Shown here piece by piece: positions 1-40,831 of a DNA stretch of 40,831 bases (the first letter of the stretch is position 1; every line of letters begins with the position of its first letter). Under the pieces are notes generated by a model. That model made no database searches and was not told the origin of the DNA. It worked only from the letters and a program-made list of their open reading frames with translations. The DNA comes from a virus. The position numbers and the translations under genes were made by a program. The stretch lies in IMG/VR virus record IMGVR_UViG_3300034682_000410, positions 1 to 40,831 of that record; one strand, written 5' to 3'.

Positions 1-1050
1 TCAGTAATTTGCAGCATTCTTTCTGCTCCTTAACGCTTCAATCTCATTTTCCTGTGCCAAAAACGTGACAGACCCAACGAATTTGTTCAAATGTTCGGCG
101 CTGAGGTGGGCGTACTTTTTCACCATTTCCAGCGTTTCCCATCCGCCCATTTCTTTTAGCATCATCAGAGGTGTTCCATTCTGCACGTGCCAGCTTGCCC
201 AGGTGTGTCGCAAATCGTGAAACCTGAAATCAGTAAGATTTGCCCGGGTAGTTGCCTGCTCAAAATCCTTCCTGTCGATGTCGCTGAGTTTTTCAGCGTT
301 TACAGAGAAAACAAAATCGCACGTCTTTTCGCACTCACGTAAAATGCTGATTGCCTCATCGTTCAGCGGTAATGCACGGGCGCGTCCTGATTTCGCATTT
401 TCCGCTGTGACAACTGCATTCCTGTTTTCGATGTCCACATTTTCCCATGTCAGTGACAGAATCTCTCCTCGCCGCGCTCCGGTAAGCAAGGCGAAGGAGA
501 CGATTCGCCTCATGATATCTGTAGATAGTCCATCAATAAGCTCTCTCGCCTGCCACTTTCTTATCCAGCGCACACGCACTTTTGGCTCCCTTAGTGAGGG
601 TACATATGGTCTGTGCTCTATCCAGCCATGCTTAAATGCCAGAGATAGCGCCCGCACTATAAAAGCCCTGTACCGGTTAACCGTTCCATTAGCCAGCGGC
701 TTGCGTGATTTGTGAAGCGAGTGAGTAGGCATCATCCTTGCTATCTCATCACCCTTAATAGAAGAAAGCGTTCGCCCTTTGAAAACAGATAGCCAGTATT
801 TTGCGTACCCCTTCTTAGTTTCGTAGAGCGCCTGGTCCTCTGCATCCTTCATCGCCAGGAGAATAATGTCGCTAAATGAACGCTCCGGCTTCTTCTCAAG
901 CTTCGTTATATCCCATAATTCATGCTTTATCTTGTCGTGGTATTGCTGCGCTTTCTTCTTGTCTTCGGTGCCAGCAGAGCGTCTAATTCGCGATCCGTCT
1001 GGAGCCGAGATATCAACCCAGTAGTTTTTCCCTCTTTTGTAGATCGGCAT
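1..1050 (-). CDS. int: Tyrosine-recombinase integrase
   Basis: A 349-residue site-specific recombinase that would join attP to the host attB and, with Xis, excise the prophage. The N-terminal 60 residues look like an arm-binding domain, followed by a core-binding domain at about 60-160. The catalytic set is visible: Arg193 in the TGARRGE motif, Lys220, His278 and Arg281 in HDLRH, Trp304 in the His/Trp position, and the nucleophile Tyr313 in KKYAH. The length is normal for lambdoid integrases and all key residues are present, so it should be active. The stop codon is the first triplet of the window, so attP, expected just beyond int in P22-like phages, is not included. The 5' end overlaps the xis-like gene by 124 bases, a common lambdoid arrangement that links their expression. 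Confidence 0.96.
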   Translation of the reverse strand: MPIYKRGKNYWVDISAPDGSRIRRSAGTEDKKKAQQYHDKIKHELWDITKLEKKPERSFSDIILLAMKDAEDQALYETKKGYAKYWLSVFKGRTLSSIKGDEIARMMPTHSLHKSRKPLANGTVNRYRAFIVRALSLAFKHGWIEHRPYVPSLREPKVRVRWIRKWQARELIDGLSTDIMRRIVSFALLTGARRGEILSLTWENVDIENRNAVVTAENAKSGRARALPLNDEAISILRECEKTCDFVFSVNAEKLSDIDRKDFEQATTRANLTDFRFHDLRHTWASWHVQNGTPLMMLKEMGGWETLEMVKKYAHLSAEHLNKFVGSVTFLAQENEIEALRSRKNAANY

Positions 1051-1247
1051 TCTGTATACTCCTTACCGACCACAGCCAGCCGGATGACATTGTTAGGTGT
1101 ACGAGAAAAATTTGCCACGCTTTCTTCATTAGCTCGCCACGCTCCGCCTACTTTGAACATGTTGTAGCGGGTCGGGTCTCGGTAAATAGTGGAAGTGGAG
1201 ATTTGCAATCGCGCTGCCAGTTCAGGCACTTTCATCAACTTTTCCAT
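927..1247 (-). CDS. xis: Excisionase-like small DNA-binding protein
   Basis: A 106-residue basic protein directly upstream of int and overlapping it by 124 bases. Residues 1-45 form a winged-helix or MerR/AlpA-like DNA-binding unit (MKVPELAARLQIS, then STIYRDPTRYNM, then VGGAWR), the usual excisionase design in which a helix-turn-helix is followed by a small beta wing. The C-terminal half is rich in Arg and Lys and corresponds to the overlap with int. A good ribosome binding site (GGAGA) precedes the ATG. It would bend DNA at the attachment arm and direct integrase toward excision. The sequence is not P22 Xis as I remember it, so the assignment rests on the fold motif and position. Confidence 0.75.
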   Translation of the reverse strand: MEKLMKVPELAARLQISTSTIYRDPTRYNMFKVGGAWRANEESVANFSRTPNNVIRLAVVGKEYTECRSTKEGKTTGLISRLQTDRELDALLAPKTRRKRSNTTTR

Positions 1248-1264
1248 TGGTTATCTCCAGGCAA

Positions 1265-1288
1265 TAAAAAACCGCCCTGCAGGCGGTT
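1265..1288 (-). terminator. Rho-independent terminator upstream of xis
   Basis: Read leftward, a 7-bp stem AACCGCC/GGCGGTT closes a 5-nt loop and is followed by a run of U residues. It lies between the last accessory gene and xis-int, so PL transcripts would reach int only if antiterminated by N. Confidence 0.8.
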
Positions 1289-1308
1289 ATGTTGATGCGG
1301 TGGTTGGG

Positions 1309-1875
1309 TTATTCGATACGGACGCCGGGGATTTTACCGGCTGCGATGGCGTCGTAAATATCCGCTCCGCATTTATATGGAAGCGCATAACTGGCAATGG
1401 CTTCAATCGCCTCATCGCGCTTCTTATCGGCTTCTGATTTTTCAGGCATTAGGCTATCAGGAACAAGACATACAGCCATTCCTCCGCCGTTCTTATCCCA
1501 ATAGCAAACGGCCACCTCATTACCATCTGATGTCTTTTTATGTGCCACAACCTCCATCTCAGTTCCTTCCGGAGGGACTATTTCCTTATCATAGTCAAAG
1601 CATGGGTTTAGAAAGAAAACTACACGCTGACCAATTGGAGGCATTCCCGCTCCATCCCATTCAACCTTCTGCGAAGCTGCGAGTGCGGATTCGTATTGTT
1701 CTTTGGTTACACTCCCTTCCGTTGTAGAATGGAAATATAGTTCGCGACCCGCAGTGCAACCTTTAGTTTTGTATGCCCAAACTGCTCCGTATCCATTGGT
1801 AGACACAACGTCATACCCCTCAGGCCACCCGCCACGCTTCGGTAATTCCTGCACCAGTAAATCAATAAGTTTCAT
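1309..1875 (-). CDS. Hypothetical early protein, 188 aa
   Basis: Unknown function. The ORF opens at 1914, but the ATG at 1875 has the better ribosome site: GGAGG five bases upstream, within GGAGGATATGATG. The product begins MKLIDLLVQELPKRGGWPEG, an opening I recognise from many enterobacterial phage accessory proteins. The middle holds a beta-rich segment with VEWDGAGMPPIGQRV and CYWDKNGGGMAV, and the C-terminal 45 residues are charged and helical. There is no signal peptide or membrane segment, so it is probably cytosolic. It is the last gene of the left operon before the terminator that precedes xis. Proteins of this kind are usually dispensable accessory factors, which is an inference from position only. 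Confidence 0.75.
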   Translation of the reverse strand: MKLIDLLVQELPKRGGWPEGYDVVSTNGYGAVWAYKTKGCTAGRELYFHSTTEGSVTKEQYESALAASQKVEWDGAGMPPIGQRVVFFLNPCFDYDKEIVPPEGTEMEVVAHKKTSDGNEVAVCYWDKNGGGMAVCLVPDSLMPEKSEADKKRDEAIEAIASYALPYKCGADIYDAIAAGKIPGVRIE

Positions 1876-1887
1876 CATATCCTCCAT

Positions 1888-1910
1888 AAAACAAAACCCG
1901 CCTAAGCGAG
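1888..1910 (-). terminator. Weak leftward terminator
   Basis: Read leftward, CTCGC/GCGGG (one G-U pair) closes a 4-nt loop and is followed by TTTTGTTTT. It lies between a 30-codon ORF and the 188-residue gene and is another stop that N would have to override. Confidence 0.55.
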
Positions 1911-2003
1911 TCATTTAAACCACATAGTCATCATCTGGTTGTCAGCTATAGCTGCAATAATCCACAGCACTGCCAGCACAGCAGTAACGGGCCACGGCGG
2001 CAT
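1911..2003 (-). CDS. Small single-TM protein, 30 aa
   Basis: A 30-codon ORF with GGAG six bases before its ATG. The product has one hydrophobic segment, roughly residues 6-20 (VTAVLAVLWIIAAIA), and a short polar tail, so it would be a tiny inner-membrane protein. Its stop overlaps an upstream ATG (1914) of the next ORF in an ATGA junction, typical of genuine lambdoid early genes. Function unknown. Its shortness makes chance possible, but the ribosome site, hydrophobic segment and junction together favour a real gene. Confidence 0.5.
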   Translation of the reverse strand: MPPWPVTAVLAVLWIIAAIADNQMMTMWFK

Positions 2004-2013
2004 GATTAGCTCC

Positions 2014-2040
2014 AATAAAAAGCCCCGCTATTGCGAGGCT
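2014..2040 (-). terminator. Leftward terminator
   Basis: Read leftward, AGCCTCGC and GCGGGGCT form an imperfect stem around a 4-nt loop, followed by TTTTTATT. It lies downstream of the 87-residue gene at 2076-2339. Confidence 0.7.
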
Positions 2041-2075
2041 GTCAGGGTTTGCGCATACGGCGCTGTTTGAGTTTG

Positions 2076-2339
2076 CTAGGCATCGCGCTTCTCCAACTTC
2101 CAGACAGCTTGGCCAATGCGGCTATAGTGTATGTCCTTGGTTACATCACCATCCCTGACCATATCTATTAACACCTTACGAAGCTCGTCAGACGTCCATA
2201 CATCATCCGGGTAAGCTTTCTCCATCGCGAGGCGCAGATTCCATGTAGCCATCCTGAACGGGTATCTTGCGCCGAGAGTTTTTTCCTCAAGCGCTGCACG
2301 AGCTTGCATCACATGCAAAACTTTTTCCTTGATATCCAC
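2076..2339 (-). CDS. Hypothetical protein, 87 aa
   Basis: A small, soluble, mainly helical protein of unknown function (MDIKEKVLHVMQARAALEEK). The C-terminal half, with WTSDELRKVLIDMVRDGDV and RIGQAVWKLEK, has the look of a small winged-helix domain, which would fit DNA binding, but I cannot name the family. It follows a 2-TM protein gene with one base between them and is followed by a terminator. Confidence 0.7.
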   Translation of the reverse strand: MDIKEKVLHVMQARAALEEKTLGARYPFRMATWNLRLAMEKAYPDDVWTSDELRKVLIDMVRDGDVTKDIHYSRIGQAVWKLEKRDA

Positions 2340-2340
2340 C

Positions 2341-2544
2341 TCACACCCCCTTCTCAGAGAAGAAAATATCCTTCAACTTAAACATTTCGCGTACCGCTAT
2401 GGATGCAGATATACCTGCCGCGAAACCCGTCCAGTTATAGCCACTATCTATTGTCAGCCACACGCACAGAACGGAACTTATGCCAGGCCAGAAAATTACA
2501 TAGACAATTAACGCGGCCCATTTTGGCAGAGTGATAAGAGTCAT
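2341..2544 (-). CDS. Small 2-TM membrane protein, 67 aa
   Basis: Hydrophobic segments are visible at about residues 8-29 (KWAALIVYVIFWPGISSVLCVW) and 38-52 (TGFAAGISASIAV), followed by a charged C-terminal tail (REMFKLKDIFFSEKGV). This predicts an inner-membrane hairpin. Function unknown. It lies in the accessory part of the PL operon, where lambdoid phages often carry small exclusion or host-modifying membrane proteins; that role is only a possibility. The initiation region is unremarkable. Confidence 0.65.
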   Translation of the reverse strand: MTLITLPKWAALIVYVIFWPGISSVLCVWLTIDSGYNWTGFAAGISASIAVREMFKLKDIFFSEKGV

Positions 2545-2548
2545 GGCG

Positions 2549-2782
2549 TCACACCCCGCTCACTTTGGCTTTACGAATGGCGTCAGCAACAATGCGCTCT
2601 GCGCTGAAATCAACGATACTCTCTACAGGCTCGCAATTGTCTAAAATAAAATCACATATTATTTTGCAGCGCTGGTAATCAGATAAAAAATAATCACCAA
2701 TGCTCTCGGCTACCCATATGAAACCTTCGATAATTACATCCTTTCCTTCATGCCTTATTGTGCCAAATTTTTTGATTTTCAT
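2549..2782 (-). CDS. Hypothetical protein, 77 aa
   Basis: I place the start at the ATG at 2782 (MKIKKFGTIRHEG) because it overlaps the upstream stop in an ATGA junction and has a GAAGGTGAA ribosome site. The open frame extends further upstream. The product is small and acidic, with a beta-type N-terminus and a helical C-terminus (FSAERIVADAIRKAKVSGV). No family recognised. Coupling to the DUF551-like gene suggests they are expressed together. Confidence 0.65.
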   Translation of the reverse strand: MKIKKFGTIRHEGKDVIIEGFIWVAESIGDYFLSDYQRCKIICDFILDNCEPVESIVDFSAERIVADAIRKAKVSGV

Positions 2783-3141
2783 GGCTTCACCTTCGGCGCT
2801 ACTGGCAGAGGTTGCCAGTGGGTTATATTGTGCGCACCTTTCACGCCACACACCCAATCAGAAACAATTTCTTTATTTGGCGGGTTTTTATCAAATTTCA
2901 TGTAGCGAGCCACTGCATGCTCAAGAGGACCACCAGGGCGCCCAAACTCATACAGGACTAAGTATTTCCCATAAGCCGGCAACCGCTCGCTTACCGGAAT
3001 CCAGCCGTCAGGTGCTTTCGGCGCTGCGGTAAGCATTGCTGCGTATATGCGCTTGATGGTTTCATGATCGCATTTTCCAACGGCCTCCCTCCATGCATTG
3101 GAAATCATCTCTTCCGTTGGCTCCACTGGCACTAATTTCAA
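2779..3141 (-). CDS. DUF551-type phage accessory protein, 120 aa
   Basis: Residues about 45-113 hold the signature of DUF551 proteins: PDGWIPVSERLP near the start and ITHWQPLP at the end, separated by a beta-rich segment. The first 40 residues are a separate helical piece (VEPTEEMISNAWREA) often found in front of this domain in modular phage proteins. Such proteins are common in lambdoid PL operons and have no established function. The ribosome site is good (AAGAGGAG upstream of the ATG). Confidence 0.8.
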   Translation of the reverse strand: MKLVPVEPTEEMISNAWREAVGKCDHETIKRIYAAMLTAAPKAPDGWIPVSERLPAYGKYLVLYEFGRPGGPLEHAVARYMKFDKNPPNKEIVSDWVCGVKGAHNITHWQPLPVAPKVKP

Positions 3142-3153
3142 TGTTTGCTCCTC

Positions 3154-3243
3154 TTAATCGTCAAGGTCAACAGGCGAGTCACAGTGTGGACAGTATCCAT
3201 CGCACTCAGAGTGCTGTGTGTATGTAAAATACTTACCACATGA
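3154..3243 (-). other. Zinc-ribbon tail separated by an amber codon
   Basis: Directly after the TAG stop of the Lar-like gene the same frame stays open for 29 more codons and ends at TAA. It encodes CGKYF followed by HSECDGYCPHC. With the Cys just before the stop (ENC), the Cys pairs read as a typical zinc ribbon. No ATG, GTG or TTG lies between the TAG and the first Cys pair, so this piece has no start of its own. It is either the lost C-terminus of the Lar-like protein or is reached by amber suppression. Confidence 0.5.
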
Positions 3244-3750
3244 CTAGCAGTTTTCACCACTTTCCAACTTACTACTCGTCATTACAGGTTGCGATGAATT
3301 ACCACCCGCGGCCTTATGCCGAAACTCCAGCAACTCACGATACGCATTGGAAACCGGGTTATCACCATGAGCCATGCCCATAAGTTCATCATCCGTGAAT
3401 GAATTAGGCAGCAACTTGTAAGTCTGGCTTACAGGTTCATGTTGCGCTGAATTGCCGACAGTAGCATTACGCAACGCACGAACCACCGCAGAGTTACGAT
3501 TAATCGGCACCAGTTGTTCCGGGTATTCGTCGAGCACACGCAGAAAATCCTGAATGGCTTCTGAATTACCGGACTGGAGGGCGCGACGGTTCCATGATTC
3601 AATCGCCAACTCTTTGCTAACCCTTACCGGGCCAGTAGAGCTACATTCATCGCAGCAAACACAAAACTCTCCAGAACTTGTTTCTGCAAACTCGATACCA
3701 TCCTGTGTGGCACCACAAAAGGGGCACGGCAACAACGTTTCGTCTTTCAT
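3244..3750 (-). CDS. Lar-like zinc-ribbon protein with extra C-terminal domain
   Basis: Residues 1-58 match the Lar restriction-alleviation pattern: LLPCPFCG, then a Cys pair in VCCDEC, then SKELAIESWNRRA. Rac Lar modulates type I restriction in favour of unmodified phage DNA, so an anti-restriction role early in infection is plausible, though many Lar-type domains are untested. Lar proteins are usually 60-70 residues; this one has about 110 further residues, including a segment (FTDDELMGMAHGDN) of the kind seen in other modular phage accessory proteins. The frame ends at a TAG immediately followed by a zinc-ribbon coding segment, so the protein may be truncated. It overlaps the upstream gene by four bases. 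Confidence 0.72.
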   Translation of the reverse strand: MKDETLLPCPFCGATQDGIEFAETSSGEFCVCCDECSSTGPVRVSKELAIESWNRRALQSGNSEAIQDFLRVLDEYPEQLVPINRNSAVVRALRNATVGNSAQHEPVSQTYKLLPNSFTDDELMGMAHGDNPVSNAYRELLEFRHKAAGGNSSQPVMTSSKLESGENC

Positions 3751-4469
3751 GATTTTCCCCCGTTGAGCATGGCGGCTTGGACAGCTTTATCAAGCGCTCG
3801 CCAGTCATCCCATACGCCACCAGTCCCTATGGTTTTACGTGAAGGTGTTACGCAGCATATAAACTCGCTACTGGTTCCCTTGTTTGCGATATATTCCTTA
3901 ATCAGCCTCTGGCAAATAGTTAAGACATCATCCGGCACCGCAGGGACTGACTCATTATTGCTGACGATGCAATCAGGAATTACCGCCAGCGCCTGAATGA
4001 CTCGCGGGCATTTATGGTTAGTGCTAGGGCCAGGCATTTTTTCCGTCAGCCTCCAGCTGGTACTACCACCATAATTCCACCGGTAAGCCACAGGCACCGC
4101 AGGGACTGGCGCGGGGTGGGCGTAGAGTGGCACAACTACAGGATCAAGATTTTCATCAGCAACCCACTTAAGCGAGCCATCAGGCTGAGTCTCATACCTG
4201 CCACCCTTACCGTATGCCTCGGCTTTTTCTCGCGTGGCAAATGTCGTGTTTGTGTTGATGCTGCTGTTTAATACGCCATCCATATTTTTGAAAATAAGTG
4301 AGTACGCCACCGGCTCTTGCTCATGCGCCGCCAGGAGGGCGCGGAGACCATCGGCGGCAAACAGCAGGGTTTGTGCGCCACTTACATTTGTCCATTTCAA
4401 ATTCGTGGCAAAATGCTCAAGTTGCTCGATAGTCTTCACCAAGCGTTCTTTCGGTAATTGTGCTGTCAT
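3747..4469 (-). CDS. Modular accessory protein, 240 aa
   Basis: The ORF opens at 4547, but the ATG at 4469 is preceded by GGAGG (GGAGGCCGTATG) and gives the typical opening MTAQLPKERLVKTIEQLEHF. A helical N-terminal module (1-60, ending GLRALLAAHEQEPVAY) is followed by linkers with the repeated PAVP and VPLYAHPAPVP patterns that join modules in many enterobacterial phage proteins. A final module is at about 170-240 (ICQRLIKEYI, WDDWRALDKAVQAAM). Function unknown. The module-plus-Pro-linker design suggests repeated domain shuffling. It overlaps the Lar-like gene by four bases. Confidence 0.75.
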   Translation of the reverse strand: MTAQLPKERLVKTIEQLEHFATNLKWTNVSGAQTLLFAADGLRALLAAHEQEPVAYSLIFKNMDGVLNSSINTNTTFATREKAEAYGKGGRYETQPDGSLKWVADENLDPVVVPLYAHPAPVPAVPVAYRWNYGGSTSWRLTEKMPGPSTNHKCPRVIQALAVIPDCIVSNNESVPAVPDDVLTICQRLIKEYIANKGTSSEFICCVTPSRKTIGTGGVWDDWRALDKAVQAAMLNGGKS

Positions 4470-4477
4470 ACGGCCTC

Positions 4478-4786
4478 CTAATCCCATTGCAGAACTGATG
4501 CGAAATAAGCACCACGACAAGGCGTGTCTCGTGGATGATGCCAACATGAATAGCCTTGCTGGCCCCTAATAGGACTTGTTTTGTACCAGCACTGGTAGTA
4601 GCGTGCGCTGGATGCAAAATCCTCAGCGCCGTCTGAGTCGATTACGTTTTGAACCACCGATGCTTGAATTATTGAAGCTTCGTCGTAGTCTCCACGCATC
4701 ACCAAAAACCTCGCCTCATCTGAGCAAAGGTAATCGCAAACTCCGTCATTTTTCCCTTTGCTCGCAGGCTTGATTAAATCGACCAT
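4478..4786 (-). CDS. Hypothetical protein, 102 aa
   Basis: A soluble protein with a charged N-terminal half (DGVCDYLCSDEARFLVMRGD) and an unusually Cys-, Trp- and Tyr-rich C-terminal half (YYQCWYKTS, SCWHHPRDTPC), which might bind a metal. No family recognised. Its stop lies nine bases before the next start, and the ribosome site of that gene overlaps its end, so translation is probably coupled. Confidence 0.65.
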   Translation of the reverse strand: MVDLIKPASKGKNDGVCDYLCSDEARFLVMRGDYDEASIIQASVVQNVIDSDGAEDFASSARYYQCWYKTSPIRGQQGYSCWHHPRDTPCRGAYFASVLQWD

Positions 4787-4787
4787 A

Positions 4788-5072
4788 TTACTTCCCCACG
4801 TCTAAAGTGATGCCAGTTAATAACGCATGAGCTTTTCTAGCTGTTTCGATATCAAGTAACGTCGCTTCGCCTTTTGTAATCGTGCAATCGATGCGATATA
4901 CACAATCTTCAAGAGCGCCAGCAAGCTCCGCAATCAGCGCCTTATCAGCATCCCGTTCTGCCAGCAGGGAGAGGATTAGCTTAGTGTCGACAACCATTGT
5001 GGGTTTAAAATTATCAGCGGATTTATCAGCATCCGCTTTGAGTGTATGAATCTGTTCGCAGTTAATGGTCAT
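4788..5072 (-). CDS. Ea22-like accessory protein, 94 aa
   Basis: The start at 5072 (MTINCEQIHTLKADAD) places the gene ten bases inside the end of the previous one. The central helix LLAERDADKALIAELAGALE is the pattern seen in the Ea22/Ead-type early proteins of lambdoid phages. The C-terminal part (DIETARKAHALLTG) is also helical. Function unknown; probably a cytosolic coiled-coil protein. Confidence 0.68.
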   Translation of the reverse strand: MTINCEQIHTLKADADKSADNFKPTMVVDTKLILSLLAERDADKALIAELAGALEDCVYRIDCTITKGEATLLDIETARKAHALLTGITLDVGK

Positions 5073-5304
5073 TTCTACGCTCCTGCAACTTATCAATTTG
5101 GCCTTGCAGCCATTCGATGGCGTATTTTGTGGCCCCATCCTTTGACGCGAACCCTTCACCAATCATGAAACTATGCCTGGCCTTGGTGCCGTATTTGTTC
5201 ACTTCGTCGAAAATACTGGACCCATCAAGTCGAACCTGAATGTCACCACCACATGTTTGGCAGACATCTAAATCCTGAACCCAGTCTTTAAATTCTTCAC
5301 TCAT
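5062..5304 (-). CDS. Hypothetical protein with a CxxC pair, 80 aa
   Basis: The product has one Cys pair (DVCQTCGGD) in an acidic N-terminal segment, then a beta-like middle (ARHSFMIGEGFASKDGATKY) and a helical, charged end (IEWLQGQIDKLQERRNDH). A single Cys pair could sit at a dimeric metal site, which is speculative. Its start overlaps the upstream stop by four bases (ATGA) and its end overlaps the next start. Confidence 0.68.
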   Translation of the reverse strand: MSEEFKDWVQDLDVCQTCGGDIQVRLDGSSIFDEVNKYGTKARHSFMIGEGFASKDGATKYAIEWLQGQIDKLQERRNDH

Positions 5305-5597
5305 GACTGCGCTCCTTTGCTCTCGACAGTCTCTAGGCCAATCAGTTCTGCAATCTGCGCCAGCGTGTTGCTGTTTACGCCTTTACCATTGCCAACTGGT
5401 TTGTCCATGTAGTCGAAAGATACCAGGCGACCATCATCAAGAACGCCGATATTGAAATCGTCACACTCAGCCAGTTCAAACCCGTGAGAGATTGCGTCAT
5501 CGCGGTTATCAAAATTGATTAAGTCAGACGTGTATTCGATGCCGCATCCGCCATCGTTACACCATGCGTACTGCTGAATTACGATGAACTTACGCAT
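5301..5597 (-). CDS. Hypothetical protein, 98 aa
   Basis: I use the ATG at 5597 (MRKFIVIQQYAWCND), which lies within the last codons of the upstream Ea22-like gene; the frame extends further upstream. The protein is acidic and mixed alpha/beta, with FDNRDDAISHGFELAE followed by DDFNIGVLDDGRLVSFDY. The C-terminal helix (NTLAQIAELIGLETVESKG) resembles ends of Ea22-type proteins. No function known. Confidence 0.65.
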   Translation of the reverse strand: MRKFIVIQQYAWCNDGGCGIEYTSDLINFDNRDDAISHGFELAECDDFNIGVLDDGRLVSFDYMDKPVGNGKGVNSNTLAQIAELIGLETVESKGAQS

Positions 5598-6051
5598 GGT
5601 TAGCTCCTTTGCTCTCGCGAAGCTGGCGGGCGAATACCGGCATGCCGTCTTTGATATGTGGGTCGCCATTCACGTCAATAAGTACGGAGTCACCGCGCCG
5701 GCGAATAAATCCGAATGGCTCATCGTCAAAAGTGGATTCAAACCCTTCCGCTCTCAGTGAGGCGCGGGCGGCGTCGGTGGCTGGGGTTTTTACTGACGTA
5801 ATGAGAGGTTCATTGAGGTAAATAACTCCCTTATTTTTAGGATTTAAAATCGCGTCAATTGCTGATTTATGAGCACCTTTAAGCTCGACATTCTCCACCA
5901 CCAACGCGTCGCGCTGCTCAGTCACTGCTACCAGCTCGCGCAGACAGGCAAGTTCAAACTCACTGCTCAGGCTCAGACCACCAACAACTTTTCCTGCACT
6001 TTCCAGATCAGCTATGCGTTTCTGGACGCTTTCCATCGTTACCTGTTTCAT
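5590..6051 (-). CDS. Ea22-like early protein, 153 aa
   Basis: The N-terminal 60 residues form the coiled segment typical of the Ead/Ea22 family (FELACLRELVAVTEQRDAL), followed by a helical linker and a conserved-looking end (PVFARQLRESKGA). Lambda ea22 lies in the equivalent leftward region and has no essential role. The ATG overlaps the stop of a 57-codon ORF upstream (ATGA) and has a GGAG ribosome site. Confidence 0.75.
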   Translation of the reverse strand: MKQVTMESVQKRIADLESAGKVVGGLSLSSEFELACLRELVAVTEQRDALVVENVELKGAHKSAIDAILNPKNKGVIYLNEPLITSVKTPATDAARASLRAEGFESTFDDEPFGFIRRRGDSVLIDVNGDPHIKDGMPVFARQLRESKGANHA

Positions 6052-6221
6052 TTCTGCATCTCCTTTAATCGTGCAGTGAGGTATCTGTTATTAGCAAGTC
6101 TATGCTCGTTATCGAATGAGTTGCGGTTGAGTAATTCAGTGCGGGGAGGGAAGGGTTTGATGCGCTGACGAATGATTAAATCGCCCGGGGTTATGTCGGG
6201 ATTGTAAGCTTGGCTTCTCAT
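6048..6221 (-). CDS. Small basic protein, 57 aa
   Basis: A 57-codon ORF whose stop overlaps the ATG of the Ea22-like gene in an ATGA junction. The product is basic and Asn/Arg-rich (GDLIIRQRIKPFPPRTELL, then NEHRLANNRYLTARLKEMQK). No family recognised. The tight junction and the GGAG for the next gene at its 3' end support a real coding sequence. Confidence 0.6.
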   Translation of the reverse strand: MRSQAYNPDITPGDLIIRQRIKPFPPRTELLNRNSFDNEHRLANNRYLTARLKEMQK

Positions 6222-6233
6222 GATTTTTTCTCT

Positions 6234-6440
6234 CTAAATTCTGCGCAGGCTAATCCCCTCACGCTTTGCCATCTGGCGAAGAGATTCATATGTGCGGTTA
6301 ATTTGACGAGCGATTAATTTTGTGTGAATGGTTCCTGCGAGGCGCTTAACTTTGATGATTTCCGTTTGTGTCCATGGCCTTCCCTGGCTTATTTGGTTTG
6401 GTCGCATCGCATAAATTTCTTTATGCCTGTATGTCACCAT
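6234..6440 (-). CDS. Small helix-turn-helix protein, 68 aa
   Basis: I place the start at the ATG at 6440 (MVTYRHKEIYAMRP), 20 bases inside the preceding gene, with AGGA upstream; an ATG at 6407 is an alternative. The protein has the layout of a Myb/SANT-like or resolvase-type HTH: GRPWTQTEIIKVKRLAG, then KLIARQINRTYESLRQMAKR, then GISLRRI. It should bind DNA. It follows the exonuclease/annealing-type pair by overlap and is probably translated with it. The protein at 18858-19088 has the same general layout. Confidence 0.7.
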   Translation of the reverse strand: MVTYRHKEIYAMRPNQISQGRPWTQTEIIKVKRLAGTIHTKLIARQINRTYESLRQMAKREGISLRRI

Positions 6441-6999
6441 TAAGTTCCTTTTTCCTGATTCCATAAACGCTGTCGAGTTTGGATTTAAGCTCGGAATCAC
6501 CACCAATGGCGCTTGATGCTCGCGTATATGCTGCTTCAAGTTTTGGCAGGTCCATTGTCAGAGCATTTTCTGAAAACCATGAGAGAACAGTTTCGGGCGT
6601 TTGTGCCGGCTTAACGATAAGTTTGCGGACGCGATGTTCTTGTCGTTTGCCGCGAGACACTGACAGCATCATAGAAAAATCAGCTTCAACATCACTCATG
6701 GCGAAAATCTTGATACCGCCGACCGCTACGCCGCCAAAACGTACCGATGGGTCTCCAGTGATTGTCAGTGAGCGTCCAACCCATGAATGACCGTCAGCAC
6801 CCCAGCCACCAATAAGCACACGTCGCATTGATTTAGAAGGCTTATACGGTCGTCCTTCATACCCCTCCAGATCGATAAACACTGGCTGCTCTGAATTACC
6901 AGCCCGGACAGCTTTGATGACAGCTGTAATGGGTTGACTTTGAACATCCTCAAAATTGAGTTGATCGGACTTTGGAATGATTGTGCGTGAAAGGTCCAT
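6421..6999 (-). CDS. Candidate annealing or ssDNA-binding partner of the exonuclease, 192 aa
   Basis: The product ([15 protein letters not shown]...) belongs to a family I have seen in many phages without a firm function. A beta-rich core at residues 24-110 contains GNSEQPV, GRPYKPSKSMRRVL, GWVG-type loops and GDPSVRFGGVAVGG, then a basic region (SRGKRQEHRVRKLIVKP) and a helical tail (160-192). It is not RecT, Red-beta or Erf as I know them. Its ATG shares one base with the stop of the RecE-like exonuclease, and gam lies upstream: in lambda the gam-bet-exo set occupies this place. The context therefore suggests a single-strand annealing or ssDNA-binding role in recombination, which is inference. 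An exonuclease accessory subunit or host-nuclease modulator is an alternative. Confidence 0.6.
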   Translation of the reverse strand: MDLSRTIIPKSDQLNFEDVQSQPITAVIKAVRAGNSEQPVFIDLEGYEGRPYKPSKSMRRVLIGGWGADGHSWVGRSLTITGDPSVRFGGVAVGGIKIFAMSDVEADFSMMLSVSRGKRQEHRVRKLIVKPAQTPETVLSWFSENALTMDLPKLEAAYTRASSAIGGDSELKSKLDSVYGIRKKELNGDIQA

Positions 7000-7820
7000 C
7001 AGAGAATTACCTCGTCGTCATATTCTTCATCCAGCAAATATGCCGGAACGTTAATTTCATTGGATGGAAGGACAATGCCTTCGTATTTTATGAATTCATC
7101 TTCCATGCACTCTTTTATTTTCCAGAGCGCGGCAATCATTTGCTGGCGGCCTAGTTCCAATGACTCCTCGCCGATGTAGTACATGCAATTGCGGTAAGGC
7201 GCGGTGTTCTCAATGGCGAAGAATGCGAACTGATTTCGCTCAATTCCGGTAGCGAGCTTGAGTACATACAAATAGAAAGCCGCCTGAATATGGTATCGGT
7301 ATTGACCAAGGGCATTGCTAAAACCGCGCTCAGTTGCATCCCTGCAACTTTTCACATCCAGCGGGTACGGTGTTGTTTCTGACAGCCTGTCAAATCGACA
7401 TTTAAGGTCCAGTCCGGTTTCAGGGCAGGTGGCGAACATCGACACTTCTGATGCTCCTGGAGTATTCATGTAGTCCATGAAGTCATCATTCATCCGTGAT
7501 GATTCAAACATCCGGTTTACTGTCTCTACCTCATTTCCAACCAGGATATAATCAGGATTAGTCCATGCTGCGGCTGTTTTATATTCTTTCAGACTTCTTG
7601 AAGCCACTTCTGGCATTAGCAAGTAGTCACGTTTGAATATTTCTGGCTCCAGCAATGCTGAATGGATCGCACTGCCAAGATGTGCGGATTTGCTGCCTTT
7701 AAAGGGATTGAAATACAGATTAGCCGGACTGACACTTACGGCTTTAACCGATGTCGAACCGATAGCTTTATTGGCATGGTAATCTTCATTAGGCATGCCG
7801 TAGTAGATGCCTGGTTTCAT
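6999..7820 (-). CDS. RecE-like PD-(D/E)XK exonuclease, 273 aa
   Basis: Resembles the C-terminal nuclease domain of RecE and related phage exonucleases. The opening [20 protein letters not shown] is typical of this group. His53 lies in [11 protein letters not shown]. The active-site carboxylates appear as Asp144 (CRFDRL) and Asp155-x-Lys157 (LDVKS), and a QxxxY motif at Gln179-Tyr183 is characteristic of RecB-family nucleases. It would degrade the 5' strand of linear duplex DNA to give 3' tails for annealing, producing recombinant or concatemeric phage DNA. It overlaps gam by four bases and the 192-residue gene by one, so the three form a translationally coupled recombination unit. It is not the lambda Exo type. 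Confidence 0.85.
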
Positions 7821-8113
7821 GCTGCATCCTCAATATCAATCTGGTTCTGCGCGATAACCTCAGCCATCAGGCGAAAATGTTTTGCATTTCGCTCCTGAAA
7901 ATCGACGTCATCATCAAATGCGCGTGAAATTGCCAGCTTACTGGCTCCGTGGCGCTGCAACTCAGAAAGACAGATATCTTCAAGCATTCGCTGCTTCAAA
8001 GCCGCCTCAAGCTCATCAGCGAGTTTGTTGATACGCTCATACTTTTCTACTTGGCGATGATAGGAAGCCCAGCGCTGGTCTTCGATGCGGTCATATGCGC
8101 GATATGCGTTCAT
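7817..8113 (-). CDS. gam: Gam-like RecBCD inhibitor, 98 aa
   Basis: Closely resembles the 98-residue short form of lambda Gam as I remember it: [11 protein letters not shown] at the start, [12 protein letters not shown] in the first long helix, then [22 protein letters not shown] and [17 protein letters not shown]. Gam dimers mimic DNA and block RecBCD, protecting phage DNA ends and favouring concatemers needed for headful packaging. The gene overlaps its neighbours by four bases on each side and sits upstream of the exonuclease, as in lambda. P22 itself uses Abc1/Abc2 and Erf here, so this is a lambda-type module in a P22-type phage. Confidence 0.88.
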
Positions 8114-8211
8114 GATTTCTCCTTCTCAGGCTCAGGTAATTTCACAGGAAGCAGGTCTTTCATCAGACGAAGCCATGCCTCTTCTGACCATTGTTTAACT
8201 GGAGTAGTCAT
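8110..8211 (-). CDS. Small protein, 33 aa, coupled upstream of gam
   Basis: A 33-codon ORF (MTTPVKQWSEEAWLRLMKD...) whose ATG overlaps the upstream stop and whose stop overlaps the gam ATG, both as ATGA. GGAG lies about five bases upstream of the gam ATG inside this ORF. The peptide is an amphipathic helix followed by a charged tail. Function unknown; it may serve mainly to couple gam translation. Confidence 0.55.
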   Translation of the reverse strand: MTTPVKQWSEEAWLRLMKDLLPVKLPEPEKEKS

Positions 8212-8351
8212 TGCATCCTCCGATACCACGGCATATTTACCGCGGCTTTCATTTGTTCGTTGGCTGATTTCCACATTGCTTCATCTGCCAGGAATTCAGC
8301 GATCGCGGCTTTAACCTGTGCAGCCCGAAGTGCGAAGTGATTTATTTGCAT
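8208..8351 (-). CDS. Small protein at the kil position, 47 aa
   Basis: A 47-codon ORF starting inside the last codons of cIII with a strong ribosome site (GGAGGTTTTATG). The product is helical (FALRAAQVKAAIAEFLADEAMW...). In lambda the gene directly after cIII is kil, also 47 codons, which inhibits FtsZ. I see no convincing similarity to lambda Kil, so only the position is shared. It could be an unrelated replacement. Confidence 0.6.
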   Translation of the reverse strand: MQINHFALRAAQVKAAIAEFLADEAMWKSANEQMKAAVNMPWYRRMQ

Positions 8352-8458
8352 AAAACCTCCATTCGTTTTTTGGCTGCATCAATAATCTGTTTAACGAGGC
8401 GTGATAATTGGGACTCAGGGCAGCCAGCAATAGGCCACCCGGCAACAGCAAGTTGCAT
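8342..8458 (-). CDS. cIII: CIII protein (short form), stabiliser of CII
   Basis: The start at 8458 (AAAGGAG six bases upstream) gives MQLAVAGWPIAGCPESQLSR, matching the opening of lambda CIII (MQYAIAGWPVAGCPSESLL) as I remember it. Residues 14-34 form the amphipathic helix that in lambda inhibits the FtsH protease, protecting CII and promoting lysogeny. At 38 residues it lacks the C-terminal tail of lambda CIII (54 residues), but the tail is not needed for the core activity in lambda. A full-length CII gene is present downstream of cro, so the pair should work together. The end overlaps the next gene's ribosome site. Confidence 0.85.
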   Translation of the reverse strand: MQLAVAGWPIAGCPESQLSRLVKQIIDAAKKRMEVLCK

Positions 8459-8525
8459 GGCGTGCTCCTTTAGTTTGTGTGTTTGCATAGCGGAATACCC
8501 TCGTAAGGGCATTTTGATATGCAAT

Positions 8526-8547
8526 AAAAAACCCGCCGAAGCGGGTT
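8526..8547 (-). terminator. Leftward terminator before cIII
   Basis: Read leftward, AACCCGC-TTCG-GCGGGTT is followed by TTTTTATTGC. A 27-base segment containing it (8521-8547) is identical to the one after cI (10955-10981). Confidence 0.85.
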
Positions 8548-8758
8548 AGCTTAAAAATTTGATGTTTGATGCAGGAAAAGTCGCGACCTTTCCGTCTTCA
8601 AGTTCAACGATGCCAACAGAATAGTTACCAGGCCCACTTTCGAACTCTTCATACTCAAGCCCCCATCCGTGAAACAGTCCAGTAAACGTATCTGTAACCT
8701 TCTTGCGCTCACTGCCATTCGCTTCGAACCTGTTAACTGTGCACTCAACCTTTCTCAT
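8546..8758 (-). CDS. Hypothetical protein, 70 aa
   Basis: A small beta-rich soluble protein (MRKVECTVNRFEANGSERKK, then GPGNYSVGIVELEDGKV and FPASNIKFL). It may be an SH3-like or OB-like small barrel, which is a guess from the strand pattern. It lies in the PL operon upstream of the cIII terminator. Function unknown. Confidence 0.68.
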   Translation of the reverse strand: MRKVECTVNRFEANGSERKKVTDTFTGLFHGWGLEYEEFESGPGNYSVGIVELEDGKVATFPASNIKFLS

Positions 8759-8847
8759 CGCCTTACCCTCTGTAGTTACCCGCCCACGCGGTAGTTGTTT
8801 GCATTTGGCTAATGGCTAATAACCATTACTCAGATGCAAAGCCGCAA

Positions 8848-9123
8848 TTAAGCGGCTCTGAGTTTTTTCACGTAGTTCATGCAGTAGGTGGGAGAGCAGT
8901 CTTTCCAGTTGTTTTTATGCTGCATACGCTGACTTGGCGGGTAGTAAGCAACAGTTCCTTGCGGAGTCCTGAATATCAGTGTGTTATTACCTTCCTCAAA
9001 CTCCACCTCATTCCTCTTGAAGAACTTTGCTATTCGCTCATGCGCTGAGTCGCGAGCTTTCTTGCGTCGCTCTTTTAATTCAGGCTTCCAGTCTTTCCAG
9101 AATTCAGCCATGTCGCCCATCAT
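8848..9123 (-). CDS. Hypothetical protein, 91 aa
   Basis: A ribosome site GGAGG stands just before the paired ATGs at 9123 and 9120. The N-terminal half is very charged and helical (ELKERRKKARDSAHERIAKFFKR); the C-terminal half is beta-like with a conserved-looking end (NTLIFRTPQGTVAYYPP, then CMNYVKKL). I have seen this type of protein in lambdoid phages without a known role. A terminator-like hairpin overlaps its stop. Confidence 0.7.
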   Translation of the reverse strand: MMGDMAEFWKDWKPELKERRKKARDSAHERIAKFFKRNEVEFEEGNNTLIFRTPQGTVAYYPPSQRMQHKNNWKDCSPTYCMNYVKKLRAA

Positions 9124-9134
9124 TTCCTCCAGTC

Positions 9135-9158
9135 AAAAAGAAGCCGACCGTAGTCGGC
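9135..9158 (-). terminator. Leftward terminator
   Basis: Read leftward, GCCGAC-TACG-GTCGGC is followed by TTCTTTTTG. It separates the 70-residue gene at 9207-9419 from the 91-residue gene at 8848-9123. Confidence 0.75.
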
Positions 9159-9206
9159 AAATTGAGGGTATTCGGATAGCTAACTCAGGGAATTAGCTAT
9201 CAGGAG

Positions 9207-9419
9207 TTACTCGCGAGCTTTGAGCATTGCGTCTGCCATTCGATATGCCGCTGTTGCAATTAAATGTTGCTCTTGGTTGTCGATGGCTAACGGAATAGAC
9301 TGCATAGCTTTTGCAGCGAAATAATCTCGCAACGTCATGCCTGATTCGTTTTGCCAATCACTGTTGTATGCGACGTTTACAAGCTCTGGAAATGCTGGCC
9401 CACCTGTGTTTTTGCTCAT
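9207..9419 (-). CDS. Hypothetical protein, 70 aa, GGPAFP family
   Basis: The pattern GGPAFPE at the start, GMTLRDYFAAKAMQ in the middle and ATAAYRMADAMLKARE at the end marks a widespread phage family of unknown function. Its ATG directly follows the stop of the upstream gene. It is cytosolic and has no catalytic signature. Confidence 0.78.
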   Translation of the reverse strand: MSKNTGGPAFPELVNVAYNSDWQNESGMTLRDYFAAKAMQSIPLAIDNQEQHLIATAAYRMADAMLKARE

Positions 9420-9701
9420 TCACTCCTCCTTGCCAATGGCTTTTGCTATTGCAGCGCGAGCCATGTCAAACTCTACAGTTTCACGGTCAGCAACGCTTAC
9501 TACTGCTTGCAACGCCTCCAGCAGTTCCGGCGCGGCGGCTATGAGGTTGGCGTCGTGTTTATTGTTAATTTCCTCTGCTACTGGAGTGCGTACAGTGCCG
9601 CCATAGAGCTTTTTCATTGAGCCTTTTTGGAAAACAAACCACTCCTGTTCGCCATTTTCCTTTTTCATTTGCCACGGACCCGGCGTACCTTCAAATTTCA
9701 T
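9420..9701 (-). CDS. Hypothetical protein, 93 aa, with the IAAAPELLEAL motif
   Basis: The segment KHDANLIAAAPELLEALQAV is a very common signature in small phage proteins of unknown function. The first 40 residues (GTPGPWQMKKENGEQEWFV) form the usual beta part of the same family. It sits in the PL operon, contiguous with the next gene. It has no membrane or signal segment. Confidence 0.78.
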   Translation of the reverse strand: MKFEGTPGPWQMKKENGEQEWFVFQKGSMKKLYGGTVRTPVAEEINNKHDANLIAAAPELLEALQAVVSVADRETVEFDMARAAIAKAIGKEE

Positions 9702-9742
9702 ATTCCCATCCTGTTAGAAATAGCGGCAATAAAAAGGCCGAG

Positions 9743-10003
9743 TTATGAATTTATTTCGTGTGCGCTATCTTTAAATTCATCAGGAAGCGACGAAACAATT
9801 TCATGGCTAATAATTAAATAGTTACCGTCCTTGATTCTGTATGCATACTTTTGTTTTTTAATCATCAGATGCTCAGCAACAGCTTTTACCGCCTGTTCTG
9901 TGACATCTTCTTTTTTACCAATCCACATGCGTTTTTCAGTGTTTAGCGTTCCCTGAAAAATCTGCCCCGTTAACGGACTAGCTCCCATAGTTTTTATTTT
10001 CAT
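9743..10003 (-). CDS. Hypothetical early protein, 86 aa
   Basis: The first gene after N. The product (MKIKTMGASPLTGQIFQGTL...) has a beta-rich N-terminus with MWIGKKEDVTEQAVKAVAEH and a beta C-terminus (YLIISHEIVSSLPDEF). I recognise the MGASPLTGxIFxG opening from many lambdoid early regions but no role is established. Confidence 0.75.
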   Translation of the reverse strand: MKIKTMGASPLTGQIFQGTLNTEKRMWIGKKEDVTEQAVKAVAEHLMIKKQKYAYRIKDGNYLIISHEIVSSLPDEFKDSAHEINS

Positions 10004-10010
10004 CGCTACC

Positions 10011-10394
10011 TCAAATAAGTGGCTTGCTGGATAACTTCATTTTCTGCACCGCATGGATTTTATTTCCCAGCGGATTAGCGTCTTTGTAGTAAGTGCGATG
10101 CTGTTTTCTCTCTATTGGCCCGCGCAATTCATTCGTATAAAGAATCGCCGCACGTTCCATGTTGCGCATATATTCCTCACGCTCCCATTCAGCATCCTGA
10201 GCGACAAACTTAATCGGTGTTGCTTCTTCCAGGCTTGCAGGAGTGAAGTGACTCCCTGTTGCCTGAATTTGTGCACGGCTCAAAGTAGGGCGGTGCAATG
10301 TTTCTGTGCTTGCTGCTACTGCATTCTGGAGAGCTGCACGACGCTCACGGCGACGGCCTGCGGATGAACCAGTGAAAGCTGTTCTGCGTGTCAT
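10011..10394 (-). CDS. N: N-type transcription antiterminator, 127 aa
   Basis: The N-terminus carries an arginine-rich RNA-binding motif (SAGRRRERRAALQ, Arg14-Arg19), equivalent to those of lambda N (TRRRERRAEKQ) and P22 N. The remainder is basic and probably disordered until it binds NusA and RNA polymerase, as in lambda N. It is the first large gene transcribed from PL, at the expected place. It should bind the boxB hairpins at 10754-10767 and 12145-12158 and let polymerase pass the terminators in the PL and PR operons. At 127 residues it is slightly longer than lambda N (107). Confidence 0.85.
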   Translation of the reverse strand: MTRRTAFTGSSAGRRRERRAALQNAVAASTETLHRPTLSRAQIQATGSHFTPASLEEATPIKFVAQDAEWEREEYMRNMERAAILYTNELRGPIERKQHRTYYKDANPLGNKIHAVQKMKLSSKPLI

Positions 10395-10485
10395 AGAAAC
10401 CTCCGGTTGAACTTTGGTGATCTAATGTCATGTTGACCTCCGATAAAACAACTTTGGATTGGCTTGCATTACAAAGTAGTTTCTA

Positions 10486-10504
10486 GCCCCTCATATAGAG
10501 GGGC
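10486..10504 (-). other. Hairpin in the N leader
   Basis: A perfect 7-bp stem GCCCCTC/GAGGGGC with a 5-nt loop, about 90 bases upstream of the N start, with no U run after it. In lambda the N leader contains an RNase III-processed hairpin that controls N translation. This may be its counterpart, but no sequence evidence beyond position supports that. Confidence 0.4.
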
Positions 10505-10588
10505 AGAAAGAACATCTCGGCACCATTAGTGGTCGATGTTCGCGCCGGATCGATAGATTTAATTAATCTCAAAATTGAATGTAGGCAT

Positions 10589-10751
10589 TCACATAAATCC
10601 TCCTGTTTCATGTGCAGCTTTGGTAGGTTTGGCGGCTGCATAACGCCTGAGAAAATCAGCTTTGGTGATGCGGTGCCTGTCGCCACAGGTAGAGCATTTG
10701 CCGCGTGCTAATAGCAGCTTTCACCGCATCCCAAAGCTCACTTTGGTTAAT
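10589..10751 (-). pseudogene. Broken small zinc-ribbon ORF in the PL leader
   Basis: Two overlapping frames read together as one small protein. The first frame, from about 10751, encodes INQSELWDAVKAA; one base later the adjacent frame continues LARGKCSTCGDRHRITKADF and then LRRYAAAKPTKAAHETGGFM, stopping at 10591. The CxxCG..H pattern is a small zinc ribbon. A single-base shift near 10712 would join them. The first frame has no ATG; ATT stands where the start is expected. It looks like a decayed gene between PL and N, unless frameshifting and a rare start are used. Confidence 0.45.
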
Positions 10752-10753
10752 TC

Positions 10754-10767
10754 CGGCTTTTCAGCCG
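10754..10767 (-). promoter_or_regulatory. nutL boxB-like hairpin
   Basis: Read leftward, CGGCTGAAAAGCCG folds as a 5-bp stem with a GAAA loop, like lambda boxB whose loop is GAAAA. It lies about 60 bases downstream of PL. The hairpin at 12145-12158 after cro has the same inner sequence GCTGAAAAGC, as expected for a nutL/nutR pair read by one N. I found no clear boxA beside it. Confidence 0.65.
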
Positions 10768-10835
10768 CGTAGATTCGTACCTGAATCGTTGTAGATTCAC
10801 CGTCCTGGTGAGTAGTGCGTCCTGCTGATGGGATA

Positions 10836-10864
10836 AAATTAGCATTGTGCTAAATTATTCGCAA
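10836..10864 (-). promoter_or_regulatory. PL promoter
   Basis: Read leftward: -35 TTGCGA (10864-10859), 17-base spacer, -10 TAATTT (10841-10836), start near 10829. An operator lies in the spacer and overlaps the -10 box. The layout is base-for-base equivalent to PR at 11781-11809. Confidence 0.75.
10839..10853. promoter_or_regulatory. Left operator (OL)
   Basis: A perfect palindrome TTAGC-ATTGT-GCTAA of 15 bp within PL. It has the same half-sites and spacing as the operator at 11792-11806. Repressor bound here would block polymerase at PL. Confidence 0.72.
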
Positions 10865-10873
10865 GCGGTTATT

Positions 10874-10899
10874 GCTAAAATATTAGCGATAATAGCTAA
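10874..10899. promoter_or_regulatory. Additional repressor half-sites upstream of PL
   Basis: Three half-sites of the same type are packed here: GCTAA (10874-10878), TTAGC (10883-10887) and GCTAA (10895-10899). Spacing is 7 rather than 5 bases for the outward pair, so it is unclear which pair would be bound. They may be secondary OL sites. Confidence 0.4.
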
Positions 10900-10954
10900 A
10901 TTCATGAAAGGTAATGAAAAATAATTTAGCGCAGGGCTTTTTAAGTATTTTTGA

Positions 10955-10981
10955 GCAATAAAAAACCCGCCGAAGCGGGTT
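10955..10981 (-). terminator. Terminator after cI
   Basis: Read leftward, AACCCGC-TTCG-GCGGGTT then TTTTTATTGC. It ends the cI transcript before PL. Identical over 27 bases to the copy at 8521-8547. Confidence 0.85.
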
Positions 10982-11002
10982 GCAGAGGTGAGATGTTTTC
11001 TT

Positions 11003-11722
11003 TTAGTAGGTTACCGATGACCAGAAAACGCGGCCGATAATTCTGATGTCAGATAATGGTCTAATTTCTTCTGGGTGTTCTTCGTTGTTATAGCTCCTGA
11101 TGCGTATCATTCCCCCTGGCACCGCATAGAGCACCTTAACTCTGAGCAGGTCGCCATAATCGATAGCATACATCTTTCCGTCTTTTATCGTTTTGCTTCC
11201 GGTATCAACACCAACGGTAGCGCCATTTGGTAAGACGGGCTCCATACTATTCCCGATCACTTCAACGCAAACTGCATTCTGAAACTGTATGTTGAGTTTT
11301 CGGAGAGTTGATTTTGCGAATCTCAACTTATATCCATTGTGATCTTCTCTGAATACACTACCCGCCCCAGCGGCTAACTGCACTTCCTTTAGGAACGGAA
11401 CCTCTACTTCATCATCATCCAGTGAAGTGTTACTGTCCCATGGCTCTAAGTCACCAATAATTTTGGCTTCACCGACATCCTCGGCATCGGTTAACTCTGG
11501 ATGTTGTTGATCCATCCAGCCATGAGTAAGCTCAAGGTTTGTTTCAATTTTCCTTGCCAGGTCATCGCCGAGATTCCTTACGGCTTTTCCGCCAAGTATC
11601 TGGCTTAGAGTAGATGCAGACGTTCCGACCTTTTCTGCAAAGTCTGCTTTTGATTCTCCGTTACGTATAGAACGGTTCTGTAAATAGCGGAGATTAGCCC
11701 GCCTAATGTCTTTTATGTCCAT
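11003..11722 (-). CDS. cI: CI-type repressor with LexA-like autoprotease
   Basis: The start at 11722 gives MDIKDIRRANLRYL, the usual beginning of this repressor group. Residues 22-60 are a helix-turn-helix (KADFAEKVGTSASTLSQILG). After an acidic linker (80-108) comes the S24-type self-cleavage domain: Ala118-Gly119 in QLAAGAGS is the likely cleavage site, Ser159 in GNSMEP the nucleophile, and Lys196 in LRVKVL the general base, 37 residues later as in LexA. It should be cleaved during the SOS response, making the prophage inducible. A GTG at 11764 in the same frame has a better ribosome site (AAGGAG, 9 bases upstream) and would add 14 residues, so the true start is uncertain. Confidence 0.93.
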   Translation of the reverse strand: MDIKDIRRANLRYLQNRSIRNGESKADFAEKVGTSASTLSQILGGKAVRNLGDDLARKIETNLELTHGWMDQQHPELTDAEDVGEAKIIGDLEPWDSNTSLDDDEVEVPFLKEVQLAAGAGSVFREDHNGYKLRFAKSTLRKLNIQFQNAVCVEVIGNSMEPVLPNGATVGVDTGSKTIKDGKMYAIDYGDLLRVKVLYAVPGGMIRIRSYNNEEHPEEIRPLSDIRIIGRVFWSSVTY

Positions 11723-11741
11723 GCACAAATCATCCCACTTT

Positions 11742-11756
11742 TTAGCATGTCGATAA
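11742..11756. promoter_or_regulatory. Imperfect operator near the cI start
   Basis: TTAGC-ATGTC-GATAA, matching 9 of 10 half-site positions. Its centre is 16 bp from the next imperfect site. Possible OR3-type site at PRM. Confidence 0.45.
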
Positions 11757-11757
11757 A

Positions 11758-11772
11758 TACGCACGACGCTAA
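11758..11772. promoter_or_regulatory. Imperfect operator between cI and PR
   Basis: TACGC-ACGAC-GCTAA, with one perfect and one diverged half-site. Proposed from spacing and half-site match only. Confidence 0.4.
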
Positions 11773-11780
11773 ACTCCTTC

Positions 11781-11809
11781 TTGATTTAAATTTAGCAGCG
11801 AGCTAATAT
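11781..11809 (+). promoter_or_regulatory. PR promoter
   Basis: -35 TTGATT (11781-11786), 17-base spacer, -10 TAATAT (11804-11809). Start near 11816 gives a cro leader of about 24 bases. The spacer contains the operator at 11792-11806. Confidence 0.82.
11792..11806. promoter_or_regulatory. Right operator (OR) in PR
   Basis: Perfect half-sites TTAGC-AGCGA-GCTAA overlapping the PR -10 box. Same half-sites and 15-bp length as the PL operator. Confidence 0.72.
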
Positions 11810-11839
11810 TGTTCTTGTGCATTAGCAGATGGAGCACTT

Positions 11840-12112
11840 ATGGAAACCAACGTTAAGCAGTTTGAACAAATGAATGACCTGCTGCGCTGGCGAAAACAGG
11901 CAACAAAGGAAGATTGGGAAGAGCTAGCACGCCTTGCCAATACAACTCCTGGCAACCTTGACCAGCTAGCTTATGGGTGGCGTGGAGCATCAGCTCAGAA
12001 AGCGAAAGATATAGCAAATGCAACTCTGAACTTTCGATTCCCGAAGCCTGTAACCAAAGAAGCAATTGCGTTTCCTCCTGTGAGGAAAACGGCCAGCGGT
12101 AAAGCAGCATAA
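11840..12112 (+). CDS. cro: Cro-like repressor, 90 aa
   Basis: First gene of the PR transcript, divergent from cI, with a GGAG ribosome site. The helix-turn-helix is at about residues 26-60 (EDWEELARLANTTPGNLDQLAYGWRG, quoted here in part: LARLANTTPGNLDQL), followed by ASAQKAKDIANAT, the usual fifth helix of Cro/XRE domains, and a basic tail ending KTASGKAA. It should compete with CI for the TTAGC-N5-GCTAA operators and favour lytic growth. It is longer than lambda Cro (66 residues), with an N-terminal extension of about 20 residues. Confidence 0.85.
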   Translation: METNVKQFEQMNDLLRWRKQATKEDWEELARLANTTPGNLDQLAYGWRGASAQKAKDIANATLNFRFPKPVTKEAIAFPPVRKTASGKAA

Positions 12113-12144
12113 GTATCACCCCCACAACGGCATTTCTGCCTACG

Positions 12145-12158
12145 TCGCTGAAAAGCGA
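12145..12158 (+). promoter_or_regulatory. nutR boxB-like hairpin
   Basis: TCGCTGAAAAGCGA forms a 5-bp stem with a GAAA loop, between cro and cII where nutR lies in lambda. It shares the core GCTGAAAAGC with the PL-side hairpin. Confidence 0.65.
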
Positions 12159-12239
12159 ATCCCAAAACAAATCAAATCACTGGCTATCAGTGTCACCTGT
12201 ATAGCCAATTTTTCTATTTCACTAAGGGAAGAATAACGA

Positions 12240-12533
12240 ATGGAACGTACACATACACGCACATCTGCCCGGCAGATTGAAAGCACATTACTGAACAAAA
12301 TCACGCTGCATGGCAGTAAGGCAATAGCTGACGCAATCGGCGTTGATCGCTCGCAGATAACGCGATGGAAGCGGGACTTTATCCCGAAGATTTCAATGCT
12401 GCTGGCTGTTCTGGAGTGGGGGATTGTTGACGATGAGATGGCAAGGCTTGCGTCTCAGGTGGCGGCGATTCTCACAAAGAAAAAATCCCCGGTGTGCAAG
12501 ACCGAGGATTCTCAAATAACTATGGACTTCTGA
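12240..12533 (+). CDS. cII: CII transcription activator, 97 aa
   Basis: The same length as lambda CII and clearly of its family: ESTLLNKITLHGSKAIADAIG, here given in part as LLNKITLHG, then GVDRSQITRWKRDFIPK with the recognition helix, then MLLAVLEWGIVDDEMARLA for tetramerisation. It would activate PRE, PI and PaQ-type promoters to establish lysogeny and is an FtsH substrate protected by CIII. I looked for TTGC-N6-TTGC sites near cII and xis and found none in either orientation, so its targets here are not obvious. Confidence 0.93.
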   Translation: MERTHTRTSARQIESTLLNKITLHGSKAIADAIGVDRSQITRWKRDFIPKISMLLAVLEWGIVDDEMARLASQVAAILTKKKSPVCKTEDSQITMDF

Positions 12534-12544
12534 CAGGAGTAAGT

Positions 12545-12709
12545 ATGCCAAAACGTAAACGGAAACACCAGGAAAATGAAGAGATTCGGCACCCTGATTC
12601 ACCTGATGGACTGGTTGTCGCAGCAGCTAATAACCGCCCGTTTGCGGAGCGGTTTATTGGCGTATTTCGACTGGCTAAAGCAGGGGTGAAGAAAGATGGG
12701 CGTCGCTAG
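12545..12709 (+). CDS. Small basic protein, 54 aa
   Basis: ATG at 12545 with AGGAGT upstream. The product starts with a strongly basic stretch (MPKRKRKHQENEE) and ends [14 protein letters not shown], so it may bind nucleic acid. It lies between cII and the replication initiator and overlaps the latter by 14 bases. Function unknown. Confidence 0.65.
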   Translation: MPKRKRKHQENEEIRHPDSPDGLVVAAANNRPFAERFIGVFRLAKAGVKKDGRR

Positions 12710-13532
12710 ATTAGAGGACTATCGCAAGTCTCCAGGAGAGGCTGTGGAGCGTCGTGTGGCAGAAATCGAAGATGGATATACCCGTCTTGCTAATGCCCTG
12801 TATGACGAGCTTATCGGCGCAGATTTAACGAAGAATCAGAGCAAGGTTGCTCATGCCATTTGTCGTAAAACCTACGGCTTTGGGAAGAAGATGGATCGCA
12901 TCTCCGACAGCCAATTAGCTCAGCTTACCAGGCTGCCAAGACAAAAAGTCAACAAGGCCAAAAACGAGCTGATAGCGATGAACGTTATCAAGCGTGACGG
13001 GCACTTAATCGGGCCGAACAAGGAAATCAGTGAGTGGAAAATAGAAGGATGTCACTACACTGGTGATAATGTCACTGCAATGGTGACAAAAAGTGTCACC
13101 AAAACGGTGACAGCGATGTCACCAAAACAGAGTCACACAAAAGAAACTATTACAAAAGAAAATAAAGAAACTACCCCCTTACCCCCAGAGGGGGAAGATG
13201 CGCAGGCTTTCAAACCTGAAAAACGAAAGACCGATCGCACTGACTACCAGGCATTCCTCATGGCCTACAACGAGGAGGTAGGTGAACTGCTACCACACGC
13301 TGTGGCGCTGAATGAAACAAGGAAGCGCCGCCTTAAGAAACTTATTCCTCAACTCAAAACTCCAAACGTCGAAGGCTGGAGAGCATACGTCAAAGCGTTT
13401 GTTTCGCAGGCTAAGCCATTTTACTTCGGGCAGAACGACACAGGCTGGGCAGCTGATATCGATTACCTGCTACGCGATAAAACATTGCTTGGCGTACGTG
13501 AGGCCAAATTTGCTGATAAGGGGATGCAATGA
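12696..13532 (+). CDS. 18: Replication initiator, lambda O / P22 gp18 type
   Basis: A 278-residue protein. Residues 20-115 form the phage O-type winged-helix DNA-binding domain ([20 protein letters not shown], then [16 protein letters not shown], then [19 protein letters not shown]). The middle (about 120-165) is Thr/Lys-rich and is encoded by the iteron array, so the origin lies inside its own initiator gene as in lambda. The C-terminal part (185-278) would contact the helicase. It would bind the iterons at 13050-13135, open the AT-rich stretch and bring in the DnaB-type helicase encoded next. The end overlaps that gene by four bases. Confidence 0.9.
13050..13170. repeat. Replication origin: four iterons plus AT-rich segment
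   Basis: Four 19-bp units of dyad form TGTCAC[CT]-N5-GGTGA[CT]A start at 13050, 13070, 13094 and 13117; the last has a degenerate right half (AGAGTCA). The spacing is 20, 24 and 23 bp. An A-rich, easily melted stretch follows at about 13137-13170. This is the standard lambdoid ori layout inside the O-type gene. Confidence 0.88.
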
Positions 13533-14905
13533 GACAGGATATCGAGGCCAGCGTTATTGGCGGCCTCTTGATTGGCGGGCTAACTCCTGCCGCAAGCGAA
13601 GTGCTGGCAACACTACCGCCAGAAGCATTTTCAATCCCCCTCTACCAGACGGCTTATCGCGTCATTCAGAAACAAGCCTCAGTGCGAAACCTGATTGACG
13701 GGCTGATGGTTGCCGAGGAATGCGGAGACGGGCATTTCGCTGACATCATGGAAACTGCAAGGTCGTGTCCGAGTGCCGCTAACCTGAAAGGCTATGCCGG
13801 GATGGTAGCAGATGCTTATCAGCGAAGACTGGTTTTGCAGTTGATGGACGAGATGCGCGGACCAATCAGCAATGGAACGCTGGATGCGTCATCACAGGCC
13901 ATGGATGAGTTTGTGAAGCGACTGGCGACAATCAGGAAGCCAAAGCAGCAGATAAACCCTGTCAGGCTGTCTGATGTGCTTGATGACTATACCGAGACGC
14001 TGGAGAAGCGCCTTAAAAACGGTGAGGAGTCAGACACGATGAAGACCGGGATTGATGAGCTGGACGCTATCACCGGAGGCATGAACGCCGAAGACCTGGT
14101 AATCATCGCAGCGCGTCCTGGTATGGGTAAGACGGAGCTTGCACTGAAAATCGCTGAGGGAGTGGCTAACCGCAATCTTCCAGGCGCTGACAGGAAGCGT
14201 GGCGTGCTGATTTTCAGCATGGAGATGAGCAAACTCCAGATTGCCGAGCGAAGCATTGCCGGGGCAGGGAATATGTCGGTAAGCGTATTGCGTAACCCAG
14301 CACGCATGGATGATGAGGGATGGGCAAGGGTATCGAATGGTATTGCTAACCTGCAAGACCTCGATGTGTGGCTGGTTGATGCTTCAAAGCTGACTGTCGA
14401 GCAAGTCCGCGCGGTGGCAGAACGGCACAAGCAGGAGCATCCCCAACTATCGCTAATCATGGTCGATTACCTCGGTTTAATTGAGAAGCCGAAAGCAGAG
14501 CGCAACGACCTGGCTGTAGCACACATCTCAAGCAGCCTAAAGGGAATGGCGAAAGACCTGAAAACTCCGGTTATTTCGTTAAGCCAGCTATCCAGGAAGG
14601 TTGAAGACCGACCTAACAAGCGCCCTAACAATTCAGACCTTCGAGACTCCGGCAGCATTGAGCAGGACGCCGACTCAATCATCATGCTCTACCGTGAAGC
14701 TGTGTATGACGAGAACAGCCCGGCAGCAAAATTCGCAGAAATCATCGTGACTAAAAACCGTTTCGGTTCGCTGGGTACCGTGTATCAGCGCTTCGTGAAT
14801 GGCCACTTTATGGATTGCGACCAGGATGAGGCGAGGGGGATTTGCACATCTGCCGGTCATCAGCCAGCGAAGGGAAAGCGTTACGCGAAAGGCGCGGATG
14901 TCTGA
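13529..14905 (+). CDS. 12: DnaB-family replicative helicase, P22 gp12 type
   Basis: A 458-residue hexameric helicase that would let the phage replicate without recruiting host DnaB through a loader of lambda P type. The N-terminal helical domain (1-105) resembles DnaB and includes [16 protein letters not shown]. The RecA-like domain begins near 170 with [12 protein letters not shown]. Walker A is ARPGMGKT at 195-202, Walker B is LIMVDYLGL at about 312, then [10 protein letters not shown] and [18 protein letters not shown] are the DnaB-type H3 and H4 motifs. It directly follows the initiator gene with a four-base overlap. Confidence 0.95.
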
Positions 14906-14945
14906 CTGCCGCCCTGTTCAATAAATTACTGAGAGAGATGAGACG

Positions 14946-15107
14946 ATGAATGCGGAAAGCAAAGCGCATTACTGTCCTTTCTGCAAACGGGATATTGAGC
15001 CAGAAAGGGATGATTTCGGGGAAATAATCTTGGTCGATGGTGGAATGATTTACCTGCATGACGAGGTAATTCATGACGAAGACTACAAATTCGAAGAGCT
15101 ACAGTGA
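14946..15107 (+). CDS. Small zinc-ribbon-like protein, 53 aa
   Basis: A 53-codon ORF with a GAGAGATGAG ribosome site. One Cys pair in HYCPFCKRD with neighbouring His residues (YLHDEVIHDEDY) suggests metal binding. Acidic C-terminus. Its stop overlaps the start region of the NinX-like gene. Small proteins of this design stand at the beginning of many nin regions; no function is known. Confidence 0.68.
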   Translation: MNAESKAHYCPFCKRDIEPERDDFGEIILVDGGMIYLHDEVIHDEDYKFEELQ

Positions 15108-15118
15108 GGGAATCAATC

Positions 15119-15490
15119 GTGAAAGTTAAAACAGCAGAGCTGAGCGGAGTGCAACTTGATTATGCGGTTGCGATGTCCGTTGACCATCCCGTTAAAGTGA
15201 TTAGCGGTGACGTATGCAGTATGCATGAGGATGGTAACGAATGGATGCCGTACGAGTACTTCAAGCCATCGACCGACTGGAGCCATTGTGGTGAATTGGT
15301 CAAGCCTCATGAGGTCGCATTTGCTCCACATCCCGTAGGTAGGTTATGGAGAGCGTGCGCCCTTAAAGCGCCAATTAATAACGTCATTGAAGAAGGTGAA
15401 ACACCACAAATCGCCATCTGTCGAGCTGTAGTCTCCTCAAAGCTTGGCGATGAGGTAGACATTCCCGATGAGCTGATGGAGAGCAAGTGA
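15119..15490 (+). CDS. ninX: NinX-like protein, 123 aa
   Basis: I place the start at the GTG at 15119 (VKVKTAELSGVQLDYAVA) because NinX-family proteins begin MKxKTAELxGxxLDxAVA; the open frame extends five codons upstream. Further family marks are YFKPSTDWSHCGELV and VGRLWRACALKA. NinX-like proteins lie in the nin region of P22-like phages and have no established role. The stop and the next ATG share one base. Confidence 0.72.
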   Translation: MKVKTAELSGVQLDYAVAMSVDHPVKVISGDVCSMHEDGNEWMPYEYFKPSTDWSHCGELVKPHEVAFAPHPVGRLWRACALKAPINNVIEEGETPQIAICRAVVSSKLGDEVDIPDELMESK

Positions 15491-15711
15491 TGAAATTAAC
15501 CAGCCAGCAACGTCAGGCGATGGTTGGCAAATCGTTCTTGGCAGACATGAATAGTCCGATTGAATTCAGCGTGACCGTTGGCGATATCGAAAGGAATGCC
15601 GGCGGCTACACCGTCAAATTCATTCGTCACGGCATATCAGGCCTTAGCTACTTGGGATTACAGAAATTCCTCAAGCGTTACCCGCATGAGCTGATGGAGG
15701 TGGGAGAGTGA
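15490..15711 (+). CDS. Hypothetical nin-region protein, 73 aa
   Basis: ATG at 15490 shares a base with the upstream stop. The product (MKLTSQQRQAMVGKSFLADM...) has a helix followed by beta strands (EFSVTVGDIERNAGGYTVKF) and a basic helix (LQKFLKRYPHELMEVG). Unknown function. Confidence 0.65.
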   Translation: MKLTSQQRQAMVGKSFLADMNSPIEFSVTVGDIERNAGGYTVKFIRHGISGLSYLGLQKFLKRYPHELMEVGE

Positions 15712-16016
15712 GCGATAAACCTCAGCGTCGCGTCGTATGCGCGGCTAACAAATATGAAACAGGGCTAAAAAAACCAGGCGACGGCGGCATGGTGTTCATT
15801 GGTGTACGCCATCATTGCCCAATAATGAGAAACAATATGTTTCCATATCGAGAGATATTGGAGCGAGATACAGAAGTACAAGGCTTCGTTGATCAATACG
15901 GTGTTTTCATGGATAGAAAAGAAGCGCTGCAAGTAGCGAAAGAAGCTGGGCAATTAAATATCGCTCGCATTAAAACGTGGCCGGATAACGAGTTATTCAG
16001 CGAAGACTTGTATTAG
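15708..16016 (+). CDS. Hypothetical nin-region protein, 102 aa
   Basis: GTG start at 15708 with GGGAG upstream, overlapping the previous stop. The product has RVVCAANKYETG, then FIGVRHHCPIM with closely spaced His and Cys residues, and EVQGFVDQYGVFMDRKEALQ, a pattern I have seen in other phage proteins annotated only as hypothetical. The His-His-Cys cluster might bind a metal, which is speculative. Confidence 0.7.
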   Translation: MSDKPQRRVVCAANKYETGLKKPGDGGMVFIGVRHHCPIMRNNMFPYREILERDTEVQGFVDQYGVFMDRKEALQVAKEAGQLNIARIKTWPDNELFSEDLY

Positions 16017-16046
16017 CAGCCAGCCTGCTGGCATGTGGAGGGGAAT

Positions 16047-16220
16047 ATGACATACACACTGAAAGAACTAATCGACTCAGCATTCACAAATTACAAAGAA
16101 ACTCCTGATGGCTGGGTTCCAGCAAGGCCGCGTGGCGCAGGTCTCTTGTATCGAATTAAGGCGGCATGGCTTGTTATTACTGGAAAAGCAGATGCGGTTA
16201 CATGGCCTGATAACCAATAG
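16047..16220 (+). CDS. Hypothetical protein, 57 aa
   Basis: ATG at 16047 after the strong site GGAGGGGAAT. The product (MTYTLKELIDSAFTNYKETP...) is a short helical protein with a moderately hydrophobic end (LLYRIKAAWLVITGKADAV) that could be membrane-associated. No family recognised. The bases leading to its start are repeated at the next gene. Confidence 0.62.
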   Translation: MTYTLKELIDSAFTNYKETPDGWVPARPRGAGLLYRIKAAWLVITGKADAVTWPDNQ

Positions 16221-16232
16221 GTGGAGGGGAAT

Positions 16233-16526
16233 ATGGAAGAGAGCAGAAAGCAATTTGAAGAATCATTTGAAGAAATTACTGGATGGGAAGCTGATGACTA
16301 CCCAAACGCTGATTATGTTCAGCAATGCTGGGAATTCTGGCAGGCAAGTCGGAGCGCTGTAGAAGTTAAATTGAGCAAGGCCGAGGTGGAACTGGAAGAG
16401 TTGGAAAGCGCCCATATGTGCCTTGATGATGCAGGCGTTCCTCGGAAAGAAGGAAATGAAACCTTGTCTCTGTGGGGGCGCATTGTCAGGTGTAACGCCG
16501 CTGGACTTCGCGTTAAGGAGAAGTGA
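16233..16526 (+). CDS. Acidic coiled-coil protein, 97 aa
   Basis: ATG at 16233 (MEESRKQFEESFEEITG) after the same GTGGAGGGGAAT leader as the previous gene. The segment DYVQQCWEFWQASR is widespread in small phage proteins. Residues 45-65 are a Glu-rich coiled coil, followed by HMCLDDAGVPRKEG. Function unknown. Confidence 0.7.
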   Translation: MEESRKQFEESFEEITGWEADDYPNADYVQQCWEFWQASRSAVEVKLSKAEVELEELESAHMCLDDAGVPRKEGNETLSLWGRIVRCNAAGLRVKEK

Positions 16527-16527
16527 G

Positions 16528-16734
16528 ATGACAAACCAGCAGCAACTCGAATTTATCCTTGAGCAGTGCCGCAAGATGCGAGAGAAGAATCAGCCAGACC
16601 TGATGGAGTTATGGCACCGGCAGCAGGAGGAATATCGCAAGCAGATATTTGGTGAAAGGAAACATGATGAATGGAGCCTTTACAGTTATGGCACCAAGCC
16701 AAATAAAAACGGATACAGCCTGTACAGTTACTAA
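16528..16734 (+). CDS. Hypothetical protein, 68 aa
   Basis: ATG at 16528 with AAGGAG upstream. A Gln/Glu-rich helical protein (MTNQQQLEFILEQCRKMREK...) ending with two copies of SLYSY separated by GTKPNKNGY. No family recognised. One base separates its start from the preceding stop. Confidence 0.62.
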   Translation: MTNQQQLEFILEQCRKMREKNQPDLMELWHRQQEEYRKQIFGERKHDEWSLYSYGTKPNKNGYSLYSY

Positions 16735-16749
16735 CCTCGCGAGGTAAGC

Positions 16750-17172
16750 ATGCAGGAGTTCATTCTGCACGAAACGAATAAGTCACAATTCTGGTCAGTC
16801 CTCAAAGAAATCCTCTCTACCGGTAAACGCTGGCGCATCAAAATCTCAGAGTATCGCGAAAAGCGGTCACTACCGCAGAACAGCCTCATGTGGAAATGGA
16901 ACACGGAAATAGCCGAGCAGCTAACCTCTGTCAGCTCTTACGTGTTTACCGATGATGATATTCACGAGTGGCTCAAAGACATGTATTGCCCGGCTAAACC
17001 GGTAACCCTGTACGGCATGACGCGTTATGTGAAGTCTACGCGGATGCTGGATGTGGGAGAGATGCACAAATACCTGGAGGATATCGACCGGTGGGCGCAC
17101 CAGAAGGGACTGAGGCTAACCATCCCTGACCAGTGCGAATACCGCGATTTGCAGCGGAGGCAAAACGAATGA
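16750..17172 (+). CDS. ninB: NinB (Orf) recombination protein, 140 aa
   Basis: Resembles the NinB/Orf family: a basic beta-rich N-terminus with WRIKISEYREKRSLPQNSLM (given in part: REKRSLPQNSLMWKW, the family's most conserved segment), a helical middle, then STRMLDVGEMHKYLEDIDRW. Lambda Orf is a ssDNA-binding mediator that can replace RecFOR in loading recombinases. It should work with the early recombination genes and NinG. Confidence 0.85.
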   Translation: MQEFILHETNKSQFWSVLKEILSTGKRWRIKISEYREKRSLPQNSLMWKWNTEIAEQLTSVSSYVFTDDDIHEWLKDMYCPAKPVTLYGMTRYVKSTRMLDVGEMHKYLEDIDRWAHQKGLRLTIPDQCEYRDLQRRQNE

Positions 17173-17342
17173 CCCGACGAAGCCCGATAGAGCGAATATG
17201 TGAGCACATGATTTTCCGCGTCACCCACCGCAAGAAACGCAAGCCAGAAGTAAAACCATCCGACATTCCCAGCTTCAATTACACCGCGCATCTCGTCCAG
17301 GTGAGATGGGACCGCATGCGCGCACGGAGGAAATATGACTGA
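17169..17342 (+). CDS. ninE: NinE-like protein, 57 aa
   Basis: ATG at 17169 overlapping the ninB stop. Resembles lambda NinE: RRSPIERICEHMIF near the start, KPSDIPSFNYTAHL in the middle, and VRWDRMRARRKYD at the end. Small basic protein of unknown role. It overlaps the next gene by eight bases. Confidence 0.8.
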   Translation: MTRRSPIERICEHMIFRVTHRKKRKPEVKPSDIPSFNYTAHLVQVRWDRMRARRKYD

Positions 17343-17736
17343 TTATTCTAAATTGAGTGATTTTGAGATTAACAAACGCGTGGTTATCGCTCTGGATATT
17401 GATATGCATTTCTTTATCCCTGAGTCAGAAGATTCATTCGGCGCTTGTTTTTCCCCATCTGAATTAGGGCCAATCTGGCAAACAAGTGCGTATTGGGTAG
17501 GCGATTTTAAAGTTTCAAACGGGAATAAGTTTAACCCATGTAACAACCCAGCCGACGCATGGCAGATCATTTTTGAGAACAAAATAATGCTATCTCCTCG
17601 ATGTGCTGATGATGAGTGGAAGGCTGAAATATATTTAGGCAGGGAAGATATTTTTGATAACTACGCAAGCGCATGGCACAAAAACCCACTCCGCGCCGCC
17701 ATGATTGTCTTCCTCATGATGCAGGAGGGTGATTGA
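17335..17736 (+). CDS. Hypothetical nin-region protein, 133 aa
   Basis: An ABA-type small phage protein recognisable by DYSKLSDFEINKRVVIALD at the start, NKFNPCNNPADAWQIIFENK in the middle and NPLRAAMIVFLMMQEGD at the end. The family is widespread in enterobacterial phages and is sometimes grouped with NinX, but I cannot confirm that, and its function is unknown. The stop overlaps the start of the methyltransferase-like gene. Confidence 0.75.
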   Translation: MTDYSKLSDFEINKRVVIALDIDMHFFIPESEDSFGACFSPSELGPIWQTSAYWVGDFKVSNGNKFNPCNNPADAWQIIFENKIMLSPRCADDEWKAEIYLGREDIFDNYASAWHKNPLRAAMIVFLMMQEGD

Positions 17737-18407
17737 TGGTTATATGGTCTCTTTTTGACGGCTCTGGAATTATGGGTTTCCCATGGGCTGAACATGGACA
17801 CGCCGTGTACTGCTTTAATTCCTCCTCGGGAAATCATGGAGAGTATGTCGGACGGAAGGAGCATCCTTGCGTACATCATGTAGACATTTGGATTGACAGT
17901 GACTTTATGGAGAAGTGCGAAAAGCTGGGCATTCCAGCCCCCGATTTTGTATTCGCATTCCCTGACTGCACTGAGCTTGCTGTATCAGGCGCAAAGTATG
18001 AGAGCCATACGAGCTTGGTCTCGGTGGATAACGCGAAAATGGTGCAGGAAATAGCAGAGTCGTTTGGGGCCAGGTGGATGGTGGAGAATCCAGTCGGGAA
18101 GATGTCTACAGCGTGGCGCAAGCCGGATCACTACTTTGACCCGTATGAGTATGGCAGCTACATGCATGGCGGAGAGGAGAGTTTTCACCCGAAAATGCCA
18201 GCGTATGACGGGTACACGAAGAAGACCTGTATTTGGGCTAGTAAAGATTTTGTGATGCCAGATAAAAAGCCAGGGCCGATAAATATCGGGTTCTTTTGGG
18301 GGTGGCGCTGGCTGGGTGGGAGCTCAACACGCACAAAACAACTCCGCTCTCTAACTCCGCGTGGATTTGCACGGGCGGTATACGAGGCCAACCATGCTAA
18401 CCCCTGA
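17736..18407 (+). CDS. C5-cytosine-methyltransferase-like protein, 223 aa
   Basis: ATG at 17736 shares a base with the upstream stop. The N-terminus VIWSLFDGSGIMGFPWAEHG matches the SAM-binding motif I (FxGxG) of C5-methyltransferases. The motif IV region is FAFPDCTELAVSG, with PDC where classical enzymes have PPC. WMVENPVGKMS resembles motif VI (ENV). Classical enzymes are longer and have a target-recognition domain that I do not see; this 223-residue type may be a minimal form. It might protect phage DNA from restriction or have lost activity. Methyltransferases are not standard nin genes, so it is an accessory insertion. Confidence 0.7.
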   Translation: MVIWSLFDGSGIMGFPWAEHGHAVYCFNSSSGNHGEYVGRKEHPCVHHVDIWIDSDFMEKCEKLGIPAPDFVFAFPDCTELAVSGAKYESHTSLVSVDNAKMVQEIAESFGARWMVENPVGKMSTAWRKPDHYFDPYEYGSYMHGGEESFHPKMPAYDGYTKKTCIWASKDFVMPDKKPGPINIGFFWGWRWLGGSSTRTKQLRSLTPRGFARAVYEANHANP

Positions 18408-18573
18408 ATCTATCCAACAATACCAGGCAGAGAGTAACTACCGAGCCGGTTATTGTCTCCAGTGCGGAATACGGCTTGCTCCTGTCGAATGTCATGTTTG
18501 CGATACGTGCGCCGTCTTGCTGTACGCAGACCAAAATAGCGAAATGCGTGAAGAGGATGAGGATGATGAGTGA
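18394..18573 (+). CDS. ninF: NinF-like protein, 59 aa
   Basis: ATG at 18394, inside the end of the previous gene. Matches lambda NinF as I remember it: MLTPESIQQYQAESNYRAG, then two Cys pairs (CLQCG and CHVCDTC), and the acidic end MREEDEDDE. Small zinc-ribbon protein, role unknown. Confidence 0.83.
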   Translation: MLTPESIQQYQAESNYRAGYCLQCGIRLAPVECHVCDTCAVLLYADQNSEMREEDEDDE

Positions 18574-18874
18574 ATTACGAGCGGGCGGACTGGCTGTAAT
18601 CATTAATAGCCGTATTCCTGAAAATATTGGCGTAACTGTCAGGCTGTTAAAACACCTAGGAGTAGTAACAGGCCACACGATGAACGTTGCCTATGATTCA
18701 TGGACAATTGAGGCGGCATCAAACAGAAAGTTAGCGGGGTATATTTCTGACGGAAGCTTAATTATGTGGCCGACTGTAACTTGCCCTTCGAAATGGTTAA
18801 TGCCAATTGACGGTGAAAACTTCTCTCACGAAGACGAGCGGCAGAAGGAGTTAGTAAATGGCCAGACCGATTAA
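18566..18874 (+). CDS. Hypothetical protein, 102 aa
   Basis: ATG at 18566 overlaps the ninF stop. The product starts MSELRAGGLAVIINSRIPEN and is beta-rich (VVTGHTMNVAYDSWTIEAA), with the end PSKWLMPIDGENFSHEDERQ. The pattern suggests a small beta barrel. I have seen such proteins in P22-like nin regions but know no function. Confidence 0.68.
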   Translation: MSELRAGGLAVIINSRIPENIGVTVRLLKHLGVVTGHTMNVAYDSWTIEAASNRKLAGYISDGSLIMWPTVTCPSKWLMPIDGENFSHEDERQKELVNGQTD

Positions 18875-19088
18875 CCCAAACAAGCCTTACAGCAAGCTGG
18901 AGAAAGAATATATCGCTCGTGTAGCCGGTAAGGTTCCGCTGCAGGTTATAGCTTCCGCCATCAATCGACCGCCATCCGGTGTTCAACAATGGGCCAACGC
19001 ACACGGCATTAAGTTGCGCGTTCCGTACTCAATTATGGTTAAGCACTGGAGGGAATATGTCCCGGCTCATCAAACAGCCGAAGCCTAA
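18858..19088 (+). CDS. Small HTH protein, 76 aa
   Basis: MARPINPNKPYSKLEKEYIA leads into AGKVPLQVIASAINRPPSGV and QQWANAHGIKLR, a Myb/SANT-like helix-turn-helix with the same layout as the leftward protein at 6234-6440. Overlaps both neighbours. Probable DNA-binding regulator or recombination helper; no target known. Confidence 0.7.
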   Translation: MARPINPNKPYSKLEKEYIARVAGKVPLQVIASAINRPPSGVQQWANAHGIKLRVPYSIMVKHWREYVPAHQTAEA

Positions 19089-19680
19089 GACCTGTCCGGA
19101 ATGTGAATCCGAATTTATCCCCTGGTCCTCAACTCAAAAAACCTGCCTGTCAATCAAATGCGCAATGGCATTTGCCGAGAAGAAAAAAAAGGAAAATGCA
19201 GAGAAAGAAATCAGGAAGGCCACACGCCTTCAAAGAGCATCTCTGCGTGAAAGAAAGGAAAAGCTTAAGACAACATCAGACTGGAACAAAGAGGCTCAGG
19301 CAGCGGTTAACAGGTTCATATTTTGGCGTGACTACGGAAAACCGTGCATCGCCTGTGGTCGCCCGCTGAATTATGGCGTCCGTGGCGGGGCGGTTGATTC
19401 AAGTCACTATCGTTCCAGAGGCGCGGCACCGTGGCTCCGCTTCAATGTTTTCAATATCCATTCAGGATGTGTTCGCTGTAATCGTGAGTTATCAGGGAAC
19501 CTGATTCCATTCCGAATAAACCTGATAGAGAAAATCGGCCTGCAACGGGTTGAACGCATTGAGCACGAAAACACTGTCCGTAAGTTCCCCATTGAGTACC
19601 TGAAACGTGTGAAAGCAATCTTCACGCGCCGGGCCAAACATTACGAAAAACTCCGTAAAAGATATCTGGAGGCAGCATGA
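19057..19680 (+). CDS. ninG: NinG (Rap) recombination nuclease, 207 aa
   Basis: ATG at 19057 with GGAGGG upstream. An N-terminal zinc ribbon (KTCPECESEF, then TCLSIKC), a long basic coiled coil (45-85), then the nuclease-type core with PCIACGR, DSSHYRSRG and HSGCVRCNRELSG, which resembles an HNH-like metal site. Lambda Rap cuts Holliday junctions and D-loops at phage ends. With Gam, the exonuclease and NinB it completes a recombination set. Confidence 0.88.
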   Translation: MSRLIKQPKPKTCPECESEFIPWSSTQKTCLSIKCAMAFAEKKKKENAEKEIRKATRLQRASLRERKEKLKTTSDWNKEAQAAVNRFIFWRDYGKPCIACGRPLNYGVRGGAVDSSHYRSRGAAPWLRFNVFNIHSGCVRCNRELSGNLIPFRINLIEKIGLQRVERIEHENTVRKFPIEYLKRVKAIFTRRAKHYEKLRKRYLEAA

Positions 19681-19901
19681 GCAAAATCCAATACCCAATG
19701 ACTACGGCGGCAATATTTGATGATGTTGTCTATCCACTGCATTTCGATAGTGCCGACAAGGTTAAGCAAGAAATGGCAGGTGCTGTTAACTGGTTCTGTC
19801 GGTGGTGCAACGAAGAGAAAGCCGTTGTGAAAGCGAGACTACTGGTCAGTTGCTGGGGTCAGTATCTGAGCCATGAGCAGATTATGCAGGAGGTCGCATG
19901 A
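19677..19901 (+). CDS. Hypothetical protein, 74 aa
   Basis: ATG overlaps the ninG stop, with GGAGG upstream. Helical protein with aromatic and Cys residues (AVNWFCRWCNEEKAVVKARL, CWGQYLSHEQIMQEV). No family recognised. Last gene but one before Q. Confidence 0.65.
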   Translation: MSKIQYPMTTAAIFDDVVYPLHFDSADKVKQEMAGAVNWFCRWCNEEKAVVKARLLVSCWGQYLSHEQIMQEVA

Positions 19902-20077
19902 GTACCGTCACACCCATCACATCTGCACAGCAACGCCAGTTTGACCGCATTCAACTGCAGCAAATTGATGAGGCACTGGCAACCAACGACGAGACAAGAA
20001 AGCGCCTGGAGATGATGCGCCGCGAGGTAATTAATCGCCTGGGATTGAATAAGCCTGATGGCCCGGAGGTAGCGTGA
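19898..20077 (+). CDS. Hypothetical helical protein, 59 aa
   Basis: A 59-codon ORF overlapping the upstream stop and the Q start by four bases each. The product is Gln/Arg-rich (QQRQFDRIQLQQIDEALATN, then KRLEMMRREVINRLGL), probably a helical hairpin. GGAGG near its end serves Q translation. Function unknown. Confidence 0.62.
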   Translation: MSTVTPITSAQQRQFDRIQLQQIDEALATNDETRKRLEMMRREVINRLGLNKPDGPEVA

Positions 20078-20562
20078 GCATACGTGAATTAAAACTCACA
20101 AATGACCAGCATGAATGGCTCAATGGCTGGCTTGAGTTATGGGGCGCATGGGTTTACTCAGGAAGACTGGAAAAACGCATGAGCAGCGTTATAGCGAAGT
20201 TCATGGAGAGCGCAGAGCCGGGAAGGGTGTTAACCAGGCCAATGTGCAATGATGATGATGGAATGTTGATTTCTCAGGTCGTAGATTCCGTCATGTTCAT
20301 CGACAAAAAAGCATTTGGCATCCTTCTCAGCTACTACGCTCACGGCTCATCCAAGTACTCCATATCATCCTACTATCACAAGGTCGCAAGTCCTCGCAAA
20401 ATGACAGGCAGAGGTGGTGAAAGAATCCGCAAACCATCTCTTATCACCTGCCGTCGTGAAGTGGATGAAATACTCAATGCGTCACTCTTCCTGCTCTATC
20501 AGCCAATGGTAAATGCGTTCAATAATCGCAAACGTGTCGATAAAATTAAACATGTTGCATAG
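20074..20562 (+). CDS. Q: Late antiterminator Q, phage-21 type
   Basis: 162 residues, GTG start with GGAGG upstream. Resembles the phage 21/82 Q family: LTNDQHEWLNGWLELWGAW at the start, RPMCNDDDGMLISQVVDSVM, then SYYAHGSSKYSISSYYHKVA, and TCRREVDEILNASLFLLYQP at the end. Q21 binds tandem elements at the late promoter and forms a ring in the RNA exit channel of polymerase so that it ignores terminators. The tandem 8-bp repeat at 20577-20592 fits. This is not the lambda/P22 Q type, so the late switch was exchanged as a unit. Confidence 0.88.
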   Translation: MSIRELKLTNDQHEWLNGWLELWGAWVYSGRLEKRMSSVIAKFMESAEPGRVLTRPMCNDDDGMLISQVVDSVMFIDKKAFGILLSYYAHGSSKYSISSYYHKVASPRKMTGRGGERIRKPSLITCRREVDEILNASLFLLYQPMVNAFNNRKRVDKIKHVA

Positions 20563-20568
20563 AACGTG

Positions 20569-20600
20569 TTGACATCATTGAGCAATTGAGCAATTATAAA
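20569..20600 (+). promoter_or_regulatory. Late promoter pR' with tandem Q-site candidate
   Basis: TTGACA at 20569-20574 lies just after Q. Two perfect copies of ATTGAGCA (20577-20584 and 20585-20592) follow, then an AT-rich -10 region around 20593-20600 (ATTATAAA). The tandem repeat with 8-bp period is what a Q21-type factor binding as two protomers would need. The exact -10 hexamer is uncertain because TATAAA is 20 bases from the -35 box. Confidence 0.68.
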
Positions 20601-20757
20601 TGCATAAGCTGCCGTTAGTGACTCTTAAGTTGCGCGGTGGTCTTATGCAAGGTGGTGAGATAATCGAGGCGGCGCTCACCATTGAACCGTCTAGCGGGTA
20701 TCTTCGACGCATCGTCTGGTACTCCCGCCATCGCAGGCTGAGAGGTCTGCAAAAATG

Positions 20758-20790
20758 AAGCCCCTGAGTTAATAGCTCCGGGGCTTTTTT
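20758..20790 (+). terminator. tR'-like terminator
   Basis: AAGCCCC and GGGGCTT pair around a 15-base interior with an additional AG/CT pair, followed by TTTT. It lies about 160-190 bases after pR', so without Q a short leader RNA like lambda 6S RNA would be made. Confidence 0.85.
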
Positions 20791-20803
20791 ATTGGAGAAA
20801 TCT

Positions 20804-20899
20804 GGTAAGAGCATTAGGCAGACGGCAATCCATATCTTCGGAATAGCACTCGTGAAACGCCGATGTGGAATTGTGACGACGCTCGTCAGTGCTCTTTCC
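20804..20899 (+). ncRNA. Structured RNA module 1 in the late leader
   Basis: Begins GGTAAGAGCATT and ends CAGTGCTCTTTCC. AAGAGCATT (20807-20815) pairs with AGTGCTCTT (20888-20896) as a 9-bp stem with one G-U. The interior has further short helices. The same two ends bound a second module at 21084-21154 with a different interior. The 3' arm contains TGCTCTTT, the core of rrn boxA. No reading frame is evident. Confidence 0.5.
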
Positions 20900-21083
20900 A
20901 GTTTTCGTCAACGTTAACGACTTTGCGGGTTTTTAGAAACGAACCACAAAGATAAATGCAAACGATGATCAATTCCTGGCAGTAGCCTAACGGCTAAACA
21001 CCAGTGAGGTCTTCCAGCTCCTCATCAACAAATCTGGCGCATTGCGGCCCTGAGATGTGATTAATAAGTCAGGGCACACAACA

Positions 21084-21154
21084 GGTAAGAGCATTGAACA
21101 AGGCGAAAACCGGTAGACGCGACTAATGCCAGCCGGGCGACCAGTGCTCTTTCC
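21084..21154 (+). ncRNA. Structured RNA module 2 in the late leader
   Basis: Begins with the same 12 bases (GGTAAGAGCATT) and ends with the same 13 bases (CAGTGCTCTTTCC) as module 1 and forms the same closing stem. The 46-base interior is unrelated and contains CCGG/CCGG pairing. The tRNA-like element begins at the next base. Confidence 0.5.
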
Positions 21155-21266
21155 GTTGTGGTTAGCTCAGCGGGTTAGAGCTTTGTTCATGCTTGCCAAT
21201 GCTGCATGCGCGAGTAAATAGTTCAGAAATGAACTTAGCGTCGGTTCAAATCCGGCACCACAACCA
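21155..21266 (+). tRNA. tRNA-like element with an enlarged anticodon arm (probable pseudo-tRNA)
   Basis: Acceptor strands TTGTGGT (21156-21162) and ACCACAA (21257-21263) pair perfectly. The D arm is canonical: GCTC-AGCGGGTTA-GAGC (21165-21181). The T arm is canonical: GTCGG-TTCAAAT-CCGGC (21240-21256). A 5-nt variable loop (TTAGC) precedes it, and an anticodon-type stem GTTCA/TGAAC (21185-21189 and 21230-21234) is present, but its loop is 40 nt instead of 7. CCA follows the acceptor stem directly, without a discriminator base. It is a decayed or interrupted tRNA gene or a tRNA mimic; no anticodon can be assigned. Confidence 0.5.
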
Positions 21267-21310
21267 ATTCCAAGCTAGCAAGTATCTTTGGCTGATAAAG
21301 CACTTCCCCT

Positions 21311-21333
21311 ACCAGCTTCGGCTGGTTTTTTTA
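21311..21333 (+). terminator. Terminator after the tRNA-like element
   Basis: ACCAGC-TTCG-GCTGGT followed by TTTTTTT. Q-modified polymerase would have to pass it to reach the lysis genes. Confidence 0.82.
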
Positions 21334-21361
21334 TTTCTGTTTCCTGATGAATTTCGGGAAA

Positions 21362-21386
21362 CAAAAAACCCGCACTAAGGCGGGCT
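21362..21386 (-). terminator. Leftward-facing terminator in the late leader
   Basis: Read leftward, GCCCGC and GCGGGT pair around a short loop and are followed by TTTTTTGTTT. There is no leftward gene upstream of it. From 21387 to 21631 I see no gene or other clear element. Confidence 0.55.
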
Positions 21387-21631
21387 TCGTGAAAATGGGC
21401 GACGGTAAGTAGTTGGAGCTACTGACCGCCATCTTGCCCGTGACTCGAATCACGAACAAAGACCGAGGCCCATATCGTCTGATCAGACGGGCTAAACATT
21501 AGATCGGATTTGTTCGCAAGACAATGTTTTAAATCACAGAACAAATCCCCCAGATATTTGGGGTCGCTAATTTGCGGCCTGGTACATTTGCCAGACGCTT
21601 TCACATGCCACCGCATGGTGGAGACTACGCA

Positions 21632-21925
21632 ATGGCAAACACGGAACTGATCCCGGTGTTGCTGGTCGCGCTCATCATGACCGTGCTTGGCTCGCTTGCG
21701 AAATATCAGACAAGGCCAGTAAGCGAAAAGGTAAGTCTTTCCAGTCATATGGTCGTGTCGATCTTCGCCGGAATGATGATGGCTCTCTACGGGCTGGATA
21801 AACAATGGTCGCTCAACCTCATGGGCCTGGCATGTGGTGCTGCTGGGTGGCAGGGTGCTGCAATACTTAAAAGGCTGCCGTGGTTTAGCCAGACTGATAA
21901 TGGTGACAATTATGGCAAGAACTGA
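21632..21925 (+). CDS. Holin, 3-TM class
   Basis: The ATG at 21632 (MANTELIPVLLVALIMTVLG) has GGTGGAG nine bases upstream; a second in-frame ATG at 21605 would add nine residues (MPPHGGDYA), reminiscent of the dual starts of lambda S, but it has no ribosome site. Three hydrophobic segments are visible: about 6-24, 39-58 and 65-84, then a charged tail (KRLPWFSQTDNGDNYGKN). First gene of the lysis cassette, so it should form the timed membrane lesions that release the lysozyme. The sequence is not lambda S or P22 gp13. Confidence 0.8.
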   Translation: MANTELIPVLLVALIMTVLGSLAKYQTRPVSEKVSLSSHMVVSIFAGMMMALYGLDKQWSLNLMGLACGAAGWQGAAILKRLPWFSQTDNGDNYGKN

Positions 21926-22211
21926 AATCAGAGTGGGAAAATATTCAATCGATTTCGTCCCACTCATTTTTCTCGTTATAACCGCAATCCTCTGTAACCA
22001 GCTTAATGACTCAGTGAAAACCAGTAGCGAGGCATTGAAGCTGGCAAACGACATGAATCGTCAGCGAACAGCCGCAGAGATGCGAGCGCAGAAAGCTGAA
22101 AAATCACCTGTAGACAACGGTTCGCTAAATGTGATCGTGATTCAGCCTGATGGAAAGCAGAGGGCCAGTTACACCGAACCAGCGTTTGCTGACGTAAACA
22201 AACCACTCTGA
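21912..22211 (+). CDS. Coupled single-TM protein, candidate antiholin
   Basis: ATG at 21912 inside the end of the holin gene, with GGTGA six bases upstream. One N-terminal TM segment (about 12-29, FVPLIFLVITAILC), then a helical region rich in Ala, Lys and Arg (EALKLANDMNRQRTAAEMRA) and a polar tail. The topology and position between holin and endolysin suggest an antiholin or holin regulator, but this is inference; the family is unknown to me. Confidence 0.65.
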   Translation: MARTEIRVGKYSIDFVPLIFLVITAILCNQLNDSVKTSSEALKLANDMNRQRTAAEMRAQKAEKSPVDNGSLNVIVIQPDGKQRASYTEPAFADVNKPL

Positions 22212-22218
22212 GGTAACA

Positions 22219-22689
22219 ATGAGCCAGATAATTGCAATCCTCAATTTTGAAGAGGGGTTTAAGGCTGCGCCCTATATCGATTCAGAAGGGTTTCCGACAG
22301 TTGGTACCGGCTTCAAAATAGGCCCCAAGGGTGCGCCGCTATCTAATTACACATTCACCATTCCGCAGCAAGTGAATGACGTATGGTTGCAGAGCCTAGT
22401 CGAGGACACCATCGCAAAAATGAACACTTACCCGACCATTGTTGCTGCGCTCAAACTGTGCAACGCCGCGCGCCGGGACATTCTGGTCAGCATGGCATAT
22501 CAGATGGGCGTTGGTGGCCTTGCTGCTTTCAAGAACACGCTAGCGATGCTGGCTGCGGGGAATCCATCCGGCGCAGCAGATGGCATGCTGAAAAGCCTGT
22601 GGGCTAAACAGACGCCAGCGCGCGCCAAGCGTCACGCTGATGTGATGCGCAGCGGAAACATGGATGCGTATGCGGGGCTGCTGAAATGA
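22219..22689 (+). CDS. T4-type lysozyme endolysin (GH24), 156 aa
   Basis: The catalytic triad is visible with T4 spacing: Glu12, Asp21 and Thr27 in NFEEGFKAAPYIDSEGFPT. The C-terminal lobe matches T4 lysozyme as I remember it (RRDILVSMAYQMGVGG, then LWAKQTPARAKRHADVMRSG). There is no signal or SAR segment, so export depends on the holin. It cleaves peptidoglycan between MurNAc and GlcNAc. The ribosome site is GAGGT. Confidence 0.95.
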   Translation: MSQIIAILNFEEGFKAAPYIDSEGFPTVGTGFKIGPKGAPLSNYTFTIPQQVNDVWLQSLVEDTIAKMNTYPTIVAALKLCNAARRDILVSMAYQMGVGGLAAFKNTLAMLAAGNPSGAADGMLKSLWAKQTPARAKRHADVMRSGNMDAYAGLLK

Positions 22690-22892
22690 AACTTGTCGAC
22701 AACTGGAAAAGTGCCTGGCGCTGGTTCAGCATTCACTGCCTCTGGATAGCCGCCGCAATCCCTAATGTGTGGGTTGAACTTCCTGCAGATCTGAAAGCAA
22801 GCATTCCTCCCGGAACGATGGGTGCTATTGCTGGCGTGGTAGCAGTATGTGGGATTGTTGGTCGCCTGGTAGACCAGGAGAAGAAGCAATGA
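22686..22892 (+). CDS. 2-TM holin-like protein, 68 aa
   Basis: Overlaps the lysozyme stop by four bases. Two hydrophobic segments, about 14-30 (FSIHCLWIAAAIPNVWV) and 44-60 (MGAIAGVVAVCGIVGRL), with a charged end DQEKKQ. The size and topology fit class II holins, and similar small proteins stand next to endolysin genes in many phages. The cassette therefore carries two holin candidates; which one sets lysis timing cannot be decided from sequence. Confidence 0.7.
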   Translation: MKLVDNWKSAWRWFSIHCLWIAAAIPNVWVELPADLKASIPPGTMGAIAGVVAVCGIVGRLVDQEKKQ

Positions 22893-23176
22893 CCGAAATC
22901 ATCAGCTCGTTCGGTGGATACATTGCAGGAGCCGGGGCAATTATCGTCGCTATCCTTGCTGCATGGTTTGGCGGAAAAAGCAAAGGCACTGCCGAAACTC
23001 AGGCTAAAGCAGACGTTAAAGCTGCCAATATCGAAACCCAGCAGGCCCAGCAGATTACCGAAAAGACACAGGAAACAATCCGGGTGGTGAAAGATGTCGA
23101 CCAAGATAACCAGTCTCTTTCTGATGACGCTGCTCGTCAGCGCATGCGCTCATCAAAATACCACTCAGACGATTAA
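22889..23176 (+). CDS. Rz: Inner-membrane spanin (Rz-like), 95 aa
   Basis: ATG at 22889 overlaps the upstream stop. An N-terminal TM anchor (about 7-27, FGGYIAGAGAIIVAILAAWF) is followed by a periplasmic helical region rich in Ala, Gln and Lys (KADVKAANIETQQAQQITEK). This is the i-spanin layout. The lipoprotein partner starts within it in another frame. The pair fuses inner and outer membranes in the last step of lysis. Confidence 0.85.
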   Translation: MTEIISSFGGYIAGAGAIIVAILAAWFGGKSKGTAETQAKADVKAANIETQQAQQITEKTQETIRVVKDVDQDNQSLSDDAARQRMRSSKYHSDD

Positions 23177-23309
23177 ATACGTCGACAACTCCTGTACTGC
23201 ATTCAAGCCAATCATCACTCACGGTAAAGACCCTGACGTGATGGACCCGCGAACAGTCCGCGCCATCAATGCCCATAACGATACGTGGGATAAGGTGTGC
23301 AGCAAGTAG
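23094..23309 (+). CDS. Rz1: Outer-membrane spanin lipoprotein (Rz1-like), 71 aa
   Basis: Begins inside the i-spanin gene. Signal peptide MSTKITSLFLMTLLVSAC with a lipobox Val15-Ser16-Ala17-Cys18, then a mature part of 54 residues with two more Cys residues. Partner of the upstream spanin. It is longer than lambda Rz1 and not Pro-rich, so it belongs to another o-spanin type. Confidence 0.87.
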   Translation: MSTKITSLFLMTLLVSACAHQNTTQTIKYVDNSCTAFKPIITHGKDPDVMDPRTVRAINAHNDTWDKVCSK

Positions 23310-23346
23310 CCATTACAAAGCATCCATAACTGGGTGCTTGATAATG
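23310..23346 (+). repeat. 37-nt hairpin element, copy 1
   Basis: Starts at the base after the Rz1 stop codon. The outer 12 bases (CCATTACAAAGC) and last 10 bases (CTTGATAATG) are identical to copy 2 at 24492-24528, and the middle differs but still pairs: AAGCATCC with GGGTGCTT, loop ATAACT. CATTA and TAATG at the ends also pair. There is no U run. Confidence 0.7.
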
Positions 23347-23366
23347 TCCATCTCAGGAGAATTCAA

Positions 23367-23750
23367 ATGGCGAAGATTAAATGGCCCAAGTTGCCGAGCT
23401 ATTTGATTCCTCTCTTCAACACTGCCTGGGTATATCTCTGCGTAAGCAAAGATGAATGGAGGCAGGCAGAGACAGTATTAAGTGTTTCCCTTGCTGACGT
23501 AACCAATAACAACGGGATGTGCAGGCATTTCGTCAATGAAGATACAGGCGAAAACATGTATCTGGTTGGTGTATTCGATGGCCGCATTTCAACTCTGGTT
23601 CACGAACTGGCGCATGCGACGTTTTATTGCTGTAGCGATGTTGGCGTAACAACAAAGCCGGATGAGGCTAACGAAACCTACTGCTATCTACTGGACAGGA
23701 TGTTTAGCCATTTCCTTCCATTCATACAGGAAACTAAAAATGCCACTTAA
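23367..23750 (+). CDS. HExxH putative metalloprotein, 127 aa
   Basis: ATG at 23367 with AGGAGA upstream. The product contains HELAH (residues 81-85, in [17 protein letters not shown]), the zinc-binding signature of metallopeptidases, followed about 17 residues later by NETYCYLLD, which could supply a third ligand. The N-terminal half is beta/alpha ([19 protein letters not shown]). Too small for most known peptidases. It lies in a cassette between lysis genes and terminase and is expressed late; a peptidase acting on capsid, host or wall proteins is possible but untested. Confidence 0.65.
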
Positions 23751-23883
23751 GAAAGGCCGCAGTAAAAAAGTTGTCAGTGACAATATCGCCACAGAGATGA
23801 AAGCAGGTAAGCCACAAGACCAGGCTGTAGCAATCGCTCTGAGTAAAGCAGGCAAAAAGAAACCAAAGAAAGGAGCTAAGTGA
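23740..23883 (+). CDS. Small basic protein, 47 aa (DUF6496-like)
   Basis: ATG at 23740 overlaps the preceding stop. The product is very basic ([20 protein letters not shown], then [20 protein letters not shown]). The motif IATEMxxGKPxxQAxAIALS is common next to head genes of phages. Probably binds DNA or head proteins; role unknown. Confidence 0.7.
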
Positions 23884-24491
23884 TGATTACCCAACCATGG
23901 CCTACGTATTCAGATGCCAGCGGCGCATTCGTTCGTGGTCTACCAATTAAAACCCTGACACAGGCTGTGGATGGCTCAGCAGTAGCAACCTTTGATGGTC
24001 CGTATCCATCACAGTATCTGTCAGCGCTGTTCATGTCCAAGTTCAAGCCGGTTGTTGCTGGTTATATCTTCCAGAGCCAGTACGGTGAACTGCTGTATAT
24101 GACCAAAACAGCATTCGAAGCTCAGTACACTGCAACCAGTACGCCGATCTCATGGTCATCAGTAAGCGGCAAGCCGTCAACATTCGCACCAATCATCGGA
24201 ACCACTGCTACCACTGCAATGGCTGGCAATAAGGTTCCAACATCAACAGATCGCGGTGGCGTGTTACAGCAATCAGCAATCACTGCATTAACTGATTCAT
24301 CTGGCGGTACATCAGGCGGTAACACGGTAGCAGTTATTCCTGCGGCTACTGCGGCCACGACAGATACCAGCGCTGCGTCTCTGACGTCAACCAACGCCTC
24401 AATCACTGCGCTGAAAAATGACATCGCGACATTGACGGCGAAGATTAACGCTATTAACGCAGCGATAAAAGCGGCTGGCGCAACGGTGTAA
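23883..24491 (+). CDS. Head-fibre-like capsid decoration protein, 202 aa
   Basis: ATG at 23883 overlaps the preceding stop; GGAG upstream. The N-terminal 75 residues form a globular part ([16 protein letters not shown]-type start). The middle has [20 protein letters not shown], typical of phi29-type head-fibre (gp8.5-like) and related capsid fibres, followed by a Ser/Thr/Ala-rich stretch and a C-terminal coiled coil (about 165-200) that would form a trimer. It probably sits on the capsid surface. P22 has no equivalent, though relatives such as L carry the unrelated Dec. Confidence 0.68.
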
Positions 24492-24528
24492 CCATTACAA
24501 AGCTCATCTACGGGTGGGCTTGATAATG
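24492..24528 (+). repeat. 37-nt hairpin element, copy 2
   Basis: Starts at the base after the stop of the head-fibre-like gene. Stem AAGCTCATC/GGTGGGCTT with loop TACG. The stem sequence differs from copy 1 while pairing is kept, which supports a structured RNA. Confidence 0.7.
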
Positions 24529-24546
24529 ATTAACGAGGAAACAGAT

Positions 24547-25026
24547 ATGGCAGCACCAAAGGGCAATCGATTCTGGGAGGCCCGCAGTAGTCATGGGCGA
24601 AACCCGAAATTCGAATCGCCTGAGGCGCTGTGGTCAGCATGTTGCGAGTACTTTGAGTGGGTGGAGAAAAACCCATTATGGGAGATGAAGGCGTTCGCAT
24701 ATCAGGGAGAGGTTACGCAAGAGCCCATTGCCAAGATGCGTGCAATGACCATTACAGGTTTGCTTTTGTTCCTCGACATAACAAAGCCAACATGGGCTCT
24801 GTATAAGGCTCGTGAAGATTTTAATTACGTCACTACGCGAGCAGAAGAAACAATCTACGACCAGAAATTCTCCGGAGCAGCAGCAGATCTGCTGAATGCC
24901 AACATCATCGCCCGTGACCTGGGTCTTAAAGAGCAGTCGCAAGTTGAAGACGTGACACCTGATAAGGGAGATCGCGACAAGCGGCGCTCCCGCATCAAGG
25001 AGCTTTTCAACCGTGGAAGAAATTGA
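24547..25026 (+). CDS. 3: Terminase small subunit, P22 gp3
   Basis: The ATG at 24547 ([20 protein letters not shown]) matches P22 gp3; GAGGAA lies upstream. Most of the protein is as in P22, up to [20 protein letters not shown], but residues about 76-100 differ ([20 protein letters not shown] against a different P22 segment). This is the part whose codons include P22's pac site. The protein forms a ring that recognises pac and starts headful packaging. Confidence 0.95.
24815..24835 (+). promoter_or_regulatory. Candidate pac site
   Basis: In P22 the pac sequence lies in gene 3 and begins AAGATTTATCTG. At the aligned position here is AAGATTTTAATTACG followed by TCACTA. The 5' seven bases are the same and the rest has diverged together with the encoded residues, suggesting a changed packaging specificity. 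Confidence 0.5.
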
Positions 25027-26515
25027 TGCTGTTCTCGATAAGTTAAGCGAAGACGAGCAGATAGAATTGCTCGAATTGCTGGAAGAGGAAGAAGCGTACC
25101 GCAATACCCATCAGTTGTTTGAATTTACGCCTTACGGGAAGCAGCGAGAATTCATTGATGCAGGTTCAGAATACCCAGAACGGTGCTTCATGGCTGGTAA
25201 CCAGCTTGGTAAGTCCTACACTGGTGGGGCAGAAGTAGCATTTCACCTTACCGGACGTTACCCTGGAACAAAGGGCTACCCTGATGACGGGGTTTACGGT
25301 GGTAAGTGGAACGGCAAAAGATTCAATACGCCAGTTGTATTCTGGGTTGGCGGAGAGACCAACGAGACGGTAACCAAAACCACTCAGCGTATTCTTTGCG
25401 GTCGAATTGAAGAGAATGATGAGCCTGGTTACGGCTCAATTCCTAAAGAAGACATCATAAGCTGGAAAAAGTCTCCGTTTTATCCAAACCTGGTAGACCA
25501 TATTCTTGTCCGTCATCATAACGCTGATGGTGTTGTTGATGGCATGTCTATCTGCTATTTCAAGCCGTACTCGCAGGGACGCGCACGCTGGCAGGGTGAC
25601 ACCATACATGGAGTGTGGTTTGACGAGGAGCCACCTTACAGCATCTATGGCGAAGGTCTTACGCGTACCAATAAGTACGGTCAATTCTCACTACTGACAT
25701 TTACACCACTGATGGGAATGTCAGATGTCGTTACCAAGTTCATAAAGAATCCGAGTAAGGCGCAGAAGGTTGTCACCATGACAATCTACGATGCCGATCA
25801 CTACACGGATGAGCAGAAAGAACAGATTGTAGCCTCATATCCTGAGCATGAGCGAGAAGCACGAGCCAGTGGCATCCCAACAATGGGTAGTGGCCGCATC
25901 TTCCAGATACCGGAAGAAACCATCAAGTGTCAGCCATTCGAATGCCCTGACCACTTCTACGTTATCAACGCCTGTGACTTTGGCTGGGACCACCCTCAGG
26001 CACATATCCAGTTATGGTGGGATAAAGATGAGGATGTTTTCTATCTCGCACGCGTCTGGAAGAAGAAAGAGAAGACGGCAACTGAGGCATGGAGCGCGGT
26101 AAAAGCATGGAGCCAGAAGATACCTGTAGCATGGCCTCACGATGGGCATCAGCATGAGAAGGGCGGCGGTGAGCAGCTACGTACACAATATGCTGATGCT
26201 GGATTCCTTATGCTCCCTGAGCATGCAACATGGCCTGACGGTGGAAATGCAGTAGAGCCTGGGATAGTTGAAATAAGGGATCTGATGATTGAAGGTCGAT
26301 TTCGTATCTTCAATACCTGCGAAGACTTCTTTGACGAGTTCCGCCTCTACCACCGTGATGAGAATGGGAAAATCGTGAAAATCAACGATGACGTACTATC
26401 CGCAACGCGGTATGGCTACATGATGCGCAGATTCTCCAGGATGATGAGAGACATCAAGAAACCGAAAGAAAAGAAAATACCCGCACCGATTAGACCAGTT
26501 TCCAGAGGACGATAA
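25013..26515 (+). CDS. 2: Terminase large subunit, P22 gp2
   Basis: 500 residues, GTG start with AAGGAG upstream, overlapping gene 3 by 14 bases. The ATPase has Walker A GNQLGKS at 62-68 and a Walker B at about 200 (GVWFDEEPP). The nuclease domain shows [20 protein letters not shown] and [10 protein letters not shown]. It closely resembles P22 gp2 along its whole length. It is the motor that fills the prohead and cuts the concatemer by headful. Confidence 0.97.
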
Positions 26516-28692
26516 TGGCTGACAACGAAAACAGGCTGGAAAGCATTCTGTGCAAGTTCGATGCAGACTGGACAGCCGGAGATGAAGCCAGAACCGAGGC
26601 GAAGAATGATTTGTTCTTCTCCCGCGTCTCTCAATGGGACGACTGGCTAAACCAGTACACCACATTGCAGTATCGCGGACAATTCGATGTAGTGCGCCCG
26701 GTAGTGCGCAAACTGGTAGCAGAGATGCGCCAGAATCCTATTGATGTGCTGTATCGCCCTAAAGACAAAGCCGGGCCAGATGCCGCAGACACTTTGATGG
26801 GTATGTACCGTACAGATATGCGGCACAACTCAGCAAAGATAGCGGTAAACGTCGCTGTTCGTGAGCAAATCGAATCAGGCGTAGGTGCCTGGCGCATCGT
26901 CACTGAATATGAAGACCAGGACCCTACCAGCAATAATCAGATTATCCGTCGAGAGCCTATTCACTCTGCATGCTCCTGTGTGATTTGGGATAGCAACAGC
27001 AAACAGATGGATAAATCTGATGCTCGTCACTGCACCATCATTCACTCGATGAGCAAAGAGGGATGGGAGGATTACGCAGAGAAAAATGGTCTGGATGATG
27101 ACAATATCCCTGGCTTCCAGAGTCCTAATGATTGGGTGTTCCCATGGATAACTCAGGACACTATCCACATCGCTGAATTCTACGAGGTGGAAGAGAAGAA
27201 AGAGACTGTGTTTATTTACCAGGATCCGATTACAGGAGAGCCGGTAAGCTATTTCAAGCGCGATATTAAAGATGTGATTGATGAACTGGCAGACCGTGGA
27301 TTCATCAAGGTTGCAGAACGTCAGATTAAGCGTCGCCGGGTATATAAAACCATTCTGTCGTCGTCTGATATCTACAAAGACAAGCAGCTTATTGCAGGTG
27401 AACACATCCCGATTGTTCCTTGCTATGGCGAGTGGGGGTTTGTAGAAAGCAAAGAGGTGTATGAAGGTGTTGTCAGGCTGACCAAAGACGGGCAGCGACT
27501 GCGCAACATGATTATGTCATTCAATGCTGACATCGTTGCCCGCAACCCGCAGAAGAAACCATTCTTTTATCAGGAGCAGATCGCCGGATACGAGCATATG
27601 TATAGCGGCACGGATGCGTATCCTTATTACCTGATTAACCGCACTGATGAGAATGGTGGAGACCTGCCTCCAACTCCTGTTGCGTACATGGAAAGCCCAG
27701 AAGTACCGCAAGCAAACGCATACATGCTTGAGGCAGCAACCAATGCAGTGGAGAAGGTTGCCACCATTGGAGTTGATGCAGAAGCGGTAAACGGCGGGCA
27801 GGTAGCATTTGACACTGTAAACCAGCTAAACATGCGCTCCGACCTGGAGACGTATGTATTTCAGGACAACCTCGCCACAGCAATGCGCCGTGACGGTGAA
27901 ATCTACCAGTCGATGGTTAATGACTTGTATGACGTTCCTAGAGCGGTGACGATCACCCTTGAAGATGGCAGCGAGAAAGAAGTGCAGTTGCTAACTGAGA
28001 TGGTTGATCTGACAACTGGCGAGCGTGTTGTACTCAATGACATTCGCGGTCGTTATGAGTGCTACACCGATGTTGGTCCATCATTCCAGAGCATGAAGCA
28101 GCAAAACCGCGCAGAGATTCTGGAATTGCTTGGTAAAACCCCACAGGGAACTCCTGAGTATCAACTCCTGTTACTCCAGTACTTCACTTTGCTGGACGGT
28201 AAAGGCGTCGAGCTCATGCGTGATTATGCCAACAAACAACTAATCATCATGGGCGCCAAACGTCCAGAAACGCCAGAGGAGCAGCAATGGCTCATTGAGT
28301 CTCAGCAGGCAAAACAAGGTCAGCAAGACCCGGCAATGGTTCAGGCGCAGGGCGTTCTTCTGCAAGGTCAGGCAGAGCTTGCTAAAGCTCAGAACCAGAC
28401 GCTTTCACTGCAAATCGACGCAGCTAAAGTTGAAGCCCAAAACCAGCTTAATGCAGCGAAAATTGCGGAAATATTTAACAACATGGACCTCAATAAACAA
28501 TCCGAGTTTAGAGAGTTCCTCAAGACAGTTGCTTCATTCCAGCAAAACCGCAGCGAAGACGCTCGCGCTAATGCTGAGCTACTCCTAAAAGGCAATGACC
28601 AGACGCATAAACAGCGCATGGATATTGCCAATATCCTGCAATCGCAGAGACAAAATTCACCCTCCGGCAGCGTAGCCGAGACACCTCAATAA
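26515..28692 (+). CDS. 1: Portal protein, P22 gp1
   Basis: 725 residues, the same length as P22 gp1 and similar throughout. The core runs through [19 protein letters not shown] and [13 protein letters not shown]. The C-terminal 120 residues are Gln/Ala-rich helices ([20 protein letters not shown]) corresponding to the long barrel extending into the capsid in P22. Dodecameric DNA channel and pressure sensor. Its ATG follows gene 2 directly. Confidence 0.97.
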
Positions 28693-28705
28693 GAGAGAGT
28701 TAATT

Positions 28706-29614
28706 ATGTTCGATACCACCGAAACTCAGGGCTCTGAGGGCCAAACCGTGCACGTCGATAATGCGGCGGCATCCGCAGTCGATACTAATTCACATGCCAG
28801 TGAAGAAGGTGTGCATGATTCCGGATTTGAGATTGTCCTGAAAGACGATGAGACGAAGCCAAAACAAGACCCGGCTACTAACGCGCAATTTGCACAGCGT
28901 CGCCTTGAACGCAAGCGTCAGCGTGAGCTTGAAGCACAGGCAGAAGCGGTTAAGCGCGGAGAGTTGCCGGAGAACATCCGGGTAAAACCTGAGTTACCTC
29001 CTCAGCCAAATGCTAATGACTTCTTCTCTGATGAAGCCATGGCTAAATATGAATACGACCAGACTCGTGCACTTGCAGCATTCCAGCAGGCTAATAACGA
29101 ATGGCTTGTGAAAGCGCAGGACGCTCGCAGTAATGCCGTGGCTGAGCAGGGGCGTAAAACTCAGGAGTTTACTCAGCAATCAGCGCAATACGTCGATGCT
29201 GCCCGTAAGCACTATGACGCAGCAGAAAAACTCAATATTCCTGATTACCAGGAGAAGGAAGAGGCATTCATGCAGATTGTTCCGCTACAGGTTGGCGTGG
29301 ACATCATGCGTCTTTTCCCTGAGAAGTCTGCGGCGATCGTATATCACCTGGGTTCTAACCCAGAGAAAGCCCGCCAGTTATTGGCGATGGATGGGCAGTC
29401 AGCGCTGATTGAACTCACTCGACTATCTGAACGTTTAACTCTCAAACCTCGCGGTAAACAAGTTTCCTCTGCTCCTGCTGCTGATGTTCCTGTTACTGGA
29501 GATGTAACTTCGGCCAATAAAGCTGCGCTACAGAAACGGATGGATGCAGCGGCAAGTAAGGGTGATGTGGAGACTTACCGCAAGATTAAGAAACAATTAC
29601 AAGGAATTCGATAA
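28706..29614 (+). CDS. 8: Scaffolding protein, P22 gp8
   Basis: 302 residues against 303 in P22. The first 50 residues diverge (STETQGSEG-type acidic start), then [11 protein letters not shown] and the rest match. The C-terminal helix-loop-helix that binds coat protein is retained ([20 protein letters not shown], ending QLQGIR). It guides T=7 prohead assembly and is released and reused on packaging. Confidence 0.96.
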
Positions 29615-30900
29615 TGGCTCTTAACGAAGGTCAAATGGTGACGCTGGCAATTGATGAGGTGATTGAAACTATCACCAGTCTTACGCCTATGGCACAAAAA
29701 GCGAGCAAATACACCCCTCCGGCTGCTGAAATGCAGCGCTCCAGTAATACTATCTGGATGCCTGTAGAGCAGGAGTCTCCGACTCAGGAGGGATGGGATC
29801 TGACAGGTCAGGCAACTGGCATTCTGGAGCTTAACGTTCCGGTAAGTCTGGGGGAGCCTGATAACGACTTTTTCCAGTTGCGTGCGGACGATCTGCGTGA
29901 TGAAACGTCATATCGCCGTCGCATCAACTCAGCCGCTAAGAAACTGGCAAGCAACTGTGAAGTGAAAATTGCCAATCTGGCGGCTGAAATGGGTTCTCTG
30001 GTCGTTACCAGTTCTGACCCTATCGGTACAACTGCTGGCAGCGGCTGGGATTTCGTTGCAGATGCAGAAGAAATCATGTTCTCTCGCGAGCTGAACCGCG
30101 ATTCCGGTCTTTCTTACTTCTTCAACCCGAAAGACTATAAGTCGGCAGGTCATGACCTGATTAATCGTGACATGTTTGGTCGCATTCCGGAAGATGCATA
30201 CAAAGACGGCACAATTCAACGTCAGGTGGCTGGTTTTGATGATGTGCTGCGCTCTCCGAAACTGCCAACTCTGACGGCATCAACTGCTACCGGATTGACT
30301 GTTAGTGGCGCACAGAAGTTCCAGCCCGTTGCATGGGACCTTGATGCTGATGGCAACAAACGAAACGTAGACAATCGTCTGGCTACTGTAACTCTGTCAG
30401 CCACTACCGGCCTGAAACGCGGTGATAAAATCAGCTTTACTGGCGTGAAGTTCTTATCACAGATGGCGAAGAATGTTCTCACCCATGACGCAACATTCTC
30501 TGTTGTTCGTGTTATTGACGGCACTCATATTGAGATCACCCCGAAACCGATCGCACTGGACGATACCGCTCTATCTCCTGAGCAGCGAGCCTATGCCAAC
30601 GTCAATACTTCTCTGGCTAACACCATGGCAGTTAACGTGCTGAATACCGCAACAGCGCGTACAAACGTGTTCTGGGCTGATGATTCAATCCGCATCGTAA
30701 GTCAGCCAATCCCGGCTAACCACGAACTGTTTGCTGGTATGAAAACTACCTCATTCAGCATTCCTGATGTGGGCCTGAATGGCATTTTCGCAACGCAGGG
30801 TGATATCAGCACTTTGTCTGGCCTGTGCCGTATTGCAGTGTGGTATGGCGTCAATGCCACCCGCCCTGAATCAATCGGGGTAGGCCTGGCTGACCAGTAA
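29614..30900 (+). CDS. 5: Major coat protein, P22 gp5 type
   Basis: 428 residues; stop of gene 8 and start share one base (TAATG). HK97 fold with the P22-type inserted I-domain at about 223-345 ([20 protein letters not shown] through [20 protein letters not shown]). The ends are nearly as in P22 ([14 protein letters not shown] and [10 protein letters not shown]). 415 copies would build the head. It belongs to the P22 coat type, not the Sf6 type. Confidence 0.97.
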
Positions 30901-30906
30901 TAAAGC

Positions 30907-30931
30907 AAGGGGCTTCGGCCCCTTTATTTTT
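30907..30931 (+). terminator. Hairpin after the coat gene
   Basis: AAGGGGC-TTCG-GCCCCTT followed by TATTTTT. It could lower expression of tail genes relative to coat, or be read through by Q-modified polymerase. Confidence 0.75.
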
Positions 30932-30941
30932 GGAGCGCGCA

Positions 30942-31173
<232 letters not shown>

Positions 31174-31190
<17 letters not shown>

Positions 31191-31677
31191 AGGCGATCTG
31201 GCAAGGGCAGCGCTACGTAAATTAGGAGTCGCGTCAGATGCTACCCTTACCGATGTCGAACCGCAATCAATTCAGGATGCGGTTGATGACCTCGAATCAA
31301 TGATGGCTGAGTGGTATCAGGACGGGAAAGGCATTATCACAGGCTATGAGTTTGCTGACCCTGATAATCCGCCAGCAGAAGGTGATGAACATGGGCTTAG
31401 GTCAAGCGCCGTTAGTGCTGTCATCCACAATCTTGCATGCAGAATAGCTCCTGATTATGCACTTGAAGCAACAGCAAAAATAATCACCACAGCGAGAAAT
31501 GGCAAAGAACTTTTGTATAAGCAAACTGGCATCGCACGAGCCACGCGTTCACCATATCCAAATCGCATGCCAATTGGCAGTGGAAACAGCTTTGCCACGC
31601 TGAACTGCTGGCATTTCTTCCCCGGAGAGCAGCAAGATGCCGATTCAACAACTCCCGCTGATGAAGGGAACGGGTAA
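31174..31677 (+). CDS. 4: Head completion/tail adaptor, P22 gp4
   Basis: 167 residues, similar to P22 gp4 (166): [20 protein letters not shown], then [20 protein letters not shown] and [13 protein letters not shown]. It binds the portal after packaging and has muralytic activity in P22. Overlaps gene 10 by 41 bases. Confidence 0.95.
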
Positions 31678-33055
31678 GGATTATCAGAATGCTGACTACA
31701 TCGACTACCTTCCTGTAAACCTGCTGGCAACACCCAAAGAGGTGCTCAACGCCTCTGGTTACATGCGGTCATTCCCAGGCATAGAGAAACTTTCTGATGT
31801 GAGCGGAACATCACGCGGCGCAGAGTACAACACTGCTCAAAACGCTGTATATCGTGTATGTGGTGGCAATCTTTATCAGGGACAAAGATCGGTTGGTAGC
31901 GTGTCAGGGACTGGCAGGGTTTCGCTGGCTCACAGTCGAAGCAGTCAGGCTGTAGTTGTTAACGGCCAGATTATTCTCTACCGATATGATGGAACTACCA
32001 AGACAGTAGATAACTGGCCAGTATCGAGCACCTATACTCAGTACGAGCTAGGAAGCGCTCGCGATATCGTGCGTGTTCGTGGGCGATACATCTGGTCTAA
32101 AGATGGCACAGATTCATTCTTCATCTCTGACCTGGAAGATGAGTCGCATCCTGATCGCAATAGCGCTGAATACCGTGCTGAATCACAGCCTGACGGTATC
32201 ATTGGAATGGGTGTGTGGCGTGATTTCGTTGTTTGCTTCGGCACAAGTACCACTGAGTTTTTCACGCTGACTGGCGCAACTACTGCTGGCGCTGCGCTAT
32301 ACGTCAATAACCCGAGCTACTTTGTGCCGAAAGGAATAGCCGGAACTCACTGTAAATGCCAGTATCTTGATGCTTTCGCCATCATTAGCAACCCGGCAAC
32401 TGGAGCGCCGTCTGTCTATCTGATGGAAAGCGGGCAGGTTAAAGGGATTGCTACCGCCAGCATAGAGAAGATTATTCGTAGCTATTCTGCTGACCAGTTG
32501 GCTCAGGGAGTAATGGAGTCACTGAGATTTGATTCTCATGAGTTGCTGATTATCCATCTTCCACAGCATGTTCTGGTATATGACGCTGCGGCAAGCCAGA
32601 ACGGTCCGCAATGGACTGTATTAAAAACAGGCCTGGCTGATGACGTGTACCGGGCTATAGATTTTTTCTACGAGGGGAACACGATTACCTGCGGCGACAA
32701 GTTAAATCCGGTGACCGGGCAGTGTAAATTTAATGCATCCAGCCAGTATGGGCAACAGCAGGAACACTTGCTCTACACGCCTCTGTTCAAGGCTGATAAT
32801 GCAAGGCTTTTCGACCTTGAGCTTGAGTCGTCAACCGGTGTAGCTCAGATAGCTGAGAAGATGTTTATCTCGGTCACCACGGATGGCATCAACCATGGTA
32901 GAGAGCAGCTTATACCATGGAATGCTCCGTTCCGATACGACCAAAGACCACTCTGGAGTCGTATAGGTCGCGTTCGTAAAAACATCGCTTTCAAAATACG
33001 TATCGTGACCAGTTCCCCGGTAACATTATCAGGATGCCAGGTGAGGATTGAATAA
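31637..33055 (+). CDS. 10: Head completion protein, P22 gp10
   Basis: 472 residues, the same length as P22 gp10. It begins [20 protein letters not shown] and is beta-rich throughout ([40 protein letters not shown]). Hexamers sit below gp4 and hold the tailspikes and needle. Shares its stop region with gene 26. Confidence 0.95.
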
Positions 33056-33753
33056 TGGCAGACGATTCATTAAATGAACCAGTAAAAGTCACTGCTGTAG
33101 GCATAAGCGCAGCATCACTTCCTGATGGGCTATCTCCGGCTTATCAGCAATATGTTCTTACACAAGCTCAGGATTTTACCAACGTTGCCGGGAAAGCCAA
33201 TGAAGCTGGGCAGGGCGCATATGATGCTCAGGTTAAAAACGACGAGCAGGATGTGCGCCTGGGCAATATTGACATTGAGCTTGCAGACCATGAATCACGC
33301 ATTACGGCTAACGAAGCCGAACTGGCTAATCATGAGTCAAGAATCACAACCGCTGAAACAAAAATATCAAACCATGAAACGCGCATAACAACAGCGGAAA
33401 GTAACATCACCTCTTTGACAGGGAGAATGACTACAGCAGAAAACAAGATCACCACGATTCAGGGTGATTACGTTTCTAAGACTGTTTCAACTCTACAAAC
33501 AATTGCGTCTCCCGTAAGTGTTCAGTCCTATTACGCAATTAATGGCACCCAGGTAATTGGACCAAGAGCATCTGGCTGGACGGCGGCAGCAGGAACGGCA
33601 TTGCTTGGGGCATTCAACGCCAGCCAGACATATACGGTAAGCGCCGCTTACACGCAGTCGGAAATAACTGCTATCGCCAACGGGCTTATACAGGCACGTC
33701 AGCGAATAAAAGCGCTTGAAGATATGCTGCGCACACATGGCCTAATGAATTAG
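33055..33753 (+). CDS. 26: Tail needle, P22 gp26
   Basis: 232 residues against 233 in P22. The region AGKANEAGQGAYDAQVKNDE, then heptad-type repeats (HESRIT, HETRIT, TAE) form the long trimeric coiled coil at about 60-140, and QSEITAIANGLIQARQRIKA forms the C-terminal part. It plugs the portal channel and is the first part to pierce the envelope. Confidence 0.95.
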   Translation: MADDSLNEPVKVTAVGISAASLPDGLSPAYQQYVLTQAQDFTNVAGKANEAGQGAYDAQVKNDEQDVRLGNIDIELADHESRITANEAELANHESRITTAETKISNHETRITTAESNITSLTGRMTTAENKITTIQGDYVSKTVSTLQTIASPVSVQSYYAINGTQVIGPRASGWTAAAGTALLGAFNASQTYTVSAAYTQSEITAIANGLIQARQRIKALEDMLRTHGLMN

Positions 33754-33761
33754 GAAATTCA

Positions 33762-34154
33762 ATGCTGACACAAACAGATGCTCGTACAGGGCAGGCTTTA
33801 ATGCGTCGGTGGGGTGTGGATGAATGGGTTGACCCTGGAGCAGAATATGCTGTCTGGAATGATTGCTGCGTGTTTGCTCTGGTTTCTCAGGATGGATTTA
33901 TCGACATCCATATGGCGATGGATAAAACGCGATGGAGAGAATGTCGTGATGCAGGAGCGGCAATTCTTTCTTTGATAGGACACTGCAAGCTGCGGGCAAT
34001 CATTATTCCTGACAGGCCGCGGGTTTGCAATTACGCCAGCAGGATGGGGTTCAATAAAAAAACGACAGAAATACTGACAACAATAGACGGGCGCGAAAGC
34101 GCCTTTTTTATTATGTGGCGTGAGCCGGGAGAATATCATGGGCGGTGCGATTAG
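33762..34154 (+). CDS. 14: Gene 14-position protein with GNAT-like look, 130 aa
   Basis: It lies where P22 gene 14 lies, between 26 and 7. I do not recognise it as P22 gp14 by sequence. The pattern of strands and helices (CCVFALVSQDGFIDIHMAMD, then CRDAGAAILSLIGHCKLRAI and CNYASRMGFNKKTTEIL) recalls GNAT-type folds, which also occur in small internal virion proteins of podoviruses. It may act in head maturation or DNA ejection. Overlaps gene 7 by 17 bases. Confidence 0.65.
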   Translation: MLTQTDARTGQALMRRWGVDEWVDPGAEYAVWNDCCVFALVSQDGFIDIHMAMDKTRWRECRDAGAAILSLIGHCKLRAIIIPDRPRVCNYASRMGFNKKTTEILTTIDGRESAFFIMWREPGEYHGRCD

Positions 34155-34803
34155 TGGTATCGGCGGCGCGGTATCAAGTGTTATCGGTGGAATTGGCGCT
34201 CACAAGGCAGCCAAGGAGCAGCAGAAGTACCAGGATAAGGCGATGGACCAACAGCGAGAAGGTTATCAAAGCGCTGTTGGTTGGGTTTCTCCATATGAAG
34301 CTGCTGGACAGACTGGCCTTGCCGGGTTGCAGGCAATAGCAGGGAAGCCAATCGACAGAAATCAGCTCTTGTCACAATACTTTTCCTCTCCTGAATACCA
34401 GATGCTGGCAGATCAGGCCAGAATTCAATCCCTGAATTCCGCAGAAGCAACTGGTGGATTAGGTTCCACTGCCACAGGAAACCAACTGGCATCGATTGCT
34501 CCAACATTGGGGCAAAACTACCTTGCCGATATGACCAACCAGCAGCAGAACATGTATGCACAGTTACTTGGCCTCTCTGGTCTTGGTGCAGAATCTGCAA
34601 ACGCGCTTGGTAACTATGCTATCGGGCAGGGCAATACGATGGCTGGCATGTATCAGCAGAAAGGTCAAATTATGGCTGGCAAGTCAGCACTCCCATGGCA
34701 GGTGGCTGCAAGCGCAAATAGCAGCATCAATAACGGGGCTGCATCAGATGTTAATCAATTCACCGGAATGTTTAGCGGAATGTTGGGTGGAGGTATGTTC
34801 TGA
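34138..34803 (+). CDS. 7: DNA ejection protein, P22 gp7
   Basis: The ATG at 34138 (MGGAISGIGGAVSSVIGGIG) has GGGAG upstream; a GTG at 34120 is less likely. Gly-rich N-terminus, Gln-rich helical remainder (QQNMYAQLLGLSGLGAESAN) and a Gly/Met end. Ejected with gp16 and gp20 to build the trans-envelope channel. In P22 a short N-terminal piece of gp7 is removed; the same could occur here. Confidence 0.92.
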   Translation: MGGAISGIGGAVSSVIGGIGAHKAAKEQQKYQDKAMDQQREGYQSAVGWVSPYEAAGQTGLAGLQAIAGKPIDRNQLLSQYFSSPEYQMLADQARIQSLNSAEATGGLGSTATGNQLASIAPTLGQNYLADMTNQQQNMYAQLLGLSGLGAESANALGNYAIGQGNTMAGMYQQKGQIMAGKSALPWQVAASANSSINNGAASDVNQFTGMFSGMLGGGMF

Positions 34804-36179
34804 TGGTTCAGAGACTGAATGGGCTGCAAGGTCTTGGCGCTCCTATTAACTATTACGATATGATCCCCGATTTTCGTGGAGAAGCGCTCCAGGAGACACA
34901 GAATCGATTGGGGCAACAGCAAGTTATAGCTGCGCAGCGTGAAAATCAGCAAGCACAACAAGACCAGCAGAGAAAATCTCAGTTTTACACCGCTCTTTTG
35001 AATGCAACGCCTGACCAGTTGCCTGCATTACGCCGCCAGTTTCCTGAGTTTGCACAGAATATCCAGCAGGAAATAGGCATTCAGGATGCTGAACATGCAA
35101 AATTTGTCAATTCAGCCCTTAACAACCTGTCAGTTGCATCAGCAAGTGGAGACCCACAGCAGGTTATGCAGGCAATTCAGAAAAATGCGCCAGCACTGGC
35201 AAGCATTAACGTATCTCCACAAGATGCAATGCAACTTTTCCAGTCTGACCCGGCACGATTTAATAACATTTTGACTGCCGCAAGATTTTCCACAATGCCG
35301 ATTGATAAGCAGTTTGATGTGCAGCAGAAACAAGACCAGTTGGCAGAAACTATTCGTAGCAACAAGGCAGGTGAGGCATTAACGGCTCGCGGTCAGGATA
35401 TTACCGCACAGAATGCAAGACTGGCTGCTAATGGCGCGACAAGCGACATGAAGAACTACGCCACCTATTCTCAACTTCTGAAAACCAATCCAGAAGGGGC
35501 GGCTCTTTTTGCTCAGGTTGCAGGAATTAAAACCGGAGGTGCTGATCGGCAGGTGCAACTATCAGACGGGCGTACAGTGACAATTAAAGGCCCGCTTCAT
35601 GGCGCAGGACAGAATGCATTCTATGAAGCAATTGATAACGCTGGAAATACAATACGTGTTCCACCAACAGCAATAGCCGCCACTGCATCATCAGCAGCCA
35701 GTGCGCAGAATTATGCGATGAAAAAAGACCTTGAGCTACTGAGTAATGCAGACCCTAAAAGTCTTGATTTCCTCACTGGTGTAACCGGAGGTACTGGCAA
35801 GCCTGCACTTGGTGCAGATGTACGCAGCAGGATTGGTAGCGGTGAACAGCGCCAAATCTTTAATGCTGCTCAGCGCATTCAGGGGAAAATGCAAAATCAA
35901 GGGATTGCAGCGGCGAGAGACATGGGCGCTAGCGGTATCAACACCGTAGCTGAGGCAAAAATGTACTTCCAGGGCATGCCTCAGGTTGACTTTTCCAGCC
36001 CGGAAGCGACTCAGCAATCAATCAGAGACATCAAAACCTACACTGACAATTACAACCAGCAGTATAACGTCAATGTCGGTTCTCCAAAGCAAAACGCTAC
36101 CACTAATGCTCAGTCTCCTTCCCAGCCAGCAGCAGGCGTTCATGTGTCTAAATCAGGTATCCAATTCACGGTGAAATGA
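34803..36179 (+). CDS. 20: DNA ejection protein, P22 gp20
   Basis: 458 residues (P22: 471). Begins MVQRLNGLQGLGAPINYYDM, with a long Gln-rich helical region (QQAQQDQQRKSQFYTALLNA) and Ala/Gln-rich middle. Enters the host with gp7 and gp16. Overlaps gene 16 by four bases. Confidence 0.93.
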   Translation: MVQRLNGLQGLGAPINYYDMIPDFRGEALQETQNRLGQQQVIAAQRENQQAQQDQQRKSQFYTALLNATPDQLPALRRQFPEFAQNIQQEIGIQDAEHAKFVNSALNNLSVASASGDPQQVMQAIQKNAPALASINVSPQDAMQLFQSDPARFNNILTAARFSTMPIDKQFDVQQKQDQLAETIRSNKAGEALTARGQDITAQNARLAANGATSDMKNYATYSQLLKTNPEGAALFAQVAGIKTGGADRQVQLSDGRTVTIKGPLHGAGQNAFYEAIDNAGNTIRVPPTAIAATASSAASAQNYAMKKDLELLSNADPKSLDFLTGVTGGTGKPALGADVRSRIGSGEQRQIFNAAQRIQGKMQNQGIAAARDMGASGINTVAEAKMYFQGMPQVDFSSPEATQQSIRDIKTYTDNYNQQYNVNVGSPKQNATTNAQSPSQPAAGVHVSKSGIQFTVK

Positions 36180-37999
36180 TGGAAGTTACAGCGAACGGCA
36201 AAACCTTCAATTTTCCTGACGGGACCAGTAACGAAGATATTGGCAATGCGATTGATGAGTACTTTGCTGGTCAGGCCACGCAACAGCAGGCAAGCCCTGA
36301 AACCCAGGGTAAATCGCAACAGCCAGAACCGTCGTTAATGCAGCAGGCTGGAGACTGGCTTACAGGTGGGGCGAGTGCTGGTCAGATTGCAGAACAGGCT
36401 GGCCGTGGGTTGGTAAATATCCCGTTTGATGTATTGCAGGGCGGCGCAAGTCTTATTAATGCAATCAGTCAGGGTCTTGGTGGACCTAAAGTGCTTGAGG
36501 ATGTTTATCGACCAGTTGACAGGCCAACAGATAAATATGCGCAGATGGGTGAGGCAATAGGCTCATATTTAACGCCAGGTCTTAAAGCCGGCCCAAACAT
36601 GGTGCTTGGCTCGCTGGCAGAGGCATCAAATCAACAGGGTGATTTTGCTCAGAATGCGGCAACTAATGCCGCTGTTAACCTTGGCGCACAGGGATTGCTG
36701 TCTACGGCAGCAAAAGGAATCGGTAGGGGAATCACCGCGCTAAAAGGTGAAATCGCACCGGAAGCACAGCAGGCCATCAACTTTGCCAATCAGGCTGATG
36801 CACCTTTGCTAACCACTGACGTTGTTCAGCCTGGGACTTTTACAGGCAGATCTGCGCAGGCGCTTGGGGAAAAGGTTCCATTAACAGGGACTGGAGCATT
36901 AAGGCGTGGTCAGCAAGAAGCGCGTAGCGAGCTTGTGCAGCGTTATGCCCAGCAGTTCGATTCACCCGCACCTGATGAGATTGTTCAGAGCCTGCAACGG
37001 CAGACAAACAAAGTCAAACAGGCGGCAGGGCAGAGAATGACACAGGTTAATGATGCTATGCAGGCAGCAGGAACCATAACGCCAAATCAGGCCATATCTG
37101 CTATTGATACAGAGATAACCCGGTTATCCAGGCTTGGCGGCGCGGCTGATGAGCAGACAATTTCCAAGTTGCAGACGTACAAGGATGAGCTCAGTAAAGG
37201 TGCTGATTTCGGATTGCTCAGAGACCTGCGTACTCAGTTCAGGCAGGACGTTAAAGGTGATCGCGTTACCTGGCCTAATCAATCTCAGGCCGCAGTAAAT
37301 CGCGTTTACTCTGCCCTGACTAATGACGTCAACCAGGCTGTTAATGACACGCTGGGCTCACAGGTAGCAAGCAGGTATAAACAAGCCAATGCTGTTTATG
37401 CTAATGAAGCTCAGCTTGTTAACAATACCAGGCTGAAAAACGCTCTCCAGAAAGGCGATCTGACTCCTGAGGTAGTGAATAACCTGCTATTCAGCAATAA
37501 GCCAAGCGAGGTTAGGCAATTGTATAACTCGCTTGACTATAAAGGTCGCAGCGCCGCAAGGGCTTCTGTAATTGGCAAGGCATACGAAAAATCAGGAGGA
37601 AGTCCTGATAAGTTCCTGAATGAAGTAAATCGCCTGTCATCGCAAACAGGGATACTGTTTAAAGGTGCAGAGCAGCAATACCTGAACGGCCTTGCGACGT
37701 ATCTTGACCAGACGCGTCGAGCTGCTCGTGCAGGAGTGGTAACACCAACCGGGCAGGAACTATTTCAGGTGGCAGTACCTGCTGGCGTGGCAAGTGATGT
37801 AGTCGGCACCGGAGGTGTAGGGACAGCCGCTGGACTTAGCTATGGTGCCGTCGCCAGGTTTTACGAGAGCAAGCCAGTAAGGAATGCAATGCTCAGACTG
37901 GCTAATACTAAAGCAGGTACGCCTGCTTATGAAAAAGCGTTAAATCATGCAGCAACGGCAGTAAGGCCGCTGGCAGCTAATCAGTTAACGCAGCAATAA
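36176..37999 (+). CDS. 16: DNA ejection protein, P22 gp16
   Basis: 607 residues (P22: 609). The N-terminus MEVTANGKTFNFPDGTSNED is typical; then hydrophobic helical stretches (LLSTAAKGIGRGITALKG) and a long alpha-helical body. In P22 gp16 is needed for DNA to cross the inner membrane and can act in trans. The ORF opens one codon before this ATG, so the start may be 36179. Confidence 0.93.
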   Translation: MMEVTANGKTFNFPDGTSNEDIGNAIDEYFAGQATQQQASPETQGKSQQPEPSLMQQAGDWLTGGASAGQIAEQAGRGLVNIPFDVLQGGASLINAISQGLGGPKVLEDVYRPVDRPTDKYAQMGEAIGSYLTPGLKAGPNMVLGSLAEASNQQGDFAQNAATNAAVNLGAQGLLSTAAKGIGRGITALKGEIAPEAQQAINFANQADAPLLTTDVVQPGTFTGRSAQALGEKVPLTGTGALRRGQQEARSELVQRYAQQFDSPAPDEIVQSLQRQTNKVKQAAGQRMTQVNDAMQAAGTITPNQAISAIDTEITRLSRLGGAADEQTISKLQTYKDELSKGADFGLLRDLRTQFRQDVKGDRVTWPNQSQAAVNRVYSALTNDVNQAVNDTLGSQVASRYKQANAVYANEAQLVNNTRLKNALQKGDLTPEVVNNLLFSNKPSEVRQLYNSLDYKGRSAARASVIGKAYEKSGGSPDKFLNEVNRLSSQTGILFKGAEQQYLNGLATYLDQTRRAARAGVVTPTGQELFQVAVPAGVASDVVGTGGVGTAAGLSYGAVARFYESKPVRNAMLRLANTKAGTPAYEKALNHAATAVRPLAANQLTQQ

Positions 38000-38010
38000 C
38001 TGAATCATTT

Positions 38011-38400
38011 TTAATCGCATTTGCCATCAATAGAACCAACAAATGATGATATTTGTGTTGTAATGCCAGGGATGGCTCTCACTTTAGTATACGCTACTTT
38101 ATTGTCCGGCATAATTGTCCAAGTTTCTACAAATGAGGAAGAGTCACCGTTTGATATTCCTATCATAGATATAGATGATGTTGGTGTGTAGATTAATCCT
38201 GAATGATATGTTCCGCCAACTGAATCTAGGCTTGCTGATTTTTTATTTATTTTTAAGTGATAGATTCCCTCAGCAGTGTCATCTTGAACTCTATATTCAG
38301 GACCAAATTGTGTTTGCCCCTTAAGATTGCTAACAACCCAGCATTCTGCACTTGCACCAAATGAAGCCAACATCAAAGCACCAACAACCAATCGTTTCAT
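38011..38400 (-). CDS. Secreted moron protein, 129 aa
   Basis: Opposite strand to its neighbours, between genes 16 and 9, where P22 carries mnt-arc-ant. Clear Sec signal peptide (MKRLVVGALMLASFGASA, cleavage after about residue 18) and a good ribosome site (AAGGAG). The mature part is small and beta-rich with two Cys residues, Cys20 and the penultimate Cys128, which could form a disulfide in the periplasm. Base composition is more AT-rich than the virion genes. It has its own promoter candidate and is probably expressed from the prophage. Function unknown; lysogenic conversion or superinfection exclusion is plausible. Confidence 0.8.
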   Translation of the reverse strand: MKRLVVGALMLASFGASAECWVVSNLKGQTQFGPEYRVQDDTAEGIYHLKINKKSASLDSVGGTYHSGLIYTPTSSISMIGISNGDSSSFVETWTIMPDNKVAYTKVRAIPGITTQISSFVGSIDGKCD

Positions 38401-38447
38401 AACTATCTCCTTAGTTTTCTAAAACTCGACATCAAACATTAAAGCTC

Positions 38448-38476
38448 GGCATAGTCCTGGGTTTTTCAAATTTCAA
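38448..38476 (-). promoter_or_regulatory. Promoter candidate for the secreted moron
   Basis: Read leftward, TTGAAA (38476-38471), 17-base spacer, TATGCC (38453-38448), about 45 bases before the start codon. The -10 is weak. Confidence 0.4.
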
Positions 38477-38494
38477 GAAATCAATCATTAAACG

Positions 38495-38515
38495 CACCGC
38501 AGCTTAGCTGTGGTG
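38495..38515 (+). other. Hairpin upstream of the tailspike gene
   Basis: CACCGCAGC and GCTGTGGTG form a 9-bp stem (one G-U) with a 3-nt loop. No U run follows. It could be an operator-like dyad or RNA structure in the tailspike leader. Confidence 0.5.
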
Positions 38516-38540
38516 ATTACTCGCGCCCGGAGCACAGTAA

Positions 38541-40592
38541 ATGTCAGATATCACTGCTAATATTGTGGTAGGAATGCCATCACAGCTTTTCACACTGGCT
38601 CGCTCTTTCAAGGCGAATGCCAACGGACAAATTTATATCGGTCAGATTGATACTGACCCTACTATCCCAGCAAATCAAATCACTGTCTATCTGGAAAATG
38701 AAGATGGAAGCCATGTCCCGGTGTCGCAACCAATATCAATAAATTCTGGTGGATTTCCTGTATATAGCGGACAAATAGCAAAGTTTGTCACCGTTCAGGG
38801 ATATAGCATGGCTGTGTATGATGCGTATGGAACTCAGCAATTCTATTTCCCGAACATCTTAAAATATGACCCTGACCAGTTAGAGCAGAGGCTTGCCAGC
38901 GCTAGCCCTGGAATGGGTGACGCCATGATTACTGTTAAGTCGCCTTTGGCTGGAGCAGTAGCACGATCGCAGCATGATAAAAACACTGATTACGTCACGC
39001 CTGAGGATTTTGGTGCTATCGGTGATGGCACAAATCATCCGCTATCAGAACGATTCTCAACGCTTACCGCTGCGCAGGTAGTTTATCCCTTCGTTACCTC
39101 GTTGACGCAGTCTATTGACTGGGCGGCGTGCCAGGCGTCTTTAAATACTGGCGTGTTAAACATTGGCAGAAAAACGTATTCGTGTAGCAATACACTTAAC
39201 AGAACAGGCGCTGTTTCAATAATTGGTTTTGGGGAAGGGATAAGCAAATTACTATTTACTGGTTCAGGTAATGGTATAAATATTGTTCTTGAAGATAATA
39301 AAGACTCAAAATTCTATCTTGATGGCTTCTCTGTCCTTACTACTGCTATGCCATCATCAACAAGCAAAAACACAGGGATTAAAATTGATGGTTCAGCACA
39401 AGTTACACCACCTGTTGACTCTCACTCTCTTGGTATTTTGAAGCATCGGTCTGAGGGGCGAGGGACAATACAAAATCTACGATGCGCAGGTAATGATGTT
39501 GAAAGCAGCGGTTGGTTCAGGGGTTACTGGTTAAACAGTGTGATGAACTTCCATATGCGCAATTTTACATATTGTGGATATGTTGATCCAACTCTTGATG
39601 TTTTTACAGGTGATGCAATTGTAATATCAGGTGATGGAGACGTTACAGATTTTAGTATTTCTCGGTTTTGGGTTTTCTTTTGTGATACAGCCATCAGATT
39701 TCCTGATTATGTTGAAGGTCCACATATTTATGATTTTGAAATGATGGGGCTAAATAACGGAATCGTTGGAGGGGTCAGAACACCTGAAACGGTTGTTCCT
39801 GACATTACCGGTCGCATCAATAGTCCGGGTGTATTGTCAGCATGGATTCACAATGGCCACATTAATTCCCGCAAAGAATGCATCATCTTCCCGAGCAACT
39901 GTTATCTACCTAAACTGGAAGATCTTCATGTGTTTTGTGCGCCGAGGGCTACAGATACCCAAGGGAGATCAGCAATTTCATTATCATTCCTTGGCGGTCC
40001 ATTTATTAATAACCTGTATGCGTTGTTAGATGGCGCACAAAATACTGCATATCTCGACGATAACTGCGCAGTATTTTTTGGTGGCGTGGCTGGAGGTTCT
40101 GTAAATGGGTTAAAGGTTGGTGGGATAACTAATCGCGGTACTGCTATCATGTTTGGTAATAATACAAACGGATGTTCGTTTGATAACATCAGTACAAATA
40201 CTAAATACGGGTTTAGAGAGTTGGGCACTGTTCAGAGTCCTAACAATACTTTTGGTAAGGTATTGCCTGGGTTTGGTACTGCACGATTCAGTTGGACTGT
40301 TAGTAGAGATATCAGCTCAATAAACTATGCTGTTATCAATGCATCTGCGCTTGTCACATTGTCAGGATCGGGAGGAGCAGCGGAAAACTTTGTGGATTTT
40401 ACCCCGCCAAGCGTTTTGAGTGAGGTTCCTGCGAATGTGTCTGTAAATATGGCATATTCAAGTAATGTCACGGCTGCTGCTTATTATGACTTTGATAACA
40501 GCACAACCACGCGCATCAGGGTAAAAGTACGATCACAAAGCGTCACAGGAAATATAAGCATCCGCGTGTCATGCGTATACCCATTGACATAA
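38541..40592 (+). CDS. 9: Tailspike, P22-type head-binding domain with a different body
   Basis: 683 residues (P22: 667). Residues 1-115 match the P22 gp9 head-binding domain ([20 protein letters not shown], then [20 protein letters not shown] and [12 protein letters not shown]). The body begins near 150 with [16 protein letters not shown], the usual start of a pectate-lyase-type beta helix, and continues with Gly/Asn-rich turns. The C-terminal 110 residues (beginning SARFSW-type, with [16 protein letters not shown]) are a beta domain unlike P22. Trimers would bind and probably cleave a host O-antigen or capsule. I cannot assign the sugar or active-site residues. Confidence 0.92.
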
Positions 40593-40610
40593 TTTATTAT
40601 GCATAGACTC

Positions 40611-40639
40611 AATAAGCCCCATGATATGGGGCTTATTTA
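40611..40639. terminator. Bidirectional terminator after the tailspike
   Basis: AATAAGCCCCAT and ATGGGGCTTATT form a 12-bp stem with a 3-5 nt loop, with A and T tracts on both sides. It separates the rightward late operon from the leftward ORF at the window end. Confidence 0.88.
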
Positions 40640-40654
40640 TGTTGACCGTTATGT

Positions 40655-40831
40655 CTAATTTCCTCTATCCCTTTTCCTCCAGTCCCACTCTGCATGAATC
40701 CAAATTAAAACCATAGCTCCCTCCAAAATACTTAACCCTGAAAAACTCCATGTGTAAATGGAGTGGCACAAATAAGCCATAGAAATAGCAGCAGCTAGTC
40801 TTATAGGGAATCTTTTTAATGCATTATTCAT
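40655..40831 (-). CDS. Small membrane protein at the window end, 58 aa
   Basis: A 58-codon ORF whose ATG is the last triplet of the window. Product MNNALKRFPIRLAAAISMAY... has two hydrophobic segments (about 9-22 and 30-46, LSILEGAMVLIWIHAEW) and a basic end (WRKRDRGN). In P22-like phages the place between tailspike and attP carries serotype-conversion genes; small membrane proteins that inhibit O-antigen polymerase occur in some phages. That role is possible but unsupported by similarity. Its ribosome site and promoter are outside the window. Confidence 0.6.
   Translation of the reverse strand: MNNALKRFPIRLAAAISMAYLCHSIYTWSFSGLSILEGAMVLIWIHAEWDWRKRDRGN

What the first reader, a model, noticed from the sequence alone, without database searches (positions are those of the whole stretch)
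6421..8113. Recombination unit gam / RecE-like exonuclease / unfamiliar 192-aa partner
The three genes overlap by 4 and 1 bases and replace the lambda gam-bet-exo set. The exonuclease is of the RecE nuclease type, yet the next gene is not RecT, Beta or Erf as I know them. An exonuclease of this kind needs an annealing partner, so the 192-aa family may be an unrecognised annealing or ssDNA-binding protein.
Basis: partly seen in the sequence, partly recalled or inferred. Interest (0 to 1): 0.72.

Follow-up and report, generated by a model that had tools for sequence, protein, structure and literature searches.

The report
Unnamed partner of phage recombination exonucleases
A small, uncharacterised protein in this phage sits beside a DNA-chewing enzyme in the place where other phages keep a strand-annealing protein, and the same pairing recurs across very different phages, so it is probably an unrecognised half of a two-part DNA recombination system.

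Summary
In detail: gam (7817-8113), a RecE-type exonuclease (6999-7820) and a 192-aa gene (6421-6999) overlap by 4 and 1 bases on the minus strand. The 192-aa protein is PHROG 11517 (unknown function), without Pfam or NCBIfam match. Relatives occur in phages or prophages of Enterobacterales, Vibrio, Actinobacteria, Alphaproteobacteria and cyanobacteria. A nuclease lies upstream in 91/91 viral and 79/80 genome loci examined, RecE-type or YqaJ-type: one partner, two nuclease families. None of 58 records with the family matches RecT/Red-beta, ERF, Rad52 or Sak3 models; of 50 RecE records, 31 have RecT, 5 this family, none both. A confident model shows an OB-like domain plus a variable three-helix tail. 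Paired nucleases often end in an acidic-hydrophobic tag (here DDEVIL); its strict form is absent from 76 RecE-type and 161 YqaJ-type control nucleases, but phylogenetically independent contrasts are few. Best reading: a new family of annealing/ssDNA-binding partner of exonucleases, perhaps docked through that tag. Activity is untested. A 2022 Vibrio-phage survey probably flagged the same cluster as an unassigned putative recombinase.

The parts
6421..6999 (-). 192-aa exonuclease partner (PHROG 11517): candidate annealing / ssDNA-binding protein
   Evidence: relatives; model (mean pLDDT 92.7)
6607..6999 (-). its N-terminal domain (residues 1-131): conserved OB-like domain with basic and aromatic conserved positions
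   Evidence: alignment; model (pLDDT 89.8, pTM 0.82); VIA-align rows; conservation
6424..6606 (-). its C-terminal domain (residues 132-192): predicted three-helix domain, poorly conserved between relatives, absent from the 134-aa Pseudoalteromonas phage TW1 member
   Evidence: TW1
6999..7820 (-). RecE-type (DUF3799, PD-(D/E)XK) exonuclease; residues invariant across 8 aligned nucleases include R-x-D, D-x-K and Y-x2-Q-x3-Y
7002..7031 (-). last ten codons of the exonuclease ([10 protein letters not shown]): candidate docking tag for the partner
7817..8113 (-). gam, host RecBCD inhibitor family
   Evidence: PF06064; PHROG 259

Best explanation
gam, the RecE-type exonuclease and the 192-aa protein form a two-component exonuclease-annealase recombinase with its Gam helper. 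Gam protects linear phage DNA from RecBCD (known for the family). The exonuclease resects 5' ends and exposes 3' single strands (known for RecE; family residues conserved here). The 192-aa protein binds that single strand through an OB-like domain and pairs it with complementary DNA, taking the place of RecT/Red-beta (inferred). It is loaded by direct contact with the nuclease, perhaps through the nuclease's acidic-hydrophobic C-terminal tag (inferred from the tag's distribution). SHOWN by computation: gene order, near-obligate pairing with two nuclease families in the loci examined, no match to known annealing families in the same records, domain layout of a confident model, co-distribution of the tag. 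INFERRED: ssDNA binding, annealing, physical contact. Probabilities: functional partner of the exonuclease about 0.9; annealing/synaptase activity rather than only ssDNA protection or RecA loading about 0.65.
For: 1) Nuclease upstream in 91 of 91 viral/phage loci (71 RecE-type, 20 YqaJ-type; YqaJ by Pfam in 8 of 8 tested) and in 79 of 80 bacterial-genome loci. 2) Slot equivalence: in RecE phages without the family RecT sits directly after RecE (Escherichia 666R9, Bordetella IFTN5, Mycobacterium Jonghyun; RecT confirmed by PF03837 for the first two, by PHROG for the third). 3) Exclusion: RecT 0/58, ERF 0/58, Rad52 0/58, Sak 0/58 records with the family, no AAA_24 match over its cut-off; of 50 RecE records 31 have RecT, 5 the family, 0 both. 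Without the 4 records I had picked by hand it is 29, 5 and 0 of 46 (hypergeometric 0.0045 worked by hand, ignoring kinship). 4) OB-like domain: 40 of the 50 listed VIA rows for the N-domain are OB folds by my recall of those proteins (best Z 5.1); 12 positions are basic in at least 85% of 60 relatives, and Y52, W66, W73, F88 are aromatic in all. 5) Nuclease tag (strict regex): paired RecE 50/71 (viral) and 18/32 (genomes), paired YqaJ 15/20 and 24/41; unpaired RecE 0/76, unpaired YqaJ 0/161; kept where the genes lie more than 100 bases apart (11 of 23 distinct tails strict, 19 of 23 relaxed). 6) A separate SSB-family gene exists in 14/58 records, in TW1 directly after exo and partner; an SSB also follows RecT-exo in L280 and Erf-exo-endonuclease in L281.
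Against: No biochemical data. No fold match is individually significant (no PDB hit at E <= 1e-3; all VIA Z below 8), so 'OB-like' rests on the consistency of weak matches, 18 of them RuvBL entries. Tag against pairing on trees: the RecE tree gives only 5 supported independent contrasts (relaxed tag follows pairing in a mean 4.4 of 5, never the reverse, best reachable p 0.0625; strict tag 1.4 of 5) and the YqaJ tree only one. The regex was defined after looking at the first 91 tails; 21 of 71 RecE and 5 of 20 YqaJ paired tails fail it, and the looser form also occurs in 5 of 76 and 17 of 161 unpaired nucleases. In the window the exonuclease tail encodes a GAGG that may be the partner's ribosome-binding site. 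The Pfam RecT model misses some RecT-like proteins (record W13), so absence counts are not complete. The control nuclease sets were found with RecT- or Erf-paired queries, so their RecT share is no population estimate. Kinship among records, and at least one phage present twice (SEN22, W01 and G005), inflate counts.
Confidence: 0.67

Rival explanations
1. It binds and protects the 3' overhang (an exonuclease-tethered SSB) or loads host RecA, without annealing strands itself; recombination then runs through host RecA or host annealing functions.
For: OB-like domain; the phage also carries a NinB/Orf mediator (16750-17172); 44 of 58 records, the window included, have no PF00436 SSB gene.
Against: A separate PF00436 SSB exists in 14 of 58 records and lies next in TW1; the record of L009 has another gene annotated as an OB-fold nucleic-acid-binding protein right after it; it fills the same slot as RecT and was not found together with RecT in the records tested.
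Confidence: 0.2
2. It is a regulatory or processivity subunit of the nuclease (or keeps it inactive in the host) and the phage needs no annealing protein of its own.
For: Near-obligate pairing with the nuclease and a partner-associated nuclease tag fit any nuclease-binding protein.
Against: Conserved basic and aromatic positions of an OB-like domain suggest nucleic-acid binding; exclusion with RecT would be unexpected if the functions were additive.
Confidence: 0.08
3. It is an unrelated early gene that only shares the operon.
For: Phage early operons are mosaic (recalled); the next ORF (6234-6539, D5-like) has another function.
Against: Pairing holds in 170 of 171 loci examined, over many host groups and two nuclease families.
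Confidence: 0.02

Closest known systems
Exonuclease-annealase two-component recombinases (lambda Exo/Red-beta, RecE/RecT; 'SynExo', 'EATR')
   Same: Exonuclease plus adjacent small partner, gam upstream, same slot as RecT after RecE; DNA-binding-type N-domain plus helical C-terminal domain. In Red-beta the three-helix C-terminal domain binds lambda Exo and SSB (PMC8303780, passages read).
   Different: The partner has no sequence match to RecT/Red-beta; its order is beta2-alpha-beta4 OB-like, and the candidate docking element is a tag on the nuclease.
T7 Gp2.5-type OB-fold annealing proteins
   Same: Would share an OB-type ssDNA-binding domain and, if the reading is right, annealing by an OB protein (recalled for Gp2.5).
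   Different: No Gp2.5 annotation found. Gp2.5 genes are reported beside polA/DUF2800 and without ssb genes (PMC8093625, section read); this family is beside RecE/YqaJ, sometimes with ssb.
Unassigned putative recombinase clusters mmseq 297, 600 and 149 of Nahant Vibrio phages (Kauffman et al. 2022, PMC8766483; passages read, supplements not open to me)
   Same: I saw the family in 12 phages with Nahant-type names; in the 7 whose neighbouring gene I saw it is 'putative exodeoxyribonuclease 8'. This fits mmseq 297 (21 phages, always next to one exonuclease cluster). The mmseq 600 representative AUR82881.1 is a possible distant relative: profile-profile hhalign P 9e-5, probability 59%.
   Different: That paper inferred a recombinase by neighbourhood in Vibrio phages; in the passages read it gives no fold, partner swap, exclusion or nuclease tag. 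Identity with mmseq 297 is inferred, not verified, and AUR82881.1 alone against our profile was not significant.

Membership tests
RecT/Red-beta (PF03837) | sequence match to the family model | tested here: not met
   no PF03837 match of the window protein or of 4 relatives; no RecT match in the window record or 57 others
RecT/Red-beta (PF03837) | Rad52-like core fold (beta-beta-beta-alpha) | tested here: inconclusive
   confident model but no significant structural match to anything solved
RecT/Red-beta (PF03837) | adjacent exonuclease partner | tested here: met
RecT/Red-beta (PF03837) | ssDNA annealing activity | not testable with these tools
   needs purified protein
ERF, Rad52, Sak (PF04404, PF04098, PF06378) | sequence match | tested here: not met
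   no such match of the protein; 0 of 58 records for each model
Gp2.5-type annealing proteins | sequence match | tested here: inconclusive
   no Pfam family over cut-off and PHROG 11517 only, but no Gp2.5 model was searched by name
Gp2.5-type annealing proteins | OB-type ssDNA-binding domain | tested here: inconclusive
   most listed but weak VIA rows are OB folds (40 of 50 by recall, best Z 5.1)
bacterial-type SSB (PF00436) | sequence match | tested here: not met
   separate PF00436 genes in 14 of 58 records, none in the window
exonuclease-annealase two-component recombinase | exonuclease gene coupled to the partner gene | tested here: met
   overlap of 1 base, DUF3799 nuclease
exonuclease-annealase two-component recombinase | physical contact of the two proteins | not testable with these tools
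   only indirect: partner-associated nuclease tag
exonuclease-annealase two-component recombinase | annealing activity of the partner | not testable with these tools
   needs assay
mmseq 297 of Kauffman et al. 2022 | same protein cluster | tested here: inconclusive
   Nahant-type phages carry the family beside exodeoxyribonuclease 8; the cluster table could not be opened

The most novel reading that the evidence does not exclude
PHROG 11517 and its possible distant relatives (phrog_21613/AUR82881 type) are a fold class of phage annealing proteins separate from the Rad52-like, RecA-like and Gp2.5 classes: an OB-like annealase that works with RecE-type and YqaJ-type exonucleases alike because nucleases of both families carry a short transferable C-terminal tag ([DEQN][DEQ][IVM]-x-hydrophobic) read by the annealase. 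Tag and partner are then a portable code for assembling recombinases.
Probability: 0.4. Interest if true: 0.82.

Novelty: new variant of a known kind. Interest (0 to 1): 0.67.

Why it matters
If true, a recombination partner that is common in phages of many bacterial groups has been filed as 'hypothetical protein'. It would add an OB-like class to the annealing proteins, explain phages that have an exonuclease but no visible annealing protein, and supply recombineering candidates for Actinobacteria, Alphaproteobacteria and Vibrio, where lambda Red works less well (recalled). The nuclease tag gives a direct test of how exonuclease and annealase recognise each other.

Tried and rejected
Sequence search of solved structures with the family profile: only tyrosine-phosphatase hits at E about 1, rejected as chance. 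Foldseek on the full model: top PDB rows are non-significant; C-terminal VIA rows (retron PtuA, EXOG, designed bundles) look like common three-helix arrangements. No Rad52-superfamily chain is among the listed rows, which shows nothing either way. BFVD gave 8 matches at E <= 1e-3, all uncharacterised or unnamed in the listing, plus non-significant rows named Sak3 (49 columns, 1.2 A) and 'Recombinase' (64 columns). Shine-Dalgarno artefact as sole cause of the nuclease tag: not enough (tag kept at gaps over 100 bases; tag absent in RecE of L116 and L118 and YqaJ of L280 although the next gene overlaps); the share of tight operons among all controls was not counted. Tag as a proven co-evolution signal: not reached, too few independent contrasts. 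Acidic SSB-like C-terminal tip on the partner: seen in some relatives only, not in the window. AUR82882, the YqaJ next to AUR82881, does not end in the tag, so the tag is not general for that branch. Plasmids: 3 of 72,556 records, so no wide plasmid role. Literature on the family: paper searches found only the Kauffman paper as likely prior mention; that library lacks most subscription journals. Rows dropped or left out: two of 84 control RecE loci (L128, L130) had no readable end; some searches were given 58 records (the window and 57 of the other 90 loci then held, mostly longer contigs); some searches were given 50 of 84 control loci. That control nucleases lack the family was judged inside the fetched locus only. 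Seven of the 14 control records with neither RecT nor the family were not resolved.

Full report
What is there. The window is a 40,831-base IMG/VR virus record, apparently a P22-like lambdoid phage: excisionase, N-like and CI/CII-like regulators, O-like and DnaB-like replication genes, and late-gene ORF sizes typical of P22 relatives (typical sizes recalled). On the minus strand gam (7817-8113), a RecE-type exonuclease (6999-7820) and a 192-aa gene (6421-6999) overlap by 4 and 1 bases. Gam is PF06064 (E 9e-34), the exonuclease DUF3799/PF12684 (E 1e-26) and PHROG 412 exonuclease VIII (E 3e-72); the 192-aa protein matches only PHROG 11517, unknown function (E 6e-72).

Distribution. tblastn finds relatives in 186 of 50,697 phage records: Vibrio, Arthrobacter, Gordonia, Rhodococcus, Aeromonas, Pseudoalteromonas, Salmonella, Synechococcus and others. 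Only 3 of 72,556 plasmid records match. It is essentially a phage and prophage family.

Pairing. In all 91 viral/phage loci examined (80, 10 annotated phages, the window) a nuclease lies upstream within about 500 bases: RecE-type in 71, YqaJ-type in 20. Eight of the 20 YqaJ assignments were checked with Pfam and all were confirmed; the other 12 rest on sequence likeness. So one partner family goes with two nuclease families.

Slot and exclusion. In three RecE phages without the family RecT sits directly after RecE (confirmed by PF03837 in two, and by PHROG in one). Whole-record searches of 58 records with the family found RecT 0/58, ERF 0/58, Rad52 0/58, Sak 0/58, AAA_24 0/58 over cut-off (one weak match below it), SSB 14/58. 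Of 50 RecE records (46 from a scan with a RecT-paired RecE, 4 picked by me), 31 have RecT, 5 the family and none both. In the 14 with neither, the slot held phrog_3657 in 4, a RecT-like protein in 2 and a Sak-like protein in 1 of those scanned; 7 were not scanned or not resolved. The Pfam RecT model missed the RecT-like protein of record W13, so some annealing genes may have escaped these searches.

Structure. AlphaFold2 on 60 window and IMG/VR sequences gives mean pLDDT 92.7; the N-domain alone 89.8, pTM 0.82. The N-domain is beta2-alpha-beta4; the C-terminal 60 residues form three helices, vary widely between relatives, and are missing from the 134-aa TW1 member. No PDB match is significant, but 40 of the 50 listed VIA rows for the N-domain are OB folds by my recall (RuvBL domain II, HIN domains, SSBs, PriB, PrgE, Teb1, ligase OB domains), best Z 5.1. 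Eighteen of these are RuvBL entries, so they are not 40 independent matches; the other 10 rows are ribosomal-protein chains (9) and BrxL. Twelve positions are basic in at least 85% of 60 relatives, and Y52, W66, W73 and F88 are aromatic in all.

Nuclease tag. Nucleases paired with the family often end in [DEQN][DEQ][IVM]-x-hydrophobic within the last ten residues (window: [10 protein letters not shown]). I defined the pattern after seeing the first 91 tails (50/71 RecE, 15/20 YqaJ) and then kept it fixed: genome loci 18/32 RecE and 24/41 YqaJ; RecE without the family 0/76 (41 distinct tails), with the family in the same set 5/6; YqaJ without the family 0/161 (80 distinct tails). Shuffled tails give 4-6% for the four paired sets. 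A looser pattern gives 63/71, 27/32, 18/20 and 37/41 against 5/76 and 17/161. In the window the GAGG in this tail could be the partner's ribosome-binding site, but the tag persists where the genes are more than 100 bases apart (11 of 23 distinct tails strict, 19 of 23 relaxed). On trees built without the tails, RecE pairing changed at least 9 times, 5 contrasts are supported, and the relaxed tag follows pairing in a mean 4.4 of 5 and never the reverse (p 0.0625, the best reachable); the strict tag in 1.4 of 5; YqaJ offers one contrast. I read the tag as a lead worth testing, not a proven docking site.

Relation to known work. Red-beta has a three-helix C-terminal domain that binds lambda Exo and SSB (PMC8303780, passages), and exonuclease-annealase complexes are an established kind (PMC9512822, passages). 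The seven families named in PMC8093625 (abstract, passages and one section; [quoted passage not shown] Kauffman et al. 2022 (PMC8766483, passages) listed mmseq 297, 600 and 149 as putative recombinases of unknown family, found from gene neighbourhoods. AUR82881.1, their mmseq 600 example, lies in MG592413, and its relatives include two Nahant records, MG592413 and MG592433, as they state for mmseq 600. Its family aligns with ours over residues 5-100 (hhalign P 9e-5, probability 59%; the single sequence alone was not significant) and lies beside YqaJ in 19 of 19 IMG/VR loci. That our family is mmseq 297 is likely but could not be checked.

Verdict. I rate 'functional partner of the exonuclease' near 0.9 and 'annealing protein' near 0.65. 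It is a new variant of a known kind of system rather than a new kind of system.

Noticed in passing
L122:5834-6961, L124:5862-6902, L131:5916-6935, L154:5799-6797: phrog_3657 (unknown function, 333-376 aa; no Pfam family over cut-off in the three members tested) lies directly after a RecE-type nuclease: another unassigned candidate annealing family.
   Followed up: partly
L094:9937-10440 and L097-L115: phrog_21613-type proteins (AUR82881.1 family), possible distant relatives of the target, sit beside a YqaJ nuclease in 19 of 19 IMG/VR loci, with the nuclease downstream.
   Followed up: partly
window 16750-17172 (+): NinB/Orf-type recombination mediator gene (phrog_72), so this phage keeps a mediator besides the gam-exo-partner unit.
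   Followed up: no
window 6234-6539 (-): Small D5-like regulator ORF (phrog_323, E 7e-8) directly after the target gene and overlapping its end.
   Followed up: no
NZ_CP140743.1 and NZ_AP024588.1: Two plasmid records of 41-43 kb carry close relatives (79-80% identity) of the target; perhaps phage-plasmids or circular phage genomes.
   Followed up: no

Follow-up and report, generated by a model that had tools for sequence, protein, structure and literature searches.

A conserved phage RNA with a tmRNA-type tag frame and a 5′ domain predicted to pair with host tmRNA

Introduction

Bacteria rescue stalled ribosomes mainly by means of tmRNA, which is known to influence the growth of some phages. 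Phage tmRNAs, a tag-less inhibitory phage tmRNA, and phage anti-sRNAs encoded at the lambdoid position considered here are already known. Methylophage Melnitz carries a complete two-piece tmRNA (PMC9004378), and phage DS6A a tag-less form, the tRNA half only, that inhibits E. coli tmRNA (PMC11915505). AgvB and AsxR are Hfq-bound phage anti-sRNAs of 51-60 nt directed against GcvB and FnrS (PMC4104026). Here we analysed 40,831 nucleotides of viral DNA (positions 1 to 40,831 of IMG/VR virus record IMGVR_UViG_3300034682_000410; this whole stretch is referred to as the window), in which two hairpin modules behave as slots for exchangeable hairpin cassettes flanking a tmRNA-like, tmRNA-antisense core. 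Coordinates are those of the window and, unless marked otherwise, refer to its + strand.

The core shares with tmRNA (ssrA, in its standard and its permuted two-piece forms; RF00023 and RF04321) an AUAAAU-GCA-AAC-GA resume context, as found in permuted and beta forms, and a 10-codon, hydrophobic-ended tag that is followed by pseudoknots. Unlike tmRNA, it lacks a recognisable tRNA-like domain, its 5′ domain is antisense to host tmRNA, its tags never end in LAA, and exchangeable hairpin slots flank it. Like the Melnitz and DS6A RNAs it is phage-borne and related to trans-translation, but it comprises the message half only together with the antisense, draws no ARAGORN call, and scores below the Rfam cut-off. 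Its position 3′ of pR′ in lambdoid phages and its predicted base-pairing with a host RNA recall AgvB and AsxR, whereas its greater length, its tmRNA target and its coding tag set it apart; RNAs of the AgvB/AsxR kind are 51-60 nt long with a conserved 3′ part and a variable 5′ end, while this core is ~180 nt long and conserved in its 5′ part. Within the literature searched, coverage of which was partial, neither a phage antisense to tmRNA nor a tmRNA tag domain combined with such an antisense was found.

Hairpin Modules in the Late Leader

A consensus scan placed a pR′-like late promoter (TTGACA-17-AATTAT, 10/12 matches) at 20569..20597, in the same order as in HK620, where pR′ is annotated. 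It is followed by a tR′-like intrinsic terminator at 20758..20792, read from the sequence as a GCCCC...GGGGC stem and then TTTTTT, and the RNA-coding stretch ends at a further intrinsic terminator found by consensus scan (21311..21334). The two modules thus lie where an earlier note on this DNA had put them, just 3′ of tR′ in the late leader. That note had also described them as a repeat with a common closing stem and unrelated interiors, which we confirmed: copies of GGTAAGAGCATT start at 20804 and 21084 and copies of TGCTCTTTCC at 20890 and 21145, the interiors of 20804-20900 and 21084-21154 are unrelated in sequence and differ in length, and the full pattern with its gap was absent from 100 shuffles. 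Both copies fold as the note stated (z-scores of -3.45 for copy A and -1.89 for copy B), the arms AAGAGCAUU/AGUGCUCUU forming a 9-bp stem plus GG/CC across a U.U mismatch, extended outward by CUGG/CCAG in copy A and by CACAAC/GUUGUG in copy B. The 9-bp pairing held up in relatives as well, the stems being retained through many compensatory changes in dozens of them, including phages with few arm letters in common.

The earlier note had further proposed that the modules could be small or sponge RNAs, or else boxA elements whose accessibility depends on folding. The letters TGCTCTTT are present in the 3′ arms of both modules, at a leader-transcript position, as in rrn and lambda boxA. In relatives, however, the 3′ arms co-vary with their partners (CAATACTCTCTTAG, GGACTCAAACAG, TACCCTTTAAAATG, CAGTGAGATTTCCG, and others) and boxA is lost, so that it is the helix which is conserved and not the boxA letters; boxA as a conserved feature is thereby rejected. 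Since, in addition, the strongest conservation lies between the modules rather than in them, a reading of the modules as separate small RNAs or as folding-controlled boxA elements is scarcely credible. The suggestion of a sponge RNA nevertheless pointed in the right direction, as the product of the locus is antisense to an RNA of the host; the modules themselves are not two separate small RNAs.

The modules are better described as slots. Slot A (20804..20900) is the first module, a hairpin cassette whose stem covaries in relatives and whose interior family is also present in other phages. Slot B (21077..21161) comprises the second module and the outer stem CACAAC/GUUGUG, and its stem covaries likewise. 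The extractable slot interiors group into 27 families, and for nine of these members are present in more than one slot; the interior of slot B in the window is also present in slot A of a relative (L122), and that of slot A resembles slot B of another (L003). Some phages have a third slot. No known Rfam family matched the cassettes in the window and none plausibly did so in relatives, nor did the slots or the stretch from PK2 to PK3 (described below) give any signal as extra antisense to ssrA; no target was found for any cassette.

Several further features of the slots were observed. In the slot interiors of eight loci (L007, L008, L014, L023, L025, L043, L085, and L119) a T-arm-like hairpin (GGGTTCGANTCCC) is stacked on the slot stem, so that some cassettes look like closed tRNA-like domains. 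Five loci (L023, L036, L049, L053, and L085) have another conserved domain, TTCGTGGGTAACAACGGGCATATCGCCTTAGTAAATCCC...CCACGAA, 3′ of slot B and before the third slot. The heptamer CACAACA at 21077-21083, in the outer arm of slot B, is the GcvB R1 target motif used by AgvB, and GUUGUGG at 21155 can pair either with it or with CCACAAC at 21258.

A Widespread Core with a Coding Tag

Between the two modules lies a conserved core of ~180 nt that the earlier note had missed. BLAST with the region matched 768 phage records, and the matches were concentrated between the modules. The core occurs in lambdoid phages such as HK620, in which it is flanked by pR′ and an annotated terminator. P1 and P7 carry it upstream of their tRNAs and Felix O1 inside the tRNA cluster; it is also found in Kuttervirus, Jedunavirus, Schitoviridae, and Chaseviridae. 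In the records listed, existing annotation at the core consists of nothing or of short hypothetical proteins. A model search of 16 host genomes for the element, an insensitive one, returned nothing, and pattern scans of 764 genomes yielded one P1-like copy, the other matches being due to chance. Elsewhere in the window, a lambda cIII thermoregulator was recognised at 8416-8471 on the - strand (RF01804, 63 bits).

At 20958..20990 the core contains a tmRNA-type resume codon, GCA, and the tag frame ANDDQFLAVA-stop. In each of the 96 distinct cores analysed, the resume site, which in the window reads AUAAAU-GCA-AAC-GAU..., leads into a 10-codon frame. This set had been filtered for that length; the list before filtering contained a single exception, a chance match. 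Most of the IMG/VR loci were found by a pattern requiring TAA within a range of offsets, and their stop position is therefore partly selected; loci fetched by BLAST, with no stop codon in the query, have the same 10-codon frame. Within the tag frame 15 of 22 changes are synonymous, against an expectation of 26% (p=5e-5), and each of the other two frames has 3/21 synonymous changes. The last sense codon may be GCC, GCT, GCG, or GCA but always specifies alanine, and all three stop codons occur. The frame thus combines a resume codon with a short tag ending in small hydrophobic residues, as in tmRNA. Both the permuted and the beta tmRNA models of Rfam align at the tag site in the window, below the cut-off, and in 17 of 17 whole phage genomes the tag site is the best hit of the permuted model. 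On a metagenomic viral contig, an element at L031:143-175 has the tag ANDEKFALAA, which ends in LAA, and an unlike upstream region; ARAGORN made no call there, and the element is perhaps an ordinary phage tmRNA.

The tag is followed by two H-type pseudoknots. PK2 (21004..21037) is formed by GUGAGG/CCUCAU with CCAG/CUGG and shows two-sided changes in both stems among 61 sequences; PK3 (21038..21075), formed by CGCAU/AUGUG with GCCCUGA/UCAGGGC, shows two-sided changes as well. When both were counted together with an internal CUUUG/CAAAG helix, 95.2% of cells were paired and two-sided changes numbered 134; shuffles gave 34, and slid controls never more than 28. Of the pseudoknots that follow the tag in tmRNA (PK2-PK4), the core accordingly has covarying counterparts of two; no PK4 was seen in it, slot B occupying its place. 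In tmRNA, PK1 stands a short way ahead of the resume codon. The CUUUG/CAAAG helix next to the resume codon of the core is 91.5% paired with some two-sided changes, and its strand is also complementary to PK1 of the host.

A 5′ Domain Antisense to Host tmRNA

The first part of the core, at 20899..20949, is complementary to host ssrA nt ~54-106, as judged by alignment score, strand and background controls, and duplex energy. A conserved block within it, UAGUUUUCGUC, is perfectly complementary to E. coli ssrA 96-106 (tag codons 3-6; the E. coli sequence was confirmed against annotated genomes). In the rest of the domain the match extends in collinear order past the resume codon and into pseudoknot 1, spanning ssrA 53-109 overall. 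The antisense alignment in the window scores 41, above the maximum of 34.5 in 2000 shuffles, and the sense, reversed, and complemented controls score 16, 18, and 23. The duplex with ssrA is predicted at -41.7 kcal/mol, a value that none of 500 shuffles reached; majority-type duplexes range from -42 to -51 kcal/mol against shuffle means of about -21 to -29, with cofold in agreement for most types. The predicted duplex contains bulges, and host PK1 would need to open for it to form.

The relation recurs across phage types. The best ssrA matches overlap ssrA 81-104 in 14 of 14 types; for 12 of these at most 1/1000 shuffles scored as high (15/1000 for the TH53 and L025 types), the antisense shuffles keeping base composition only and the sequences tested being related. 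Differently built 5′ domains (Felix O1, Omen, EP1, Faunus, and SSEM1) still match ssrA 80-108, as in the AAAAATAG...ACGAAAACTACG of Omen. Compared with the best site in 1.8 Mb of other bacterial DNA, both strands included, about half or more of the ssrA sites score higher with the window, L020, L021, and L006; with Felix O1 only 6 of 119 ssrA sites do so, and with P7, whose 5′ domain is of the P1 type, none. The target itself is near-constant across gammaproteobacterial hosts, GCAAACGACGAAAACTACG being the commonest of the forms retrieved. As expected of an antisense RNA, the complementarity is specific and falls on a site at which the target functions.

The match might instead be a by-product of shared tmRNA ancestry and internal folding constraints, in an RNA that does something else: all copies are related, and the 5′ domain also has the internal CUUUG/CAAAG helix, which shows some covariation. 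Yet sense-strand alignment to ssrA scores at background, copies that lack the internal GAAAC partner still retain GUUUUCGU, and three to four blocks of the match lie in collinear order, aimed at the functional centre of tmRNA. We therefore regard a non-functional match as highly improbable. The in silico evidence is good both for the antisense relation of the phage RNA to host tmRNA and for a tag frame that is conserved as a protein-coding sequence.

These two properties bear differently on the main rival to the mechanism proposed below, in which the RNA acts as a plain inhibitor: by binding host tmRNA it would block trans-translation, and the tag it carries would go unused on the ribosome or serve only as a decoy. 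Such an inhibitor would account for an antisense match that spans the resume-codon region and the tag, and it has parallels in the phage anti-sRNAs at the same lambdoid position and in the tmRNA-like RNA of DS6A, known to inhibit E. coli tmRNA. It does not account for the tag, which is constrained as a protein (synonymous excess, fixed length, and a last codon that is always alanine), when an unused frame should decay. Pure inhibition is for this reason unlikely, although it deserves serious consideration.

Search for a tRNA-Like Domain

A coding tag must be served by some tRNA-like domain, which raises the possibility that the phage RNA is an autonomous tmRNA whose tRNA-like domain is too divergent to be recognised or is a separate piece, the antisense arm serving to remove the host competitor. 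A candidate piece is present in the window at 21155..21266, where a tRNA-like 3′ element, GTTGTGG...CCACAACCA, has a D arm, a T arm, and CCA, and an enlarged anticodon region without an anticodon (Rfam tRNA 36.1 bits with a 47-nt insert, fold z -3.16, no ARAGORN call). As antisense to ssrA this element is borderline (18/500 shuffles). L036 has a similar element with hairpins inserted in the D loop and the anticodon arm; in most relatives an unlike GTTGTGG...CCACAAC element takes its place, and this replacement speaks against the element as the missing domain.

Searches for an alanine-accepting tRNA-like domain (acceptor stem, T arm, and CCA) also count against autonomy. With RF00023 and RF04321, no such domain exceeded the cut-off in 17 whole phage genomes, and no closing helix or P2/tRNA-like domain joining the core ends was consistent among relatives. 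The second hit in HK620 was rejected, as it falls inside an O-antigen gene. In several virulent relatives a promoter lies directly 5′ of the core (TTGACA-17-TAGATT in L006 and others; similar in L261-L263) and therefore leaves no room for a 5′ acceptor strand. ARAGORN called no tmRNA in the window and a single one over all loci, at L119:3200-3574; its tag, AKAVRLRKCSFRCGECAG, is unlike that of the core family, it overlaps the real element and a tRNA-Met, and it looks like a false call. An ARAGORN-predicted ssrA has been mentioned for Felix O1-like phages in the Moogle and Mushroom papers, and our ARAGORN run on 18-36 kb of Felix O1 called none. Taken with these results, an autonomous phage tmRNA appears rather improbable.

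A Possible Exchange of the Message Half of tmRNA

The preferred reading, to which we give an even chance, is that, by pairing with host tmRNA, the phage RNA hides the host resume codon and tag and provides a phage tag in trans, while the host supplies the alanine-charged tRNA-like domain. Two steps have strong in silico support. In the first, the 5′ domain would pair with nt ~53-109 of host tmRNA; pseudoknot 1 would be opened or adjoined by the duplex, and the region of the resume codon would be covered together with the first codons of the tag. In the second, after a linker of ~12-16 nt (in the host, 11 nt separate PK1 from GCA), the phage RNA carries a resume codon, a 10-codon tag, PK2, and PK3. 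We infer the tag swap itself from this arrangement: host tmRNA-SmpB would enter a stalled ribosome as usual, and with the host tag masked it is the phage tag on which translation would resume. Because the phage RNA has no recognisable tRNA-like domain, the alanine-charged domain would come from host tmRNA-SmpB.

Pairing with tmRNA may also free the phage linker, in the majority type, from the local CUUUG/CAAAG hairpin, in which case the phage tag would become usable only once the complex has formed. In the predicted complex this CUUUG is instead paired to host tmRNA, and binding could therefore switch the phage tag on. As to the fate of the product, ClpX recognises the host tag by the LAA at its end. 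None of the phage tags of the core family seen here ends in LAA, which makes altered proteolysis plausible, and one may speculate that ribosomes are rescued with a product that is not sent to ClpXP. Slots A and B would be exchangeable add-ons to such an RNA.

A fuller version of this proposal, on which we lean slightly to the doubtful side, is that the phage supplies a trans-acting, mRNA-like domain which attaches to host tmRNA by strand exchange and redirects trans-translation, so that a phage tag is added. The result would be a chimeric tmRNA made of two RNAs and occurring in nature, with swappable hairpin cassettes as extras. For a message domain held only by base pairing that would be usable on the ribosome, the nearest precedent is the two-piece tmRNAs.

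If ~770 sequenced phages, P1 and Felix O1 among them, target the resume codon of tmRNA, phage control of ribosome rescue would be common, and overlooked because annotation tools see nothing at the core. Should the tag swap also prove true, it would represent a new way to hijack a host RNA, in which the tRNA half of the host is kept and the message half exchanged.
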